The notes beneath the pieces were generated by a model. The model was not told where the DNA came from and searched no databases. It saw only the letters and a list, made by a program, of their open reading frames with translations. A stretch of 64,000 nucleotides of DNA from the NCBI RefSeq assembly GCF_004102025.1, contig NZ_CP025228.1:2790001-2854000 (forward strand), in the 5' to 3' direction. Within the stretch, counting starts at the first letter, position 1; each line of letters opens with the position of its first letter. This document shows positions 1 to 64,000 of the stretch, one piece after another. This DNA is from Actinomyces qiguomingii (GTDB taxonomy: Bacteria > Actinomycetota > Actinomycetes > Actinomycetales > Actinomycetaceae). A program made the translations under genes and the position numbers.

Positions 1-1
1 C

Positions 2-673
2 ACCACCTACGCGAACACCACGAGCGACTGGAGTATCAACGACGGCGTCATCAGCGATCACAGCGTCTGGCAGCGCAACCGCTACACGGTCGACGGCGAT
101 TCGGTGCCCACCTACCGCTCCGAGCGCTGGTATCCGGGCGAGAAGATCTCGTTTACGTCCCCCGTCGCGCGGCAGACCGGCACCGCCTTGAGACTGGACA
201 TTGAGGTCGGCGCCGGTGCCGTGAATATTGACGAGCGGCCCAACCAGGTGACCTGGTACGGCGTCCCGGACAGCACGGCTTGGATCGTGGAGTCCTGGGT
301 CGACGAAAACGGCAACTCCCATGGCTCGCTCCCCGTCACCGGCATGACGCACGCAGCTATCGACACCGATACCGCCATCAAGTGTAGCGATGCTGTCACC
401 GACGCCTTGGAGGAATCGGCAGCTTCGGATGATGCGGATGATCTCGATGACTGGGAGGACCACGGATGGTACGGCGGAGACTGGTACACCGTGCCCGACC
501 TGGTCGGTGTGGGCCGCCGGGCCTGGGACGACTGCGTCGGCGAGGCACTTAGGGCCGAAACCGAGACCGGCGCTTCCGGTTCATCGGCGGAGCCATCCGG
601 CGCACCGTCCGGCGTCGCCGAGCCTTCGCAATCGGCAACCACGGCGGAGCCCACCGCCACTGCGACCCACTGA
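2..673 (+). CDS. 3' part of an unidentified acidic protein
   Basis: The reading frame is open from the left edge of the window, so the start lies outside; 223 codons and a TGA stop are visible. I do not recognise the family. The middle has a beta-rich stretch (LRLDIEVGAGAVNI) that loosely recalls adhesin or toastrack-type folds, but this is a weak impression. After it comes a very acidic run rich in Asp, Glu and Trp, then a Ser/Pro/Ala/Thr-rich tail of about 45 residues typical of exported or surface-exposed actinobacterial proteins. No membrane segment is visible in this part. The next gene starts 30 bases downstream with its own ribosome site, so the two are probably co-transcribed and may act together at the envelope. 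Confidence 0.6.
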   Translation, partial: TTYANTTSDWSINDGVISDHSVWQRNRYTVDGDSVPTYRSERWYPGEKISFTSPVARQTGTALRLDIEVGAGAVNIDERPNQVTWYGVPDSTAWIVESWVDENGNSHGSLPVTGMTHAAIDTDTAIKCSDAVTDALEESAASDDADDLDDWEDHGWYGGDWYTVPDLVGVGRRAWDDCVGEALRAETETGASGSSAEPSGAPSGVAEPSQSATTAEPTATATH

Positions 674-703
674 TCCACCACCTCTAGTTTCAAGGAGCTG
701 ATC

Positions 704-1159
704 ATGAACGACAACAGCACTAACAACAACACCGAGGCAACAGGCACAACCACCGACACGGCCGAAACCACCCAGACCACCGACACGGCCGAAACCACCC
801 AGACCACCGACACGGCCGAAACCACCCAGACCACCGACACCGGCGCGGCGCGGCATACCGGCGAGTCGGACGCCGCAACCCCTGAGGGGGACGTTTGGAG
901 TGGGTCGCCTAAGCAGACGGGAGCGCAGCCGCAGGACGCACCCACAGCACCGCGCACGGCCGCACCGCATGGCGTGCAGGCCGGCACCCTGGTGTGGGGG
1001 CTAACCCTGCTGGTACTGGGAGGTCTACTACTCGCCGTCGCCATGGGCACGCGCATCGACCTCGTCACCGCGGTGATAGTTCTGCTGGCCGGACTCGGCC
1101 TGGCACTGCTGGTCATGGCCCTACTGCCCCACCGTCGGCCGGTGGAACCCGGCTCCTGA
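704..1159 (+). CDS. Small membrane protein with Thr-rich repeats
   Basis: A 151-residue protein starting at an ATG preceded by AAGGAG. The N-terminal half is hydrophilic and Thr/Glu-rich and contains three perfect copies of the nonapeptide TDTAETTQT (27-bp DNA repeat at 752-832) plus a partial fourth. The C-terminal third has two hydrophobic segments separated by a short loop (around residues 98-117 and 121-142) and ends in a basic tail (PHRRP), which fits two transmembrane helices. No enzymatic motif is visible and I cannot assign a family. Its position directly behind the partial gene suggests a two-gene membrane/envelope unit. The repeat probably varies in copy number between strains (inference). 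Confidence 0.7.
   Translation: MNDNSTNNNTEATGTTTDTAETTQTTDTAETTQTTDTAETTQTTDTGAARHTGESDAATPEGDVWSGSPKQTGAQPQDAPTAPRTAAPHGVQAGTLVWGLTLLVLGGLLLAVAMGTRIDLVTAVIVLLAGLGLALLVMALLPHRRPVEPGS
752..832 (+). repeat. 27-bp in-frame tandem repeat, three copies
   Basis: Three identical 27-bp units lie end to end at 752, 779 and 806, with the first bases of a fourth unit after them. They encode TDTAETTQT within the small membrane protein. Identity at the DNA level suggests recent expansion by slippage. Confidence 0.9.
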
Positions 1160-1204
1160 ACGACCGCAGAGCACTGTCATCCCGTCCCAGCCGCAGCCAC
1201 TTCT

Positions 1205-1289
1205 ACCGAACTCGATGGTCATTTCGACCGAACTCGGTGGTTATTTCGACCGAACTCGGTGGTTATTTCTACCGAACTCGATGGTAGCG
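1205..1289 (-). repeat. 22-bp period intergenic array A, four units
   Basis: The core ACCGAACTCG (reverse complement of CGAGTTCGGT) begins at 1205, 1227, 1249 and 1271, exactly 22 bp apart. The linkers are similar (ATGGTCATTTCG, GTGGTTATTTCG). The array fills the gap between two convergent genes. The same core and period recur at four other places in this window. Function unknown; a repeated binding site or a mobile non-coding repeat are both possible. Confidence 0.9.
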
Positions 1290-1297
1290 AGGGCGCC

Positions 1298-2272
1298 TCA
1301 GTAGGCCTGGCAGGCCGGGCACCAGAACAGGCGTCGCCCGCTGATCACCCGCTCCGCGATCCGGGTGCCGCAGCGCAGGCAGGGACGGAACGCGCGGTGG
1401 TAGACATACCAGCGCCCGGCCTCCGGATCGTCTTCGGGCAGTGGTTCGGGTACATCCGTGGCCTCCACCGTGGTGATGAAACCGGTGGCGACCCCGTACT
1501 CCATGAGCGACACCAGGTCATCCCAAATCTCCCGCAGCCGCCTGGCACTGATCCGGTTGCCCGACCGGAACGGGGACAGGCCGGCCCGGAACAGGACCTC
1601 AGCCCGGAAGATGTTGCCGGCTCCGGCCAGAATCGACTGGTCCAACAGCAATTCTCCGACCGTCCGCCTGCGTCGGCGCACGCCAGCAATGAATTCCTCA
1701 GGATCGGCGTCAGAGCGCAGCGGATCGGGTCCCAGGCGGCGGCGCACCGCCTCCACGCCGTCGGCGTCCAACAGCTCGCATACCGTCGGTCCCGTCAGAT
1801 CGGCCACCCCATGCTCCCCGGCCAGGCGCAGCCGTACAGCGCCGCGGGGCTCGGGGGGTCGCCAGTCGGCGGGCGCAACAGGCGCGGGCTCCTCACCGCT
1901 CAGTCCGGACAGCGCCGAGCCGCCACCACGGGCCAGAGCCTGTTCTCCGCGCTCCCCGAGCCTGCGGCGAGGCGCCCCGATGGCGTGTGGTGCGGTGAAA
2001 CAGGCGTCACCGTCGAAGGTCCAGGAACCGTACAGGCCCAGATGAACGCGCAGCCAGGTGACATCCGAGGAATCCACGGGAACGTCTGATGCCGGCGCGA
2101 ATGGGAGGAGCAGCTGCTTGCCGTGAGCCTGCCCGCCCAGGAGGATCTGGCCGTTCAAACGAGCGGCCCCAGCGGAGAAACGTCCCTGCGGGGACGAGAC
2201 AACCAGGCGCTGGCCGCCGTAGAGTTCATTCAGGGCATTGGCTAGGCGGTGGACGGTGTGACCTTCAGGCAT
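1298..2272 (-). CDS. nei: Fpg/Nei-family DNA glycosylase (endonuclease VIII type)
   Basis: A 324-residue DNA glycosylase/AP lyase for base excision repair of oxidised bases. The N terminus reads MPEGHTVHR: Pro2 is the family's Schiff-base nucleophile and Glu3 the catalytic acid. The His after Gly fits the Nei-type branch of actinobacteria (Nei2-like) rather than Fpg. A helix-two-turn-helix segment is visible in the second half (LLLDQSILAGAGNIFRAE), and the C terminus carries a four-Cys zinc finger (CLRCG ... WCPAC). It is followed on the same strand by no other gene; rpiB lies 78 bp upstream, the same pairing as nei and rpiB in Mycobacterium tuberculosis (Rv2464c/Rv2465c). Substrate preference cannot be read from the sequence. 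Confidence 0.93.
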   Translation of the reverse strand: MPEGHTVHRLANALNELYGGQRLVVSSPQGRFSAGAARLNGQILLGGQAHGKQLLLPFAPASDVPVDSSDVTWLRVHLGLYGSWTFDGDACFTAPHAIGAPRRRLGERGEQALARGGGSALSGLSGEEPAPVAPADWRPPEPRGAVRLRLAGEHGVADLTGPTVCELLDADGVEAVRRRLGPDPLRSDADPEEFIAGVRRRRRTVGELLLDQSILAGAGNIFRAEVLFRAGLSPFRSGNRISARRLREIWDDLVSLMEYGVATGFITTVEATDVPEPLPEDDPEAGRWYVYHRAFRPCLRCGTRIAERVISGRRLFWCPACQAY

Positions 2273-2350
2273 ACCGATGACGCTACACGATGGTTACGGT
2301 ACCACCGCAACGCATCTCACTAGCCGTCGCCGTTCCCGCCACGAACGGCG

Positions 2351-2809
2351 TCAGGCGCGCTCGCGGGAACGCTCGTAGGCGGCCATCTGGTCGATCCGGT
2401 TCTGGTGGCGCTGCTCGCCGCCGAAGGGTTCACCTATGAACGCATCGAGAATCTTAATGGCCTCTTCTATAGAGTGCATTCGGGCGCCCAGACCGGCCAC
2501 GTTGGCATCGTTGTGCTGACGCGCCAGCCGGGCAGTTTCCTGGTTCCAGACCAGCGCCGCCCTGATGCCGTGGACCAGGTTGGCGGCGATCTGCTCACCA
2601 TTGCCGGAGCCGCCCAGCACCACCCCCAAGCTGCCCGGATCTGCTGCCACCGCCTCGGCGCAGGCGATGCAGAACTCCGGGTAGTCGTCCAAGCGATCGT
2701 AGACGTAGCAGCCGTGGTCAACCACCTCGTGGCCGGCCTCCCGCCAGCGGTTAACGAGAACGCCCTTGAGCTCGAATCCGGCATGGTCGGTACCGATGTG
2801 AATGCGCAT
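2351..2809 (-). CDS. rpiB: Ribose-5-phosphate isomerase B
   Basis: A 152-residue protein starting at the ATG at 2809 (MRIHIGTDHAGFE). An upstream extension of the open frame would run across the start of the divergent peptidase gene and is not family-like. It interconverts ribose 5-phosphate and ribulose 5-phosphate in the cytoplasm. The N-terminal DHAGFE and the loop GGSGNGEQIAAN are characteristic of the actinobacterial branch; from the mycobacterial enzyme the Glu of this loop is known to act as the base instead of the Cys used in E. coli RpiB. The motif HNDANV near residue 103 is also typical. Length matches the family. It is probably co-transcribed with nei downstream. Confidence 0.93.
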   Translation of the reverse strand: MRIHIGTDHAGFELKGVLVNRWREAGHEVVDHGCYVYDRLDDYPEFCIACAEAVAADPGSLGVVLGGSGNGEQIAANLVHGIRAALVWNQETARLARQHNDANVAGLGARMHSIEEAIKILDAFIGEPFGGEQRHQNRIDQMAAYERSRERA

Positions 2810-2895
2810 GGATGAATTGTGCCTCACGCGAACAGGTCCAGGGCACCGCGCCCGCGGATACGGGCATATGTGCACCCTCGGGCTAGCGTTGCGCC

Positions 2896-5028
2896 ATGAC
2901 CGATCCGAGCGACACCTCCTCCTCCGCCAGCGCCGACGACGCACCGGCGTCGACGGACTCGCACGCCGCCGTACTGGCAGGCGTCTACGAGACCGCGGCG
3001 GCGGACTCCTCCGTGCGCCCCCAGGACGACCTGTTCCGCCATGTCAACGGGAGCTGGTTGGCTACCACGACGATCCCTGCCGACCGTCCCGCCACCGGTT
3101 CCTTCCTGGTGCTGCGCGACGCAGCAGAGGCGGCCTGCAGGGACATCCTCCAGGAGTTGGCGCAAGCACCGCGCGCTGGCGTGCCCACCACCCCGACGGC
3201 CAAGCTCGGCGCACTGTACGCCGCCTTCCTGGACGAGGAGCGGATCGAGGCGCTCGGAGCCGAGCCGCTCGCCCCCGAACTGGAGCCCGTGCTGGCGGCG
3301 GCGGACAAGGAGGCTCTGGCGCGCGCCCTGGGCGCCCACCTGGCCGCCGGCTTCACCGGACCGGTGGACATCGCCGTCGAGGTGGACCTGAACGATCCGG
3401 ACCACTACACCACCTGGATGGCGCAGTCGGGCCTGGGTCTGCCCGATGAGTCCTACTATCGACAGCAGGACCAGGCGGAGATCCGACAGGCCTACGTGGC
3501 CCATGTGGGGCGCATGCTCGAATTAGCGGGCCTGCCGGACCGCCTGGGGACGGACGCGGACGCACTTGCCGGACGCATCATGGCGGTGGAGACGGCACTC
3601 GCCGAGGGACACTGGGATCGGGTCGCCTGCCGCGATATTGAGAAGATCAACAACCCCACCGCCTGGGAGGACCTGGAAAAGTCCGCTCCCCTCTTCCCCT
3701 GGCAGGCCTGGTACGACGGCGTGGTCGAAGCGGCGCAGGCCGCCGGCGAGCAGCCGGGATCACTGCTGAAGGAGACTATCGTCCAGCAGCCCGATTATCT
3801 GCCGCACCTGGCGCAGGTATGGCACCGGACTCCTCTGGCGGATCTGCGCGCCTGGGCGGCCTGGCATCTGGTACACGGTCGCGCGACACTGCTTTCGCGC
3901 GCCTTCGTGGAGGAGAACTTCGACTTCTACTCCCACACGCTCCAGGGCGTGGACGAGTTGCGGGCCCGCTGGAAGCGGGGTGTAGCCCTGATCGAGGGCA
4001 CGCTGGGCGAGGCACTGGGCGAGCTGTACGTGGCCCGACACTTCCCGCCCGCCCACAAGGCGAGCATGGAACGTCTGGTTGCCCGTCTGATCGAGGCCTA
4101 CCGCCAGTCGATCTCCTCCCTGGAGTGGATGAGCCCGACCACCCGCGAACGCGCCCTGGAGAAGCTGTCCCTATTCACCCCGAAGATCGGCTACCCGAGC
4201 ACATGGCGCGACTACAGTGCCGTCACGGTCACGCCCGGCGACGTGGTCGGCTCGGTGCGCTCAGCAGAGGCCTTCGAGTTGGCCCGCGCCCTGCGTAAGC
4301 TGAGCCGCCCGGTTGACCGGGAGGAGTGGCACATGACGCCGCAGACGGTCAACGCCTACTACAACCCGACCATGAACGAGATCGTCTTCCCGGCGGCGAT
4401 CCTGCAGCCGCCATTCTTCGACCCGGACGCCGACGACGCCGTCAACTACGCCGGCATCGGCGCCGTGATCGGGCACGAAATTGGCCATGGCTTCGATGAC
4501 CAGGGCTCCACCTTCGACGGACACGGCAAGGTGACCGACTGGTGGACCGAGGCGGACCGGGAGGCCTTTGAGGCCCGCACTCGCGCACTGATCGCCCAGT
4601 ACGACGCCTACCGCCCGGCGGCGTTGGTAGCACGTGCCGAGGCAGATGGCCAGGAGGCGGACACGGCGCCCCATGTCAACGGGGAGCTCACGATTGGGGA
4701 GAACATCGGCGACCTGGGCGGAGTGGGGATCGCACTGAAGGCCTATGCACTGGCCCTGGCGGATGTCGGCATCGACTCTGTGGCCGGGGCCCCGGTGATC
4801 GATGGACTCACCGGAGCGGAGCGCTTCTTCTACTCATGGGCCCGCATCTGGCGCAGCAAGAGCCGGGACGACTACGCCGAACTGCTGTTGACGATCGACC
4901 CGCACTCCCCCGCCGAGTTCCGGTGCAACGGGATCGTGCGCAACGTGGATGCCTTCTATGAGACCTTCGGGGTTACAAAGGGCGATGCACTATGGCTCGA
5001 ACCACAGGAGCGCGTGACCATCTGGTGA
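2896..5028 (+). CDS. M13-family zinc metallopeptidase (PepO/neprilysin type)
   Basis: A 710-residue metallopeptidase of the neprilysin (M13) family. The zinc site HEIGH is at residues 527-531, followed by GFDDQGS, and the third ligand is in ENIGDLGG near residue 602, the expected spacing. The N-terminal M13 domain begins near residue 45 (DDLFRHVNGSWL) and the C terminus carries the family's arginine/asparagine motif (FRCNGIVRNVDAFYETF) and a terminal Trp. There is no signal peptide or transmembrane helix, unlike eukaryotic relatives, so it is predicted to be cytoplasmic, as for many actinobacterial PepO proteins. It starts 86 bp from the divergent rpiB. Substrates are probably oligopeptides. 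Confidence 0.94.
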   Translation: MTDPSDTSSSASADDAPASTDSHAAVLAGVYETAAADSSVRPQDDLFRHVNGSWLATTTIPADRPATGSFLVLRDAAEAACRDILQELAQAPRAGVPTTPTAKLGALYAAFLDEERIEALGAEPLAPELEPVLAAADKEALARALGAHLAAGFTGPVDIAVEVDLNDPDHYTTWMAQSGLGLPDESYYRQQDQAEIRQAYVAHVGRMLELAGLPDRLGTDADALAGRIMAVETALAEGHWDRVACRDIEKINNPTAWEDLEKSAPLFPWQAWYDGVVEAAQAAGEQPGSLLKETIVQQPDYLPHLAQVWHRTPLADLRAWAAWHLVHGRATLLSRAFVEENFDFYSHTLQGVDELRARWKRGVALIEGTLGEALGELYVARHFPPAHKASMERLVARLIEAYRQSISSLEWMSPTTRERALEKLSLFTPKIGYPSTWRDYSAVTVTPGDVVGSVRSAEAFELARALRKLSRPVDREEWHMTPQTVNAYYNPTMNEIVFPAAILQPPFFDPDADDAVNYAGIGAVIGHEIGHGFDDQGSTFDGHGKVTDWWTEADREAFEARTRALIAQYDAYRPAALVARAEADGQEADTAPHVNGELTIGENIGDLGGVGIALKAYALALADVGIDSVAGAPVIDGLTGAERFFYSWARIWRSKSRDDYAELLLTIDPHSPAEFRCNGIVRNVDAFYETFGVTKGDALWLEPQERVTIW

Positions 5029-5104
5029 GTCCAGGGGTGTGCCACGCAGCTTCCCCGAGACTCGTGGACGGCTACTGGTACGCCTCGGTGCGAGCCGCAC
5101 CACA

Positions 5105-5120
5105 TGGGGACTTCTCCCCA
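5105..5120 (+). terminator. Hairpin downstream of the M13 peptidase gene
   Basis: A perfect 6-bp stem (TGGGGA/TCCCCA) with a four-base loop lies about 75 bp after the stop codon. There is no T run after it, so it is only a possible terminator. The rest of the 5029-5321 gap holds the leader of the next gene, with a second 6-bp hairpin at 5275-5292 (CGACGC/GCGTCG) just before its ribosome site. Confidence 0.4.
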
Positions 5121-5321
5121 CCAGCACATACCCAAAACACAGGTTCGCTGGGCCCCAAGTCCTAGTTGTGTTACTGATGTGACTCGTGTGGCGCTGACCA
5201 AGCGCGGGATTACAGGTAAATCACACCGGCCGGGGTTGTCTTCAAACCGATATCCAGGAAGGCTGGGAACAGCTCGACGCCGCCCCGCGTCGTGTCTTGT
5301 CAATCCCAAATTGGAGGATCT

Positions 5322-6293
5322 ATGCGTCTGGGACGCTCTATCACCACCATCGGTGCCACCGCCGCCCTCGTGGCCGGCGGCCTGGCCGTATCCACCCCCG
5401 CTCTGGCCGACACCACCGAGGACGGCTTCACGCTGGACGCTCCGACCAGCCGCGTGGTCGACCCCAACTCGTCCATTACTGTCACCGGTTCCGGCTGCGG
5501 CAGCGCGCAGAGCCCCGCACAGGTGCGTGTGGCGCTGACCAATGACAACGAGGCCAGCACCCAGTCGTCCTACGTCACCACGACTGCGGGCGCGGACGGC
5601 AGCTGGACCGCCACCCTCGACCTGTCCACCGCCGTCGCCGAGGTCGGCGGCGACCCCAATGTCGACCCTTGGTACATCATCGCCCAGTGCGTCTCTTACA
5701 ACGAAAGCCTCAGTGGCGTTGCCGGTGAGCAGATCATCCTGGACGGCACCAGCTTCGACGGCTCTTACATTATCCACGGCGATGTCGCCGGCCAGCAGTC
5801 CTTCGAGATCACTGCCTCCGGTCTGACCCCGGGTGAGACCGTCACCAACACGCTGATCCGCGAGGCCGACGCCGACTCCGCCGACGCCGCTCCTGTCGCC
5901 ACCATCGGCACGGGCACCGTGGACCAGGACGGCAACTTCAACGGGACCTTCCCGGCCCCCTCCGTCCCGGATGGCACCTACGTGCTGCGCCTGGCCGGCT
6001 CCCGCTACGGCGAGGGCGGCGACTCCGTCTCGCTGGTGACCGTGTCGGGTGGCGTGTACAGCAACACCGCCCGTAACGACAACCGCGACGGTGACACCAC
6101 CATCACGGACAACAACAAGACGAACACGGGTACGGGTACCAACACCTCTGCGACCGTCGCCGCCACCGTCCCGGCCAAGGCTTCCGGTAAGGAACTGGCC
6201 AAGACCGGTGGTGCGGGCCTGACCCTCAGCATCCTGGCTGCGGGCCTGCTTGCCTCCGGCGCCGTGATTCTGCGCGCCCGTCGCCGCGCCTGA
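5322..6293 (+). CDS. Cell-wall-anchored surface protein with LAxTG sorting signal
   Basis: A 323-residue exported protein. The start is the ATG at 5322, eight bases after GGAGG; an upstream TTG in the same frame is less likely. The signal peptide runs to ...STPALA|DTT near residue 29. The body is beta-rich and looks like two Ig-like repeats; the second includes ITASGLTPGETVTNTLIRE. A Thr/Asn-rich stalk follows (NTGTGTNTSAT). The C terminus has the sorting signal LAKTG, a hydrophobic helix and the basic tail RARRRA. LAxTG is the form used by class E sortases of high-GC actinobacteria. Probably a surface or pilus-associated protein. The LCP gene begins 19 bp downstream, suggesting co-transcription. 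Confidence 0.85.
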   Translation: MRLGRSITTIGATAALVAGGLAVSTPALADTTEDGFTLDAPTSRVVDPNSSITVTGSGCGSAQSPAQVRVALTNDNEASTQSSYVTTTAGADGSWTATLDLSTAVAEVGGDPNVDPWYIIAQCVSYNESLSGVAGEQIILDGTSFDGSYIIHGDVAGQQSFEITASGLTPGETVTNTLIREADADSADAAPVATIGTGTVDQDGNFNGTFPAPSVPDGTYVLRLAGSRYGEGGDSVSLVTVSGGVYSNTARNDNRDGDTTITDNNKTNTGTGTNTSATVAATVPAKASGKELAKTGGAGLTLSILAAGLLASGAVILRARRRA

Positions 6294-6312
6294 TCGCTAG
6301 TCCATTAGCCGG

Positions 6313-7398
6313 GTGATGACCCCCTCGGATGACTCGCCCGCAGTGACCAGTATCCTCGGCCGCGCCCACCAGGCACTTTCCGCCTGGTGGGCGCGGTTTG
6401 GCGCTTGGGGACGCAGACGGCCGCGTATAGCCGCCCTCAGTGCCGTACTGACCGTCCTGCTGGTGCTCGCACTGGGTGACCTCGGTGTGTTGTGGGCGCG
6501 TCTGGAGCGCTTCGACATCCATTTGCCACACGCCGACCTGACCACGGCCGACCAGGCCGCCTCAGCCGCTGCGGCGGAGACCTGGTTGGTGGTCGGCACC
6601 GACTCGCGTACCTCCCTGCCTGAGGGCCCGGACCGCTACGGCGGCGTGGAAGATGTGGGCGAGGAGTCGCGTGCCGACGTGGTCGCACTGATTCAGCCGG
6701 CCGCCTCCGGCTTGAACGTGCTGATTCTGCCGCGTGATCTGACCGTGGCGCAGGGACAGCTGTTCGACGAGCGCCTGGCCACATCCTTCCTGCAGGGCCC
6801 GCAGTACACCGTCGACTCCCTGTGCTCCGCCTACGGTGTGGCCGCCTCACATGTCGTAACCATCGACATGGCCCAGTTCGCACAGATCGTCGACTCGCTC
6901 GGAGGCGTGCAGGTGCAGGTAGATGAGCCGGTGCGCGACACCTACTCCGGACTTCAGATCGACGCCGCGGGCACACAGCACCTCAACGGCGTGGACGCAC
7001 TGGCTCTGGTCCGTTCCCGGCACCCCGAGGTGCTGCGCGAAGGGCAGTGGTTGATGCTGTCTGAGCAGGAGGGGGCCGAGCGTCGCAGTCGCTTCACCGG
7101 CCTTGTCATGCGCGCCGTCTTTACCGCCCTGGTGGAGCGGGCACATAATCCCCTGGCGGCGCAATCGCTCGCCTGGACGCTGACCGGGAATATGGGCGTC
7201 GATGCCGGCACCGGCCTGATCGACCTGGTGCGCCTGGCACGAGGCGCAGCGAAAGCGGATGCAGCTGGCGGAATGAATCTGGTGAATGTCCCCGCCGACC
7301 CAGTCGGGGACAGCTTCACCGCACCGCCCAACGACCAGACCTATGCGACCCTGGCCGAGTACGGGTACACGCCGGGGGCGTGCACCCCCGCCGACTGA
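6313..7398 (+). CDS. LytR-CpsA-Psr (LCP) family protein
   Basis: A 361-residue membrane-anchored protein of the LCP family, enzymes that transfer undecaprenyl-linked glycopolymers to peptidoglycan outside the membrane. A basic N-terminal stretch is followed by one membrane helix around residues 38-60, then the extracellular domain. LCP landmarks include TWLVVGTDSR, the Arg/Asp segment SRADVVALIQ, ILPRDLTV, the segment VDSLGGVQVQVDEPV, HLNGVDALALVRSR and RRSRF. The start is GTG at 6313 or the adjoining ATG at 6316; no strong ribosome site is visible, which fits translation coupled to the surface-protein gene 19 bp upstream. The pairing suggests a shared role in wall assembly or decoration (inference). 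Confidence 0.88.
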   Translation: MMTPSDDSPAVTSILGRAHQALSAWWARFGAWGRRRPRIAALSAVLTVLLVLALGDLGVLWARLERFDIHLPHADLTTADQAASAAAAETWLVVGTDSRTSLPEGPDRYGGVEDVGEESRADVVALIQPAASGLNVLILPRDLTVAQGQLFDERLATSFLQGPQYTVDSLCSAYGVAASHVVTIDMAQFAQIVDSLGGVQVQVDEPVRDTYSGLQIDAAGTQHLNGVDALALVRSRHPEVLREGQWLMLSEQEGAERRSRFTGLVMRAVFTALVERAHNPLAAQSLAWTLTGNMGVDAGTGLIDLVRLARGAAKADAAGGMNLVNVPADPVGDSFTAPPNDQTYATLAEYGYTPGACTPAD

Positions 7399-7430
7399 CT
7401 CGCCGAGAACGGCAGACCTCACATACCGCT

Positions 7431-7543
7431 GATTTACGACCCCCGGGGGCTGATTCACGACCCCCGGGGTTGATTTACGACCCCCGGGGTTGATTTACGA
7501 CCCCGGGGTGGTCGTAAAACGGACCCCAAGGTCGTAAATCGAC
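7431..7543. repeat. TTTACGACC/GACCCCGGGG intergenic repeat cluster, copy 1
   Basis: Four direct units of the form TTTACGACCCCCGGGGTTGA begin near 7431 and repeat every 20-21 bp, then two inverted units follow (GGTCGTAAAAC, GGTCGTAAATC). Direct and inverted units can pair to form long hairpins. It lies between the convergent LCP and glycerate kinase genes, so it could end transcription from both sides. A 47-bp core (7497-7543) recurs with four mismatches at 37373-37419. Confidence 0.85.
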
Positions 7544-7574
7544 GACGGGCCGCCGCCCCACGCCTGCCGGGGGA

Positions 7575-8678
7575 TCAGCTCCGCAGATAATCGCCGACGG
7601 CGCGGCGCAGGTTCTCCCGACCGTGGCTAAGAGCATGGGCCACGGGCTCATCTGAGGCACTGATTGCGACCAGGTCCCTGACGCCGTGCGCGAGCAGGTT
7701 CTCGGCCCCGGCCTTGATGCGCCCGGCGAAAATGACACAGGGCACACCGGCCTGCGCGGCGGTTTGGGCGACCCCGGCGGGGGTCTTACCCGCCAGGGTC
7801 TGGGCGTCCACCGATCCCTCCCCGGTCAGCACCAGATCCGCACCGGCCACGGCCTCGGCCAGGTCCACGGCGTGCGCCACCAACTCGACCCCCGGCTCAA
7901 GACTGGCTTGGAGGAATACCCGCAGGGCAAAACCCAGACCGCCCGCCGCACCGGCCCCGGGCAGGGCAGCCGCAGCCTCCTTACCGCTTATGCGCGCCAC
8001 CTGCGCCAGCGCCCGATCCAGGCGGGGCACGAGCTCTTGACTCACGCCCTTCTGCGGGCCGAACACGGCGGTGGCGCCCTCGGGGCCGGTCAGCGGATTG
8101 TTCACATCGCAGGCCACCTGGAAGCGGGTCTGGGACAGTCGCGGATCCAATCCGGAGATATCGATTTCGACGATACGGTCGAACTGGTCCGGGTAGGGGG
8201 CGATTTCCTCCCCCTCCGGGCCCCGCAACCGCGCCCCCAGGGCGGTGAGCATGCCCAGACCCACATCGTTGGTCGCCGAGCCCCCGATGCCCAGCATGAT
8301 GCTCCGCGCCTCATGATCCATGGCGTCCTTGATGAGCAGTCCCAGCCCGGCGGTGTTGGAGCGCAGAACGTCACGGTCCGCGGGATCGATCAGTTCAAGG
8401 CCTGCGCAGCTGGCCACGTCCATCACCGCGCGGGCGCCGTCCAGCCCGTAGACGGCCCGGATGGGGCGCCCCAGGGCGTCCACGGTATCCGCGGCGATGA
8501 CCCGGGCGTTCCAAGCCGCGGTGACAGCATCGACGAAGCCCTCGCCGCCGTCGGACATGGGGACCATAAGCGTGTCGGCGTCGGGGTGCACGTCGTGGAC
8601 CCCGAGCGCCATAGCCTGGGCGGCCTGCTGGGCCGTCATACTCTCTTTGAAAGAGTCGGGGGCAAGAACAATCTTCAT
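7575..8678 (-). CDS. glxK: Glycerate kinase (GlxK/GarK family)
   Basis: A 367-residue kinase phosphorylating D-glycerate, the last catabolic step before glycolysis. The start is the ATG at 8678 (MKIVLAPDSFKESM) with AAGGAA just upstream; the longer open frame lacks a ribosome site. Family landmarks: DSFKES near residue 8, MSDGGEGFVDA near 60, LGIGGSATND near 125, and FGPQKG and LTGEGSVDAQT in the second half. It is the last gene of the minus-strand operon beginning with the MFS importer, 46 bp after the 2-hydroxyacid dehydrogenase. That pair could turn hydroxypyruvate (or a similar oxo acid) to glycerate and then phosphoglycerate. Whether the product is 2- or 3-phosphoglycerate cannot be told; 2-phosphoglycerate is usual for this family. 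Confidence 0.92.
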   Translation of the reverse strand: MKIVLAPDSFKESMTAQQAAQAMALGVHDVHPDADTLMVPMSDGGEGFVDAVTAAWNARVIAADTVDALGRPIRAVYGLDGARAVMDVASCAGLELIDPADRDVLRSNTAGLGLLIKDAMDHEARSIMLGIGGSATNDVGLGMLTALGARLRGPEGEEIAPYPDQFDRIVEIDISGLDPRLSQTRFQVACDVNNPLTGPEGATAVFGPQKGVSQELVPRLDRALAQVARISGKEAAAALPGAGAAGGLGFALRVFLQASLEPGVELVAHAVDLAEAVAGADLVLTGEGSVDAQTLAGKTPAGVAQTAAQAGVPCVIFAGRIKAGAENLLAHGVRDLVAISASDEPVAHALSHGRENLRRAVGDYLRS

Positions 8679-8724
8679 GGTGGATTCCTTCTTCTGCGGT
8701 GGCGGTCCGTCCCAGGCGCTCATT

Positions 8725-9729
8725 TCACCCGGTCGTGACGGGGGTCAGCGGCTCGCGCCCGGCCAGCACAGCAATGACGTTGTCGACGGCGAGTCGACAC
8801 ATGCGATCACGGGTCGCCTCACCCGCGCTGGCCGTGTGCGGGGTCAGCACCACCTGCTCCCGGGCAATCAACTCCGGGTTCACGCGCGGCTCCCCCTCGA
8901 AGGTGTCGATGGCGGCGCCGCGCAGGTGTCCGGAATCGAGCGCCTCGATCAGCGCCCGCTCGTCAACAACGCCGCCGCGAGCACAGTTGACCAGGTAGGC
9001 ACCCGGTTTCATCAGGGCAAGGGTGTCACGGTTGATCAGGTGACGGGTAGAGGGCAGGAGCGGCACGTGCAGGGTGACCACGTCGGATGCGGCCAGCAGC
9101 TCACGCTGAGTGACGACTTCTACACCGTCAACATCGGTCCCCAGCGGACGAGTGGTATCGGCTGCGAGCACCCGCATGTCGAAGGCACGAGCACGCTGAG
9201 CCACGGCCCGGCCGATGCGGCCCAGGCCGATTATGCCCAGGGTGGCACCTGCCGAGACGTCCAGGCCCACGAACATGCGCGGACCCCACACCCAGTCCTT
9301 GCCCTCGCGGATGAAACGGTCGGCCTCGACAATGCGCCGGCCGAGAGCCAGGATCAGGGCGAAGGTGTGGTCGGCGGTGGCCCCGTCGAGCACACCGGGA
9401 GTGTTGGTGACCGTGACGCCGTGACGCGCGGCGGCATCCAGGTCGATATTGTCAAAGCCGACGGCCACATTGGCCACCACCTTCAGATTGGGGCCGGCGG
9501 CGGTGAAGAACTCCTCATCGATGCGCTCGGTGAGCGTCACAATGGCGGCGTCCTTCCCGGCCGCCCGCTCCAGCAGCTCGGCACGGGCGGGCGGCGTCTC
9601 CTGGCCGATGTCGAAGCTGATCCCGGGGTGGGAGTCGAGCTCGCGGGTGACCGAGTCGGTCAGCAACCGGGCAATGTATACGGACCTGGTCGGCGTCATG
9701 TTCTCCACACTATTGCTTGAAGCGGTCAT
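8725..9729 (-). CDS. D-2-hydroxyacid dehydrogenase, glyoxylate/hydroxypyruvate reductase type
   Basis: A 334-residue NAD(P)-dependent oxidoreductase. Start at 9729 (MTASSNSVEN), with GAAGGA upstream. The nucleotide-binding GLGRIG is at residues 168-173. The catalytic triad is visible: Arg251 (NCARGG), Glu280 (FEGEP) and His298 (TPHTA). Closest family by pattern is glyoxylate/hydroxypyruvate reductase (GhrB/GyaR type). In this operon it probably reduces a short 2-oxo acid or aldehyde-acid released downstream of the aldolase, feeding glycerate kinase, or reduces glyoxylate to glycolate. The gene sits 47 bp after the FGGY kinase. The true substrate is not readable from sequence. Confidence 0.88.
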   Translation of the reverse strand: MTASSNSVENMTPTRSVYIARLLTDSVTRELDSHPGISFDIGQETPPARAELLERAAGKDAAIVTLTERIDEEFFTAAGPNLKVVANVAVGFDNIDLDAAARHGVTVTNTPGVLDGATADHTFALILALGRRIVEADRFIREGKDWVWGPRMFVGLDVSAGATLGIIGLGRIGRAVAQRARAFDMRVLAADTTRPLGTDVDGVEVVTQRELLAASDVVTLHVPLLPSTRHLINRDTLALMKPGAYLVNCARGGVVDERALIEALDSGHLRGAAIDTFEGEPRVNPELIAREQVVLTPHTASAGEATRDRMCRLAVDNVIAVLAGREPLTPVTTG

Positions 9730-9776
9730 GAGTGAGTCCTTCGTGGATGATAAAAGGAATTGGCGTTGTGAGTGGT

Positions 9777-11234
9777 TCACAGCTCCGGCAGGAGCTCGCG
9801 CCCGGTGGCGTCCCTCCAGGAGGCGCGGAAGGCGTCCCACCGGTCATCGTTGATGGCCACCCAGTCCGGACGCGGACTCACCCTGCGGGAGTCGACCTCC
9901 GGCAGGACCAGCTCGGCAACGGTGGCGCCGCACATGCCGGCCGCACCGATGGCCGGCAGGTAGGACTCGTCCACCAGGTCCAGATCGGCGTCGAGGATGT
10001 CGGCGAGCATCTGGGGGAAGGCCTTGTCCGCCCCGAAGGCTCCGGTGACGTAGATGGAGCCCGAGCCCTTGGGCACGCAGGAGCCGAGCACCATGCGGTC
10101 CACCAGCAGCACGCCGTCGATGATCCCGCGGGCCACCTGCGCGCGGCTGGTCTCGCGGGTGATGTCCACCAGCCGGGCGCAGGGCGCCTCAAACCACAAC
10201 GGCCCCCGCTCCCGCATGACGTGCGGGATGAAGAACGGCGCGGTGACCGCATCCTCGCGGGAGATCTCGAAGGCGGTACGGATCATCACATCGACGCCGC
10301 CGCCGGCCTCCCCGAAGCCGGCCACCAGCGCCCCGGTTGCCAGGGCGTCACCGCCGTTGGTCACGCCGTTGATCAGCCACTCCCCCGGCCGGTTGCCGCA
10401 GCGCTGCAGGGCGGTGGCGCGCGTGTCCGGGGCGTTTAGGCAGGAGTTGATCACATGGGTGGTGCCCATGATGAAGAAGGGCTTGGTGCCGGGCCTGGTG
10501 CCCAGGGCGTAGGAGGCGGCCGGGGTGTCCGCGGAGCCGACCGACACGGGGATGCCGGCCGGCAGGCCGAAGTCGGCGGCGGCCTCGGGGGTGACGGTGC
10601 CGAGGATCTCCACCGCGTGCTTGACCGGCGGGAGCGTGGCCGGGTCGATGCCAAGCAGCTCGACGGTCTCCTGGATCCACCCCCGCTGTGGCTCCAGCGT
10701 GTTGAAGATGCCGGAGTAGGAGGCCTGGGTGGGGTCCAGTGCGGTCTGGCCCGTCAGCAGGGCGCCGAGCCAGGTGCCGGCCATCCCGAAAGTGGTCATG
10801 GCGGCGAAGGCGTCGGCGTCGTGATTGCGCAGGTAGGGGTGGGCCAGCGCCATGAAGGTCGACTGTGAGGGGTGGTTCCCCGTGGCCGCGAGCGCCTGCT
10901 CCGTGCGCTGATCCGAGAACTGGTTGAAGTAGTAACGCAGGATGTTGTTGTCCCACACCACTCCCAATCCGCAGGCCCTCCCGGCCGCGTCCAGAGGCAC
11001 CGCGACCGGACAGTGGACGTCGATGCCCACGCCGCTCGCCCCGGTCAGGGCCGGCCCCAGCTCGGCCAGCGCGCCGCGGATGGATTGCTCCCAGGCCCGC
11101 GGGTCCACGCGTCCTTGCACGGCACGTGAGCGCGGGTGGGCACAGCGGGCCCGGGCGATCACCTGGCCGCCGGTGTCTACAACTACGGCCTTGGTGGCCG
11201 AAGTCCCCAAATCGATTCCGACGAATGTGCTCAT
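9777..11234 (-). CDS. FGGY-family carbohydrate kinase
   Basis: A 485-residue two-domain sugar kinase. The N-terminal phosphate loop is GIDLGTSATKAVVVD (residues 6-20). The second-domain segment VGSADTPAAS carries the Asp expected to be the catalytic base, and the ATP-site segments FIMGTTHV and SIYVTGAFGADKAFPQMLAD are present. The closest known relatives by overall pattern are xylulokinase- and LsrK-like proteins, but the usual xylulokinase substrate motif is not clear, so I leave the substrate open. In this operon the natural reading is that it phosphorylates a ketose or keto-acid formed by the zinc dehydrogenase, giving the substrate of the DhnA-type aldolase next to it (gap 43 bp). Confidence 0.88.
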   Translation of the reverse strand: MSTFVGIDLGTSATKAVVVDTGGQVIARARCAHPRSRAVQGRVDPRAWEQSIRGALAELGPALTGASGVGIDVHCPVAVPLDAAGRACGLGVVWDNNILRYYFNQFSDQRTEQALAATGNHPSQSTFMALAHPYLRNHDADAFAAMTTFGMAGTWLGALLTGQTALDPTQASYSGIFNTLEPQRGWIQETVELLGIDPATLPPVKHAVEILGTVTPEAAADFGLPAGIPVSVGSADTPAASYALGTRPGTKPFFIMGTTHVINSCLNAPDTRATALQRCGNRPGEWLINGVTNGGDALATGALVAGFGEAGGGVDVMIRTAFEISREDAVTAPFFIPHVMRERGPLWFEAPCARLVDITRETSRAQVARGIIDGVLLVDRMVLGSCVPKGSGSIYVTGAFGADKAFPQMLADILDADLDLVDESYLPAIGAAGMCGATVAELVLPEVDSRRVSPRPDWVAINDDRWDAFRASWRDATGRELLPEL

Positions 11235-11277
11235 CGTTGAACCTCCGTCTCCTAGCTGTGTTGATCCTTGTCCGGTG

Positions 11278-12105
11278 TCAGTTCAGTAGCTCGGCTGCCC
11301 GGGAGGGGGCCAGGCCGTCGTGCACCACCGCACGCAGCGCCCGCACCATCTTGGCGGGGTCCTGCGCCTGCCAGATGTTGCGCCCGCAGGTCATGCCCAC
11401 GCCGCCGGCCTCCATCACCGCGGCGGCCTGCTCCAGCACGTTGATGGGCTTGGGGGCGGGGGCGCCGCCGGCGGCGACTACGGGCGTGGGGACGGCGTCG
11501 ACTACCTGCTTGAACTCCGCGGCGGAGCCGGTGTACCAGGTCTTGACAATGTCGGTCCCGCATTCGGCGGCGGCCCGGGCCGCGTAGATGACGGACTCGG
11601 TGGAGCCCTTGCGGTCGCCCCACAGCTCACCGGATGGGTAGGCGTGGCAGATGACCGGCATGCCCCACTTGTGCGCCTCCTGGGTGGTGGCGGACATCAT
11701 CTCCAGCATGGCCGCCTGGTGCTCCGAGCCGGCGGAGATGCCGATGGCCAGGGCGTCGGCGCCCAGGCGGATGGCGTCGTGGACGGAGGCGACGGTGGCG
11801 TCATAGGTGGGGTGGAAGTCGACACAGAAGGTGGAGCCCTTGATGATCAGTGGGACGGTGATGTCGGTGTCCCAAAGCAGGTGGCCGGCGATGCCCTTGA
11901 ACACGGTGAAGGCGTCGGGCTCGCCCGCGATGATCCGATTGAAGGTGTTCTTGATGTCGGCCAGGCGCGGGGCGACGCCGCGCGGAACGGCCTGATCGAG
12001 GGCCACCGACATCATGCGGCCGTCCGCGCCGAGCAGGCGGCGTAGGCGTAGCTGGCGGCCAAGGGCGGGGGTGGTGCCGACGGGGTTGAGCGAGTACACG
12101 GACAT
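11278..12105 (-). CDS. DhnA/LsrF-type class I aldolase
   Basis: A 275-residue TIM-barrel aldolase of the DhnA class I fructose-bisphosphate aldolase family. Start is the ATG at 12105 (MSVYSLNPVG) with GGAG upstream; longer frames are unsupported. Asp37 (ALDQA) and the Schiff-base lysine Lys188 (TDIVKTWY) are in place, and the phosphate-binding end AAGGAP ... GRNIWQ (residues 241-246) is intact, so a phosphorylated substrate is expected. LsrF, which handles phospho-AI-2, belongs to the same superfamily. With the kinase downstream and dehydrogenase upstream it is likely to cleave a phosphorylated keto-sugar to a triose phosphate plus a short aldehyde (inference). Confidence 0.85.
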   Translation of the reverse strand: MSVYSLNPVGTTPALGRQLRLRRLLGADGRMMSVALDQAVPRGVAPRLADIKNTFNRIIAGEPDAFTVFKGIAGHLLWDTDITVPLIIKGSTFCVDFHPTYDATVASVHDAIRLGADALAIGISAGSEHQAAMLEMMSATTQEAHKWGMPVICHAYPSGELWGDRKGSTESVIYAARAAAECGTDIVKTWYTGSAAEFKQVVDAVPTPVVAAGGAPAPKPINVLEQAAAVMEAGGVGMTCGRNIWQAQDPAKMVRALRAVVHDGLAPSRAAELLN

Positions 12106-12201
12106 GGTGCTTTCTCCTTGTTGTTTTGGTGGTGATGTGGTGGTGGTGGCGTGCGGCCCGGTCCAATGCCGGCCCGGTGTGCGAAGTGGAGTCAGTGACT
12201 T

Positions 12202-12245
12202 AAAAAAGGGGGCATTGACCGGGGCTCGCGTCGGCAACGCGAGCC
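12202..12245 (-). terminator. Hairpin and T run between dehydrogenase and aldolase genes
   Basis: On the minus strand a perfect 9-bp stem (GGCTCGCGT/ACGCGAGCC, 12223-12245, five-base loop) is followed about 15 bases later by six T residues (12202-12207). It lies in the only long gap (169 bp) within the operon. It may terminate or attenuate part of the transcripts, lowering expression of the aldolase and later genes. The hairpin-to-T distance is longer than in a classical terminator. Confidence 0.45.
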
Positions 12246-12274
12246 GGAGGAGGGGTGAGACCAGTCGCCGGGGC

Positions 12275-13342
12275 TCAGGCCCAGACGTCGACGCCCACCC
12301 GCATATCGGCGCCGGAGGCGGCCAGGTCAATGGCCTGCGCGGCGCGGTCCAGCGGCAGTTGCGTGCCGATCAGGTCGGCCACCTTCAGCCGGCCGTCATT
12401 GATCATGGGGGCGATCTGCTGGAAGTTCTCCAGGCGGCAGGAGGAGGCGCCGACGATCTCGTACTCGTTGTAGTGGATGTCATTGGCGACGAACTCGAGC
12501 CTGGCCCCGGAGTTGAAGCCGGCGAACACGGAGATGCGGGCGCCGGGGGCGAGCACACCCAGGTAGGGGGTCATGGCCTCGGGGCGGCCAATGGCCATGA
12601 TGACCACGTCAATGCCCTCGGGGGCGAATTCCCGGATCCGGTCGGCAATGTTGTCCGACGGCGTGAGCACCAGGTCCGCCCCGGAGGCGCGGGCGATGTC
12701 GTGGCGGGCCTGGTTGGGTTCCACGGAGATGACCTGGCGCACCCCCTGGGCCTTGGCCAGGCGGATGTGGATCAGGCCGAGCGGCCCCGCCCCGGCCACC
12801 AGGACCGTGTCCGCCCCGGCCACCTTGGCCAGGTTCTGGCCGTTCAGGGCGCAGGAGACCGGCTCGACGATCGCGGCCTCCAGGGCGGAGACATTGTTGA
12901 TCGGGATCAGGTTCTCGCGGGCGCGGGCCGGCACCCGCACGTACTGCGACAGTCCGCCGTCGAGCTGGTATCCAAAGGCGACGCGGTTGCGGCAGATGTT
13001 CGGGTGTCCCTTGGAGCAGGCCGAACAGGTGCCGCATGGAACCAGCGGGTAGACGCACACCTGGTCACCCATGGCCACGGCGTCGGGCAATTCGCCATTG
13101 ACTGCCACCACCTCGCCGGCCAGCTCGTGCCCCAGCGTGGAGGGCAGGGAGACGTTGCGGGTCTTGCGGCCGGTGTAGATGCGCACATCTGTGCCGCACA
13201 GCAGGGCGCCGGTCACCTTAAGCAGAACGTCGCCCGGCTGGAGCGCGGGGATCGGCGCCTGCTCTATCCGCATGTCGTTCGGGGCGTGTAGTACCGCCTT
13301 CCTCATGGTGGCGTGCAGGTCGACGGTCGTATTGACAGTCAT
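12275..13342 (-). CDS. Zinc-dependent medium-chain dehydrogenase (polyol/threonine dehydrogenase type)
   Basis: A 355-residue MDR-family alcohol dehydrogenase. Catalytic-zinc residues Cys49 (LLCGTD) and His72-Glu73 (GHELAGEV) are present, as are the four structural-zinc cysteines at 103, 106, 109 and 117. The dinucleotide-binding motif is GAGPLG near residue 185. The overall pattern fits sorbitol, L-threonine or galactitol-type dehydrogenases, which oxidise a secondary alcohol to a ketone with NAD(P). It overlaps the DeoR gene by 4 bp (ATGA), so its translation is probably coupled to the regulator's. It is the likely first oxidation step of the pathway encoded here. Confidence 0.88.
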   Translation of the reverse strand: MTVNTTVDLHATMRKAVLHAPNDMRIEQAPIPALQPGDVLLKVTGALLCGTDVRIYTGRKTRNVSLPSTLGHELAGEVVAVNGELPDAVAMGDQVCVYPLVPCGTCSACSKGHPNICRNRVAFGYQLDGGLSQYVRVPARARENLIPINNVSALEAAIVEPVSCALNGQNLAKVAGADTVLVAGAGPLGLIHIRLAKAQGVRQVISVEPNQARHDIARASGADLVLTPSDNIADRIREFAPEGIDVVIMAIGRPEAMTPYLGVLAPGARISVFAGFNSGARLEFVANDIHYNEYEIVGASSCRLENFQQIAPMINDGRLKVADLIGTQLPLDRAAQAIDLAASGADMRVGVDVWA

Positions 13343-14235
13343 GGTTCTTCCTCGTGTTTGGGTCTGTCATCTAAGTTCTGCTCGCCAGCGAGCAAAATGG
13401 TGGTGGCACCACGGTCCTCCAAGGCATCCAACTGCTCCTGGGTTGCGGAGGCATCGGTGATCAAGGCCCATTCGTGGGGCAGCGGCGACCAGTAGGGATA
13501 GTCGGTGTCATCGTCCAGCTTGCTGGAATCGGCGATCACGTAGACCTGCGCGGCCTGACGCAGCATCATCGATTTCAGCCGGGACTGGTCGTAGGTGCGT
13601 GAGGCGATACCGCGCTCGGTGTTTACGGCGTCGGCGCCCACAAAGGCTATGTTCCCGTAGATGCGAGACAGGGTCATCTCGGCGTCGCCCCCGCAGATGG
13701 TCTCATTGATACCGCGCAGATTGCCGCCCAGGACGAGCACGTGGACCTTGTCCTGACCCACGAGCCGATTGATGCAGCGCAATCCATTGGTGACCACGGT
13801 GAGCTCGAAGCGATTGTCGATGGCGGCGGCGATGCGTTCCGCGGTGGAACCGGCGTCGAGGATCACCAGGTCGCCCTCATGCAGGAGCGAGACCGCCACC
13901 TGGGCGATTGCCTCCTTCTCCGCCACGTTGGAGACCTCGCGCTGCGCCATGGTCAGTTCGCGCCGGCCCGGCGCCAGGGAGGCCCCCCCGTAGGTACGGG
14001 AGATGATCTCATCCTTCTCCAACAGGGCCAGATCTCGGCGAATCGTAACCACGGACACATCCAGTGCCCGGGCCAGCTCATTGACCGAGGCCCGTTTTCC
14101 CGACCCTTCACCGAGCATCTCGACCAGTCGTGCGCGCCGTCGCTCCCCCTTGGTACGGGGCTCGTCGGTGACGCCGGAGCGGACGATGATGGACATGATG
14201 CCTCCCTGGTCGTTGAGAATCGCTTCTGACCGCAT
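13339..14235 (-). CDS. DeoR-family transcriptional regulator
   Basis: A 298-residue regulator. I chose the ATG at 14235 because AAAGGAGGT lies at ideal spacing; an internal ATG at 14196, also with a good site (GGGAGG), would give 285 residues. The N-terminal winged helix reads NELARALDVSVVTIRRDL, the DeoR recognition helix, followed by RTYGGASL. The C-terminal sugar-phosphate sensor domain has ILDAGSTAERIA and FVGADAV. DeoR proteins usually repress a sugar operon until a phosphorylated intermediate binds. It lies between the importer and the dehydrogenase, and no other regulator occurs in either sugar operon, so it is the best candidate to bind the repeated sites at 15758-15861 and 22496-22538. 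Confidence 0.9.
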   Translation of the reverse strand: MRSEAILNDQGGIMSIIVRSGVTDEPRTKGERRRARLVEMLGEGSGKRASVNELARALDVSVVTIRRDLALLEKDEIISRTYGGASLAPGRRELTMAQREVSNVAEKEAIAQVAVSLLHEGDLVILDAGSTAERIAAAIDNRFELTVVTNGLRCINRLVGQDKVHVLVLGGNLRGINETICGGDAEMTLSRIYGNIAFVGADAVNTERGIASRTYDQSRLKSMMLRQAAQVYVIADSSKLDDDTDYPYWSPLPHEWALITDASATQEQLDALEDRGATTILLAGEQNLDDRPKHEEEP

Positions 14236-14378
14236 CGTCCCACCTCCTTTTGCTGTTGTGGCTGGGTCGTGTCCAATGGGCGGTGATGAAACCGTGTGCA
14301 GCACGTCTCGTGGCGGGTGCACCGCGGCCCCCAGCGCCACTGCGCCGGGAGCGGCGGCGACCACGTCCATTGCTCGTC

Positions 14379-15704
14379 TCACAACGCCACCGCATCCTGG
14401 GAAAAGTCGATCTGCTCAACCTTCGGCAGCATGAAGGCGAATACCGCGGCGCCCAACACGGATACCGCCCCGGACAACAGCAGCGGCAGCCCGAAGGCGC
14501 CAGTGGCCCCATACAGGAAACCGATGACGATCGGGTTCAGTGCGGAGCCGATGTTTGAGAAGAAGTTCTGGGTTCCGCCAAGCACACCGACCGTGGAAGC
14601 AGGAACGAAGTCTGCCGGCAGGCACCAGATGGTGACAATCGTGAAGGCGGATCCGAAGTAGGACACCGACATCAACGCCAGCGCCAGCCCCGCGGTGGGG
14701 ACGAAGGCGGCCACCCCGATCACCGCGCACAGCAACATGCCGGTCACCAGGCAGGTCTTACGCACGCGAGTGACGGACCAGCCGCGCTTGAGCAGGGCGT
14801 CATTGATCAGGCCGCCGCTCCATGAGCCGATGATGGAGCAGATCGGCGGTATTGCTCCGAAGGCCCCAAGCCTGAGCAGGTCGAAGCCGCGTTCGTCGAC
14901 CAGGTAGGTGGGGAACCAGGTCAGGAAGAAGGTCACCGCGAAGTTCACGCAGAAGAAGCCAATCATCATGGCCCACACCGCCCGCTTGCGCAGCAGGATG
15001 AGCACCGGAATGGCCTTCTCGGTGCCGGCGGCCGCCGCTTCACGCATCTCCTGATCACGGTCCTCGGTGATGATGTCCATCTCCTCCTGGCCGATTGCAT
15101 CGATCAGTTCCGGACGGCGATACAGCGCCCACCATCCAAAGGCCCACAGCACCCCGATCACCCCGGCGATCAAGAACACCCAGCGCCAGCCCCACAGGCC
15201 GATGATCCCGGCGATCACAGGAGTGGCGATAGCCGAGCCGATACGGGCGCCGGAGTCGTAGACGGAGGTGGCGCGGGCACGCTCACGCTGGGGGAACCAG
15301 CGGGAGACGGTCTTGGCCGAGGCCGGGTAGGCACCGGACTCTCCGATCCCCAGTCCCAGCCTGAGCCCGAACAGCACACCGAAGCTACTGGCCAGGAAGG
15401 TCACGCCGGTGCACACCGACCACACGAAGACCGAGGCGCCGAACATGACGCGCTCGCCGAACTTGTCGATAAGCGAACCCGCCGGAATCTGCATGATCGC
15501 GTAGGACCACGAGAAGGCGGACAGGATCAACCCCTGCTGGCCGGGGGTGATGTGGAAATCCTCGGTCATGTAGGGCAGGGACACCGAGATCGCGGAGCGA
15601 TCGACGTAGTTGATGGCCAACCCGATGGCGCAGACGACGGCGACTACCCACCGCCAGTTGGTCTTGCCCGGCCTGCGCTCCCGGACCTTGGCTGATGCCG
15701 TCAT
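14379..15704 (-). CDS. MFS importer of the anion:cation symporter (ACS) family
   Basis: A 441-residue membrane transporter with 12 predicted helices. The start at 15704 (MTASAKVRER) is preceded by a perfect AAGGAGGT. Features of the ACS family, which includes hexuronate, glucarate and galactonate importers: INYVDRSAISVSLPYM in helix 1, the loop GSLIDKFGERV after helix 2, and RLGLGIGESGAYPASAKTV in helix 4 followed by RWFPQRERARATSVYDSG. These carriers usually import sugar acids with protons, so the operon may act on a sugar acid. It is the first gene of the downstream transcription unit and follows a 140-bp promoter region with repeated operator-like palindromes. Confidence 0.9.
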   Translation of the reverse strand: MTASAKVRERRPGKTNWRWVVAVVCAIGLAINYVDRSAISVSLPYMTEDFHITPGQQGLILSAFSWSYAIMQIPAGSLIDKFGERVMFGASVFVWSVCTGVTFLASSFGVLFGLRLGLGIGESGAYPASAKTVSRWFPQRERARATSVYDSGARIGSAIATPVIAGIIGLWGWRWVFLIAGVIGVLWAFGWWALYRRPELIDAIGQEEMDIITEDRDQEMREAAAAGTEKAIPVLILLRKRAVWAMMIGFFCVNFAVTFFLTWFPTYLVDERGFDLLRLGAFGAIPPICSIIGSWSGGLINDALLKRGWSVTRVRKTCLVTGMLLCAVIGVAAFVPTAGLALALMSVSYFGSAFTIVTIWCLPADFVPASTVGVLGGTQNFFSNIGSALNPIVIGFLYGATGAFGLPLLLSGAVSVLGAAVFAFMLPKVEQIDFSQDAVAL

Positions 15705-15757
15705 GGATACCTCCTTGTACCTCAGCACTGAACGGTTCACTCACTCAAGGAACCGCA

Positions 15758-15861
15758 AATGATCGCTTTGATCATTTCGGCAGCACCATCCTCGCCTCCA
15801 ACCGCATCCCAGTCAAGCCCGATCGATCACTTCGTTCACGCTATCGATCGTTTCGATCATT
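15758..15861 (-). promoter_or_regulatory. Operator region upstream of the MFS operon
   Basis: Two 16-bp sites, GATCGCTTTGATCATT (15761-15776) and GATCGTTTCGATCATT (15846-15861), match at 14 of 16 positions and lie 85 bp apart, about eight helical turns. The first is centred in a perfect 7-bp inverted repeat (AATGATC/GATCATT, 15758-15776). A 14-mer, CGATCGATCACTTC (15820-15833), and ATCGATCGTT (15843-15852) recur exactly in the other sugar operon's promoter. The layout suggests cooperative or looping repression, probably by the DeoR protein (inference). Confidence 0.7.
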
Positions 15862-15881
15862 GCCTCGATATTGCGTGGGAC

Positions 15882-16817
15882 CTAAGTACTAGGCGGATGG
15901 AAGATCTGGGACTCCCCCGGCATGCTCTCCTGCGCCCCGGCTCCCAGGGTGGTCAGTGCGCCCGCAATCGTCGCGCGCTCCAGGGCGGAGTCGAGGTCCT
16001 CACCGCGCACCAGGGCGGCACACAGGGTCCCGACGAATGAGTCCCCCGCACCCGTGGTGTCCACGGCCTGTACGTGGAACGCCGGAACCGCACGCTCACC
16101 CCGCCCTCCCACATACACAGCTCCCGCCGCACCGAGCGTCACAATCACCTCCGGGGCGATTGACCGCAACTGCGCCGCCAATCGCAACCACCCGGAAATG
16201 TCCTGCGGCGCAGCCTCGTGCCCCGCATACGCCAGCGCCTCCTCCTCATTGACAATGAGGAAGTCGAACAGGCCATGCAACTCCTGCCCGTACGATACGT
16301 AGGGAGCGGCGTTCAAAACCGCCGTCACCTTCATCTCGCGCGCCTTAAGCCCGACGGCGATCACCGACTCGGCAGGGATCTCGTTCTGCGTGAGAATCAG
16401 TCCGGGCCGGGGGCCGCGGGCGAGAGCCGCCTCCACTGCCGCCGCAGACAGCCGCGCATTGGCGCCGGATACCACCGTGGCCGAGACGGTTCCGTCCGCG
16501 GTGCAGTGCACGAATCCCAGCCCGGTCTCATGGTCGCCGATCCGCGCCACTCGCAGCTCAATCCCCTCCGCCTCCATATGGCGCAGATAGTCGTCTCCCC
16601 GGTCATCGCCACCAACCGCACCAACAAATGTCACCGCTGCTCCCAGTCGGCGCGCCTGGATCGCCTGGTTGGCCCCCTTGCCCCCGAAGCTGGTGACGGC
16701 ACGGGCCACGCAGACAGTCTCCCCGGGCCTGGGGAGTCTATCCACATACACGGTCAGGTCCGTGTTCAAACTGCCGACCACCAGCACGCTGCCCGATGTC
16801 GGGATGGCGCCGGTCAT
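15882..16817 (-). CDS. Ribokinase-family (PfkB) sugar kinase
   Basis: A 311-residue kinase of the PfkB/ribokinase family. The N-terminal substrate segment is VGSLNTDLTVYVDRLPRPGE, with the family's GGKGANQA at residues 45-52. The C-terminal ATP/anion-hole motif DTTGAGDSFVG contains catalytic Asp259. This is the ribokinase pattern, but substrate specificity for ribose itself is uncertain in this context. It overlaps the TIM-barrel gene by 4 bp (ATGA) and ends the ABC-transporter operon. It probably phosphorylates the sugar or its isomerised/lactone-opened product. It is the second sugar kinase of this locus. Confidence 0.88.
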   Translation of the reverse strand: MTGAIPTSGSVLVVGSLNTDLTVYVDRLPRPGETVCVARAVTSFGGKGANQAIQARRLGAAVTFVGAVGGDDRGDDYLRHMEAEGIELRVARIGDHETGLGFVHCTADGTVSATVVSGANARLSAAAVEAALARGPRPGLILTQNEIPAESVIAVGLKAREMKVTAVLNAAPYVSYGQELHGLFDFLIVNEEEALAYAGHEAAPQDISGWLRLAAQLRSIAPEVIVTLGAAGAVYVGGRGERAVPAFHVQAVDTTGAGDSFVGTLCAALVRGEDLDSALERATIAGALTTLGAGAQESMPGESQIFHPPST

Positions 16818-17755
16818 AATCTTTCACCCCTGCCCAGCAGCTCCAGGCGCAGCACGGCGACTTCCAGCGCATCCTGAGAGTCGGCGACCTCCTGGAACCG
16901 GTTGTGCTCCTGCCCTTCAAGCATCTCCAGGAGGGCATTGGTCGCCGCCACATTGGCCCGCAGTTCGCCGGCCGCGTCCTCCCGCACCGGGAAGGTGTCG
17001 AAGTAGATCGGGGCCTGGTAGCCGCCCCGGCGGAGCCAGTACAGCAGTTCCAGGGTCTCCCAGGGGTGTACGGAGCCCACAATCATTCCGTCGTCGCTGC
17101 CTCCGTACCCGTCGTTGAGGTGGATTCCGTACAACTTCCCATCCGCCAGCAGGAGCGCGGCCGCATGCGCGGGATAGTCGCGCGCCATGATCATGTGGCA
17201 GAAGTCCAAGGTGGCTCCCACATTGGACCGGTCAATGCGCTGCAGCAGGTAGAGAACGAAGCCGCTGCTGGGAATCATCGTGTGAACGCGTTCCTCATAA
17301 GGCTTGTACTCGATGCTGAAGCGCATGTGCGGGTGCTGATCCGCCAGGCGCCGATACACGCCGACGAGCTGTTCGGTCGCCGTTACGAAGTCCTTCTGGA
17401 AGGCGTAGTCGTAGCCGTCGTATCCGAGCCACAGGGTCACCAGGTCACTGCCGAGGTCTTCGGCCACACGCACGCCGTCGCCCACCAGCTCGTAGGCGTC
17501 GTCGGCAACTCCCGGCCGCGGTCCGGTGAACTCTCCGGCACTAAAGTCGCTGCGGAATCTCACCGCGATCGAGTTGAGTCGCAGGCCCGCAGCCGCCAGT
17601 GCGTTCCGGATGCCTTCCACGCCGTCGCGGGCGAAGTGCTCCGGATAATTGAGGTCCACGTAGCCGACGCCGTCGACGCCGGCTATCGCGGCCAGTGCCT
17701 CCGGCACGCTCATTCCCTGCTTGATGTACGAGTTGATTCTGGCCGAATACTCCAT
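16814..17755 (-). CDS. TIM-barrel sugar isomerase/epimerase-like protein
   Basis: A 313-residue protein of the xylose-isomerase-like TIM-barrel superfamily (AP endonuclease 2-like fold). Candidate metal ligands are seen in the usual order: Glu in FSIEYKPYEE, Asp and His in GATLDFCHMI, His/Asp in GIHLNDGYGG and the late acidic segment IYFDTFPVRED. Some relatives isomerise aldoses such as L-rhamnose, others epimerise keto-sugars; I cannot choose. It overlaps the ribokinase gene by 4 bp, implying coupled translation, and follows the amidohydrolase by 86 bp. It probably prepares the imported sugar for phosphorylation. Confidence 0.75.
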   Translation of the reverse strand: MEYSARINSYIKQGMSVPEALAAIAGVDGVGYVDLNYPEHFARDGVEGIRNALAAAGLRLNSIAVRFRSDFSAGEFTGPRPGVADDAYELVGDGVRVAEDLGSDLVTLWLGYDGYDYAFQKDFVTATEQLVGVYRRLADQHPHMRFSIEYKPYEERVHTMIPSSGFVLYLLQRIDRSNVGATLDFCHMIMARDYPAHAAALLLADGKLYGIHLNDGYGGSDDGMIVGSVHPWETLELLYWLRRGGYQAPIYFDTFPVREDAAGELRANVAATNALLEMLEGQEHNRFQEVADSQDALEVAVLRLELLGRGERL

Positions 17756-17841
17756 TGGTTCCTCCTAATCGATCGGCGCTAGCAGGCCGATTCCGTCGTT
17801 GCTGTAAGACACCGGTTATGCCGATCTGCGCTGTCCCACCC

Positions 17842-18723
17842 CTACATGCGGTAGACCTCGATAGCGGTGCCGGCGAACAACCGGCACCGCTCCTCCCGGG
17901 TGAAATCCGCCACCGTGGCGTCAAAGGCCGAGTACAGGGTCGGCATGTCGGAGTAGAGCGAATCGACCGGGAAGTTGCTGGCGAACATGGCACGCTCCAC
18001 TCCGAAGGCATCGATCGCCGTCAGGATCGGGCCCCTGATGGAGCTCTTCGTCCAGTGGTGGTCGGTTGTCCCCAACGCCGAGAGTTTGACGAACACGTTC
18101 TCGCGCCGGGCCAACTCCCGCAGCGCCTCGCCCCACCGCCGCAGGTACTGCGCATCCCGGTCAGTGGGCATGCCCAGGTGATCCAGGATTATCCGTGTGG
18201 AGGGGAAGGCGTCCGCCAGGCGGGCGGCCCCGGGCAACTGCTCGGGGAACACCTGCAGATCGAAAGACATGCCCAGGGGCTCGAGCCGGGCGAAGTTGTC
18301 CCGCCACACCGGCTCATCCATGATTGCGTCGCGGTCGCGGTGGGTGTAATAGGGATCCGGATTCCAGTTGAGGATGTCGCGCACGCCTCGGAGCGTCGGC
18401 AACTGCGCATAGCGCTCCAGCACGGCTGGCACGCCACCGTCCAGCAGGTCCGCCTTGGCCACTTGCACGCTTGGACACCCTGACAGCACACCGTCGATCC
18501 ACTGCGCCTCTTGCAGCGGCCGGGCGGCACCGTTCTCCACCACCACCGAGGCAATCACCGGGATCCCGGCGCAGTCCGCGCGGTAATCCTCCATGAGGTA
18601 GTCGCGGCGCAGCCGGGTGTCGTCCCCGTGGTACCGAGGTTGCGGTGGCCCGCTCAACCAGGGGTAGCCGTCGGCCAGTCTGTACAGGTGATGGTGTGCA
18701 TCGACAACCGGCAGGTCAAGCAT
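17842..18723 (-). CDS. Amidohydrolase-2 family protein, sugar-lactonase-like
   Basis: A 293-residue protein of the amidohydrolase superfamily (COG3618 type). The N-terminal metal motif is VDAHHHLYRL, followed later by ILDHLGMP and the region NVFVKLSALG; the late segment AMFASNFPVDS carries the expected final acid. The best-known relatives hydrolyse lactones (L-rhamnono- or L-fuconolactone, 2-pyrone-4,6-dicarboxylate), so a lactonase for an oxidised sugar is likely. It overlaps the permease gene by 8 bp, making it part of the ABC operon. It implies that some sugar dehydrogenase forms a lactone; the zinc dehydrogenase of the neighbouring unit is one possibility. Confidence 0.78.
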   Translation of the reverse strand: MLDLPVVDAHHHLYRLADGYPWLSGPPQPRYHGDDTRLRRDYLMEDYRADCAGIPVIASVVVENGAARPLQEAQWIDGVLSGCPSVQVAKADLLDGGVPAVLERYAQLPTLRGVRDILNWNPDPYYTHRDRDAIMDEPVWRDNFARLEPLGMSFDLQVFPEQLPGAARLADAFPSTRIILDHLGMPTDRDAQYLRRWGEALRELARRENVFVKLSALGTTDHHWTKSSIRGPILTAIDAFGVERAMFASNFPVDSLYSDMPTLYSAFDATVADFTREERCRLFAGTAIEVYRM

Positions 18724-19807
18724 GTTCGGTCTCCGGCGTGGTCGCCTTTTCCATCCGACCGGAGCCGGACTGCGCCTGCTGGTCCTCGCCCCGCGGCGTT
18801 TCAGTGCCCTCGGGCCGTTTGGTGCCGCGCCTCAGGGCCGGCCAGTTCTTCCCGACCTGATCGAAGGTGACCGCAATCACGACCACCAGGCCCGTTACGA
18901 TCTGTTCGTAGAAGCTCGGCACGCTCAGTAGCACCAGACCATTGGTCAGTGCCCCAAGGATCAGGGCGCCGATAATCGTTCCGCCGATGGAGCCCTCGCC
19001 GCCCATGAGGTTGGCGCCGCCGATCACCGAGGACGCGATCGCCGTCATCTGGTAGGGGGCACCGGCCTCGGACTGTGCCGCCGAGATGCGGGCCACCACA
19101 ACCATGCCTCCCAGGCCCGACAGGGTGCCCGCCAGTACGTACACCCAGATCTTGACCCGAGCCACGTTCACCCCTGACAGCCAGGCCGTCTCCTCGCTGC
19201 CTCCCGTGGCAATGACGTTCTGGCCGAACACCGTACGCCGCAGCAGGAACCAGCACAGGACGGCACAAATGACTACCGCCACAACCGAGGTCGGCACTCC
19301 CATCACCCGGGAGTTCAGGATCATCACGAAGGGTTTGGGGATGTTGTACACGGGCAGGCCGTCGGTGACCACATATGCCAGGCCCTGGAACACCGACATG
19401 GTTCCGAGCGTCGCTATGAAGGGCGGCAGACGTACAAGCGCCACCAGGACCCCGTTGACCAGACCGCACAGGGCACCAACCGCCAGACCGATCAGGAATC
19501 CCAGATACGGATTCACTCCCTGGTTGACCATCAGCGCCGCACTGACCATGCCTGACAGGCTCGCGATCGAGCCGACCGAAAGGTCGATGCCGCCGGTTAT
19601 GATCACGAAGGTCATGCCGAGCCCGATCAGGGCGTTGACGCAGGCCGAGATGGCGACGTCCCGCAGATTGTCCAGCCCCAGGAATCTGGGATTCAGCACG
19701 CCGAACCCCAGGTAGATAACCAGGGCGGCGATCGCGATGGTGAAGGTCTGGGCGTTGATGCGCGAGCGCCACGCCGCAACTTTGCTTGTCATGTCATTCA
19801 TGTCCAT
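18716..19807 (-). CDS. ABC sugar transporter permease, RbsC/XylH type
   Basis: A 363-residue inner-membrane permease of the ribose/xylose/AI-2 ABC importer class (BPD_transp_2). About nine to ten hydrophobic segments are visible. Family landmarks are VIITGGIDLSVGSIASLSGM and the cytoplasmic coupling segment GGMVVVARISAAQ ... AIASSVIGGANLMGG. The C-terminal 45 residues are a hydrophilic, charged tail (RRGTKRPEGTETP), longer than usual. Several ATG codons stand in frame at the N terminus (19807, 19801, 19792), so the exact start is uncertain. One permease gene for this operon suggests a homodimer. It lies between the ATPase and the amidohydrolase. Confidence 0.9.
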   Translation of the reverse strand: MDMNDMTSKVAAWRSRINAQTFTIAIAALVIYLGFGVLNPRFLGLDNLRDVAISACVNALIGLGMTFVIITGGIDLSVGSIASLSGMVSAALMVNQGVNPYLGFLIGLAVGALCGLVNGVLVALVRLPPFIATLGTMSVFQGLAYVVTDGLPVYNIPKPFVMILNSRVMGVPTSVVAVVICAVLCWFLLRRTVFGQNVIATGGSEETAWLSGVNVARVKIWVYVLAGTLSGLGGMVVVARISAAQSEAGAPYQMTAIASSVIGGANLMGGEGSIGGTIIGALILGALTNGLVLLSVPSFYEQIVTGLVVVIAVTFDQVGKNWPALRRGTKRPEGTETPRGEDQQAQSGSGRMEKATTPETEHA

Positions 19808-19834
19808 TCTCGTTCCAGAGTTCAGCCGGTCGCA

Positions 19835-21340
19835 TCAGGCGGCGTCGTCCACGCCCACCGCGGCCGCGACGAGTTTGTGCTCGTTGATGTCCCCTCCCGA
19901 GAACTCCGCAACCGCGCGCCCCTCCTTCATGACCAGGACGCGGTCGCTCAGGGCGATGATCTCGGGCATATCGGAGGAGACGACGACTACTGCGCAGCCC
20001 TGAAGCGTCAGATCGTCAATGAGGGCGTAGATCTCGGCGCGCCCGCCGACGTCGACGCCCTTGGTGGGCTCGTCGAATAGGAAGACGCGCGCATTGGTGG
20101 TCAGCCACTTCCCCAGCACGATCTTCTGCTGGTTCCCGCCGGAGAAGTCACGTGCCTTGGCCATAACATTCTTGGGCCTCAGGGCGACCGACGTAGACAG
20201 CTTCGCCGCCGCCGTCGTCTGTCTGCGTGGAGAAACCACCCCCATCCGGGAACCCATCATCGAGCCGTTGGGGAGCGCGAAGTTCTCGTATGCGGCCATC
20301 AGCAGGACCAGGCCCTGGTTCTTCCGGTCCTCCGGAATGAAGGCGATGCCCGCCCGCTTGGCGTCTTGCGGACTGCGAATACTCACAGCCCGCCCCGCAA
20401 GCGAAACCCTGGCCGCGGTGCGGGCATCAGCGTGAATTATGGCGCGCAGCAGCTCGGTACGGCCGGAGCCCACCAGTCCGGAGATGCCCAGCACTTCCCC
20501 GCCGCGCACGGCGAATGACACCGGGCCCACGCCCCGCGGATGCGTGGCCGCCTGGACGGACAACAGAGTCGGGCTGTGTTGCAGATCCCGCTTGGGGCGC
20601 TGGTAATCGAGCAGCTCCCGCCCGACCATGGCCCGCACAATGTCCCGTGAAGTGGTGTCGGCGATCCTCTCATCGAAGCTCGCGCGGCCGTCACGCAGAA
20701 CCACCACCCGGTCCGAGATCCTCATCACCTCGTTCATCTTGTGGGAGACGAAGAGAATGCCCACGCGCTTGTCATGCGCCAGCTGTCTGACCCGTTCAAT
20801 CACCGCAGAGGCGTTCTGTTCCACCATTGCGGTGGTGGGCTCGTCCAGCGCCACGATCTTCGCGCCGAAGGCGAAGGCCCGCGCGATTGTGAGCGCATGC
20901 CGTTCGGCCGGGCTCAGTGTTCGCATGGGCCGGTCCGCGGTGAAGTCGAATCCCATGCGGCGCACATCCCTCATGGCCTCCGACACGGCACCCGCGGCGG
21001 CCCGGCGGGCGGCGCGCCCCAGTCCTATGAGGATGTTCTGCTCGACCGTGAGCTGGGGCACGATCGCCGGTTCCTGATGCGCTATGACGATGCCATCGCG
21101 CCTGGCGGAATCGGGAGTGTACTCGCTGCGAACCCGTCCCTCGATGCTGATCGTCCCGCGGTCCGGGAGCAGTGATCCGCTCAGTATCCGCAGGAAGGTG
21201 CTCTTGCCAGCACCATTCTCACCGGCCAGCGTGAGCACCTCGCCGTGGTGCAGGTCGAAAGACACATCCGCCAGGGCGAGAACGCCGGGGAACTGTTTGC
21301 GTATCCCCTCGACTCTCAGGAGCGGCTGGGAGGAAGTCAT
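19835..21340 (-). CDS. ABC sugar transporter ATPase with two ABC domains, RbsA/MglA type
   Basis: A 501-residue ATPase with duplicated nucleotide-binding domains. The first has Walker A GENGAGKST near residue 40 and Walker B IVALDEPTTAM; its signature is the unusual LSPAERHA in place of LSGG. The second has the relaxed Walker A GLVGSGRTELL normal for this family, the signature FSGGNQQKI and Walker B VFLFDEPTKGVD. This duplicated arrangement is that of ribose, galactose, xylose and AI-2 importers. It energises uptake through the permease encoded 27 bp downstream, with the lipoprotein encoded 19 bp upstream. The altered first signature may reduce activity of one site, as in other asymmetric RbsA proteins. 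Confidence 0.92.
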   Translation of the reverse strand: MTSSQPLLRVEGIRKQFPGVLALADVSFDLHHGEVLTLAGENGAGKSTFLRILSGSLLPDRGTISIEGRVRSEYTPDSARRDGIVIAHQEPAIVPQLTVEQNILIGLGRAARRAAAGAVSEAMRDVRRMGFDFTADRPMRTLSPAERHALTIARAFAFGAKIVALDEPTTAMVEQNASAVIERVRQLAHDKRVGILFVSHKMNEVMRISDRVVVLRDGRASFDERIADTTSRDIVRAMVGRELLDYQRPKRDLQHSPTLLSVQAATHPRGVGPVSFAVRGGEVLGISGLVGSGRTELLRAIIHADARTAARVSLAGRAVSIRSPQDAKRAGIAFIPEDRKNQGLVLLMAAYENFALPNGSMMGSRMGVVSPRRQTTAAAKLSTSVALRPKNVMAKARDFSGGNQQKIVLGKWLTTNARVFLFDEPTKGVDVGGRAEIYALIDDLTLQGCAVVVVSSDMPEIIALSDRVLVMKEGRAVAEFSGGDINEHKLVAAAVGVDDAA

Positions 21341-21359
21341 GATCTGTCCCTCCGTGCAT

Positions 21360-22427
21360 TCACGGCATGCCGGTCATGTAGTCGTTCACATTCGCTTCAT
21401 CGACTACGAAGGCGGGAACGTCGACGAAGGCGGGAACCCGGTTGCCCGCCAACATCCACAGGGCGACCTTCACACCGCTGGCGCCCTCGGTCATCGGCCG
21501 CTCGGAGACGGTGGCGGTGTAACCGTTGTCATTGGCGATCTCGGTCTTGGCCTGGGGGATTCCATCGGTGCCCACCAGGACGACCTGCCCCTGCCTGCCC
21601 TTCTCCTGGATGGCGGACATGGCGCCCAGCGCCATGGTGTCGTTCTGGCAGTAAATGGCTGCCAGGTCCTCGTTGGCCGTCAGCATGCCCGCAGCGGTGT
21701 CTTTGGCCAGGGCGGTGTCCCACTTGGCTGTGGTGGAGGCGACCAGTTCGATGCTCGGATAGTCGGCCGCAAGCGTCTCCCGGAAACCGGCGCCACGGTT
21801 TTGGGCGTTGGAGGACCCCGGGTCGCCCTCGATCATGGCGACCTTTCCACCGTTTGGCAGTTGCTCCGCGATGTAGTGCGCCGCGGTTGCGCCGATGGTG
21901 GTGGCATCGGGGCCGACGTATACGGTGCCCGTGACGCTGCTGGCGGCGTCGTTGAGGATGATCACGGGGATTCCTTGGGAGATCGCGTTCTCGAAGACGG
22001 AGTCCAAGGCCGTCGCGGAAATCGGGGAGGCCAGGATCGCCGAGCACCCGGACCTCATCGCCGACTGGGCCTTGTCCAGCTGCTCGGTTATCGACGCCTC
22101 ATCGTTGACGGCGTAGGTCTCGTACTCCACGCCATACTCCTTGGCCGCCTCCTCGAAGCCGTCGCGTTCGAAGCTCCAGTACTCGTTCGACAGCGTCCTG
22201 GTGATGTAACACAGGCGGATGTCTGATCCGGCGGTCGGTTCACCCAGTTCGCCCTCGATGTCCTCAATGGGCGTCTTGCCCTCCGCGTCCACCAGGGAGA
22301 CAACATCAACGCCGTCGCCGGAGCCTCCGGAGCCGCCCTCGTCGGCGGGGGTGCAGGACCCGAGAAGACCCAATGATGCGACCGCGGCGCACAGCACGGC
22401 CAGGGGCTTGATTCGAAGACTGTTCAT
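21360..22427 (-). CDS. Sugar-binding lipoprotein of the ABC importer (RbsB-like)
   Basis: A 355-residue substrate-binding protein of the periplasmic-binding-protein-4 class. The signal peptide ends in the lipobox LLGSC (Cys about residue 25), then a Gly/Ser/Asp-rich linker, so it is tethered to the outer face of the membrane. The Rossmann-like lobes show IRLCYITRTLSNEYW, GCSAILASPISATALDS, IPVIILNDAASSV and YCQNDTMALGAM, as in ribose- or AI-2-type binding proteins. It is the first gene of the upstream transcription unit; its promoter contains a perfect 11-bp inverted repeat shared with the other sugar operon. The ligand is not deducible. Confidence 0.9.
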   Translation of the reverse strand: MNSLRIKPLAVLCAAVASLGLLGSCTPADEGGSGGSGDGVDVVSLVDAEGKTPIEDIEGELGEPTAGSDIRLCYITRTLSNEYWSFERDGFEEAAKEYGVEYETYAVNDEASITEQLDKAQSAMRSGCSAILASPISATALDSVFENAISQGIPVIILNDAASSVTGTVYVGPDATTIGATAAHYIAEQLPNGGKVAMIEGDPGSSNAQNRGAGFRETLAADYPSIELVASTTAKWDTALAKDTAAGMLTANEDLAAIYCQNDTMALGAMSAIQEKGRQGQVVLVGTDGIPQAKTEIANDNGYTATVSERPMTEGASGVKVALWMLAGNRVPAFVDVPAFVVDEANVNDYMTGMP

Positions 22428-22495
22428 GTGTCCACAACTTCCTCACTGAAGGCGCTCCGCTTCGGTGCGGTCAGCGCGGGTGAGTTAATGATTAC

Positions 22496-22572
22496 ATCGA
22501 TCGTTGATGTGACGCAAGACGCAACGATCGATCACTTCACCCGCCCTTCAGTGATTGCACCGATCGTTTGCC
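22496..22572 (-). promoter_or_regulatory. Operator region upstream of the ABC sugar operon
   Basis: A perfect inverted repeat, ATCGATCGTTG (22496-22506) and CAACGATCGAT (22522-22532), has centres 26 bp apart. The right arm runs into CGATCGATCACTTC (22525-22538), an exact 14-bp match to the MFS-operon promoter. A third CGATCGTTTGC lies near 22562-22572. The region is 69-145 bp upstream of the binding-protein start and also precedes pepN on the other strand. Shared sites imply one regulator for both sugar operons. Confidence 0.7.
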
Positions 22573-22709
22573 GCGGGGCGTCCGGAGGCTGCAAGGTCCT
22601 GTACGTCCCCGATTTCTGGCCTTCGGCGCACGGTGGGACAATCACCCGGGAGCGCGCGGACCCGCTTCGCCGCTCCGGATCACCGACCAAACCGACTCAA
22701 GGAGTTCTC

Positions 22710-25301
22710 GTGCCCGGCCAGAACCTAACCCGTCAGGAGGCGGTGGCACGCGCCGCCGTCGTATCCACCGACAGTTACGACGTCGTCCTGGATCTGTCCG
22801 GCGCCCCGGATCCCACCAACGCCACTTTCCGCTCCACCACGACGGTGCGCTTCACCGCCACCCCGGGGGCATCAACTTTCATCGACCTGATCGCCCCCGC
22901 CGTCCACGCCGTCACGCTCAACGGGACCGCGCTCGACCCGCAGGAGGTGTTCGCCGATTCGCGCATCGCACTGGCGGATCTGCGCTCAGACAATGAACTG
23001 ACCGTCGTCGCCGACTGCGCCTATATGCACACCGGTGAGGGGCTGCACCGCTTCACCGATCCCGCCGACGGTGAGACCTACCTGTACACCCAGTTCGAGG
23101 TTCCCGACGCCCGCCGCGTATACGCCGTGTTCGAGCAGCCCGATCTGAAGGCGACTTTCCGCTTCACCGTCACCGTGCCCGAGAACTGGACGGTGCTGTC
23201 CAACTCCCCCACTCCCGCGCCCACACCGGCCGGAGCCGGAACCCGTACCTTCGCCTTTGCACCCTGCGAGCGCATCAGCTCCTACATCACGGCGATCGTG
23301 GCCGGCCCCTACGTGGGCGCCACCGACGTCTACACGGCCACCGACGGCCGCAGTGTTCCCCTGGGCGTGTACTGCCGTAAAAGCCTGCGGGAGTTCATGG
23401 ACGCCGAGGAGATCCTCGCGATCACCAAGAGCGGCTTCGCCTACTACGAGGAACTGTTCGGCACCCCGTACGCCTTCACCAAGTATGACCAGGCCTTCGT
23501 GCCCGAGTTCAACGCCGGCGCCATGGAGAACGCCGGCATCGTCACCCACCGCGACGACTACATCTTCCGCTCCCGGCCCGTACAGGCCCGCGTCGAGCGC
23601 CGCGCGGAGACCATCCTGCATGAGCTGGCGCATATGTGGTTCGGAGACCTGGTCACCATGAAGTGGTGGGATGACCTGTGGCTGAACGAGTCCTTCGCCG
23701 AGTACTGCTCCGTTCTCGCCGTTGCAGAGGCGACCCGTTGGACCGACGCCTGGACCACTTTCCAGGTGCTGGAGAAGAACTGGGCCTACAACCAGGACCA
23801 GCTCTCCTCCACTCACCCGATAGCCGCGGACATCAACGACCTGCACGATGTTGAGGTCAACTTCGACGGCATCACCTACGCCAAGGGCGCCTCCGTACTA
23901 TCCGCCCTGGTCGCCTACGTGGGGCGGGAGTCCTTCTTCGCCGGTATCAAGAACTATCTGTCCGCCCACGCCTACGCCAACGCCACCTTGGCCGATCTGC
24001 TCACCGAGCTGGAGCGGGTCTCCGGCCGCGACCTTTCGGCCTGGACGCGGGTATGGCTGCAGGAGGCGGGCGTTACCACCCTGCGCCTGGAATTGACCAC
24101 CGGCGCCGACGACGTGATCACCTCCGCCGCGATTGTGCAGGAGATTCCCACGGGCTCGCCGGCCTCGTTGCGTCCCCACCGGGTGGTGCTGGGCTCCTAC
24201 ACGCTCGTAGCCCAGGAACCGACCGCACTGGAACGCACCGGTCGTATCGAGCTCGACGTCACCGGCGCGCGCACCGAGGTGCCCGAGCTGATTGGCACCG
24301 CCCGCCCCGACGTACTGCTCCTGAATGACGAAGACCTGACCTACTCCAAGGTGCGCCTAGACACCGCCTCGCTTACCACCGGCCTGGAGCACGTGGACGC
24401 CTTCACCGCCTCGCTGCCGCGCTCGCTGCTTCTGGCCAGCGCCTGGGATATGGTGCGCGACGGCGAGCTACCGGCTGCCGATTTTCTGGCCGCCGCACTG
24501 TGCGCCCTACGCACCGAGACGCACTCCAGCGTCGTGCAGGGGCTGCTGGCACGGGTAGCGACCTGCCTGTCGACCTACCTGCCGCCGTCCGCACGCCCAG
24601 ACGCGGCGGAACGTGCCACCGACACGCTGCTTGACCTGGCGCGCGCAGCCGAGGCGGGCAGCGACACCCAGCTGCAGCTGGTGCGCGCCATCGCTGCCCA
24701 TGCCGTCACCGATGCCCAGCTCGACGCCGTCGCCGCCTGGCTGGACGGCTCCGACACCCTGCCGGAGCTGGTGGTGGATCAGGATCTGCGCTGGGAGCTG
24801 CTGGTGGGTCTGGTGGCCGCCGGACGCCGCGGTGAGACCGAGATCGCCGCCGAGGAGGCGCGCGACCGCACCACGACGGGACGCGAGCGCGCCGCCCAGG
24901 CGCGTGCGGCCGTACCCACACCCGAGGCGAAGGCGGCCGCCTGGCGCGAGCTGGTGGACAACGCCGCCCTGCCCAATGAGACGCAGGTGAAGATGCTCGC
25001 CGGATTCCGCATGGTCGAACGGAATCCGGAGCTGCTCGTCCCCTACATCTCCGAATACGTCAAGGAGGTCGACGGCATCTGGTCCTCACGCACCTTCCAC
25101 ATGGCTGAGAACCTGCTCGCCAGGCTGTGGTCCACCACCGCGGTGGGATTGCCCGGCGTGGACCCGGTGTCAGCGCTGGAGGGCTGGCTGGACTCCCACA
25201 AGGATGTCCCCGCCGCGCTGCGGCGCATTGTGAGCGAGAACCTGGACGACACCCGGCGGGTGGTCAAGGTCCAGGCCTACTCCGGGCCCGTGGCGGGCTA
25301 A
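22710..25301 (+). CDS. pepN: Aminopeptidase N (M1 family)
   Basis: An 863-residue zinc aminopeptidase that removes N-terminal residues from peptides in the cytoplasm. The start is the GTG at 22710, with AAGGAG six bases upstream; the longer open frame runs through the divergent operator region and is not family-like. The exopeptidase motif GAMEN is at residues 270-274 and the zinc motif HELAH at 304-308 with the third ligand Glu327 in NESFAEY, the canonical 18-residue spacing. The C-terminal ERAP1-like helical domain follows to the end. Length matches actinobacterial PepN. It is transcribed alone and ends at a shared terminator with the convergent EIIA gene. Confidence 0.95.
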   Translation: MPGQNLTRQEAVARAAVVSTDSYDVVLDLSGAPDPTNATFRSTTTVRFTATPGASTFIDLIAPAVHAVTLNGTALDPQEVFADSRIALADLRSDNELTVVADCAYMHTGEGLHRFTDPADGETYLYTQFEVPDARRVYAVFEQPDLKATFRFTVTVPENWTVLSNSPTPAPTPAGAGTRTFAFAPCERISSYITAIVAGPYVGATDVYTATDGRSVPLGVYCRKSLREFMDAEEILAITKSGFAYYEELFGTPYAFTKYDQAFVPEFNAGAMENAGIVTHRDDYIFRSRPVQARVERRAETILHELAHMWFGDLVTMKWWDDLWLNESFAEYCSVLAVAEATRWTDAWTTFQVLEKNWAYNQDQLSSTHPIAADINDLHDVEVNFDGITYAKGASVLSALVAYVGRESFFAGIKNYLSAHAYANATLADLLTELERVSGRDLSAWTRVWLQEAGVTTLRLELTTGADDVITSAAIVQEIPTGSPASLRPHRVVLGSYTLVAQEPTALERTGRIELDVTGARTEVPELIGTARPDVLLLNDEDLTYSKVRLDTASLTTGLEHVDAFTASLPRSLLLASAWDMVRDGELPAADFLAAALCALRTETHSSVVQGLLARVATCLSTYLPPSARPDAAERATDTLLDLARAAEAGSDTQLQLVRAIAAHAVTDAQLDAVAAWLDGSDTLPELVVDQDLRWELLVGLVAAGRRGETEIAAEEARDRTTTGRERAAQARAAVPTPEAKAAAWRELVDNAALPNETQVKMLAGFRMVERNPELLVPYISEYVKEVDGIWSSRTFHMAENLLARLWSTTAVGLPGVDPVSALEGWLDSHKDVPAALRRIVSENLDDTRRVVKVQAYSGPVAG

Positions 25302-25324
25302 GACCCAAACCCCTGCGGTGGAGC

Positions 25325-25359
25325 GGGGAGCGGAGCCCAATGACCGGTCTCCGCTCCCC
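25325..25359. terminator. Bidirectional terminator between pepN and the EIIA gene
   Basis: A perfect 11-bp inverted repeat (GGGGAGCGGAG/CTCCGCTCCCC) with a 13-base loop sits midway between the convergent stop codons. There is no long T run, as is common in high-GC actinobacteria. It probably ends both transcripts. Confidence 0.65.
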
Positions 25360-25409
25360 CTGTGGCCGCGGTGTTCGGCCATGCGGCGCGCCGGCGGGAG
25401 GGTGGCCGA

Positions 25410-25868
25410 TCAGTTCCAGGTCATCAGCGCTTGGCCTGCGCTTATGCGTGTGCCTTCGGGACTGGGGATGATCTGCAAGGCGTCCGCCTGCAGTGCAACT
25501 ACCGGAACGATCGGGTTGCGACCACCGGCTTCGACGCCGGCCGGGCACCAGGTGACTACCGGATCCCCCGCGGCGACGGCCTCCCCCTCGGCCACATGCA
25601 TCCTGAAGCCCTCTGCACCCAACTGGACCGTGTCCAGGCCCAGATGCACCAAGACGCTGTGGCCGGCGCCGTCGGAAACCACGAAGGCATGAGGGTGGGC
25701 CTTGTCGACCGTGCCGGTGATGGGCGCCAGCACGGTGACCTCTCCGGCGGCGCGATCCGGATCGATCGCCAGCCCGGTCCCGAGCATGCCGGTGGAGAAG
25801 ACCGGGTCCGGCACCTGCGCGGCACTTACCACTGTCCCCGCCAGTGGCGACTGGATGATTATGCTCAT
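25410..25868 (-). CDS. PTS glucose-type EIIA domain protein
   Basis: A 152-residue free-standing EIIA of the glucose family. It takes phosphate from HPr and passes it to EIIB. Two active-site histidines are visible with the family's 15-residue spacing: His60 (AHPHAF) and His75 (VHLGLDT), the second being the phosphorylated one. The start MSIIIQSPLAGTVV is typical of the domain's beta-barrel N terminus. It lies 54 bp downstream of malQ on the same strand and may be expressed with it. No EIIC gene is in the window, so its membrane partner is encoded elsewhere. Confidence 0.93.
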   Translation of the reverse strand: MSIIIQSPLAGTVVSAAQVPDPVFSTGMLGTGLAIDPDRAAGEVTVLAPITGTVDKAHPHAFVVSDGAGHSVLVHLGLDTVQLGAEGFRMHVAEGEAVAAGDPVVTWCPAGVEAGGRNPIVPVVALQADALQIIPSPEGTRISAGQALMTWN

Positions 25869-25922
25869 TGCCTGACCTCCGATTCAGAGCCGGTTTTACA
25901 CCAGTCCCGACGATCCGGTCTC

Positions 25923-28079
25923 TCAGCGGTCGAACTCCTCGCGCACCGCGGTCAGCAGGCTCGCCAGGCGCACATTGTCCGGCAGGTCCTCCACTAGGAC
26001 GACCTCGCCCGACCCATCCGCGAGCGGGATCTTCCAGTTCGGGTACTCCTTGTCCGTGCCGGGCTGGTTCTGCGCACGGCGCTCCCCAACGCCGTCCACC
26101 AGCGAGATCCCCACCAGGGCCGACGGCGTGTGCACCACGTAGCGGTAAAGTGCCTCCACGGTCTCCCGTTCAGAGGGATTGTCCCCCAGCAGGTCATGCT
26201 CACGCAGACGGGTGAGCATGCGCTCACGCTCAATACGGGCCTCGGTACGTACCTGATCAACGGGCTCGGTCAGCAGCCCGAGCCGCTCGCGCAGCGTCAC
26301 GTGCTCATCGGCCAGGTAGCCGGCGGTGGGCGGCAGGTCGTGGGTGTTTACGGTGGACAGAGCCAGGTGGCGGTAGGCGCCCGGCTCCAGCGGCCAGCCG
26401 TTGTCCTCCTGCTTTTCGAACCAGAGCACGGAGGTGCCCAGCACCCCACGGCTGGCCAGGTACTCGCGCGCCCAGGGCTCCACGGTGCCCAGGTCCTCAC
26501 CGATAATCACGGCGCCGGCACGGTGTGCCTCCAGTAGAACCACGCCGATCATCGCCTCGTGGTCGTAACGCACGTAGGCCCCCTGATCGGCGCGCAGGCC
26601 GTCGGGGATCCACCACAGGCGGAACAGTCCGATTATGTGGTCTATGCGCAGCGCACCGGAATGCCGTAGCACCGTGCCCACCATCTCACGCAGGGGCGCA
26701 TAGGCGGTCTCCGCCAGCCGACCGGGATCCCACGGCGGCTGGGACCAGTTCTGTCCCAGCTGGTTGTACATATCCGGTGGAGCTCCCACCCCGACGCCGG
26801 AGGCGAAGGCCTCCGGTTCCGCCCAGGCGTCCGCACCCCGCGGATGCACGCCGACGGCCAGGTCGTCCATCAGTCCCAGGCTCATTCCGGCCGCCTTGGC
26901 CTCCGCCTGGGCACGTCCCAGCTGCTCATCGACGATCCACTGCAACCAGGCGTAGAAGTCTATGCGGTCGGCAAGGGTACGAGCCTCATTGGCCACAAAG
27001 GCACTGGAAGCGTCCTTGAGGTTCTCGGGCCAGTCCTCGAAACTGCCGTGCTTCTCCATAAGCGCGCACCACAACGCGAAGCGTTCCAGGCCCGGTCCCT
27101 GAGCCTCACGGAAGCGCTCGAAGTCCCGTTGCCGGGAGCGGGAGCGGCCGGCAGCGAAAATGACCTCCAGGGCCTCTCGCTTGACCTTCCAGGCGGCGTC
27201 CCGATCAATGGCGTCGGCGGTCAGATTCGCGTCGGCGACCTCCTCATGCGCCCACTGCACCAGCGAGCGGCGCGGCCCGGACAGGCGCGCAACCTCAAGG
27301 ATGTTCTCGGGACGGATGTAGATGGGGTTGACGAAGCGGCGGGTGACCGGCAAATAGGGCGACGGCGTCATCGTCCCGACGGGCTCGGCGGCGTGCATCG
27401 GATTGATGAGCAGGAAGTCCGCCCCCTCATCACCCAGGAACCCGGCCAACTCGGTCAGATCGTCGGCGTCGCCGATTCCCCATGATCCGCGCGAGCGGAT
27501 CGAGTACAGCTGGGCCATGACACCCCAGCCACGTCCCCCCAGGGAGGCGGGCAGGTCCAGGTGGTCGGGAGTTACGGCCAGGGCCGCGGTCGCCGAGTAG
27601 GTGTTCTCGCCGGAGGCGGATTCAATATTGGCGACGATGGTGTGCCAGCCCAGCGGCAGATCGTCGGGGATGACGAAGGACTCCTGGCCGATCAGCACGC
27701 CGTCGATCTCGCGCGCCGCAGTCCAATCGTCGGTCTGCAGCAGCTGCAGCCTGTCTCCCCCCTCCAGATTGACATACACCTGTACGCGGGCGTCGTCGGG
27801 AAGGTGCACCGGCACGGTCGCCTGCGAACCGGCCCGCACCACCACGGTGGGGGGCAGGGTGCGGCGCCAGGGGGCAAGGCTAGCCTCACGCAGGGAGTCC
27901 TCTACCTCCTGCGCGTTAGCCGCCTTGACACCCAGGGCCGCCAGGACGGCGACCAGGGTACGACGCGAGGGAGCGGCGAGGTTGCCGTGATAGTCCCAGT
28001 ACTCGGTTGAGACCCCATGGGCCTCGGCGAGCTGCTTCAGGCTCTCGTCGGGGAGGTCGGATGCGGTGGAGTCGGTCAT
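25923..28079 (-). CDS. malQ: 4-alpha-glucanotransferase (amylomaltase, GH77)
   Basis: A 718-residue cytoplasmic glucanotransferase that rearranges maltodextrins and releases glucose. An extra N-terminal region of about 150 residues precedes the barrel (actinobacterial/long MalQ type; DESLKQLAEAHGVSTEYWD at the start). Barrel motifs: RGSWGIGDADDL, the nucleophile Asp in LRIDHIIGLFRLWWIP, the acid/base Glu in IIGEDLGTV and the transition-state region STVNTHDLPP. Placement among PTS genes fits glucose/maltodextrin metabolism. The upstream gap has a LacI-type-looking sequence (28217-28230) that could be an operator. Confidence 0.93.
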   Translation of the reverse strand: MTDSTASDLPDESLKQLAEAHGVSTEYWDYHGNLAAPSRRTLVAVLAALGVKAANAQEVEDSLREASLAPWRRTLPPTVVVRAGSQATVPVHLPDDARVQVYVNLEGGDRLQLLQTDDWTAAREIDGVLIGQESFVIPDDLPLGWHTIVANIESASGENTYSATAALAVTPDHLDLPASLGGRGWGVMAQLYSIRSRGSWGIGDADDLTELAGFLGDEGADFLLINPMHAAEPVGTMTPSPYLPVTRRFVNPIYIRPENILEVARLSGPRRSLVQWAHEEVADANLTADAIDRDAAWKVKREALEVIFAAGRSRSRQRDFERFREAQGPGLERFALWCALMEKHGSFEDWPENLKDASSAFVANEARTLADRIDFYAWLQWIVDEQLGRAQAEAKAAGMSLGLMDDLAVGVHPRGADAWAEPEAFASGVGVGAPPDMYNQLGQNWSQPPWDPGRLAETAYAPLREMVGTVLRHSGALRIDHIIGLFRLWWIPDGLRADQGAYVRYDHEAMIGVVLLEAHRAGAVIIGEDLGTVEPWAREYLASRGVLGTSVLWFEKQEDNGWPLEPGAYRHLALSTVNTHDLPPTAGYLADEHVTLRERLGLLTEPVDQVRTEARIERERMLTRLREHDLLGDNPSERETVEALYRYVVHTPSALVGISLVDGVGERRAQNQPGTDKEYPNWKIPLADGSGEVVLVEDLPDNVRLASLLTAVREEFDR

Positions 28080-28216
28080 GGCGGTTCAGCCTAATGTTCG
28101 GTCGCGCGTGCGCGCGAGGACGTACCCGGGCGCTTGGGACCGGGGATGTTATCTAGGGATGACCCCGCGCACCGAAGCGACTGCACGGCGGCCCGACGGG
28201 CGGGAACATCTTTTAC

Positions 28217-28230
28217 AGCAAGCGTTTCAC
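28217..28230 (-). promoter_or_regulatory. Possible LacI-type operator upstream of malQ
   Basis: AGCAAGCGTTTCAC (GTGAAACGCTTGCT on the malQ strand) is about 140 bp upstream of malQ. The central CG and flanking AAA/TTG resemble half-matching LacI-family sites of maltose operons. The resemblance is partial and only one copy is seen. Confidence 0.25.
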
Positions 28231-28297
28231 ACGATCCGCGCCCACGCCAGTCCCCCACACCGAGGACTTTCACCGCGTGGGAACCTACGCCCGACCG

Positions 28298-28336
28298 CCC
28301 CGCTCTGCGGGGTAACGGCCGGGCGGGCGACCGCCC
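28298..28336 (-). terminator. Hairpins downstream of the EIIB gene
   Basis: Two GC hairpins lie after the EIIB stop in the direction of transcription: GGGCGG/CCGCCC (28321-28336) and CCCCGC/GCGGGG with a three-base loop (28298-28312). They separate EIIB from malQ and probably terminate the EIIB message. The rest of the 293-bp gap carries malQ upstream sequence. Confidence 0.5.
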
Positions 28337-28372
28337 AAGTGACGACGGCCGACCAACGACATCTGGTGACGG

Positions 28373-28603
28373 TCAGTCCAGGTCGGCTATCTCCTGGGCA
28401 ATCGCATCCGCGGTGGGGCCGACCACCACCTGCACCACCCGGCCGGAACGGACCACGCCGAAGGCGCCGGTGGCACGCAGGGCCTCTTCATCAACCTTCT
28501 CCTGATCAACGACCTCCACCCGCAGGCGGGTGATGCAGGGCTCCAGGTCGGAAATGTTCTCCCGCCCGCCCAGGCCGGCGACGATTTCAGCTGCAGTACT
28601 CAT
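28373..28603 (-). CDS. PTS glucose-type EIIB domain protein
   Basis: A 76-residue free-standing EIIB of the glucose/N-acetylglucosamine family. The phosphorylated cysteine is Cys23 in LEPCITRLRVEV, with the typical ALRATGAFGVVRSG and VQVVVGPTADAIA downstream. It accepts phosphate from EIIA and donates it to the sugar at the EIIC membrane channel. In most bacteria this domain is fused to EIIC; here it stands alone, as also found in some actinobacteria. It is divergent from ptsI, with a 193-bp promoter region between them, so all general and sugar-specific parts here can be co-ordinately expressed. Confidence 0.93.
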   Translation of the reverse strand: MSTAAEIVAGLGGRENISDLEPCITRLRVEVVDQEKVDEEALRATGAFGVVRSGRVVQVVVGPTADAIAQEIADLD

Positions 28604-28796
28604 GCGCGCTCCTAGTAGTTCCTCGTGCTCGACGTCACTTTATCGCAGTTCACGGCGCCCGGGGGCGGCCTCTAACCCCTTCTCGCCTGCCAATCGTCAT
28701 TCATCCAATGGCAGAATCGTTCCACGAAGCACAGACTCGGTGCACAATGAGCCGTGACATCCGTCTCCGTTCTCCGTCACCGTTGAGGAGCACCAT

Positions 28797-30494
28797 ATGG
28801 CCCCGTCCGCCGCAAACCCCACCCCTCTGTCCGGCATCGGCGTGAGCCCCGGGCTCGTCGCAGGTCCCGTTGCCCGCATGGCGCCCGGCATCGCCGAGCC
28901 CGAGATCGCCACCCTGGACCCGAACCGTGACACCGAGAAGGAGTGCGACCGCATCGCCGCGGCCGCACAGACCGTCAAGAAGGGCCTAGAACTATCGGCC
29001 GCCGAGGCCAAGGGCGATGGTCGCACCCTGCTGGAGACCACCGCCCAGATGGCGGCCGACCCCACGCTGACATCCTCGGCGCAGGCCATGGTCCGCGAAC
29101 GCCGTCTGGTTCCCGAGCGGGCCGTGTGGGAGGCCGCCGGCACGCTGGCCTCCATGCTGGAGTCACTTGGTGGCTATATGGCCGAGCGCACGCGGGACGT
29201 ACAGGATGTGCGCGACCGCATCGTGGCGGTACTCACCGACGCGCCCATGCCCGGCATCCCCCGCCTGCCGGAGCCCTTCGTGCTGGTGGCCGAGGACCTC
29301 GCCCCCGCAGACACCGCCCTGCTCGATCCGGAGAAGGTCGTGGCCTTCGTAACCTCCGAGGGTGGCCCGACGTCCCACACGGCGATCCTGGCCCGCGCCC
29401 TGGGCATGCCCGCGATCGTAGGAACGGGCGCCGCCGTCACCGATCAACTCTCCGACGGCGATATCGTGCTTGTGGACGGCACCAAGGGCTCGATCGTGCT
29501 GGACCCGAGCGAGGATCAGCTGCGGCGCGCCCGCGAACTGGCCAGCCGGGTGCGTGTATTCAACGGTGATGGCGCCACCAAGGACGGCCACGAGGTGCAG
29601 TTGCTCGCCAATGTCGGCGACGGCGCCGCAGCCCGCTCGGCGGCCGAGGCCAACGCCATGGGTGTGGGGCTGTTCCGCACCGAGTTCTGCTTCCTGGATC
29701 AGCCGGAGGAGCCCAGCGTCGACGAGCAGGTAGAGGCGTACAAGGCCGTGCTGGCCGCCTTCCCGGGTAAGAAGGTGGTGGTGCGCACGTTGGATGCCGG
29801 CGCCGACAAGCCGCTGCCTTTCCTCACCGACGCCACCGAGGCCAATCCGGCCCTGGGCGTGCGCGCCTACCGCACCACGCGCCGCGACCCGGAGGTACTC
29901 GACCACCAGTTGGAGGCTCTGGCCAGGGCCGAAGCCGAAACTAATGCGAAGGTGTGGGTCATGGCCCCCATGATCTCCACGGCCGAGGAGGCCAAGGCCT
30001 TCACCGATAAGGCCCGCTCCTACGGCCTGCAGACGGCGGGCATGATGATCGAGGTGCCCTCGGCGGCCATCATGGCCGACAAGATGTTCGAGCACGCTGA
30101 CTTCGCCTCTATCGGCACCAATGATCTGACGCAGTACGTGATGGCCGCCGACCGCCTGCTGTCCTCGCTGGCGGACCTGTCCACCGCCTGGCAGCCGGCC
30201 GTGCTGCGGCTGATCAAGCAGGCCTGCGACGGCGCCGCCCCGCATGGACGTCCTGTGGGCGTGTGCGGCGAGGCCGCCGCGGACCCGGCGTTGGCGACGG
30301 TGCTGGTGGGTCTGGGCGTGGCCAGCCTGTCCATGACGGCCCGCGCTCTGCCCGATGTCGACGCCGTCCTTAAGTCGGTGGACCTGGCCGAGTGCCGGCG
30401 ACTGGCCGACATCGCCACGGCGTCGGCCACGGCCGAGGAAGCCCGGCAGGCGGTACGCACCGAACTGCCGATCCTGGAGGAGCTCGGCCTTTGA
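28797..30494 (+). CDS. ptsI: Phosphoenolpyruvate-protein phosphotransferase (PTS enzyme I)
   Basis: A 565-residue enzyme I that moves phosphate from PEP to HPr. Start is ATG 28797 after GAGGAG. The phospho-histidine is His194 in GGPTSHTAILAR. The C-terminal PEP-binding domain shows GVGLFRTEFCFLDQ, VRTLDAGADKPLPF, VRAYRTTRRDPEV, TNDLTQYVMAADR and the catalytic Cys in PVGVCGEAAADP. Length and motifs are complete. ptsH (HPr) is not in the window. The thioesterase gene begins within the last codons of ptsI, so the two are co-transcribed. Confidence 0.95.
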   Translation: MAPSAANPTPLSGIGVSPGLVAGPVARMAPGIAEPEIATLDPNRDTEKECDRIAAAAQTVKKGLELSAAEAKGDGRTLLETTAQMAADPTLTSSAQAMVRERRLVPERAVWEAAGTLASMLESLGGYMAERTRDVQDVRDRIVAVLTDAPMPGIPRLPEPFVLVAEDLAPADTALLDPEKVVAFVTSEGGPTSHTAILARALGMPAIVGTGAAVTDQLSDGDIVLVDGTKGSIVLDPSEDQLRRARELASRVRVFNGDGATKDGHEVQLLANVGDGAAARSAAEANAMGVGLFRTEFCFLDQPEEPSVDEQVEAYKAVLAAFPGKKVVVRTLDAGADKPLPFLTDATEANPALGVRAYRTTRRDPEVLDHQLEALARAEAETNAKVWVMAPMISTAEEAKAFTDKARSYGLQTAGMMIEVPSAAIMADKMFEHADFASIGTNDLTQYVMAADRLLSSLADLSTAWQPAVLRLIKQACDGAAPHGRPVGVCGEAAADPALATVLVGLGVASLSMTARALPDVDAVLKSVDLAECRRLADIATASATAEEARQAVRTELPILEELGL

Positions 30495-31486
30495 CGCAGC
30501 CGTATCCCGTTCCCCCCGCAACCACCGAACCACTCGGATCCGTCACTCGGATACTCGCCCTGGACCCGGCGGCCGACGGGGGGAACGGGAACGACGCCTT
30601 CACCGGCTCCTCGTTGCCGCAATTGTCTGGGCGCATCTACGGCGGCCAGGTAGTCGCCCAGGGACTGCTGGCGGCCGCCGCCACCATGGTCGACGACGGT
30701 GACGGACCGCGCCAGCCGCATTCGGTTCATGCCTTCTTCATGCGTGGCGGCAGACCGGGTCAGCCGCTGCGCTTCGAGGTTGAGCGCATGCATGACGGGC
30801 GCTCCTTCTCTCAGCGCCGAACCACAGCCACCCAGGACGGCACGCCGATCTTGACCATGATCTCCTCCTTCCAGGAGCAGCAGGACGGCACGGAGGTGCA
30901 GTTGGCGGCCCCCGACGTCCCAAATCCGGAGGAGTTGACCAGCGGCCTGGAGATCTTTCGTTCCATCGACCACCCGGTGGCCAAGTTCCTGGGACGCACC
31001 ACGGCTTTTGACATCCGCCACGTGGAGGGCAATATCTACCTGCGTCCGAGTCGGCGGAAACAGGGACACCAGCATCTGTGGGTGCGCTCACGCGGCACGA
31101 TTCCGCCGGACGCCACCCAGACCGTCCATCGGGCGCTGCTGACGTATATGTGCGACCAGGTCATGCTGGAACCTGCGCTACGCAGCCAAGGCCTGTCCTG
31201 GCGCAGCGAGGGCATGAGCCTGGCGACCCTGGATCACGCCCAATGGTTCCATCGGGACGTGGATGCTGGGGATTGGATGCTGTTCGTACAGGACTCGCCG
31301 ACCTCCCAGGGTGGACGCTCCATGGCGCGCGCAGAGGTCTTCGACTCCGCCGGGAGACTGGTGTCAACCATCGCCCAGGAGGGAATGATTCGCACCCCTA
31401 CAGCCACCTCCAAGGGCGGTGGCGACTGGGCGATTCGCGTGGCCGAAGGGGATGACGGCGGGTCGATCCCGACCCCTTCATCCTGA
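30491..31486 (+). CDS. tesB: Acyl-CoA thioesterase II (TesB family)
   Basis: A 331-residue double-hotdog thioesterase that hydrolyses acyl-CoA to fatty acid and CoA. I place the start at the TTG at 30491, which overlaps the ptsI stop (TTGA) and follows GGAGG by about 12 bases; the frame is open further upstream but that part only mirrors ptsI. The N-terminal hotdog has SGRIYGGQVVAQGL and HSVHAFFMRGG; the second has TYMCDQVMLEPAL and DHAQWFHRD followed by ARAEVFDSAGRLVSTIAQEG, matching TesB's Asp/Thr/Gln catalytic regions. The C-terminal 20 residues are low-complexity. The link with ptsI is probably one of transcription only. Confidence 0.85.
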   Translation: MTQPYPVPPATTEPLGSVTRILALDPAADGGNGNDAFTGSSLPQLSGRIYGGQVVAQGLLAAAATMVDDGDGPRQPHSVHAFFMRGGRPGQPLRFEVERMHDGRSFSQRRTTATQDGTPILTMISSFQEQQDGTEVQLAAPDVPNPEELTSGLEIFRSIDHPVAKFLGRTTAFDIRHVEGNIYLRPSRRKQGHQHLWVRSRGTIPPDATQTVHRALLTYMCDQVMLEPALRSQGLSWRSEGMSLATLDHAQWFHRDVDAGDWMLFVQDSPTSQGGRSMARAEVFDSAGRLVSTIAQEGMIRTPTATSKGGGDWAIRVAEGDDGGSIPTPSS

Positions 31487-31769
31487 CAATGTCACTCGAT
31501 GGGCATATCCGCCCCCACCACATGACGCCCTTAGCAACCGACATACTAGCTATCCGGTGATAAACGCAACAGAGTACACCGCGAATACACCCTCAAACCC
31601 CACTATCCGATGCTAGGCGCAGGTATGATGCTTAACAGAGACCTGCCTCCGCAGCACTCAACTGTTATATTTCCACTCGGCATCCTCCGGATCCGCGACA
31701 TGACAGTGGTGTTCCGTGGCGGCAGTCACGTCTTCTGTACGCCCATACCCGCCTAGAATAAGGAGCACC
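31487..31769 (+). promoter_or_regulatory. Leader region of the second surface-protein gene
   Basis: A 283-bp gap that is clearly lower in GC than its surroundings (for example ATAAACGCAACAGAGTACAC near 31560). It should carry the promoter of the surface-protein gene, whose ribosome site AAGGAG is at 31760-31765. I could not identify convincing -35/-10 boxes or a terminator for tesB. Confidence 0.4.
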
Positions 31770-33113
31770 ATGCGTTCCCGCGCCGTACCACGCCTCCTGG
31801 CGCTGATCGCTTCGGGGGTACTTGCCCTGGCGCTGATCGTTCCCGCCGCGTTCTTCAGCCCGGCCAGTGCCGATGAAGGCACGTGCACCGCAACATCGGA
31901 AACCCCCGACATCACGCTTCTCAAGAAGGATGAGCCGGTGTCCGCCGACAACGCGGTGGTCGCCTGGGAAATGCTGAAGCTTCAGTTCACCCTTGAGCTC
32001 AACGACGGTCACTGTGCCGGTCAGACCTATGAGATCAGCACCCCGGAAAAGCTGCGCTTCGACTCCGGGACCACCTGGAACCTGGACACCGAGGACGGCC
32101 AAACCGCCGCCACCATGACCTACGTGGCCGACGAGGACGGCTCGAAGGGCCGTCTGGTCATCACCCTGACCGACTACGTCGAATCCCACCACGACATCTC
32201 CCTGAACGGCTGGGTCGATACCCGACTGACCAGCGCCATCACGCCCTCCACTACCGAGCTTCTCACCTTCAGCACCAACGGCAGCGAGAAGATCCTCGAG
32301 GTTCCGGTGGGCGAGTGCGTCGGTAACTGCACCGAGATGCCGAACTATCTGGCGAAGTTCGGCTCCGCCCCTGCCCCTAACGCACAGGGCGTAAGCACCG
32401 GCAATGTGACGCTCCAGACCCCCACCATCACCCAGGAGATGGCCGCCGGCGCCGACTCCGTGACGTTGGGGTGGACCGATGAGCTCACCTCCCCCAACCA
32501 GGCCTTCACCTGCGAAGCCTCCGCCTACTCATACACCGGCCGCAACGTATGGGGAGACCCCACCGGCGGCACACCCACACAGGTGACCGTGACCAGCTGC
32601 GAGGACAACTCCATCAGCGGGACCGTAGTGATTCCCGTAGGTCAGTTCGCCCGGATCATCCTGCCGATGAACTTCACTGGCGCCGGCCCCTGGACCGACC
32701 GCGCTACGCTCATCATCGGTAGTCGGGACATTGAGAGCGAGGCGAAAGTGATCCTGCGTGACGGCGGCGGTTCCGCAACCGGAAGGGTCCCGACGCCCTC
32801 TACTCCGAAGGAGTCCCCGGCCCCAAGCCAGACCCCGACTCCGGCACAGCCGACCCCTAGCGAGTCTGCGACCCCGAGTGAGTCGCCCTCCGCGGCCGCT
32901 CCTTCGGAATCCGCAGCGCCGAGCCAGCCCTCTCAGGCCTCGGAATCGCCCAGTGCGGTCGCGAAGGCTACCACGCCCGCAGCTAAGTCCTCGGCCACGC
33001 GACCGCCCGCGCTGGCGCGTACCGGCTCCAACGGTCTGGCGCTGGTACTCGGTGCAGGTGCTCTGCTGATCCTCGGTGGGGCCGCGGTCTACCGCGCCCG
33101 CGCTCGCAAGTGA
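31770..33113 (+). CDS. Cell-wall-anchored surface protein with LARTG sorting signal
   Basis: A 447-residue exported protein. The ATG at 31770 follows AAGGAG. The signal peptide is long (residues 1-35, ending FFSPASA|DEG). The body from 36 to about 345 is beta-rich with few recognisable motifs; four or more Cys residues (CTATS, GHCAGQ, GECVGNCTEM) may form disulfides. A Pro/Ser/Thr-rich stalk of about 75 residues (TPKESPAPSQTPTPAQPTP) spans the wall, then LARTG, a hydrophobic helix and YRARARK. It is a probable surface adhesin or structural protein, sorted by a class E-type sortase not in the window. A perfect hairpin follows 46 bp after the stop. I do not recognise the body domain. Confidence 0.82.
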   Translation: MRSRAVPRLLALIASGVLALALIVPAAFFSPASADEGTCTATSETPDITLLKKDEPVSADNAVVAWEMLKLQFTLELNDGHCAGQTYEISTPEKLRFDSGTTWNLDTEDGQTAATMTYVADEDGSKGRLVITLTDYVESHHDISLNGWVDTRLTSAITPSTTELLTFSTNGSEKILEVPVGECVGNCTEMPNYLAKFGSAPAPNAQGVSTGNVTLQTPTITQEMAAGADSVTLGWTDELTSPNQAFTCEASAYSYTGRNVWGDPTGGTPTQVTVTSCEDNSISGTVVIPVGQFARIILPMNFTGAGPWTDRATLIIGSRDIESEAKVILRDGGGSATGRVPTPSTPKESPAPSQTPTPAQPTPSESATPSESPSAAAPSESAAPSQPSQASESPSAVAKATTPAAKSSATRPPALARTGSNGLALVLGAGALLILGGAAVYRARARK

Positions 33114-33159
33114 GGTGTTGAACCCGTTGTTGGGCTGAGAGCATCTCCTCCCGACGATT

Positions 33160-33206
33160 AAGCGGGTGGGGCCGCGGATCGAATCGATCCGCGGCCCCAC
33201 CCGCTT
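33160..33206 (+). terminator. Perfect 23-bp-arm hairpin after the surface-protein gene
   Basis: The two 23-base arms (starting AAGCGGGTGGGG and ending CCCCACCCGCTT) pair without mismatch around a single central base, followed by TATT. This is an exceptionally long terminator-like stem. Its central ATCGAATCGAT region is itself nearly palindromic. Confidence 0.8.
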
Positions 33207-33210
33207 TATT

Positions 33211-33252
33211 CGGCTCTTCCGGTCCGGCTCTTCCGGTCCGGCTCTTCCAGTC
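33211..33252. repeat. 14-bp tandem repeat, three units
   Basis: The unit CGGCTCTTCCGGTC occurs at 33211, 33225 and 33239 (the third with one change). It lies directly behind the terminator hairpin in non-coding DNA. Confidence 0.9.
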
Positions 33253-33272
33253 CGGCCTGAAGCATCTTCGCC

Positions 33273-33335
33273 GAGTTCGGTCGTTATCACCATCGAGTTC
33301 GGTAGATATGACGATCGAGTTCGGTTGGTGGGGTT
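33273..33335 (+). repeat. 22-bp period intergenic array B, three units
   Basis: GAGTTCGGT begins at 33273, 33295 and 33317, exactly 22 bp apart, with linkers CGTTATCACCATC and AGATATGACGATC. A G-rich tract (33327-33351) follows. The array and tract recur inverted at 59480-59556. Confidence 0.9.
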
Positions 33336-33655
33336 GGCGGGGCGGGGGGAGTGTCCGGATTCGGCACGAACGATGCTCCCCCGCCCGACGTCGTCTATCA
33401 GGTCCGTATGGTTTCAACGAGTTTCAGGGCGGCTGCTGGGAGGGGCAGCATGCTCATGCCGATTCTGGACACTTTTGGCTCCCAGGTGCCGGCCTACCGT
33501 CCTGGTGCGGCCAGCAGGTCAGGGCGTGTGGTTGTAGACCAGGTCCTTCCTTGTCCGATCGGCTGGGACTGGACCGTCTGGCTGCCGATGGACCGTCTAG
33601 CTGCGGTTGGACTCCCTGGCTGCCGTTAGACCCCCTGGCTGCCGTTGGACTGCCT

Positions 33656-33775
33656 GGAACGCACTCTCAGACGGTCCAACCGCGAGAACGCGGTCCATGC
33701 GCAGGAGCCCGGTCCAACCGCAGTAACGCGGTCCAAGTACGCGGCCGGCAGCGGCCCGGGCCCACACACACCACC
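33656..33775 (+). repeat. GGTCCAACCGC repeat block, inverted copy at 59 kb
   Basis: Units of the form CGGTCCAACCGCAG-AACG occur three to four times. The block from AACGCACTCTCAGACGGTCC to the GGCAGC/GGCCCG end matches the reverse complement of 59317-59415 over about 100 bp, with one extra unit here. The interval 33336-33655 also contains CAGTCGG/CTGCCG-type short repeats and GATTCTGGACACTT (33461-33474), which recurs near 35131 and 35296. Confidence 0.8.
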
Positions 33776-33832
33776 AACACCTCAAACCGGAAGAGCCGTG
33801 CTGGGGCCGGGGCCGGGGTCGGTAGGTTTAAA

Positions 33833-33957
33833 ACTCCGGTTCGGGCTCTACTACTCCGGTTCGGGCTCTACTACGCCACTTAGGTGTTTGTTGAAGGCCT
33901 CTGGACCGTTCAGCAGAGGCCTAAGTGGCGTACTCAACGGTGAAGTGGCGTAGTAGA
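33833..33957. repeat. 20-bp duplication and nested palindrome
   Basis: A 20-bp unit (ACTCCGGTTCGGGCTCTACT) is perfectly duplicated at 33833 and 33853. Next to it TACGCCACTTAGG (33872-33884) pairs with CCTAAGTGGCGTA (33920-33932), and AGGCCTCTG (33895-33903) pairs with CAGAGGCCT (33914-33922) inside. A third AAGTGGCGTAGTAGAG at 33942-33957 competes for pairing with the first arm. No gene is present here. Confidence 0.75.
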
Positions 33958-33959
33958 GG

Positions 33960-34342
33960 TCCCGGCGGGGTTGGTGGGTGTTTGAGGTGGCGCTTGCCGG
34001 TGGCGTTGGTGAGGGGCGGTGTTGGTTGGGTGTAGGTGGGTGGTGTCCGGGGCTGTGGCGTGCGGTGCTGGTGTGGTGTGTGTGGCTAGTGGGGTGTGGC
34101 GGTGAGGTTGCGATTTGGTCTACGGTACAAAGTTTGGTGCGTTTTGACGCCGACTTTTCCGCATGACTTCGTTGAAAGTTGGTGGCTGGAGGGGTCTTGG
34201 GGGGTGTCGGTGGCGCTTGGCTTGTTTTCAACGAAAGGTGGTAGTTTTGGGGTGGTGTTAGCCGGTCTCGTGGGGTGCTTGCGGGGTCGGTGGCGATCTG
34301 GCCTCTGGAAGTGGCGGTATGACGCGGTTTCCAGAGGTAGGG
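33960..34342 (+). promoter_or_regulatory. G/T-rich probable CRISPR leader region
   Basis: This 380-bp stretch directly before the first repeat is strongly G/T-biased on the plus strand (33970-34110), then contains the least GC-rich sequence of the area (34110-34260). No gene fits. A leader on this side agrees with the degenerate repeat at the opposite end of the array. Confidence 0.45.
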
Positions 34343-34739
34343 GTCAGGAAGCACCTCGCACCTCCAGGTGCATTGAGACGAGCTTCGGCGGTTTGTTTGC
34401 AGATATTTTTGGTGGTCAGGAAGCACCTCGCACCTCCAGGTGCATTGAGACTAACGTCGACTCGGCATATGAGATTGCTGGAACGGGTCAGGAAGCACCT
34501 CGCACCTCCAGGTGCATTGAGACCTCGGTAATAGACCCGTCACCATTGCGGTCGAGTCAGGAAGCACCTCGCACCTCCAGGTGCATTGAGACCTACGGTG
34601 ACGTTGGGAGAACGAGGAGCGATCCTGTGTCAGGAAGCACCTCGCACTTCCAGGTGCATTGAGACTAGGAGGAGACAAGGTCGAGTTCACGGACAGCGTT
34701 GTGTCAGGAAGCACCTCGCACCTCCAGGTGCATTGAGAC
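34343..34739 (+). CRISPR. CRISPR array, six 37-bp repeats and five spacers
   Basis: Repeats start at 34343, 34415, 34487, 34556, 34629 and 34703. Each is 37 bp, beginning GTCAGGAAGCACCTCGC and ending GTGCATTGAGAC; five are identical and the fifth has one C-to-T change at 34648. The repeat contains the palindrome GCACCTCCAGGTGC, giving a crRNA stem. The 3' end ATTGAGAC resembles the ATTGAAAC handle of many type I and III systems. Spacers are 35, 35, 32, 36 and 37 bp and all different. No cas gene lies within this window (29 kb or more on either side), so the array is isolated or served in trans. Confidence 0.97.
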
Positions 34740-34756
34740 ACCCGTTAACAACGGGT
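34740..34756 (+). terminator. Hairpin at the end of the CRISPR array
   Basis: ACCCGTT/AACGGGT form a perfect 7-bp stem with a three-base loop immediately after the last repeat. It could terminate the pre-crRNA, although no T run follows. Confidence 0.45.
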
Positions 34757-34779
34757 CAGCGGCGTTGCTCCCCATCGTT

Positions 34780-34836
34780 GAGTTCGGCTGTTATAACCAT
34801 CGAGGTCGGTCGACGTTACTGCCGAGTTCGGTTCTG
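34780..34836 (+). repeat. 22-bp period intergenic array C, three degenerate units
   Basis: GAGTTCGGC (34780), GAGGTCGGT (34802) and GAGTTCGGT (34824) keep the exact 22-bp period although two cores carry a substitution. It lies 40 bp after the CRISPR array; array B lies on the other side. Confidence 0.8.
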
Positions 34837-35120
34837 CGCGGGTTTTCCGGCTGAGGGATGGGCAAGGATGTGGGGACCCAGCAGGGGCGTTGGTGGGCCG
34901 GTGGTGTGGAGTGATCCCGATGCGAGTGCCGGAACGATCTGGTGGTTTCGTGTGTCCACTGCGGCGGTCACGGCCGCCAGCGGCTCCGCCACGTGCCGGG
35001 TGCTGAGCGCTGGGGCGGAGTGCCCAATTTTCGGACAAACAACGCTGGAACTAACGTCAAGCGCTGCGACGTCGGCATCACTCCAACGCTCTACTCGCCG
35101 TCACCAACGCCGCCGGGGTA

Positions 35121-35144
35121 GTTCGTCCCGAATCTGGACACTTC
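35121..35144 (-). repeat. Copy of the GTGTCCAGATTCGG dispersed motif
   Basis: GTTCGTCCCGAATCTGGACACT is the reverse complement of AGTGTCC-GATTCGG-ACGAAC at 33350-33371 with two changes. I see no gene in 34757-35471, only this motif, array C and the hairpin at 35277. Confidence 0.6.
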
Positions 35145-35276
35145 GACACCGCAATGTCTCTCCTCGGCCGGGCCCCTGTTGCTCGGCTTGGAAGTTCTTC
35201 CGGTTCGCGCATGTGAAAATGAAGGAAGGTAGGGATGCTGGCCGGGTAAGGATGAATGCGCGGCCGTAAAAGTCGC

Positions 35277-35332
35277 GGTGGGGCGCAGGCCAGAAGTGTC
35301 CAGAATGGACATCAACGGCCTTGCGCCCCACC
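35277..35332. other. Long hairpin with internal GTCC/GGAC stem
   Basis: GGTGGGGCGCAGGCC pairs with GGCCTTGCGCCCCACC (one bulged T), enclosing AGTGTCCAGAATGGACAT, whose GTCC and GGAC can form an inner stem. It is 140 bp beyond the stop of ettA, so it may end that transcript or be a structured RNA piece. Confidence 0.5.
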
Positions 35333-35471
35333 CGCAACAAGTACCACGGTGGTGTGACTGCGCGACCTTGGCGTGAGTGCACGAACCACCAGGGTCGCGC
35401 GTGTTCGTCCTCCGTCCCGCAACGCGACTCCATCGCCTCGGTAAAGACCGCAAGCGGCCTTTCCGCTCGGC

Positions 35472-37154
35472 TCAGTCGCGCGTGAGCTTCCTATAGGTGA
35501 CGCGGTGGGGACGAGCTGCTTCGACACCCAGGCGCTGGACCTTGTTCTCCTCGTAGGAGGCGAAGTTCCCCTCGAACCAGTACCAAGAGGCCGGGTTATC
35601 CTCGGTGCCCTCCCACGCCAGGATGTGGGTGGCCACACGATCCAGGAACCAGCGGTCGTGGGTGATGACCACCGAGCAGCCCGCAAAGTTCAGCAGCGCG
35701 TTCTCCAGCGAGGACAACGTCTCCACGTCCAGGTCATTAGTGGGCTCGTCCAGCAGAATCAGGTTGCCGCCCTGCTTCAGCGTGAGCGCCAGGTTCAGAC
35801 GGTTGCGCTCACCACCGGACAGCACGCCAGCCGGCTTCTGCTGATCGGCGCCCTTGAAGCCGAAGGAGGCCACGTAGGCACGCGAGGGCATCTCCACCTG
35901 GCCCACCTGGATGTAGTCCAGCCCGTCGGAGACAACCTCCCACAAAGTCTTCTTCGGGTCGATGCCCGCACGGTTCTGGTCTACGTAGGAAAGCTTGACC
36001 GTCTTGCCGATCTTCAACTCGCCGTCGTCGAGCGGCTCCAGCCCCACGATCGTCTTAAACAGAGTGGTCTTGCCGACCCCGTTGGGGCCCACGATGCCGA
36101 CGATGCCGTTGCGCGGCAGCGTGAAGGACAGGTTGTCAATCAGGGTGCGCCCATCGAAACCCTTCGTGAGCTTGGTGGCCTCCAGGACCTGGTTACCCAG
36201 GCGCGGACCCGGCGGGATCTGGATCTCCTCAAAGTCAAGCTTGCGGGTGCGCTCCGCCTCCGCGGCCATCTCCTCATAGCGGGCCAAGCGGGCCTTGGAC
36301 TTCGCCTGACGCCCGCGCGCGGAGGAACGCACCCACTCCAACTCATCCTTCAGACGCTTGGCAAGCTTGGCGTCCTTCTTGCCCTGGACCTCCAGACGCT
36401 TCTCCTTGGTCTCCAGGTAGGTGGAGTAGTTGCCCTCATAGGGGTAAAGGTGACCACGGTCGACCTCGGCGATCCACTCGGCCACATGGTCCAGGAAGTA
36501 ACGGTCGTGGGTGACGGCGATGACGGCGCCCTTGTAGGCCTTCAAGTGCTGCTCCAACCAGAGCACTGACTCGGCGTCAAGGTGGTTGGTGGGCTCGTCC
36601 AGCAGCAGCAGGTCGGGCGCCTCCAGCAGCAGCTTGCACAGGGCCACTCGGCGCCTCTCACCACCGGAGAGGTGCTTGACCTCGGCATCCGGCGGGGGGC
36701 AGCGCAGGGCATCCATGGCCTGCTCCAGCTGAGAGTCAAGGTCCCATGCGTTTGCGGCGTCGAGCTGGTCCTGCAGGGTGCCCATCTCCGCCATAAGCGC
36801 GTCGAAGTCGGCGTCGGGGTCGGCCATGGCGGCGGAGATCTCGTTGAACCGGTCGAGCTTGCCCTTGATCTCTGCGACGCCCTCCTCCACGTTGCCGAGC
36901 ACGGTCTTTTCCTCGTTCAGCGGCGGCTCCTGCAGCAGGATGCCGACGCTATAGCCCGGGGACAGCCGGGCCTCGCCGTTGGAGGGCTGGTCGATGCCGG
37001 CCATGATCTTCAGGATCGATGACTTGCCAGCGCCGTTGGGGCCGACCATGCCGATCTTGGCCCCCGGGAGGAAAGCCATGGTGACGTCGTCCAGGATGAC
37101 CTTGTCACCGTGCGCCTTGCGCGCCTTGATCATCTGGTAGATGAATTCAGCCAC
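35472..37154 (-). CDS. ettA: Energy-dependent translational throttle protein EttA (ABC-F)
   Basis: A 560-residue ABC-F protein without membrane domain, which binds the ribosomal E site and couples elongation to ATP/ADP ratio. The start is the GTG at 37154 (VAEFIYQMIKARKAHGDK), the usual EttA N terminus; longer frames are unsupported. ABC domain 1: Walker A GPNGAGKSS, signature LSGGERRRVALC, Walker B LLLLDEPTNHLD. An arm and a charged linker follow (KEKRLEVQGKKDAKLAKRL). ABC domain 2: GPNGVGKTT, LSGGERNRLNLA, LILLDEPTNDLD. Length and motifs are complete. The antibiotic-resistance ABC-F subgroups have different linkers, so EttA is preferred. Confidence 0.95.
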   Translation of the reverse strand: MAEFIYQMIKARKAHGDKVILDDVTMAFLPGAKIGMVGPNGAGKSSILKIMAGIDQPSNGEARLSPGYSVGILLQEPPLNEEKTVLGNVEEGVAEIKGKLDRFNEISAAMADPDADFDALMAEMGTLQDQLDAANAWDLDSQLEQAMDALRCPPPDAEVKHLSGGERRRVALCKLLLEAPDLLLLDEPTNHLDAESVLWLEQHLKAYKGAVIAVTHDRYFLDHVAEWIAEVDRGHLYPYEGNYSTYLETKEKRLEVQGKKDAKLAKRLKDELEWVRSSARGRQAKSKARLARYEEMAAEAERTRKLDFEEIQIPPGPRLGNQVLEATKLTKGFDGRTLIDNLSFTLPRNGIVGIVGPNGVGKTTLFKTIVGLEPLDDGELKIGKTVKLSYVDQNRAGIDPKKTLWEVVSDGLDYIQVGQVEMPSRAYVASFGFKGADQQKPAGVLSGGERNRLNLALTLKQGGNLILLDEPTNDLDVETLSSLENALLNFAGCSVVITHDRWFLDRVATHILAWEGTEDNPASWYWFEGNFASYEENKVQRLGVEAARPHRVTYRKLTRD

Positions 37155-37350
37155 AGGTCTGATACGCCTTTCGAAGGGTTGCTCGGATTCACTCGCGCCC
37201 CGACGACGCCACTCCCCCGGACTCGCCGGGGCGCGGCCTTCGTCGTCGGCGCGCACCACCACCCAGCCTACGGGAGCGGAGGGACCGGGGCGACGACGCC
37301 GGACCGTGACGCCGTGCACGTGTGCCCGGCGGTGCGTGCCGGTTGGCGGT

Positions 37351-37419
37351 TTACGACCTTGGGGTACGTTCCACGACCCCGGGGTAGTCGTAAAACGCTC
37401 CCCAAGGTCGTGAATCGAC
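37351..37419. repeat. TTTACGACC/GACCCCGGGG intergenic repeat cluster, copy 2
   Basis: A stem TTACGACCTTGGGG (37351-37364) pairs with CCCCAAGGTCGTGAA (37400-37414). The 47-bp core 37373-37419 matches 7497-7543 with four differences. It lies between the frameshifted CPBP gene's 3' end and the ettA start. I see no gene in the rest of 37155-37451. Confidence 0.85.
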
Positions 37420-37451
37420 ATCAAGCCTGCCCTCAGCCAGCACCATTCACG

Positions 37452-38346
37452 CTACCGGCGCGCCTTGTGAAGTAGCAGCACGATCACCCCTGCAACCAGC
37501 CACAGAAAGCCGATGACAGCCCAGGTGACCGGTTCGTCCACGGGGACGCCGGTGCTCACCGCCAACAGGTTGGACAGATGGAATCCTCCGTGCACGCCCA
37601 CAGCCGCCCAGGTCGAGCCCGACACCCAGCGGGCGGCCATCGCCGCCACCCCGAAGCCGAAGGGCATGGCCAAGTAGATGACACGCTCGGTCCAGCTCTG
37701 CTGGCCGCCCTGAGAAATCAAGTGCATGACGGTGAAGGCGAGCACCGATACGGCTGCCGCCACCCGGGTTGAGCCGAGAGAGCGGAACAGCCAGCCCCGC
37801 CACACCAGTTCCTCGGGAATCCCCTGCAGGAAGAACCCCAGGGCGATCTGAATCAGGATCGCCGACCACCACGTGTCACCCGGCATGGCGGACTCCTCCC
37901 GGGCGATGCCGAGCGCTTCGTCTACGGCTCCGGCCACCGGCATGACCGCGAAGGCGAGGGCGATCATGCCGACGCACCAGGTCAGCGCCCGCGGGCTCGG
38001 TCGCAGCGCCAGGGGCGGTGGGGCTCGCGTGGTCCAAGCGGTTGATCAGCAGCCGGGTGCACACGAACGCGACCAGGGTCGCCGTGGACATGATTGCAAG
38101 GACGGCCAGGCAGAGCGCCAGTAGCCCAGCGGTCCCCCGGCCGAAGACCTTTCCGTCCAGCAGCGCCTGCACTCCCGGTATGGCCATGACGAGCACCGGC
38201 ACCGTGGCGCTCAGCAGCATGACCGCGATGGCGATCACCACCCGTAGCACGGCGCCGCCCGGGCCCGGCCGGCCCGCTCGCGCCTCCAGCTCCGCATCTG
38301 TTTTGACTCCTGCCCCAGTGATCTCGTGTGCGCCCATATCGATCAC
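37452..38346 (-). pseudogene. CPBP-family intramembrane protease gene, frameshifted
   Basis: Two overlapping minus-strand frames join into one CPBP (CAAX protease/bacteriocin-processing) protein of about 298 codons. The first half starts at 38346 and gives two membrane helices (LRVVIAIAVMLLSATVPVLV, GLLALCLAVLAIMSTATLV). The second continues in another frame from about 38020 (LALRPSPRALTWCVGMIALA) and contains the catalytic motifs EELVWRGWLF and HGGFHLSNLL. The total of 895 bases is not divisible by three, so a single-base indel lies near 38005-38035. It could be a true inactivating mutation or an assembly error; the codon pattern on both sides looks intact, so the event is recent. Confidence 0.75.
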
Positions 38347-38488
38347 GTTAAGTGGCGCGAGTCACCGTTTCCAGAGCCGACGGCGATAACCAGGGCCGAC
38401 ACGCCGCGGATTCAGGGATCTATACGGGTTCTCCCCGAGTGGCCCTACCGCCCCGGCCCCGCGCAAGGCCCGGCTACACTTCAAGGGC

Positions 38489-39535
38489 ATGAACCCAGTT
38501 ACCCGCCCCCGGAAGGCCGAAGCGGGCGACAAGATCGCGGTGCTGTCGCCGTCGCTGGCTGCGCCCGCGATCGGGCCCGCAGTTCATGAGCAGGCGTTGG
38601 AGCGGCTTCGCGCCATAACCGGCCTGGTGCCGGTGGAGTTCCCCACCACCCGCCGTCTCGGAGCGTCGGCGGGCGAACGCGCCGACGATCTGAATGCCGC
38701 CTTCGCCGATCCGAGCATCCGCGCAATCATCGCCACTGCGGGCGGCGACGACGAGATGACGGTCCTGCCCCTCCTTGATCCCGAGCCGCTCCTGCGCGAT
38801 CCCAAGCCGGTACTCGGTTACAGCGACAACACCAATCTTCACCACTGGCTGTGGTCGCACGGTGTGTGCAGCTTCCACGGCGGCGCCACCCAGGTTCACC
38901 TGGGGCCCGGGCCCGACGTGGACGCCATTCATCGCGCCTCGCTGCGCGCCGCACTGCTGACGGGTGAGACACTGGAGATCACCGAGCCGGGATACTCGGA
39001 GGACTTCGGCAAGGACTGGGCCGACCCGCGAGCGCTGACCGAGTACGGGACCCGTGAGCAGACGGAGCCATGGCTTTGGGACGGGCCGGCCACGGTAATC
39101 AGCGGGCCCGGCTGGGGCGGATGTTTGGAGGTAGTGGTTCTGGGCCTCGCCGCAGGGCGCATCCTGGCCGATGCCAGTGCCCTTGATGGCTGCGTGCTGA
39201 TGCTGGAGACCTCCGAAATACTGCCGAGTCGGGAACTGGTTGCGGGCATGCTGCGCTCCTTGGGGGAACGAGGAGTGCTTGAAGCCGCAGCAGCCGTCCT
39301 GCTGGCCCGGCCGCCCGCCTCCAGTCTCCAGACCTCTCCTGATGCTCAGGCGCGTGCACAATATCGGCAGGAGCAGGCTCAGGGCGCACTTGAGATCATC
39401 CGGCGCTACAACACGGCGGCACCGGTCTGCACTGGAATCCCATTCGGGCACACCCGGCCCCAGTGGATCCTCCCCCACGGCGGCACACTCACCGTCGACG
39501 CCACTTCCCGGCGGATCACTGCCTCATACGCCTGA
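38489..39535 (+). CDS. S66-family peptidase (LD-carboxypeptidase/MccF type)
   Basis: A 348-residue serine peptidase of family S66. The nucleophile is Ser112 in LGYSDNTNLHHWL, the Glu of the triad is in LMLETSEILPS, and the His is in GIPFGHTRPQWILP. The MccF branch (which detoxifies microcin C-like aminoacyl nucleotides) and murein LD-carboxypeptidases share this fold. The long loop before the triad Glu and the LETSE motif fit the MccF-like branch, but I cannot exclude peptidoglycan recycling. No signal peptide, so cytoplasmic. It is monocistronic, diverging from the CPBP pseudogene. Confidence 0.85.
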   Translation: MNPVTRPRKAEAGDKIAVLSPSLAAPAIGPAVHEQALERLRAITGLVPVEFPTTRRLGASAGERADDLNAAFADPSIRAIIATAGGDDEMTVLPLLDPEPLLRDPKPVLGYSDNTNLHHWLWSHGVCSFHGGATQVHLGPGPDVDAIHRASLRAALLTGETLEITEPGYSEDFGKDWADPRALTEYGTREQTEPWLWDGPATVISGPGWGGCLEVVVLGLAAGRILADASALDGCVLMLETSEILPSRELVAGMLRSLGERGVLEAAAAVLLARPPASSLQTSPDAQARAQYRQEQAQGALEIIRRYNTAAPVCTGIPFGHTRPQWILPHGGTLTVDATSRRITASYA

Positions 39536-39658
39536 CGACTCTTGCGGATCGTCTCTTGCACCGCGCCAAGACTTCATCCGCACGCCCATGGCACCATCAG
39601 CCTCGAAGAGCCGACAACCTCCATGTGCATTTCATCGAGCGAGATGTTCATTTGAAAT

Positions 39659-39787
39659 ATGACTGTCGTCACCATGTCTCGCGTCGGCGCAGAACTCCCC
39701 GCGCTTGTGGACGATGCCCGCGAAGGCGCCGTCTTCCTGACCAAGCGGGGCTGGACCGCAGCTGTTCTCATCAGCCCGGCGGCCTAG
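39659..39787 (+). pseudogene. Truncated Phd/YefM-type antitoxin
   Basis: A 42-residue frame (MTVVTMSRVGAELPALVDD, then EGAVFLTKRGWTAAVLISP) matches the N-terminal DNA-binding half of Phd/YefM antitoxins and stops at a TAG just where the family normally continues with its toxin-binding tail. The GC-rich downstream sequence is non-coding repeat. It pairs with the C-terminal RelE fragment 680 bp away. It is too short to neutralise a toxin but might still bind DNA. Confidence 0.7.
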
Positions 39788-39844
39788 GTCCTGTTATGTC
39801 AGTGCTTGGGTGGCGGTTGGGCGTGTCAAGCCCCAGGCGCGCCC

Positions 39845-40000
39845 AGGGTTTGGACCGCCCGCCTCTGTTTGGACCCCTTACGTCGGTTTGGACCCCTGGC
39901 GTCGGTCCGGACCGCCCCAGTAGCACACTACGGCGGTCCAAACAGAGCAAAGCGGTCCAAATGGAGACTGACGGCCCAAACAGAAAGAAACGGTCCAAAC
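39845..40000. repeat. GTTTGGACC/GGTCCAAAC repeat cluster inside the broken toxin-antitoxin pair
   Basis: Direct units GTTTGGACC (39850, 39869, 39887) are followed by inverted GGTCCAAAC units (39934, 39952, 39990). They can fold into hairpins. The rest of 39788-40463 is strongly C/A-biased, with no gene. It belongs to the same loose family as the GGTCCAA blocks at 33.7 and 59.4 kb. Confidence 0.75.
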
Positions 40001-40463
40001 AAGGCACGCCGACGGCGGACACCCCCCACGACACGCCGGACAACATCCCCGTCAGCCCGAGGACGACCCCGATCCGGCGAGAACGTCCTTTTCAGCCCGA
40101 AACCCTCAGAATGTGAAGGGCCCGGAGATGACAAGGTCGTCCTCAACAGACCGACGCCAACCGAAGACGACCTCACACACCCGAAAACGACCACCACACC
40201 GCAACCCGGGATCCAACCACCACACCCTCACACCGGAAGAGCCACCAACGCGGCCGTGCAAGACCCACCGACCCCCTTCGACCGTCGGCAACCCGACCCC
40301 GACACCGCGGCAATGCCCTGCGCGCCTGACTGCATACAACGACCCTCACCGAGCACACAACCGGCCCGCCCGCAGGCACCCACCCCCACCGACAACCTGG
40401 CCCGGGACAACGCCCTCAACAGCACCAGAACCGAACAACCACCACAAACGACTTACACAACAC

Positions 40464-40649
40464 GACCTAATCCAGGGGGCGATCGCCCTGCTTGCCACCA
40501 ACCCGCACCCTCCCGGATGCCGCCCTCTCAAAGGCCGTCCCGCCTGGCGGGTACGCGTGGGCGAATACCGCATCATCTACACGATCGACGACGGCCGACT
40601 CGTCGTCGTTGTGGTCACGCTCGGACACCGCCGCGACGTGTACCGCTGA
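40464..40649 (+). pseudogene. RelE/ParE-type toxin fragment (C-terminal part)
   Basis: The last 61 codons of a frame give LIQGAIALLATNPHPPGCR, KGRPAWRVRVGEYRIIYTI and VVVTLGHRRDVYR, the C-terminal two thirds of a RelE-family mRNA interferase, including the basic/Tyr residues typical of the active site. The usual first 25-30 residues are missing and the upstream frame is repeat-derived low-complexity sequence without a start or ribosome site. Together with the truncated Phd upstream it is the remnant of a phd-relE module split by non-coding sequence. Confidence 0.72.
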
Positions 40650-40696
40650 ACAGGCCACCTGGACCGCCGCCGGCCGGGAAGACCGCTCTCGCAGGC

Positions 40697-41818
40697 TCAG
40701 TCGGCGGCCTGCTCCTGCTGCTTGCGCCAGCGGATACCGGCGTCGATGAAGCCGTCAATGTCGCCGTCGAACACCGAGTCGGGGTTGCCGACCTCATAGT
40801 TGGTGCGCAGATCCTTGACCATCTGGTAGGGGTTGAGCACGTAGGAGCGCATCTGGTCACCCCAGGAGGCCTTAACGTCGCCGGCCAGCTCCTTCTTCTT
40901 GGCGTCCTCCTCCTGCTGCTTGAGCAGCAGCAGGCGGGACTGGAGCACGCGCATGGCGGCAGCGCGGTTCTGGATCTGGGACTTCTCATCCTGCATGGAC
41001 ACCACCAGCCCGGTGGGCAGGTGCGTGATGCGCACCGCGGAGTCGGTGGTGTTCACGGACTGGCCGCCGGGACCGGAGGAGCGGAAGACGTCAACGCGGA
41101 TGTCGGCCTCGGGAACGTCGATGTGGTCGGTGGACTCAATCAGCGGGATAACCTCCACCGCGGCAAAGGAGGTTTGGCGGCGTCCCTGGTTGTCGAAGGG
41201 GCTTATGCGCACCAGGCGGTGGGTGCCGCCCTCCACGCTGAGCGTGCCGTAGGCGTATGGGGCGTGCACCTCAAAGGTGACGGATTTCAGCCCCGCCTCC
41301 TCAGCGTAGGAGGTATTGAGCACCTTGACCGGGTAGTCGTGACGCTCCGCCCAGCGGGTGTACATGCGCAGCAGCATCTCGGCGAAGTCGGCGGCGTCCA
41401 CACCGCCCGCGCCGGAGCGGATGGTGACCACGGCGTCGCGCTGGTCGTACTCGCCGGACAGCAGGGTGCGGATCTCCAGGTCGGACAGGTCCTTACGCAC
41501 CCCGGCCAGGTCCTGCTCGGCCTCGGCGAGCAGTTCCGCGGCGTCCTCCCCGGACTCCTCCCCTGCCATCTCCACCATGGTCTCCAGGTCGTCGATGCGT
41601 CCGCCCAGCGCCTGCACGCGCTTGAGGTCGGCCTGCGCGTGAGACAGGGCGGAGGTGACGGCCTGGGCGGCGTCGGGGTCATCCCATAGGTCGGGGGCGG
41701 CGGCCTGCTCGGACAGCTCGGCGATGCGCCCGCGCAGCGCCTCAGGGTCCGTCACGGCGACGACGGAGGCGTAGGTGTGTCGGAGCTGCTCGATCTCGGC
41801 GGGGAAGTCTGTGGCCAC
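40697..41818 (-). CDS. prfB: Peptide chain release factor 2
   Basis: A 373-residue class I release factor recognising UGA and UAA. The codon-recognition segment [10 protein letters not shown] (SPF tripeptide) and the peptidyl-hydrolysis motif GGQ at residues 251-253 ([11 protein letters not shown]) are intact. The whole protein is in one frame, so the programmed +1 frameshift found in many bacterial prfB genes is absent. It is transcribed from the minus strand, 75 bp after the last Tad gene. In many actinobacteria prfB is followed by ftsEX; here a toxin-antitoxin remnant follows. Confidence 0.96.
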
Positions 41819-41893
41819 GGGCCGAGTCTAGAACAGACCCGCGGACCGAGCCGACGGCCGGGGCCCAGTCATCTCCGACGGCGGCGGGCTGCC

Positions 41894-42409
41894 TCACATG
41901 CCGGTGGTGGCCCGAGCAGTTCCGGTGGCCGTGATGGTGAAGCCCGCTGCGGGGATCACGCCCCAGGGCAGGAAGGGCGGCCGCGAGTGGGCGCTCAGGG
42001 TGACCACGGCGGTGGCGCCATCTGGACTGTAGGCCTCCAGGATCCGCAAATCACTCAGGTCAACCGGCTGCTTCACCAAATCGGCGGACGCCGCAAGCTG
42101 CACACCGGCATCGGACAGTGCACCGGGCCCGGCTTGCGTGGTGGTACCGCCGAAGTAGGAGTCCTCATCTACCGCATCGGCGGCTGCGGCCGCGGCCGAA
42201 TCGGCCAGGGAGGTCAGGGTCTTCAAGTCCAGGTAGATGGCCGTGGCCGAAGCCACTACCAGCGTCAGCGCTAGGACGACGGCGATCAGCCCTACCCCCA
42301 GCAGGAGGGTCTGTCCGTCCTCCGCACCACTGACCCGACACATCCTTCCGGCAGCCAACCTCACCCGCTCGCGCATCGTGTGCCAGCGGCTGTGCGCGAC
42401 CAAAGTCAT
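41894..42409 (-). CDS. Tad-pilus TadE/TadG-like pseudopilin with putative Flp-assembly domain
   Basis: A 171-residue protein. A basic N terminus with two extra Met codons is followed by DGQTLLLGVGLIAVVLALTLVVASATAIYLDLKTL, the TadE/G-like signal-anchor with Glu/Asp-Gly-Gln before the helix, so the true N-terminal processing resembles type IV prepilins. The C-terminal exported region of about 100 residues is beta-rich and unassigned. It is the last gene of the pilus operon, overlapping the preceding one by 4 bp. It is probably a minor pilus subunit or helicase-assisted anchor; RecA-like or vWA motifs of long TadG proteins are absent. Confidence 0.75.
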   Translation of the reverse strand: MTLVAHSRWHTMRERVRLAAGRMCRVSGAEDGQTLLLGVGLIAVVLALTLVVASATAIYLDLKTLTSLADSAAAAAADAVDEDSYFGGTTTQAGPGALSDAGVQLAASADLVKQPVDLSDLRILEAYSPDGATAVVTLSAHSRPPFLPWGVIPAAGFTITATGTARATTGM

Positions 42410-42915
42410 GGATCGTCCCCCGTTCCGGCGAGAGTGACCGAACGCTCGGCGTCTATGACGACCACATCTCGCCCCACTCCGGCCCAGGCCAGCAGTGGCA
42501 GGTCTACACCGGTTTCCACTCGCACCACTGCAGCACTGCAGGGGGTATCCGCACAGGCCACGGTCATAGCACTGGCGGGGTCCACGTCGAGTCCCTGATC
42601 CGACAGGGCCAATCCCACAGCGGTGCGGGCGTGGACAACCGCCACCTCGCCACGCTCCACCTCCAGGATGCGGCTGGCGGCATCAACAGCCGAGGCCACA
42701 GCGAAAGAGGCGGCCTGCACCTGCGCGAGGGCAATGAGCAGGTAGACCACGGGCACCACCAGGACCACAGTCCAGCCGATGAACTCCACCGGCGCATTGC
42801 CCGCCTCCGGTTCAACCCCGGGCGGAGCGAGACCGCGCAGGAGCCACCGCACACGCGGGCGCAGCCGCCGCCCGCCGACGCCTGCACCGCACCGGCTGAT
42901 GCCCCGACCGTTCAC
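42406..42915 (-). CDS. TadE-family minor pilin
   Basis: A 169-residue protein of the TadE type. A basic, Arg/Gly-rich N-terminal cytoplasmic stretch precedes EAGNAPVEFIGWTVVLVVPVVYLLIALA, where Glu in the VEF segment matches the TadE/pilin Glu+5 position. The exported part has two Cys (ACADTPC) that could form a disulfide. It overlaps both neighbours by 4 bp (ATGA). TadE proteins are processed by a prepilin peptidase and help assemble the Flp pilus; no such peptidase is in the window. Confidence 0.8.
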   Translation of the reverse strand: MNGRGISRCGAGVGGRRLRPRVRWLLRGLAPPGVEPEAGNAPVEFIGWTVVLVVPVVYLLIALAQVQAASFAVASAVDAASRILEVERGEVAVVHARTAVGLALSDQGLDVDPASAMTVACADTPCSAAVVRVETGVDLPLLAWAGVGRDVVVIDAERSVTLAGTGDDP

Positions 42916-43343
42916 GGTTCACCCCCATCCACGCCCACCAGCGCGGCCTCGTCGACGGCGTGCCCGGTAACGTGCAGCGTCCCACCTGGCCCCAGTAGGC
43001 CCAGCATCGGCAGGGGCGCGGTCACGTCCACGCGCACAACCACCACGCCGTCGGAACTGGTGCGGGTGACGGTTACGTCCTGGACGTAGCCGTCGGCGAG
43101 GGCGGCACCGGCCAGGGCACGCACGCGCGCGTCCGCTTCGGCGGTGGTGCCGCCGACCAGGGCGGCACGGCGCGCACCCTCCCCGGCAGCGTCGGTGAGC
43201 ACATTGCGCACGTGCATCCCCAGGGCCAGCTGCAGCAGGGCCAGCGACACGGCGATCACGAGGACGCCGACGAGCACGAAGTCGACGACGGCCGCACCGT
43301 ATTCGCCCTTCTCGCGGTGAAGAGCTCCCCGTTCAGATGGCAC
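42912..43343 (-). CDS. TadE-family minor pilin
   Basis: A 143-residue TadE-like protein. The N terminus is EKGEYGAAVVDFVLVGVLVIAVSLALLQLALGMHVRN, a class III prepilin-like Gly followed by an acid residue and a hydrophobic helix, then RNVLTDAAGEGARRAAL typical of TadE. The C-terminal region is short and beta-rich. It overlaps the Flp-pilin-like gene upstream by 11 bp and the second TadE gene downstream by 4 bp, so the pseudopilins are made together. Confidence 0.85.
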   Translation of the reverse strand: MPSERGALHREKGEYGAAVVDFVLVGVLVIAVSLALLQLALGMHVRNVLTDAAGEGARRAALVGGTTAEADARVRALAGAALADGYVQDVTVTRTSSDGVVVVRVDVTAPLPMLGLLGPGGTLHVTGHAVDEAALVGVDGGEP

Positions 43344-43533
43344 CGGTGACCTTGGCGATGGCGTCGTTGAACACCTGTGTCAGCGTCGGACCGGCCACCG
43401 CCCACAGGGCGACGACCAGGCCGGCGGTCATGAGGGTGACCAGCACCCAGCCGGGCACATCGCCGCGCTCGTCGTGCAGGTTGCGGAGCCGGGTTTGCAG
43501 GTAGATGCTGAGACGACGCTTGAGGGTGTGCAT
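43333..43533 (-). CDS. Small Flp-pilin-like protein (DUF4244-like)
   Basis: A 66-residue protein starting at ATG 43533 with GGAG upstream (MHTLKRRLSIYLQ). After a basic N-terminal region of about 26 residues comes DERGDVPGWVLVTLMTAGL and a single hydrophobic helix, ending FNDAIAKVTGAI. Position between tadC and tadE and its size match the DUF4244/Flp-type major prepilin of actinobacterial Tad loci. The region around the predicted cleavage lacks the usual Glu+5 of Flp pilins (Val-Pro-Gly-Trp instead), so assignment as the main pilin is likely but not certain. Confidence 0.65.
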   Translation of the reverse strand: MHTLKRRLSIYLQTRLRNLHDERGDVPGWVLVTLMTAGLVVALWAVAGPTLTQVFNDAIAKVTGAI

Positions 43534-43631
43534 GGGATTCTCCGTTTCTTGATGACTTGTATGACGGTTTCGAGGAGGTGGTGTGGCGCAGTGCTGGGAT
43601 ACGGGCACAGGCGGATCTGCGGGCAATCAGG

Positions 43632-44561
43632 TCATAGGCCGATCCGCAGCACGAACAGGCCCGGAAAGAGGGCGAAGACGACGGTGATGGGCAGGATGAG
43701 GAAGACGACGGGCACCATCTGAGCGATCTCACGGCGCCCACCCTCCTCCATGAGGGCTCGCCGGGAGGCCTCCCGCGCATCGGCGGCCTGTGCGCGCAGC
43801 ACATCAGCCAACGGGGTGCCACGTTCCAGAGCGATCGCAATGGCCTCCGACAGGCGGGTCACTTGCAGTGAGCCGACCCGTTCCTCCAGATGGGCCAAGG
43901 CAGTGGTCAGCACGGTTCCGGAATTAACGTCCGCCACGGTCAGTTCGAGTTCCTCGATGAGCTCGCCGCGTCCCACCTGCGTGACCCGCTCGATGGCGGC
44001 GACAGGCCCCTGACCGGCGCCCACCACGAGGGCCAGGAGTTCGACGACGTCGGGCAGTTGAGATTCGATTCTCTCGCGACGCCGCTCCACGGTGCGCGTA
44101 AGCCACCAGTCACGGGCCGCCGCCCCGCCGACGGTTGCCAGCAGCGTAAGAATCAGCAGCAGCGGCACGTTGACCCGCCCGGTCATCGATAGTGCCAACC
44201 CGGTGCCGACGGCGAGGGCCAGTCCGGCCACGGCCCACAGCAGCTGCTGGGTGCGTAGTTCCTCATAACTCAGTCCCGTCCCGGAGCGGGCCAGGCGCCT
44301 GCGTACCGACTCGGCGGAGGAGCCGATCGCCTCCAGCAGGCCGCCGAGCCGGGTGACCGTCTCCAGCAGGAGGCCGCTGACGGTCTGAGCGTCGGCAGCC
44401 GGTGCTGCGCTCAGCAGCCGCGAGGTGCTGGGGCGCGGCTGCACGTAGGGCTCCAGGCGCGAGACCAGGGTGGGACGGCGACGTCGCAGGGCATCGCTGA
44501 CCAGCAGGATGCCGCAGGCGGCCAGCAGGCCGGTCAGTGCACCGGCGAGGACATGGCTCAT
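43632..44561 (-). CDS. Tad pilus inner-membrane platform protein TadC
   Basis: A 309-residue membrane protein (start ATG 44561, MSHVLAGALTG) of the type II/IV secretion GspF-like family. The first helix spans residues 5-24, others lie near 112-150, and the last two helices (near 270-305) flank the C terminus. The T2SSF domain has QLPDVVELLALVVGAGQG, a run ERVTQVGRGELIEELELTV, and ALERGTPLADVLRAQA. It overlaps tadB by 4 bp. With TadB it forms the platform that moves pilins out under power of the TadA ATPase. Confidence 0.85.
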   Translation of the reverse strand: MSHVLAGALTGLLAACGILLVSDALRRRRPTLVSRLEPYVQPRPSTSRLLSAAPAADAQTVSGLLLETVTRLGGLLEAIGSSAESVRRRLARSGTGLSYEELRTQQLLWAVAGLALAVGTGLALSMTGRVNVPLLLILTLLATVGGAAARDWWLTRTVERRRERIESQLPDVVELLALVVGAGQGPVAAIERVTQVGRGELIEELELTVADVNSGTVLTTALAHLEERVGSLQVTRLSEAIAIALERGTPLADVLRAQAADAREASRRALMEEGGRREIAQMVPVVFLILPITVVFALFPGLFVLRIGL

Positions 44562-45418
44562 CGCAGCACCCGCTCTTCCTCGGGCAGGCGGCCGAGCCGG
44601 AGCATGAGCCGGTAGGCCACCAGGGTCACCGCCCCGCCGACGGCCAGGACCAGGGCGCCCGTGGCACTGGCGTAGGCGGCTGCTGCCGGAGGGCGGGTGG
44701 ACAGCAGTGCCAACACGATCCAAGGGGCCGCCACCGCCACGCGCGCCCCGTTTACCGTCCAGGACTGGCGGGCCTCCAGCTCACCACGGGTACGCATGTC
44801 CTCTCGCAGCATCCGCGACAACGAACGCAGCAGCGTAGTCAGGTCACTGCCGCCGACCTCGTGTGCCAACCGCAGGGCCTCGACGATACGATCGGCGACC
44901 GGATCGGCCAAGCGGGCCTTGAGCCGGTCCAGTGCCTGGTCGAAACGGGCGCTGGTGGCGTAGTCGACGCCGAAGGCTCGCATTTCCTCCTTTATGGCCT
45001 CGGGGCCGCGCTCTCCCAGATTGGTCAACGCCTCGGGCAGGCTCATGCCCGCGCGCACACCCGACACCAGCGTGTCGACCGCCTCCGGCCACACCTCACG
45101 CAGGTTGCTGCGACGAGCACGCGCCCGTGAGGAGACGACCAGCAGGGGCGCGCCGGCGGCGATGGCGCCGAAGGCGGCCGCGATCGACCAGGCGCCGGAA
45201 ACACCCAAGAAGACCAGGGCGACCACAGTCCCCAGGACGATACTGCCGAGCACGAATACGGCCGGACTGGTGCGGCCGACCCCCGCCTGCACCAGCAGGT
45301 CCGTCAGACGCCGCTGCCGCGCCGAGCGCCACCGGGGCGGCTCGCCGGTCAGGGCGAGCCAGATCAGGATCATGCCGCTGCCTGCCAGCAGCCCGGCCAG
45401 GGCACCCATCAGGACCAC
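44558..45418 (-). CDS. Tad pilus inner-membrane platform protein TadB
   Basis: A 286-residue membrane protein of the same GspF-like family as TadC. N-terminal helix at residues 2-24, a pair near 52-90, and a C-terminal pair near 230-275. The cytoplasmic domain contains EVWPEAVDTLVSGVRAGMSLPEAL, the T2SSF core, and GGSDLTTLLRSLSRMLREDM. It overlaps tadA by 10 bp and tadC by 4 bp, an arrangement typical of tad operons. Confidence 0.86.
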   Translation of the reverse strand: MVLMGALAGLLAGSGMILIWLALTGEPPRWRSARQRRLTDLLVQAGVGRTSPAVFVLGSIVLGTVVALVFLGVSGAWSIAAAFGAIAAGAPLLVVSSRARARRSNLREVWPEAVDTLVSGVRAGMSLPEALTNLGERGPEAIKEEMRAFGVDYATSARFDQALDRLKARLADPVADRIVEALRLAHEVGGSDLTTLLRSLSRMLREDMRTRGELEARQSWTVNGARVAVAAPWIVLALLSTRPPAAAAYASATGALVLAVGGAVTLVAYRLMLRLGRLPEEERVLR

Positions 45419-46695
45419 TCCCCGGTGTCGGCACGAGCGGCGGCGCGCCGGCCACGACGTGTGCGCGCAACGTCTTCGGTGAGCAAGGCGGCCAGGTCGT
45501 GGCCGGCGCGGGCGTAGCGTTCAGGTGCGGGCGGCAGGCCCGGGCCGCGTACCAGCCGCCCGGCGTCGTCGCGGTGAAAGACATCAGACATCTCGATAGT
45601 GCCGTTCTCCACCCGCCCGGACAAGGCGGCGATCTCCCGGACCTGGCGGTGCCCGTCGGACCCCAGGTCCAGGTGAACCACCAGATCCACGGCTCCGGCG
45701 ACCGTGGGAACCACGAAGGTCGCACTGACGTTCTCACCCGCCAGCAGTGGCAGGGTGCAGATCTTGATGACCGCCTCGCGGGCGGAATTGGCGTGCAATG
45801 TGGACATGGAGGGAAGCCCGGAGTTCATGGCGATCAGCAGATCGAGGGCCTCGGCCTCCCGGACCTCACCGATCAGCAACCGGTCCGGCCGCATGCGCAA
45901 CGCCTCCTTCACCAGCCGACGCAGGCTGATTTCACCCACGCCCTCGAGGTTGGCGGCGCGGGTCTGCATGGCCACGCAGTCTCGGTTGCGCAGGGACAGC
46001 TCGAAGACCTCCTCGCAGGTGATCACGCGCTGTCCGGCGGGGATGGCGCCCGCCAAGGCACGCACCATGGTGGTTTTTCCAGCCTGCGTGGCACCTGAGA
46101 CGAGAACATTGAGCCCCGCCTGCACGGAGGCGTCCAGGAAGGCGGCCGCCTGCGCGGTCAGCGACCCCATGCGCACCAGCTCGCTCGTACGCGCCGCCCG
46201 GGAGGTGTGCTTGCGGATATTCACCGCCCAGTGCTGCGAAGTTATGGGTGGGATCACCACATGCAGGCGCTCACCGCCGGGCAGTTGGGCGTCCACGAAG
46301 GGGCTGGCCAAATCCAGGCGGCGCCCGGAGACGCGCAGCATGCGCTCCACCAGGACGCGCAACTCCTCATCCTCCAGCAGCGTGGTGGTCAACTCGGGGC
46401 GGCCGGAGCGGGCCACGAACACGCGACCCGGAGCATTGCACCAGATCTCCTCCACCGCCTCGTCATCCAGGTAGTGCTGCAGCGGCCCCAAACCGGCCAG
46501 GGCGTCCACGGCGCGGGCGCCGGCGTCCTCGGGGTCGGACAGGGGAGGGACCAGTCCGGCGTCGGCGCGGGCGACGTAGTCGGCGCTCGCCTCGGCCACG
46601 AGCGCTTGCAGGGCAGCGGTCTGCGTCAGCGGGTCGACGCCGCGGCGCCGGACCAGCTCGCGGATCTCGGAGTGCAGCAGCGCTGCGGCATCCAT
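45409..46695 (-). CDS. tadA: Tad/Flp pilus assembly ATPase TadA (CpaF family)
   Basis: A 428-residue secretion ATPase. Walker A is VSGATQAGKTTMVRAL near residue 205, followed by EEVFELSL, an Asp box region (RMRPDRLLIGEVREAEALDLL) with the Walker B Glu, and the His box GLPSMSTLHANSAREA. The N-terminal region (LGPLQHYLDDEAVEEIWCNAPGRVFV) is the usual CpaF lead-in. It hydrolyses ATP to drive pilin export. It is the first gene of the operon; upstream 277 bp separate it from the divergent gene. TadZ/CpaE and a prepilin peptidase, usual partners, are not in the window. Confidence 0.93.
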   Translation of the reverse strand: MDAAALLHSEIRELVRRRGVDPLTQTAALQALVAEASADYVARADAGLVPPLSDPEDAGARAVDALAGLGPLQHYLDDEAVEEIWCNAPGRVFVARSGRPELTTTLLEDEELRVLVERMLRVSGRRLDLASPFVDAQLPGGERLHVVIPPITSQHWAVNIRKHTSRAARTSELVRMGSLTAQAAAFLDASVQAGLNVLVSGATQAGKTTMVRALAGAIPAGQRVITCEEVFELSLRNRDCVAMQTRAANLEGVGEISLRRLVKEALRMRPDRLLIGEVREAEALDLLIAMNSGLPSMSTLHANSAREAVIKICTLPLLAGENVSATFVVPTVAGAVDLVVHLDLGSDGHRQVREIAALSGRVENGTIEMSDVFHRDDAGRLVRGPGLPPAPERYARAGHDLAALLTEDVARTRRGRRAAARADTGEWS

Positions 46696-46972
46696 GGCGG
46701 CCTCTCAGGGTTGATCGTATTGGGGTTTTGTACGGCAGCTGACTTGCAGGTGGTGTGCGTGACGCTGGCTCAGCGCTGAGGAGCCTCACGCGCCGACCAT
46801 AGGTCACGACCGGACATAGGCGCCAGTCCGTATCAGTAACCTGTGGAAAACTCCTCGGATCCTCCACCAGCACCCGTGCCGGTGCACGAAATCAGGTAAT
46901 CGTCTGAAAGACGGGCGGCCTCCGGGGCGCGGCGGAGCCCCGACAGGCGAGTTCCTCGCCTACGGTGGAGAC

Positions 46973-48166
46973 ATGTCGCAACCGCCCACCGGACCATCCG
47001 ACCCCAACACCCCGGCGTCGGGGCACTCCGGAGCGTCGGAGCAGCCGGAGCCCGCAGCCACTAGCGCCCGCGAGCGCTCCCCGCTAGCCCTGGCGGCCCT
47101 GGCCGCGGTCGCGGTTCCCGGACTCGACCCGGCGCGCCTGGCACTCCCCCAGGAGCACTCCCCCGCCCTGCGAGTGGTCGGCGTCGTCGACACCCAGGGG
47201 CGTCACTGGGAGGTTCTCGAGACCCACGACGATGCGACCGGTGCGACCCTGGAGGCGGAAGCGGAGGTGCTGCGCCGCATCGGAAGAGTGGTAGACGACG
47301 GTCGACTGTCCTTCAACGTACCGCGCCCCGCCGGCGCACTGCGCCTGGAGGCAAGCCACATCCAGGTGCGCAGCCATATGGAGGGGCGCCCCATGAACGT
47401 CGCTGCGCTGCGGCCGGGCCCCGGCCTATCGGCAGGACTCGGCAAGGCACTGGGCGAGTTGCACGATCTGCCCACCACCGTGGTCTCCGAGGCGGGCCTT
47501 CCCGTCTACGACGCCGAGGATGTGCGCAACCGCTGGCTAAGCCTGCTTGACGACGCCGCCGGAACCGGCAAGGTGCCGCCGGCACTGCTGGCCCGCTGGG
47601 AGGTGGCGCTGGAGAACTCGACACTGTGGCGCTTCCGGCCGGTGGTGGTGCACGGCGATCTGGCGCCTGAGAACGTGCTGACCGCGGGCGGTGCAGTGGT
47701 GGCGGTGCGCGGCCTGGGGCAGGCGCATGTGGGAGACCCCGCCGAGGACATGGCCTGGGTGTATGCCTCCGTGCCCGTGGACTGCCTGGACGCGGTGGAG
47801 TCCGCCTACGATCTGGCGCGCGTGGAGGGCGTTGACCGGCACCTGCGGGATCGGGCGGAACTGGTCAGTGAGTTGAGCCTGGCCCGGTGGTTGATGCATG
47901 GGGTGCGCTCCCACAGCGACTCCATCGTCGACGACGCCGTGTCCATGCTGACCGACCTGGCCGATCAGGTCGGTGACGAGCCGCTGGTGGAGCCCACCGG
48001 TCCGCGCCTGGCGCCGGTGCCCGGTGACAAGGAGCCGGCCGAGCCGGAGGCGACCACCAGTGAGGTCAAGATGGTGCTGGTGGACGAGCCCGCTGAGGAT
48101 GCCGGGGAGGGCGCCGGCGGCAGCAACGCGCATGCCGACGAAGCGGAAGGCTCAGGCGCTCACTGA
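46973..48166 (+). CDS. Aminoglycoside-phosphotransferase-like protein, probably degenerate
   Basis: A 397-residue protein with an APH/choline-kinase-like fold. The catalytic loop VVHGDLAPENVL (HGDxxxxN) is intact, but the following metal-binding motif, normally IDWGDA or VDFGxA, reads VRGLGQAHVGDP, so the DFG-type Asp is replaced by Gly. GDPAEDMAWVY then follows as usual. The N-terminal 40 and C-terminal 65 residues are low-complexity, Pro/Glu/Ala-rich. Loss of the metal ligand suggests a pseudokinase or altered catalysis. The gene is convergent with the AdnB-like helicase and overlaps its end by 7 bp. A drug-resistance role is unlikely on this evidence. Confidence 0.8.
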   Translation: MSQPPTGPSDPNTPASGHSGASEQPEPAATSARERSPLALAALAAVAVPGLDPARLALPQEHSPALRVVGVVDTQGRHWEVLETHDDATGATLEAEAEVLRRIGRVVDDGRLSFNVPRPAGALRLEASHIQVRSHMEGRPMNVAALRPGPGLSAGLGKALGELHDLPTTVVSEAGLPVYDAEDVRNRWLSLLDDAAGTGKVPPALLARWEVALENSTLWRFRPVVVHGDLAPENVLTAGGAVVAVRGLGQAHVGDPAEDMAWVYASVPVDCLDAVESAYDLARVEGVDRHLRDRAELVSELSLARWLMHGVRSHSDSIVDDAVSMLTDLADQVGDEPLVEPTGPRLAPVPGDKEPAEPEATTSEVKMVLVDEPAEDAGEGAGGSNAHADEAEGSGAH

Positions 48167-51100
48167 TCCCGCGCCTCCAGGGGCTGGCGTATCTCCGCCA
48201 AGGTTTGGAGGTCGGCGCTGTCGAGTTCATCGACGTATCCACCGGGTTCGTCCACGTACAGGTAGGCGGCTCGTATCCTCTCAGTGGGTACGTCCTCTTT
48301 CGCAGACCAGGCGTGCACGTACACGCTCAGCTGGTCGACCGGCACGCGCACATGGCCGGTCTTCCAGTCGACCACCAGGTAGTCGCCGGTGTCCGGTTCC
48401 TTGAAGATGGCGTCGATGCGGCAGCGCAGAGTGGTGTCGCCTACGGTGAGTTCAAGGGATTCCTCGGTAGCCCAAAGTTGGTAACCGTCCAGCAGCGGGT
48501 GATTGGCGGCGACGTCGAGCCAGCGCTCTACACGCTTGTGATCCGGTCCGGCAAGGGTGTCGGGGACGCCGGCGTCTTCCAGACTGAACAGGGTGGCGCG
48601 GCTGCTCAGGCGCTGCGCGACGGCCTCATGGAAGACCGTGCCCAGCCTTCCGGCGGACTGCGGTTGGGCCGGCAGCGGGCGACGCAGCTCCAGTGCGAAT
48701 CGAGCCTCGTCATCGCGCAGTTCACCCAGACGGGTGGCGGCCAGGTGGGCGGGTCGGCGGACCGTGGGTGTTTCCGCCGCGGCGGCGTCGCGCTCGGCCA
48801 ACAGCAGGCGTGCGTCCTCCCACCAGCGGGCCACATGCTCATTGAAACCGGCATCCGTCACACCATCCGCGTCTGGTTCGGCCATATCCGTGTCAGCCGC
48901 GGCACCGGGTGCGGTCATGGCACGAGTCACGGACTGGGCGACGGCGATGCGAGCGGCCCGTTCCGAACCCGGGGCGGCCGGCTGCGTCACCGGCCAGGGC
49001 GCCTGCGCGACCCCGACGGGGTTGACGGCGTCCTCGGGTACAGCGGTGAAGCCGGGACCGAATTCGGCAAGCAGGTGCGCATCGCGCAACTCGGCCAGGA
49101 AGCGGGAGGCGGGTTTGACGGTATTGCCCTCCTTGACCAGGTGTGAGCCGGTCAGCAGCACGTGATGGCGGGCGCGAGTGACGGCCACGTAGGCGAGACG
49201 GCGTTCCTCAGCAATCAGGTTACGTCCGAGCGCTAGTCGGTACTGTTCCCTGAGATCCTTGATCTGCGCCTTCTCGTCCGGGCTCAGTTTCACCCCGGCG
49301 CCCAGGGGGAAGTCGATGCTACCGAGTTCAAAGGGCGGCAGCTGGTCGGCGTCGGAGCGCAGGGTATAGGGAAACTCTCCCTGAGAGGTCATCCAGGCAT
49401 TCGTACGCACTTTCATGCCGGCTGCCACCGGACTGCCCCGGTAGGAGGGGAACGAGGTCTCCGTCAGGCCGACCATGGCCACATGATCCCACTCCAGTCC
49501 CTTGGCGCCGTGGACGGTCATGATCTGTACGGCACCCGGCTCGGGCTCGACCTCGGGAGCCTCCAGCCCGCGTTCCTCACTGTGCGCATATTCAAGCAAC
49601 TCCAAGAACCCGGAGACGGTGGGAACCTCAACATCGGCGGCGTACTGTTCGGCGGTGGCCCGGAAGGCGTCCAGGGCGCGCCGCCCCATACGATTGCCGA
49701 CGCGCGCCGCCAGTTCAACATCCAGACCCAGGGCCTGCTCGGCCACGGCCACCAGGTCCGGCAACGGCAGCGCTAGCGCGCCGCGCACCCGCCGCAGGGC
49801 CCGGGCGATCCGCAGCGCCGCCCGCCGGCCCGCCTCAGTCAGGCCGGTGACTGCCGTGTCAATCGCAGTCGGTTCAGCCGGGACCCGCCCGGGTGACCGG
49901 GTATTGGAAGCGCGGGCGGCGTCGTCGCGACGGGCCAGTTCCTCTAGCGCCTCGGACAGGGCCGCCTCCTCGAGCTGTTCGGTAGCGGACTGCGCATCCA
50001 CGCCATTGAGCGGCGCGTGCGCACCGGCGCCGTCGGCCCGGTCCCGCCGGCGCGCAAGCTCACGGGCGAAGCTCTGCAGGGCACGCAAATCGGCAGCGCC
50101 GATATCGGTTCCCGTAAGCAGGCGCATGAGCCGGTCGCCGCGTTCAGGGTCTGCGGTCACGGTCAGTAGGGCGCGCACATCCGCCACTTCGGGGATGGAG
50201 AGCATGCCGCCCGACACCGCCACCTCGTAGGGAACCCCGCGCGCCTCCAGCGCCTCGGCCACCGGCGTCATCTGGCTGCGGGCGCGACACAGGATGGCCA
50301 ACTCAGCATCGGGGTGCCAATGCTCCTGCATGAAGTCGGCAACCACCTCGGCCTCCTGCAACGGGTCGGTGAGGAAGGCGGCAAGCACCTTCCCGGCACC
50401 CAGGCCGTCGGCGGCCGAACGCTCCTGCAATTCACGCACCGGCACGTATCCGACCGCGGCGTCGCCGGGCCGGTGCTCGGGACTGCGCAGTGGCCCGGAG
50501 ATGACATTGGCGGCGGCGAGGACCGCGGAGTCGTTGCGCCAGGCTGTGGACAGTTGCAGCACCGGCGTCTCGATCTTGGGATCGCCGCCGCCGGCGACGG
50601 TCTGCACGCCGGTGGGGTTGAAGCGATCGTGGAAGGTGTCCAGCGCGCCGGCACTGGCGCCGCGCCAGCCGTAGATGGCCTGATTCGGGTCGCCAACGGC
50701 GGTGACGCCCTGATCGGCGAATAAGGCGGACAGTAGCCGCACCTGGGCAACGGAGGTGTCTTGGAACTCGTCCAGCAGCACCGCCGGGAACTGCGCGCGC
50801 ATGGCCGCCACCGCCTCGGGCACCTCTTCGGCGATGCGGCATGCCAGTTCGAGCCGGTCGCCGAAGTCGACCAGTCCGTGGCGGCGTTTGTAGTCCCGGA
50901 AGTCCTGCACGGCGTCGAGCGTGCCCAGCCACACCTCCATGGTTTCCGGCGTGCCTGCGAAGTCGCTGGCCACCCCGCGGGTGCCTGCCAGCCCCGTGAA
51001 TAGTTCATGCAGCCCTGACAGTTCCTCGCGAGCGGTGTCGACGCTGAGCAGGTTCGTGGACAACGCATTGTCTGCGCGCAGGACGGCGGCGATCGCACTT

Positions 51101-51582
51101 GACTTGGTCTCCATGGGTAATGGAGTGGTACGCCGCTCAATGATGTCGCTGGCAATCTGCCATTTGCGGGCCTCGGTGATCACGGTGGCGTCCGGGTCGG
51201 CGCGGACGTACAGGCCGTATTCGCGCACGAGCGAGCCGGCGAAGGAGTCGTAGGTGGCCACGGTCGGCTCGGGTGCGCCGTCGACGCCGGTGATCAGGCC
51301 ACTGCCGGCCAGCTGGGTGAGCCGAATGGAGACGCGCTCAGCCAGCTCAGCGGTGGCCTTGCGGGTGAAAGTCAGCCCCAGAACCTGGTCGGGGCGGACA
51401 GCACCGGTGGCAACCAGGTGGACAACGCGCTGACTCATGGTGGCGGTCTTGCCGCTGCCGGCGCCGGCGACCACCAGCAGGGGCCGCAACGGGTAGGCGA
51501 TGACTTGCGACTGCTCCGCGGTGGGTGAGTGCAACCCCAGCCTTTCTGCCAGGACTTCGGGAGTGAGGTCGGCGGCATTCAT
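48160..51582 (-). CDS. UvrD-family helicase with RecB-type nuclease, AdnB-like
   Basis: A 1140-residue helicase-nuclease. SF1A motor: Walker A VVAGAGSGKTATMSQR (near residue 40), LTFTRKATAELAERV, DEFQDTSVAQVRLL, TAVGDPNQAIYGWRGA, HGAKGLEWDHVAMVGL and VAVTRARHHVLLTGS. The C-terminal 250 residues hold a PD-(D/E)XK nuclease: HEAVAQRLSS, RCRIDAIFKEPDTG and VVDWKTGHVRVP. This is the layout of mycobacterial AdnB, one half of the AdnAB double-strand-break resection machine. The gene overlaps the preceding AdnA-like gene by 4 bp, so equal amounts of both subunits are made. Naming as AdnB rather than another RecB-like protein rests on gene order and architecture. Confidence 0.88.
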   Translation of the reverse strand: MNAADLTPEVLAERLGLHSPTAEQSQVIAYPLRPLLVVAGAGSGKTATMSQRVVHLVATGAVRPDQVLGLTFTRKATAELAERVSIRLTQLAGSGLITGVDGAPEPTVATYDSFAGSLVREYGLYVRADPDATVITEARKWQIASDIIERRTTPLPMETKSSAIAAVLRADNALSTNLLSVDTAREELSGLHELFTGLAGTRGVASDFAGTPETMEVWLGTLDAVQDFRDYKRRHGLVDFGDRLELACRIAEEVPEAVAAMRAQFPAVLLDEFQDTSVAQVRLLSALFADQGVTAVGDPNQAIYGWRGASAGALDTFHDRFNPTGVQTVAGGGDPKIETPVLQLSTAWRNDSAVLAAANVISGPLRSPEHRPGDAAVGYVPVRELQERSAADGLGAGKVLAAFLTDPLQEAEVVADFMQEHWHPDAELAILCRARSQMTPVAEALEARGVPYEVAVSGGMLSIPEVADVRALLTVTADPERGDRLMRLLTGTDIGAADLRALQSFARELARRRDRADGAGAHAPLNGVDAQSATEQLEEAALSEALEELARRDDAARASNTRSPGRVPAEPTAIDTAVTGLTEAGRRAALRIARALRRVRGALALPLPDLVAVAEQALGLDVELAARVGNRMGRRALDAFRATAEQYAADVEVPTVSGFLELLEYAHSEERGLEAPEVEPEPGAVQIMTVHGAKGLEWDHVAMVGLTETSFPSYRGSPVAAGMKVRTNAWMTSQGEFPYTLRSDADQLPPFELGSIDFPLGAGVKLSPDEKAQIKDLREQYRLALGRNLIAEERRLAYVAVTRARHHVLLTGSHLVKEGNTVKPASRFLAELRDAHLLAEFGPGFTAVPEDAVNPVGVAQAPWPVTQPAAPGSERAARIAVAQSVTRAMTAPGAAADTDMAEPDADGVTDAGFNEHVARWWEDARLLLAERDAAAAETPTVRRPAHLAATRLGELRDDEARFALELRRPLPAQPQSAGRLGTVFHEAVAQRLSSRATLFSLEDAGVPDTLAGPDHKRVERWLDVAANHPLLDGYQLWATEESLELTVGDTTLRCRIDAIFKEPDTGDYLVVDWKTGHVRVPVDQLSVYVHAWSAKEDVPTERIRAAYLYVDEPGGYVDELDSADLQTLAEIRQPLEARDQ

Positions 51583-54500
51583 GCCACGGTCCTCCTTCCT
51601 GCGGGGTCAACGGGGCAGCTGGCTCTGAAGGAGCACCGGCTGCAGTCCTTGTTGTGGCGAGCCAGCAGAGTCGGACCCGAGACATCCAGCGCGGCGCGGG
51701 CTAGCAGCTCCACATCCCACTCCTCCCCTGTGTCCGGGTCGGGGCTGGGCGCGAGCACCAACCCATCGGGCGCCATGTACACGCCACGATCCTTCGTCTT
51801 GCGCGGTGCCATTCCAAGCATTGCAAGACCGGCGCCATCCACCTGATAGCCAACAGCGGCCAGCGCCATGCGGTAGGTGGCAAGCTGCGCGTGGTGACTC
51901 GCTCCATTCGGCCTGCCGCCGCCAGTCTTGAAATCGATGACGCGCACCCGCTGCCCCTGCCCGGCGGGTAGCACCCCGTCGGCGGAGGAGTCGGGCAGGA
52001 CGCCGTCAAGAAACTCCAGGCGATCGATGCGCCCGCGCACGCGCACCGGTATCCGCTCGCCCGCTGTCATGGGGCCACCGGCAACGGTTGCGGCTCCGGT
52101 TCCGGCCGGACCTTCGCCGTCGGCCCGCGCCCCGGACTCACCACCGCCGGCGACGACGCTTTGTTGCTTGCCGTCCTCGGGCACGGGCAGGTCCAGGCGA
52201 ACGTCCACCGTCCGCTCCACCAGGGCGGGAGCGGTACCCGAATGCAGGTAGGCGTCGAGCCGGTCGATCATGTCGCGCACGCGCTTGCGGTCAAGGTCAC
52301 CCAGCCAGGTGTCCGGGTATCCCAGCTCCGGCATAACGTCTTCCAGGGCCTGACGCAGCGCCTCGCCGCGCAGCCCCTCCCGCTCGGCACGCTCCGCCAG
52401 GCCGTGTACTACCACGCCGACCCTTTGGGCATTACCGGCGCCGGTGCCGCCGCCGTTGCGCTGCAGGAACCACCTCAACGGGCAGTTGGTGATGGCATCG
52501 ACGTCGGAGGGACTGATGCGAATCTCCCTGCCGGGGGTGACCAGGGGCGTAGTGGAGGTCGGCAGCCCCAGGCCGGCCCAGTTGGCGGGATCAGCCGCGC
52601 TGACGCCGTCGCGGGCGAGTACGGCCAGCAGCCGCTCGGCCTGCCGGCCGCGCAGGCAAGCCTCGGCATCAGCCCCCTGTAACCGGCCGGCGACGGCTGC
52701 GGCGCGCAGCTGCCCGACGAGCCCGGGCAGGGTCAGGTCGCCAACGTCCGCAGCGACCTCGAGCTTGCCATCGTCATTGAAGATCCTCTGCTCGGCCGTG
52801 GCCGCGACCTCGAGCAGGAATGGTGAGGGAGCGGTGTCGGCATCCAGTGCGGCGGTGACCACCAAGCGGCGGTTGGCGCGGGAGATAGCTGAAAGGAACA
52901 TACGACGCTCGTCACCGCGGACCTGGCTGCGGGCCTCGGCGGGGTCCTGAGCGGCCTGGTGTACGCCGTCGGCGGCGAGCGGCAGGCGCCCGGTGACGGC
53001 ATCGACCAGCAGACCGGACCGGGTCAGGCCATCACGCAGCCGCAGGTCGGGCCACGTCTCCCGCTCCACCCCGGCGACGACGACCACCTCCCACTGGGCT
53101 CCTGCCGCTGCCGCGGGCGTGAGGACGGCGACGCCGGGTGGCCGGATACCCTGCGGGGCCACGGTGTCCGAGGGCAGGATCTCCGCGACGAGTTCATCCA
53201 AGAAGGCGGTGGCCTTCCCGCCGGGGTGACGCTCGGCCCACACCTCCGCACGTTTAAACAGAACGGTGACCACGTCCAGGTCGTGCTCGGCCGCCTCTGC
53301 CATGAGCGCGGCGGTGCGGGAGGTGTGCGGCGTCAGCGCCGTGGCGCGCCACGCCTCCGCACAATCCGAGGCCTGCCAGGCCGCCCACAGGAGCGACTCA
53401 ACATCGACACGGTCAGCACCGGCGCCCTCGGCGGCGTCCATTACTCGTCGCAGAGCGGCGATCACCCGGCTGGCGCGCTCGATCCGCGCGGCCTGCTCGG
53501 CCAACGGCTCATCGGCGAGCTCCCGGGCCACGGCCGCCGCCTCCGCGGGCTCGGCCAGGAGGCCTAGCAGGTTGTCATCGGAACTGCCCTGGGCGGACCG
53601 ATCGGCGCGCAGGCGGCGGCGCAGGCGGCGCAGATCCAGGTTGGTCAGCCCGATCAGGGGACTGGTGAGCAGATCGAGGGCCGTGGATCGTTCGGGGGGA
53701 GATGTGGCCTCACCGAGGGCACCGCCCAGGGCTGCGCGGCATACGTTGATGATCGCAGCCGCGGCGGGTTCGGCACGCAGCAGGACGGCAGGGGTGCTGG
53801 AGGCCAGGGGGACGCCGTGGTGGCGCAGCTCGCGGCCCACTGCACGGGCGGTTCCGGCCGAGCGGACAATCACGGCCATCCGGTCCCAGGATGTGTTTCG
53901 GTGGACGTGCTCGGAGCGCAGAATGCGGGCGATCTGAGCTGACTGCTGGAGTGGGCCGGAGGCAATGAGGACCTCTACGCCACCGGGGGCTGCGGCGTCG
54001 GCGGCGTTGATGTGCTTGACGTACTCGGGGGGCTGAGGATGGCGGTGGGTGGCGGTGCCGGTAATGGGAATGCGATCGGCCTGTGCGGCCCACACCCGGG
54101 CGAGTGCAGACGTACCGCGGTGTACGGCATCCAGCGTCAGCCGTTCGGCTGCAAGCCCGGAACGGTCTTCGGCGGCGTTGAGCAGGCTCGGGTTGCCGCC
54201 GCGGAAGACCTCGACGGCGGCGTCGGGGTCACCCAGGGCGATGATCTGGGCACGGTGGCCGGCGGCGTCAGGGACGGTGAGGGCAACCAGCATACGGGCA
54301 GTGGCGGCCGTGCAGTCCTGATAGTCGTCAACGATGACGACATCGGGTACGGGACGGGGCACTAGCACGCCGTCGTCATCCCAGGTACTCAAAGCTTCGC
54401 GGGCGCGATCCTGCAGGCGAGCAGTGTCCATCTCGCGGACGGTGCCGCGGTTGGCGGCGCTGGGACGACCCTGCGCGTCCCAGGTGCGCAGAAGCTCGGC

Positions 54501-55088
54501 GGCGCGCTGCCAGATGGGGACCTTGAGCTCGGCTCCAAGTCGGGCCAGTTCATCCGCGTCGATGCCGAGCTCCCCCGCGCGGGCCAACAGATTGCGCAGC
54601 TCTGTGCGGAAGGCGCGCGACTCCACGGCCTCGGCGGGCAGATCCCCCCAAGTGGTGCCGCGCAGTAGCCGCGCCAGGGCGGCGTCCTCCTCCGCCCCGG
54701 CGAGCAGCACGGGGGCGGGCAACGGGTCGGCTCTTTGGGTCAGGGAGGTCTGCAGGATGGTCAGCGCGAGAGATGCGGGGGTGCGCACCCGAACCGTGCC
54801 CGAGCGGGCGCCGGCGAGCTTAAGCAGATGAGAGGCGCGCTCGCGCAGGCGATCCGCACGGACACGTGTGGGGGCGAGTAGGACGGCGTCCTTGCCGCGG
54901 CCGGTCACCGCCTCGATCAGAAGGCGCAGCGCTGTGGTGGTCTTGCCAGTTCCGGGGGCTCCGAGGATCACCAGGTTCGTACCGTCCGCGGCACGGGCGA
55001 GCACCCGAGCGGCGGAGGCGTCCGGCGCGGGAAGCGGTGGCTGCACGAGCGGAGGCAGAAGGCGGGGGGCGCCGGCGGAACTGGTCAT
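51579..55088 (-). CDS. UvrD/RecB-like helicase-nuclease with Cys cluster, AdnA-like
   Basis: A 1169-residue partner protein. Motor motifs: LGAPGTGKTTTALRLL near residue 40, VVIVDDYQDCTAATARML (Asp-Tyr-Gln-Asp variant of the DExx box), ALGDPDAAVEVFRGG and AISRANRRLVVTAA. The motifs are weaker than in the AdnB-like protein. The C-terminal nuclease domain shows VRGRIDRLEFL and RVIDFKTGGGRP. Four Cys (TNCPLRWFL, then SRCSFRASC) match the iron-sulfur cluster that frames the nuclease in AdnA/AddB. With the downstream AdnB-like protein it should form a heterodimer for resecting broken DNA. It ends by overlapping that gene by 4 bp and starts 232 bp from divergent DUF3107. Confidence 0.87.
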   Translation of the reverse strand: MTSSAGAPRLLPPLVQPPLPAPDASAARVLARAADGTNLVILGAPGTGKTTTALRLLIEAVTGRGKDAVLLAPTRVRADRLRERASHLLKLAGARSGTVRVRTPASLALTILQTSLTQRADPLPAPVLLAGAEEDAALARLLRGTTWGDLPAEAVESRAFRTELRNLLARAGELGIDADELARLGAELKVPIWQRAAELLRTWDAQGRPSAANRGTVREMDTARLQDRAREALSTWDDDGVLVPRPVPDVVIVDDYQDCTAATARMLVALTVPDAAGHRAQIIALGDPDAAVEVFRGGNPSLLNAAEDRSGLAAERLTLDAVHRGTSALARVWAAQADRIPITGTATHRHPQPPEYVKHINAADAAAPGGVEVLIASGPLQQSAQIARILRSEHVHRNTSWDRMAVIVRSAGTARAVGRELRHHGVPLASSTPAVLLRAEPAAAAIINVCRAALGGALGEATSPPERSTALDLLTSPLIGLTNLDLRRLRRRLRADRSAQGSSDDNLLGLLAEPAEAAAVARELADEPLAEQAARIERASRVIAALRRVMDAAEGAGADRVDVESLLWAAWQASDCAEAWRATALTPHTSRTAALMAEAAEHDLDVVTVLFKRAEVWAERHPGGKATAFLDELVAEILPSDTVAPQGIRPPGVAVLTPAAAAGAQWEVVVVAGVERETWPDLRLRDGLTRSGLLVDAVTGRLPLAADGVHQAAQDPAEARSQVRGDERRMFLSAISRANRRLVVTAALDADTAPSPFLLEVAATAEQRIFNDDGKLEVAADVGDLTLPGLVGQLRAAAVAGRLQGADAEACLRGRQAERLLAVLARDGVSAADPANWAGLGLPTSTTPLVTPGREIRISPSDVDAITNCPLRWFLQRNGGGTGAGNAQRVGVVVHGLAERAEREGLRGEALRQALEDVMPELGYPDTWLGDLDRKRVRDMIDRLDAYLHSGTAPALVERTVDVRLDLPVPEDGKQQSVVAGGGESGARADGEGPAGTGAATVAGGPMTAGERIPVRVRGRIDRLEFLDGVLPDSSADGVLPAGQGQRVRVIDFKTGGGRPNGASHHAQLATYRMALAAVGYQVDGAGLAMLGMAPRKTKDRGVYMAPDGLVLAPSPDPDTGEEWDVELLARAALDVSGPTLLARHNKDCSRCSFRASCPVDPAGRRTVA

Positions 55089-55320
55089 GGGCCCATCTCA
55101 TCACGTGGGTCAGACATGAACTGAACACCCTAAACGTCTTCTGAGCCCCGGATCGGTACGAGCCCTGCCCTCCGTGGTGTCCGCGCGGCGCGAAATGCCC
55201 GGGATTCCCGCGGTTCAGACGAACAGATACGGCCGTAAGGCCCATAGGATCAGGGTAGACACCCCACCGCGGTCGTTCACCCACTAGCGGGCGGCCCGGA
55301 TCCTGATTGAAGGAGCACCC

Positions 55321-55536
55321 ATGCAGGTCACCATTGGAATCAAGCACTCCACGCGCGAGCTCTCGGTGGAGACCTCCGCCTCCCAGGAGGAGATCCTCGC
55401 CGCCGTCGCCGATGCCGCCACTTCCTCGGTCACCCTGACGGACGACAAGGGCCGTAAGGTGTTCATCCCTGCGGGCTCGCTCGCCTACATCGAAATCGGG
55501 GAGTCCTCCCCCCGCCGCGTCGGCTTCGGCATCTGA
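55321..55536 (+). CDS. DUF3107 family protein
   Basis: A 71-residue protein (MQVTIGIKHSTRELSVETSA) of the DUF3107 family, found throughout actinobacteria and known as the TB9.4 antigen region protein Rv3208A in M. tuberculosis. The sequence is soluble, with a short beta-strand/alpha-helix pattern and a conserved ending ESSPRRVGFGI. AAGGAG precedes the ATG. Function unknown. It lies divergently next to the AdnA-like gene, as it does near adnAB in mycobacteria. Confidence 0.93.
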   Translation: MQVTIGIKHSTRELSVETSASQEEILAAVADAATSSVTLTDDKGRKVFIPAGSLAYIEIGESSPRRVGFGI

Positions 55537-55591
55537 CCCGCCGCCTCCTCTCCCCCTCCGCACCCCTCCTCTCCCCCTCCCCCCTCCCGTC

Positions 55592-55622
55592 GAGTTCGGT
55601 CGATATAACCGTCGAGTTCGGT
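55592..55622 (+). repeat. 22-bp period intergenic array D, two units
   Basis: GAGTTCGGT at 55592 and 55614, 22 bp apart, with linker CGATATAACCGTC. A C-rich run precedes it and a G/T-rich tract (55624-55700) follows, before the lipoprotein gene. No further gene is visible in 55537-55774. Confidence 0.85.
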
Positions 55623-55774
55623 TGTTGTGGCCGGGGTGCGATGGGTTTTCCACAGGGTGTTGGTTGGGGGTGGCGGTTGTGGTGGGTGTGTGGGTACGGT
55701 TGCCTGGCGTCGGCGCTTTGGCTGGCGCGCCTGTTAGTCCCGTTAGGGTCCTCACCGAGGAGGCCGTGCCCGTT

Positions 55775-56449
55775 ATGTCTACCGTCCCCTTACTCCATTC
55801 GATGCCGCATCGGCGCCGGGCTGCGGTCGGGTTCGCTCGTCTGGCGGCCTTGTCCGTGGTGGTTGCCTGGCTGGCACTGGGTGGGGGTTGTTCGCGTGGA
55901 AGCGCCACCAGTGGTTTCAGTCCCACCTGGACCCCATCAGCGACTGTCAGTGCTAGTGCCGCGCCCACGCTGTCGCCGGAACAGGCCGCGGCCAGAGCCA
56001 CCGCCCTGGCCATGGAGCCGCCTGATCCCTACACCCCACAGTTCACCCCCGAAGGCGCCATCACCGCAGCCACATACTTCCTCAACCTCTACCCATACGT
56101 CTACGCCACCGGCGACATAGATGCTTTCGAGAAAATGAGTGACGACAACTGCGAATTCTGCGATAGCGTCATTAACAACGCCACCGAACTACACGATGCA
56201 GGTGGCTGGATCGACCTATGGGAGCCGGACGTCACACCCCTGGCGTGGTGGACAGACCAAGAAGACCCCAACCGCTACGTAGTACGTGCCCAAGTAACAT
56301 CCCAGGAACGTGATCAGTATCCAGGAGATGGCCAGCCTCCCCTGCACATTACGCGAACGGAAGACATCTTACTGGTCCAATTGTATTGGAGTGGCCACAA
56401 TTGGGCAATAGAGATAGTTGATCTAGAAGAGGGAGGCGAAGTTGAATGA
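55775..56449 (+). CDS. DUF6318-like lipoprotein
   Basis: A 224-residue exported protein, with start at ATG 55775 (MSTVPLLHSMPH; GAGGAGG lies 11 bases upstream, and GTG 55766 is an alternative). A hydrophobic segment ends in LALGGGC, a weak lipobox, followed by a Ser/Thr/Pro linker. The folded part has TPEGAITAATYFLNLYPYVYATGDIDAFEKMSDDNCEFC, the hallmark of the DUF6318 family common in Actinomyces. Two Cys in NCEFC could form a disulfide. Function unknown. It overlaps the next gene by 4 bp (ATGA), so both were translated together before the IS element broke the second. Confidence 0.72.
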   Translation: MSTVPLLHSMPHRRRAAVGFARLAALSVVVAWLALGGGCSRGSATSGFSPTWTPSATVSASAAPTLSPEQAAARATALAMEPPDPYTPQFTPEGAITAATYFLNLYPYVYATGDIDAFEKMSDDNCEFCDSVINNATELHDAGGWIDLWEPDVTPLAWWTDQEDPNRYVVRAQVTSQERDQYPGDGQPPLHITRTEDILLVQLYWSGHNWAIEIVDLEEGGEVE

Positions 56450-57205
56450 AACACCGGGTCAACACACACAACGCCACGTTCGTCATAATATTCTCATTAT
56501 GGCTTGCTGTTACCCCCGCCGCATTCGCTGATACGCGTTCCGAACATAGTTTCAGCACTGACGCGCATGGTAGTTCGGTGATTGTTTCTGGTGAGGTGTC
56601 TTATGATGTGGTGGTGTCGGTTCCGGGTGGGTCGGGTGGGGGCGGTGTCACTGTTGAGGGCGGCACTGGTGGGGTGTTCGATGAGAGGGCCGCTTTTATG
56701 GCGAGTTTGTCTTATGCCATGTGCTTCGGTATGAGAATGGGCGTGAACGTCGGAATGCGTGCTGTTGTGCTTGATCCTGACGAGTGCGCCACCGATGCCG
56801 CGGCGGCAACCAGCGTCCAAGCCTCCGACGGCACCACCGTGGTGGTTAAGGTCACTGCCGCCAATGTGTCCACCCTGCTGGCCGAGGGCTCAGGCATCAC
56901 CCGCCAACCCCCAGGCCCAGAAGTACTGCTAACCAAGGACTTCATCGTCTACACCAGCCCCGACACCCAGGTACTAACCACCACCGTAGCCGGAACCGAA
57001 GTAACCATCCACGCCACCCCCACCTCCTACACCTGGAACTGGGGAGACGGCACCACCACAACCACCACCGACCCCGGCGCACCCTGGCCCAACCAGACCC
57101 TCACCCACCGCTACACCCGCACAGCCACCGACGTCACCACCACCCTTACCACCACCTGGAAAGCCACCTACACCCCCAACGGCGGCACCACCACCCCCGT
57201 GGTCG
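56446..57205 (+). pseudogene. Secreted PKD-like protein gene, 5' part, split by IS element
   Basis: The first 253 codons of an exported protein: signal peptide (LWLAVTPAAFA|DTR), a Gly-rich segment, a Cys-containing region and a PKD-like beta domain with SYTWNWGDGTTTTTTDPG. The frame is broken at 57206 by an IS3-family element, adding foreign codons up to a stop at 57273. Removing the element and one copy of GTCG joins this part in frame to 58776-58870, restoring a 284-residue protein. Such genes accompany DUF6318 lipoproteins in Actinomyces. Confidence 0.85.
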
Positions 57206-57293
57206 TGATTTGCTTCAGCGTTCGTGTCCGGTTTTGGGCTGAGGATCAGACCGCATGGGTAGGGTCTTCGTGACACCTTGAGGAGGGTGCGCG

Positions 57294-57641
57294 ATGAGCA
57301 GTGATGCTGACACGACGAGGGGTTCTGGGCGTCGGGCCAAGGTGTTCTTGTCGCCTTCGCAGAAGTATGAGATCTACGTAAGGCTGATGCGAGAGGAGGT
57401 CACGGTGGGGGCGGCTGCGACCGAGGCCGGAGTGGACCGCTCCACGATCGTGAGGCTGCGGCAGGTCGCCAGGCAAGGCGCCTTGGACGCGTTGTCGGCT
57501 TCGCGTCCGGGTTCGTCTGGCAAGTCGGCTCGTGATGTCGAGCTTGAGCAGGCCAGGGCCGAGATCGACCGCTTGACCCGTACGGTGACGGAGCAGGCGG
57601 TGAAGTTGGTGGTGCTGGAGAAAAAAGGGGGCTCGGTCTGA
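57294..57641 (+). CDS. IS3-family transposase OrfA
   Basis: A 115-residue DNA-binding protein that recognises the element ends. The helix-turn-helix segment is AAATEAGVDRSTIVRLRQVA, followed by a Leu/Glu-rich coiled-coil-like stretch (VELEQARAEIDRLTRTV). AAAAAAG at 57621-57627 near its end is the classic -1 slippery site used to make the OrfAB fusion; the -1 frame is open from there into orfB. The stop TGA overlaps the orfB ATG (TGATG). Confidence 0.9.
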   Translation: MSSDADTTRGSGRRAKVFLSPSQKYEIYVRLMREEVTVGAAATEAGVDRSTIVRLRQVARQGALDALSASRPGSSGKSARDVELEQARAEIDRLTRTVTEQAVKLVVLEKKGGSV

Positions 57642-58731
57642 TGCCCGGTGCCCCGGTCCCCGCCCGGGTGGATGCGCCCGTCAAACAGGGGCTTTTGGAG
57701 CTGGTGGACTACGCCACCGGTCAGGGCTGGACCGTGGCTAAGGCCTGTGAGGTCCTGGGACTGGCCGAGCGACGCTACCGGCGCTGGAAACGGCGCCAGA
57801 ACGGGGTAGGACTGGCCGACGCCCGGCCTGGCGCCGCTGTCAATGCCCTGATGCCGTGCGAGATCGAGGCGATTGTGGACGCCTTCGAGACTTTCGGTGA
57901 GAAGGACTTCTCTCACCGTCGCCTGGCTCACCGAGGCTCCTACAACGGGTTGTTCTGGGCGTCGGCCTCCACCGTCCGCAGGGTCCTGAATGACCACGAG
58001 CTTCGGTTCAGGCATCCCGCCCGGCCAGCGCGCTCCAAGCGTCGTCCGTTCCCCGACTGGGCGACGTACAAGCCCAACTCGATCTGGATCTACGACTCCA
58101 CTCACTTCACCGCCTGCGGCATGACTGTGCTGATCATCGAGGATCTGGTCTCACGCAAGTGGATCACCCATGTGGTCTCCAGCGAGGAGACCCACCACCA
58201 GGTCCGCCTCGCCTTCGAGCAGGCCCTGGACGCCGAAGGCCTGCTCGAGGCCGCCCTGGAACGAGCCCAGGCCCTGAAGCGCCGGCTGACGCTTGACGGA
58301 GACGATGAACTGACCCCGATCCTGTTGGCGGTGTCCGACAACGGCTCCCAGATGATTGCTGCCAACACCCGCAGGTTCATGGCCATGGTCGCCATCGCCC
58401 AGCACTTCGGACGGCCGGCGACACGCGGCCGACCAGGCCCGGGGTCGAGTCCCTCAACGGAACACTCAAGGCCGAGTGGCCTCACCTGCTGGCAATCACC
58501 GATCCCGCTGTCCTGAGGGCCGAACTCGACTCTGTGCGCACCGAGTACAACAGCCAGCGCTTGCACTCCGGAATCGGCTACGTCACACCCCTGGACGAGC
58601 ACACCGGGCGCGGGCCGGCCATCCGCAAGGCCCGCCAGGAAGGCCTGAAACGGGCCGCTCAGCAGCGCCTTGCCTACAACCGCAAACAACGAGACAATCA
58701 AACCAACCAAGAAGACCACGATGATGTCTGA
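57641..58731 (+). pseudogene. IS3-family transposase OrfB, frameshifted
   Basis: The DDE integrase is in one frame up to about 58425: the first catalytic Asp is in IWIYDSTHFTACG and the second in LAVSDNGSQMIA. After RPATRGR the frame is lost; the true continuation (VESLNGTLKAEW, with the catalytic Glu) lies in another frame, then YNSQRLHSGIGYVTPLDEH to the stop at 58731. The shift (58425-58450) is consistent with two single-base insertions, one in ACACGCGG and one in CGGGGTC. This removes the third catalytic residue, so the element is probably immobile unless complemented in trans. Confidence 0.85.
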
Positions 58732-58775
58732 TCCAACCGCCCCAAGCGGACATTAACGCTGAAACAGGTCAGTCG

Positions 58776-58870
58776 GAACCATCACCACCACCAACACCAC
58801 CACCCCCTACAACATCGTCCGCACCCTCACCTACCTCACCGACCAAGCCGAAACCCAAAAACGACACTAA
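58776..58870 (+). pseudogene. Secreted PKD-like protein gene, 3' part
   Basis: The last 31 codons of the split gene (TITTTNTTTPYNIVRTL, then DQAETQKRH and TAA). The frame matches the 5' part exactly once the IS element and one GTCG are removed. It has no start site of its own and is not expected to be translated. Confidence 0.85.
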
Positions 58871-58923
58871 CCAAACCCAGCCCCACCACCACCATCGCCC
58901 ATGCGCATCCACATCCACAGGTG

Positions 58924-59148
58924 CTACAGCCGGTCGTGCTTCTCACAGAACACGTGGTCGCCCATGATCTTGAAGCCGTCTCGCTCGGCCGCACGCAGCG
59001 CGTCGTGCTCGGTGTAGCTCAGTGCCAGTACCCGCTCGATCGCCGTGCCATCCGGGTCATGGACAGTGTCCACCACCCGGTGTGCGACCATGCGTTCACA
59101 CCCCTCGTGGTCACAGCGGACGGCGATGGCCTCGCGGCGGATGAACAT
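58924..59148 (-). CDS. Small hypothetical protein with Cys/His pairs
   Basis: A 74-residue protein (MFIRREAIAVRCDHEGCERM) that I cannot assign to a family. Two Cys/His groups, CDHEGC near residue 12 and the C-terminal FCEKHD, suggest a zinc-binding fold. The middle is helical (TEHDALRAAERDGFKI). A GGGGAT-type ribosome site precedes the ATG. It is transcribed away from the TauE gene and ends 50 bp from the remnant of the split secreted-protein gene. Confidence 0.55.
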   Translation of the reverse strand: MFIRREAIAVRCDHEGCERMVAHRVVDTVHDPDGTAIERVLALSYTEHDALRAAERDGFKIMGDHVFCEKHDRL

Positions 59149-59316
59149 GTGATCCCCTCTCCGGTTCGGGATTGCTACTCATGGCTTAGTGCGAATCTGC
59201 TTCGCCTGCGGACCCGCCGAGGGTGTCCACGCTCCCGGCCGCAGCCCGGCAGTATCATGCCTCACGGCAAGGTGTTCCACACGACCATTTCCGGCTCCTC
59301 CGACTTAAGGGTGTTG

Positions 59317-59454
59317 TGGGCGAGTGTGGGCTCGGCCGGCTGCCGACCTCGTACTTGGACCGCGTTCCTGCGGTTGGACCGGGCTTCTGCGGTTGGACCG
59401 TCTGAGAGTGCGTTTCAGGTGGTCCATCCGCAGGCAGGCGGTCCACGTGCGGGG
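59317..59454 (-). repeat. GGTCCAACCGC repeat block, inverted copy of 33.7 kb
   Basis: Read on the minus strand, this block matches 33656-33775 over about 100 bp: AACGCACTCTCAGACGGTCC, CAACCGCAG and AACGCGGTCCAAGTACG occur in the same order, with one unit fewer. GATTCTGGGCCCTTCCCC follows at 59460, in place of GATTCTGGACACTT. Confidence 0.8.
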
Positions 59455-59495
59455 GTGCCGATTCTGGGCCCTTCCCCACCCCACCAGCCCCACCA

Positions 59496-59556
59496 ACCGA
59501 ACTCGATCGTCATATCGACCGAACTCGTTGGTAATATCGACCGAACTCGGCGAATA
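59496..59556 (-). repeat. 22-bp period intergenic array E, three units
   Basis: ACCGAACTCG begins at 59496, 59518 and 59540, exactly 22 bp apart, linkers ATCGTCATATCG and TTGGTAATATCG. A CACCCCACCAGCCCCACC tract (G-rich on the other strand) adjoins it, as at array B. The remaining gap up to 59654 holds the TauE gene's leader and promoter; I see no gene in it. Confidence 0.9.
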
Positions 59557-59654
59557 CGGCTCGACCGGAAGAACCCCATTTCCGGGGATGTTCAAATGCG
59601 CGCACATCCCCACGCTCCCAACCCGATCCGCTCCGGCGACTACGCTGATCCGCG

Positions 59655-60404
59655 ATGTCGCCCGTAATCACCTACGCCCTACTGTTCCTCGCCGGCGTTG
59701 TCGCCGGCATCGTCGGCTACCTGGTGGGGATGGCCTCGCTCGTCTCCTACCCGGCGATGGTGGCCCTGGGCGTGCCCCCGGTGGTCGCCAACGCATCCAA
59801 CACGGTCAGCCTGATTCCCGGCGGCATCGGCTCGTTGATCACCTCCTGGGACCGGCTGAGGCAGATCCGCTACTACCCGCTGCTCCCGCAGGTACTCATC
59901 GCCGTCGTCGGCGGGCTCGTGGGCGGGACGCTGCTGCTGGTGGCGCCACCGGGAGTGTTCGAGGCCATCGTGCCCTGGCTCGTACTGTTGGCGACCGTGA
60001 TGGTCGCCCTCAGTCCGTGGCTGCGGCAAGGCGCCGCCAACTACCGCCTGGCCGCCCCCGCCTTCCTGACCCTAATGGCCGCGATCATGGTTTACAGCGG
60101 CTACTTCGGCGCCGGCGCGGGGGTGCTCTTCTTCGCCCTGTGTACCCTGGGCACACCCATGAACACGCATGCCGCCATTGTCATGAAGACACCCATGCTG
60201 ACCCTGTCCAACTTCTCCGCCGCCGTGCTGTTCATCGTGCAGGACAGGGTCGACTGGGGCGCGGCAATCGCCGTCGGCATCGGCTCCTTCGCCGGCGGTT
60301 ACGTGGCGCCCCTGATTCAGCGACTCATTCCCGAGCGGGTCATTCATGCCGCCGTCGTGGTCGGCGGGCTGGTACTTACCGCCTGGTTACTGTTCGGCCG
60401 GTGA
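59655..60404 (+). CDS. TauE/SafE-family sulfite/organosulfonate exporter-like membrane protein
   Basis: A 249-residue membrane protein with seven to eight helices. The two half-repeats of the TauE/SafE family are seen as GVVAGIVGYLVGMASLVSYPAMVALGVPPVVANASNTVSL and GYFGAGAGVLFFALCTLGTPMNTHAAIVMKTPM. It probably exports small anions such as sulfite or sulfoacetate, though many homologues are uncharacterised. The gene is monocistronic. It starts at the ATG at 59655. Confidence 0.88.
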   Translation: MSPVITYALLFLAGVVAGIVGYLVGMASLVSYPAMVALGVPPVVANASNTVSLIPGGIGSLITSWDRLRQIRYYPLLPQVLIAVVGGLVGGTLLLVAPPGVFEAIVPWLVLLATVMVALSPWLRQGAANYRLAAPAFLTLMAAIMVYSGYFGAGAGVLFFALCTLGTPMNTHAAIVMKTPMLTLSNFSAAVLFIVQDRVDWGAAIAVGIGSFAGGYVAPLIQRLIPERVIHAAVVVGGLVLTAWLLFGR

Positions 60405-60462
60405 TCCCGCCCCGACGACGACGCTTCCGGAACCCTTGATGCTTCCCGACGACGCCGCTCGC

Positions 60463-61125
60463 CTAGACCCGCAGCCCCAGTCCGCGCATACGGGTAATCG
60501 CCCCCTGAGAAAGGGCCTCATGCAGCGCCTCGGCATCCGCACCTGAGGCCGCCAAGTCCGGCGCCGCTGCCAGCAGCCGCTTCATGGTGCCGATCTCCTC
60601 ACCCACCACACGGCGCCCCCACAGTCCCAGACGAGCCGCGAGCTGCGTGTCGGCATCAATGGCCGGTACCAGCTGTGCCGGGGCGAAGGCGGCGAGACGA
60701 TCGGTGTCGGCCTCCCGCGTCAGCAAATCGCGCAATGACGCGGCGAGTGTATCCGCGAGCGCGACGACGAAGTCCCGCAGCAGTCCGAAGGTCAGGTAGG
60801 TTTTGGTCAGCCGTTCATACCAGTCCAGTGGCCGCAGTCGCTCATCGAAGTCACCCAGAGCTCCGATGAAGGGTGCAGCAGCCGTCAACACATCGACTCC
60901 CGCGGCAGACGCCTCCTGATGCAGGCGATCCAGGGATGCCACCGCCTCCGCACTCATGCGCAGCAGCTCGACGCGCGAAGACATGTCGGGCGCCTTGTCG
61001 GCGTCTTTTGCGTAACGGGTGCAGGCGATGGTCCGCGCGTAGGCTGCCAGCCCGGCCACGGCCGCCGCGTGCTGTGATGGCGATGCAGCCGAGGTCCGGT
61101 CGGCGGGGGAGAGTAAGCTCGTCAT
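60463..61125 (-). CDS. Ferritin-like fold protein (MiaE-like, Rv3210c type)
   Basis: A 220-residue helical protein resembling the ferritin-like domain related to tRNA hydroxylase MiaE. Candidate diiron ligands are spread over several helices (SSRVELLRMSAEAVASLDRL, LDWYERLTKTYLTFGLLRD, RVVGEEIGTMKRLL), but some Glu/His pairs of true MiaE are not obvious. In M. tuberculosis the equivalent Rv3210c lies next to the DEAD-box gene Rv3211, the same neighbour as here. Function unknown. Confidence 0.75.
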   Translation of the reverse strand: MTSLLSPADRTSAASPSQHAAAVAGLAAYARTIACTRYAKDADKAPDMSSRVELLRMSAEAVASLDRLHQEASAAGVDVLTAAAPFIGALGDFDERLRPLDWYERLTKTYLTFGLLRDFVVALADTLAASLRDLLTREADTDRLAAFAPAQLVPAIDADTQLAARLGLWGRRVVGEEIGTMKRLLAAAPDLAASGADAEALHEALSQGAITRMRGLGLRV

Positions 61126-61494
61126 GTAACCAGGTTAGGCCCTGAGCCTGTCGCATGGACGTCCTCCAGGACCTTTCCAGACGACGCCGCATATTTCATC
61201 GTCCTGCCCGATGCGTTCCCCCGGTGCCCCCGCAGCCCCTTTCCAGGTGAGCCGGAAAACACGTCAACAGCCACATCCCTTCGACCCGATCATCTAGGCT
61301 GGTCCCAGGTTGCCCGGTCGCCATGCCCGTCGTCATGTCCTTCGGCCTCGCCTGCCCGCCACGGCCACGTGCGAGGCGTCCTTCGCGATCGGCTGCCGCA
61401 CATGACCGCAGGCGCGGACGCCGTACATCGGTACGCTGCGCGCTCCTACCATCCGGGCCCTCGGCCCAGAACAACCGAAAGCACAAAGCACACC

Positions 61495-63156
61495 GTGACC
61501 GAGCAGACCGCAACAACTGAATCATTCGCATCACCATCGGCATCCGGGGCGCGGTCGGTCGAGCCCGCAGATCAGCCCGCCGCACCGCCCGACTCTGCCT
61601 CCGGCATCATCTCCACCGCCCAGGCTCACGCCCCGGTCCTGGATGACGCCAAGCCTGACATCACCGAGGCCGATTCCGAGTCCGACCTGACCACGCGCAC
61701 CTTCGCCGACTTCGGCGTCGAGGAAGAGATCTGTCAGGCGCTGGCGGACAAGGGCATCATCCACCCCTTCCCGATCCAGGCGCTGACCCTGCCGATTGCG
61801 CTGCGTGGTCAGGACATCATCGGTCAGGCCAAGACCGGCACCGGCAAAACCCTTGGCTTTGGCATTCCCCTGCTCATGGACACCCTCGGCCCCGGCGAGG
61901 AGGGCTGGGATGAGGACCCCGCCGCCGGTTCCCCGCAGGCGCTGGTGGTCCTGCCCACGCGGGAGCTGGCCAAGCAGGTCGCCGAGGAACTGGCCGGAGC
62001 CGCCGCCAAACGCACCGTGCGCATCGCTCAGGTGTACGGTGGACGCGCCTATGAGCCGCAGATCGAGGCCATTGAGCGCGGAGCCGAGATCGTCGTCGGC
62101 ACGCCCGGCCGCATCATTGACCTGATGGACCGCCGGGTCCTGGACTTGACACACGTGACCACCGTGGTGCTGGACGAGGCCGACGAGATGCTGGATCTGG
62201 GTTTTCTCCCGGACGTGGAGAAGATCCTGTCGCGTACCCGCTCCGATCGTCACACCATGCTGTTCAGCGCCACCATGCCGGGCGCTGTCGTCGCATTGGC
62301 GCGCCGCTACATGACCAAGCCGACCCATATCCGCGCCCAGGATCCGGGCGACGACTCCATGACGGTTAAGACCGTCCAGCAGGTCGTCTACCGCGCCCAT
62401 GCCCTGAACAAGGTTGAGGTGCTCTCTCGTATTCTGCAGGCCGAGGGCCGCGGTCGCACCATCATCTTTGCTCGCACCAAGCGCACAGCCGCCCGTGTGG
62501 CCGAGGATCTGGGGGCGCGCGGCTTCGCCACCGCCGCTCTGCACGGCGACCTGGGGCAGGGTGCCCGGGAGCAGGCGCTGCGTGCCTTGCGCAAGGGCAA
62601 GGTCGACGTGCTGGTGGCCACCGATGTGGCGGCGCGCGGAATCGACGTCGACGACGTCACCCACGTAATCAACTACCAGTGCCCCGAGGACGAGAAGATC
62701 TACGTTCACCGCATCGGCCGCACCGGACGGGCCGGAGGCTCGGGCACTGCCATCACTTTCGTCGACTGGGATGACGTGTCCCGCTGGCGGCTGATCGCCA
62801 AGGCCCTGGGACTGCCGATTGAGGAGCCGGTGGAGACCTACCACACTTCTGACCACCTGTACGCCGACCTCGGCATCCCCCGGGACGTCACCGGGAGACT
62901 CCCGCGCAGCAAACGGGTACTTGCGGGCTTGGACGCCGAGCAGATCGAGGACCTGGGCGAGACCGGCAGACGCAACCACTCACGCGACACGCGTGGCGGC
63001 CGCGGACAAGGTCGCGGACACAGCCGCCGTAGCGGGGCGGGGAGAACCTCCACCGCCGGTGCCAGGGGATCGGGTCGCACCGCGTCCACTCAGGGCGACA
63101 GGCCTCACCGCAAGCGCAACCGGCGTCGCACCCATGGTGGCCGTGCCGAGTCCTGA
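61495..63156 (+). CDS. DEAD-box ATP-dependent RNA helicase (RhlE type)
   Basis: A 553-residue helicase with start at GTG 61495 (MTEQTATTES); longer frames lack a ribosome site but cannot be excluded. Q motif region GIIHPFPIQALTLP, Walker A AKTGTGKT, PTRELA, TPGRII, DEAD, SAT, and the second-domain HGDLGQGAREQAL and HRIGRTGRAG are all present. The C-terminal tail is basic and Gly/Arg/Ser-rich (RGGRGQGRGHSRRSG), as in cold-induced RNA-unwinding helicases. It may assist ribosome or mRNA remodelling in the cytoplasm. A 369-bp gap precedes it, likely with a long 5' leader; I see no other gene there. Confidence 0.93.
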   Translation: MTEQTATTESFASPSASGARSVEPADQPAAPPDSASGIISTAQAHAPVLDDAKPDITEADSESDLTTRTFADFGVEEEICQALADKGIIHPFPIQALTLPIALRGQDIIGQAKTGTGKTLGFGIPLLMDTLGPGEEGWDEDPAAGSPQALVVLPTRELAKQVAEELAGAAAKRTVRIAQVYGGRAYEPQIEAIERGAEIVVGTPGRIIDLMDRRVLDLTHVTTVVLDEADEMLDLGFLPDVEKILSRTRSDRHTMLFSATMPGAVVALARRYMTKPTHIRAQDPGDDSMTVKTVQQVVYRAHALNKVEVLSRILQAEGRGRTIIFARTKRTAARVAEDLGARGFATAALHGDLGQGAREQALRALRKGKVDVLVATDVAARGIDVDDVTHVINYQCPEDEKIYVHRIGRTGRAGGSGTAITFVDWDDVSRWRLIAKALGLPIEEPVETYHTSDHLYADLGIPRDVTGRLPRSKRVLAGLDAEQIEDLGETGRRNHSRDTRGGRGQGRGHSRRSGAGRTSTAGARGSGRTASTQGDRPHRKRNRRRTHGGRAES

Positions 63157-63175
63157 GCACGTCCTCGGGCAACCA

Positions 63176-63817
63176 TCAACGCGTCATTAAGGTGTCGACG
63201 TAGGCGAGCACGCCGTCGGCGATCATCTGCACTGCGATAGCCGCCAGCAGCAGACCGAAGATGCGGGTGAGCACCTGGATGGCCGACTCGCCCAGCAGTC
63301 GGTGCAGTCCCACGGAGAACCTCAGGGCCGCCCAGGTGACGATATGCGTAACCACAATGGCTCCGGTCACGCTCACCCAGCCGATCATCGGCCCCGGTGC
63401 CGAATCAACCGCCACCATGGTGGCGACTATCGCTCCCGGTCCCGCCAGCAGGGGTGTGCCCAGGGGGACGAGGGCGGTATTAGTCGCCACCGCGTCCGGA
63501 TCCGGGTGCTCATCGACGCGGTCGGTTAGCAGTTCGAGCGCCACCAGTAACAGCAGCAGCCCACCGGATACCTGCAGCGCCGGCACGGTGATACCCAGGA
63601 AACGCAGAATGTAGCGCCCGAAGATCGCGAAGGCGAGAATAACCGCGAATGACACCAGGGTGGCCTGGCGGGCCGAACGCGTGCGCTCCGCCTTGGTTTG
63701 GCGGCTGGTCAGCGATAGGAAGATGGGGATGGCTCCCAGCGGATCCTGGATTACCAGGATGGTGGTCAAGGCGGTGGCGAAGAGCGTAGGGTCGAATACG
63801 TTGTTGAGCATGGGCAA
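63176..63817 (-). CDS. MarC-family membrane protein
   Basis: A 213-residue integral membrane protein with six helices, of the MarC (UPF0056) family. Landmarks: LVIQDPLGAIPIFLSLTSRQT near the start, ALVPLGTPLLAGPGAIVATMV in the middle and RIFGLLLAAIAVQMIADG at the end. The biological role is uncertain; the old link to multiple antibiotic resistance in E. coli was not confirmed. It ends 19 bp from the convergent DEAD-box gene's stop and follows the PHP gene by 54 bp. Confidence 0.92.
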   Translation of the reverse strand: MPMLNNVFDPTLFATALTTILVIQDPLGAIPIFLSLTSRQTKAERTRSARQATLVSFAVILAFAIFGRYILRFLGITVPALQVSGGLLLLLVALELLTDRVDEHPDPDAVATNTALVPLGTPLLAGPGAIVATMVAVDSAPGPMIGWVSVTGAIVVTHIVTWAALRFSVGLHRLLGESAIQVLTRIFGLLLAAIAVQMIADGVLAYVDTLMTR

Positions 63818-63871
63818 AGCTGGTTGTGGACGGGCCGATCTGTTGTGACTGGAGCAAGGGGACGGCGCAGA

Positions 63872-64000
63872 TCAGGGAGTGATCAGCGCAAGCGTGCCCT
63901 CGGCGACGATCCGTTTCAACAGTGCCGGGGGCATGAGATTCTCCCCTAGCCGGTTGGGCTTGCCGGCGCCGTGGTAGTCGGAGGCGCCGGAGACGCCCAG
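63872..64000 (-). CDS. PHP-domain metal-dependent phosphoesterase, 3' end
   Basis: The last 42 codons of a minus-strand gene whose start lies beyond the window. The sequence LGVSGASDYHGAGKPNRLGE is the C-terminal conserved region of PHP-domain hydrolases (SDYHG metal motif). It is followed by MPPALLKRIVAEGTLALITP and a stop. Such proteins (e.g. Rv-type PHP phosphatases) hydrolyse small phosphate esters. It probably shares a transcript with marC. Confidence 0.8.
   Translation of the reverse strand: MGVSGASDYHGAGKPNRLGENLMPPALLKRIVAEGTLALITP

Follow-up and report, generated by a model that had tools for sequence, protein, structure and literature searches.

The window, by which we mean the whole 64-kb stretch of DNA analyzed (positions 2790001 to 2854000 of the 3.99-Mb, single-contig genome of Actinomyces qiguomingii), contains five arrays of a short core repeated at a period of 22 bp. 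The arrays had been located in an earlier note on this DNA, and a scan of the window with the pair pattern found all five at their places; their extent, however, had to be corrected, as a C preceding the core GAGTTCGGT belongs to it (CGAGTTCGGT). The spans that include this base are listed in Table 1. With up to three mismatches, the pattern GAGTTCGGT-N13-GAGTTCGGT matches the window 10 times compared to 0.04 expected matches, which rules out a chance origin of these arrays.

Table 1. Positions of the 22-bp arrays and of associated features within the window
Feature	Position	Strand	Remarks
Array, 4 units	1205..1280	-	Simple class, without terminal repeats
Larger mosaic repeat enclosing the 33272 array	33212..33797	+	Ends read by eye
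Array, 3 units	33272..33325	+	Mosaic class, terminal repeat upstream
CRISPR array, 6 repeats, ahead of the 34779 array	34343..34739	+	
Array, 3 units	34779..34832	+	39 bp past the last repeat of the CRISPR array, orientation as the repeats
Array, 2 units	55591..55622	+	Gap 55088-56012, behind a C/T-rich tract
Array, 3 units	59496..59549	-	Mosaic class

The array at 1205 lies approximately 18 bp after the stop codon of a gene for an Fpg/Nei-type DNA glycosylase (1298-2272, minus strand) and is oriented with this gene. The array at 33272 is located approximately 159 bp past the stop of a plus-strand gene encoding a Big_8-domain protein (31770-33113), and the start (GGCTCTTCCGG) and end (CTCAAACCGGAAGAGCC) of the mosaic repeat enclosing it are both similar to the ISL3-type terminal repeats of the genome. 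In the array behind the CRISPR repeats, cores 1 and 2 are imperfect (GAGTTCGGC and GAGGTCGGT), and a small gene call just upstream of the 55591 array is doubtful. The array at 59496 runs against the general polarity described below: it faces away from a TauE-family gene (59655-60404), whose start it precedes by approximately 105 bp. ISL3-like terminal repeats accompany the arrays at 33272 and 59496; the other three are without them. No Rfam family matched the window at the gathering threshold. Further dispersed repeats, composed of AAGTGTCCAGAATCGGCACGAAC-like words in both orientations plus a hairpin around GGACCGTCTGAGAGTGCGTTTCAGGCGGTCC, adjoin arrays in the window (at 33348, 33455, 35120, and 35290) and at two other loci (L038, 13680-16450; L034, 2440-3150).

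The exact 22-bp period reported in the earlier note was confirmed on a larger scale. In 1.523 Mb of the A. qiguomingii genome, comprising the window and further stretches, some of which were picked for known arrays, the 245 exact GAGTTCGGT cores include 217 with a neighbor at exactly 22 bp. The same test gave no neighbors at offsets of 11, 20, 21, 24, and 33 bp and two at 23 bp, by which other periods were rejected; the varied periods that the note had named as an argument against a specific element were thus not found. When one mismatch was allowed in four species, the neighbor distances below 40 bp were 22 bp in 531 cases, 21 bp in 6, and 23 bp in none, with 25 other distances scattered from 9 to 39 bp. 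Spacings alternating between 22 and 23 bp, i.e., a 45-bp double unit, were seen only at one locus (L267, approximately 18994-19160).

An array consists of a leader, n repetitions of CGAGNTCGGT plus a 12-bp linker, and a final core with some linker-like bases after it, and comprises 2 to 10 units. The unit is an asymmetric site, CGAG(T/A/G)TCGGT, with the asymmetry lying beyond CGA-NN-TCG; position 5 is mostly T in A. qiguomingii (84%) and A in three other species (94 to 99%). Directly ahead of the first core, a pyrimidine-rich leader gives the array one marked side. It is clearest in A. israelii (about CCCTTTCGY, with 89 to 93% pyrimidine at each of the positions -9 to -4), and over all arrays the pyrimidine content of the 10 nt is 70%, compared to 51% in control 3′ regions. 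The core is common to species with quite different linkers: these read about (A/C)GATAT(A/G)ACC(A/G)(T/C) in A. qiguomingii and about YSNN(T/C)TCCGNNY in the israelii group, so that the clades differ in this part of the unit. The linkers had been described as varying, which they do, but they do not vary freely, as those of one species are drawn from a limited pool.

For the conservation of the core, circularity was avoided by scoring only cores that lay halfway between two others, both exact and 44 bp apart, and in 341 of 358 such triplets the middle core was perfect. Intact middle cores next to changing linkers indicate that core and spacing are either constrained or copied more faithfully than the linkers. 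Neighboring linkers agreed hardly more than linkers from different arrays in A. massiliensis (0.62 versus 0.61) and A. israelii (0.66 versus 0.64), and were more alike in A. qiguomingii (0.84 versus 0.68) and A. gerencseriae (0.76 versus 0.69). Identical neighboring linkers made up 14 to 29% in the four species, compared to 1 to 4% by chance, and this excess implies that some tandem duplication occurs too. The earlier view that the arrays are not the product of simple tandem duplication is therefore borne out by the conserved core and the drifting linkers, with the qualification that duplication also contributes.

Across the A. qiguomingii genome, 343 exact core pairs were found (187 forward and 156 reverse), rising to 493 (268 and 225) with up to two mismatches, and the reversed control gave none in either case. 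Occurrence at chance level, which the note had named as the other argument against a specific element, can hence be dismissed. The density of arrays by genome section is uneven, ranging from 1.2 to 8.6 per 100 kb without a clear trend in stretches that were not chosen for arrays. Exact pairs were present in 6 of 119 relatives, own genome counted, and all six belong to the genus Actinomyces. The search of Actinomyces genomes proposed in the note, performed with the A. qiguomingii core and up to two mismatches and thus liable to miss other cores, confirmed recurrence within the genus: 18 of 49 genomes matched, 12 of them with at least nine pairs. These are A. massiliensis (589 pairs), A. qiguomingii (493), A. 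israelii (294), A. gerencseriae (257), G029 (78), G030 (23), G038 (18), G045 (18), G047 (13), G013 (12), G011 (10), and A. haliotis (9). The other six matching genomes had one pair each, the reversed control yielded one match in each of three genomes, and 37 of the 49 genomes had at most one pair by this pattern.

Outside the genus, a three-unit pattern with up to three mismatches detected one weak match, with three mismatches, in 395 sampled genomes of the phylum; i.e., 2 of 396 genomes matched when A. qiguomingii is included, the second by a local repeat, and the reversed control gave one match in a third genome. In a scan of named genomes, 78 of the 80 loci among the matches listed were from Actinomyces and two from Streptomyces. 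The Streptomyces loci (L183, 6540-6700; L191, 4680-4740) each hold a single tandem repeat whose unit is 22 bp long and whose core (CGAGGTCGGT) is similar; as local repeats with very similar linkers, they are probably unrelated. A viral source was rejected, with no exact pairs in viral contigs, and plasmid sequences contained no match for the 1205 array, the sole array tried. Overall, this family of arrays is nearly restricted to part of a single genus.

For the analysis of genomic context, genes were predicted with a home-made codon-bias caller, so that single gene assignments can be wrong; arrays were called if they had at least two cores with an average of at most one mismatch, identical arrays with identical 25-bp flanks were counted once, and part of the loci had been picked because arrays were known there. 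Only 3 of 286 unique arrays were located inside a called gene, in agreement with the intergenic location noted before, and 19 lacked a gene on one side; both groups are left out of the orientation counts. Among the 264 arrays with genes on both sides, 184 were alone in their gap: 75 and 28 between genes of the same direction, 55 in convergent gaps, and 26 in divergent gaps. The lone arrays between same-direction genes showed a clear polarity, 75 running with transcription and 28 against it (p = 4e-6; 26:9 in A. qiguomingii and 49:19 in the other species), a ratio that drops to 88 versus 41 if paired arrays are included. In convergent gaps, the leader was nearer to its own stop codon in 42 cases and the tail in 13 (p = 1e-4; medians, 31 and 68 bp). 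The median distance of the leader was 36 bp behind the stop codon for lone arrays running with transcription (n = 61) and 129 bp from the start codon for those running against it (n = 21); typically, the leader lies 30 to 36 bp behind a stop codon. In gaps of at least 100 bp, 89 unique arrays were counted for 163 convergent gaps, 108 for 523 same-direction gaps, and 38 for 226 divergent gaps, in loci that overlap and were partly chosen for arrays and with gaps that were not made unique.

The same arrangement was found behind tRNA genes: among 31 tRNAs in overlapping loci of at least 6 kb, all three unique arrays within 200 bp were downstream and in the same sense, at distances of 4, 62, and 149 bp. 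An orientation set by replication was rejected, as 49 of 88 arrays were on the leading strand compared to a base rate of 0.596 for genes; for this count, position 1 was taken as the origin, and gene strand bias put the terminus at 1.86 Mb. Thus, the arrays have a polar placement behind transcription units, and a minority points the other way.

All three CRISPR arrays found in the analyzed stretches of A. qiguomingii are followed, 25 to 39 bp past the last repeat, by a 22-bp array that runs in their own orientation. These are small arrays with the repeat GTCAGGAAGCACCTCGCACCTCCAGGTGCATTGAGAC (window, 34343-34739; L050, 14691-15091; L265, 3253-3505), and in all three a short stem-loop-like stretch separates the CRISPR repeats from the 22-bp array. 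By eye, L050 and L265 have the stretch between repeats and array in common, and L265 and the window the downstream sequence; because of this common flanking sequence, the three cases are not independent. CRISPR arrays combine near-identical repeats with unique spacers of roughly 26 to 50 bp, and the 22-bp arrays, with 12-bp linkers from a limited pool per species, were rejected as CRISPR arrays themselves.

The folding of the transcribed arrays was compared in 12 arrays per species. The mean z-score of the sense strand was -2.5 in A. qiguomingii, -1.4 in A. gerencseriae, -0.5 in A. massiliensis, and +0.4 in A. israelii; in the first two species, the sense strand folded better than the antisense strand (-1.4 and -0.3, respectively). 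With this spread, RNA hairpins were rejected as a general property, and since folding is not general, action as DNA is favored; in A. qiguomingii, whose sense strand folds better than shuffled sequence, the arrays may nevertheless have a role as RNA. Hairpins were not enriched upstream of the arrays (median, -11.4 versus -11.0 kcal/mol; p = 0.36; 94 arrays and 598 control regions), and no T run was seen in the downstream profiles. Intrinsic terminators, as well as insertion behind intrinsic-terminator hairpins, were rejected on these grounds.

Orthologous gaps were compared starting from 28 A. gerencseriae gaps for which one or both relatives had an ortholog. In 20 gaps shared with A. israelii, an array was present in both species in 1, only in A. 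gerencseriae in 5, only in A. israelii in 1, and in neither in 13; in 25 gaps shared with A. massiliensis, the numbers were 4 for both, 4 for A. gerencseriae only, and 17 for neither. By the threshold of the array call, remnants are scored as absent in this comparison, e.g., one in A. israelii. In one gap, arrays with different linkers follow the same gene in three species, the one in A. gerencseriae being degenerate. At another site, a five-unit array of A. gerencseriae with identical linkers occupies a gap measuring just 25 and 22 bp in two relatives. No target duplication was seen at this clean empty site; at one site, GCCCGC was read by eye on both flanks and could be a short target duplication. 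Of the 49 genus genomes, 48 were found to have the DNA glycosylase gene that lies ahead of the 1205 array, and among 30 loci compared, including our own, A. gerencseriae has an array of three units and A. israelii a decayed one, with none visible in 27 of the 29 other loci, one of which is masked. Behind the same gene, three species (L241, approximately 2850-3150; L076; L090) have a conserved noncoding stretch, GTCAGGGTTTTGCCAGGTG...GGTGAATCTCCAGGGTGG with variants, which might represent a further repeat or a small RNA. The arrays turn over quickly between species, and their frequent absence at orthologous sites implies that they are not essential terminators.

Neighboring arrays at most 3 kb apart are mostly convergent (19, compared to 1 divergent and 5 same-direction pairs). 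Between one convergent gene pair, two 2-unit arrays of A. massiliensis form a perfect 34-bp inverted repeat by eye, A. israelii has a remnant, and A. gerencseriae has two arrays 647 bp apart. Between the members of a pair, the DNA can consist of other repeats, IS remnants, or unique DNA, and longer intervals can include ordinary genes; no gene common to the interiors was found among the few convergent pairs inspected. In A. massiliensis, a separate repeat family with the inverted repeat GTCGGGCTCCCATGTGC...GCACATGGGAGCCCGAC lies between paired arrays (L093, 6025-6634 and 10224-10708; L094, 10687-11285), and in L038 (14500-15870) seemingly decayed IS3-type transposase genes, recognized by eye, are situated between two convergent array-bearing elements. 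In 723 kb of A. qiguomingii, a CTCTTCCGGTT-like word was found within 70 bp upstream of 19 of 58 arrays; of the 52 sites with this word (at most one mismatch), 16 are within 70 bp of an array and 36 are without one. CTCTTCCGGTT resembles the ends of ten ISL3 copies (GGCTCTTCGCGTTTAGGGG...) and of a decayed ISL3 copy (GGCTCTTCCGGTTTAGGGG), the family being assigned by PF01610. The ten copies (L051 to L060) are approximately 1448 bp long with intact frames and equal scores, nine of them have exact 8-bp target duplications, and they appear to have been active recently. A distance of 9 bp separates the copy in L051 from a 22-bp array, and none of the ten contains an array. No ISL3-type repeat stands out in the array leaders of three other species, and no target duplication was seen by eye at the one element inspected for it (L034, 2318-3213).

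No earlier description of such arrays was found in the open-access literature, subscription papers being mostly outside the scope of the search. Membership in the REP/RAYT elements was rejected: the Y1 transposase domain (PF01797, E ≤ 0.001) was detected in 0 of 49 genus genomes and in 5 of 14 control genomes, and its absence from these genomes sets the arrays apart from these elements. They share with REP, BIME, and REPIN sequences (for REPINs, see PMC3116915) that they are short, abundant, extragenic, and near gene 3′ ends, but differ in consisting of 2 to 10 direct units at exactly 22 bp, in having no single hairpin unit, and in their strong transcription polarity. As to the inverted doublets of REP sequences, the picture is mixed: pairs within 3 kb are mostly convergent and thus resemble them, but 184 of the 264 arrays with genes on both sides are alone in their gap. 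With an asymmetric core and the fold z-scores given above, the palindromic hairpin unit of REP sequences is lacking. The terminal repeats upstream of some arrays and the ten ISL3 copies in the genome recall ISL3-derived miniature elements, which would have ISL3-type terminal inverted repeats and an 8-bp target duplication; the simple-class arrays and the leaders of other species are without ISL3-like repeats, and the ISL3 copies contain no array. The yeast Reb1 and mouse TTF-I terminators consist of repeated polar sites behind genes with a T-rich element just before them. The arrays resemble these eukaryotic systems in polarity, position behind genes, repetition, and the preceding pyrimidine stretch, but are bacterial; we know of no dedicated protein-roadblock array of this kind in bacteria. 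The actinobacterial protein BldC binds direct repeats of varying number in a head-to-tail, directional, and cooperative manner; according to PMC5859096, a protomer occupies a 9-bp AATT-containing site and the known targets are promoters, whereas the arrays have a GC-rich 10-bp core at 22 bp and are mostly behind genes. Roadblock termination, orientation dependent in the case of Rap1, is covered in a review (PMC10310618). BldC and roadblock terminators serve here as analogies for head-to-tail binding and a polar block, respectively. The abundant, quadruplex-forming intergenic heptamer arrays of Xanthomonas and Nostoc are built of short G-rich units (PMC4692102), in contrast to the 22-bp unit with fixed core and changing linkers described here.

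Our tentative preference is to regard the arrays as polar, phased protein-binding sites at transcript 3′ ends that may act as roadblock-type terminators or insulators. The observations that go beyond the earlier note are the leader, the transcription polarity, the position behind stop codons, tRNAs, and CRISPR arrays, the convergent pairs, and the partial link to ISL3. In the proposed mechanism, a candidate Actinomyces DNA-binding protein would bind the units in a head-to-tail manner, approximately on one face of the DNA, and the resulting polar protein stretch would stall RNA polymerase and release it just behind the gene; convergent pairs might guard two converging genes, with the DNA between them tolerating inserted repeats. 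The one-face binding suggested earlier fits the arrays as an inference from their sequence, but not with exact phasing, since 22 bp corresponds to 2.1 turns of 10.5 bp and the face drifts by approximately 34 degrees per unit. In favor of this mechanism are the strict period, the core that is conserved next to changing linkers and across species, the pyrimidine-rich leader, the polarity with transcription but not with replication, the arrays behind tRNAs and CRISPR arrays, and the lack of general RNA folding. The 28 lone arrays running against transcription, the array at 59496 being one of this kind in the window, and the 26 in divergent gaps speak against a role in termination, as do the lower ratio with paired arrays included, the frequent absence at orthologous sites, the 37 genus genomes with at most one pair, and the limited linker pool with its excess of identical neighbors. 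In a bolder version, which we consider rather doubtful, the arrays would be the bacterial equivalent of terminators of the polymerase-I type. Numerous genes of certain Actinomyces, along with a few of their tRNAs and CRISPR arrays, would then end in a pyrimidine tract and, after it, an array in helical phase that a dedicated candidate protein coats in a polar manner to stop RNA polymerase without a hairpin or U-tract, and the arrays would spread and turn over as mobile repeats do.

Nearly as likely as termination is that the arrays are a selfish, non-autonomous dispersed repeat, analogous to REP/BIME sequences or MITEs and devoid of a cellular role, in which core and period would serve recognition by a putative mobilizing enzyme and both the location and the polarity would result from insertion preference and selection against harm to promoters. 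The patchy presence among species and sites, the five-unit array of A. gerencseriae in a gap that is almost empty in its relatives, the predominance of convergent neighbors, like inverted doublets, the ISL3-like repeat near 19 of 58 arrays together with recurring larger mosaics, the possible target duplication at one site, and the limited linker pool with its excess of identical neighbors, as expected of copying, all point in this direction. It is harder to reconcile with a Y1 transposase domain in none of the 49 genus genomes, with leaders in three other species in which no terminal repeat stands out, with the 36 of 52 ISL3-like sites that have no array, with the clean empty site showing no target duplication, and with core and spacing that stay intact while linkers change. 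Terminator and selfish repeat can hold together, as a mobile repeat may be tolerated or useful as a terminator.

Less probable is a 3′-UTR RNA element, in which folding of the transcribed repeats, or their binding to a factor such as Rho, a nuclease, or an RNA-binding protein, would set the 3′ end or stability of the mRNA. Transcription polarity, the site behind stop codons, the C/T-rich leader, and the sense-strand folding in A. qiguomingii and A. gerencseriae would suit such an element, but the z-scores of A. israelii and A. massiliensis, the lack of hairpin enrichment upstream and of Rfam matches in the window, and the strict 22-bp period, more natural for DNA, argue against it. BIMEs include gyrase sites, and by analogy the arrays might be supercoiling or nucleoid sites, for gyrase or a nucleoid protein, between converging genes. 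Convergent gaps do hold the most arrays per gap, but given the asymmetric core and the clear polarity between same-direction genes we regard this as improbable. Simple tandem duplication of 22-bp units, the cores being alike by chance, could account for the arrays with identical linkers and for the excess of identical neighbors; confronted with hundreds of core pairs in each of several species at a fixed phase and with variable linkers, it is scarcely credible.

If the arrays are protein-bound terminators, they would represent a further roadblock route for ending bacterial transcripts, which a mobile repeat could install behind numerous genes. As selfish elements, they would form a dispersed repeat family that combines helical phasing with transcription polarity and is mobilized by a putative enzyme. 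On either reading, array DNA offers a bait for a direct search for the bound protein.
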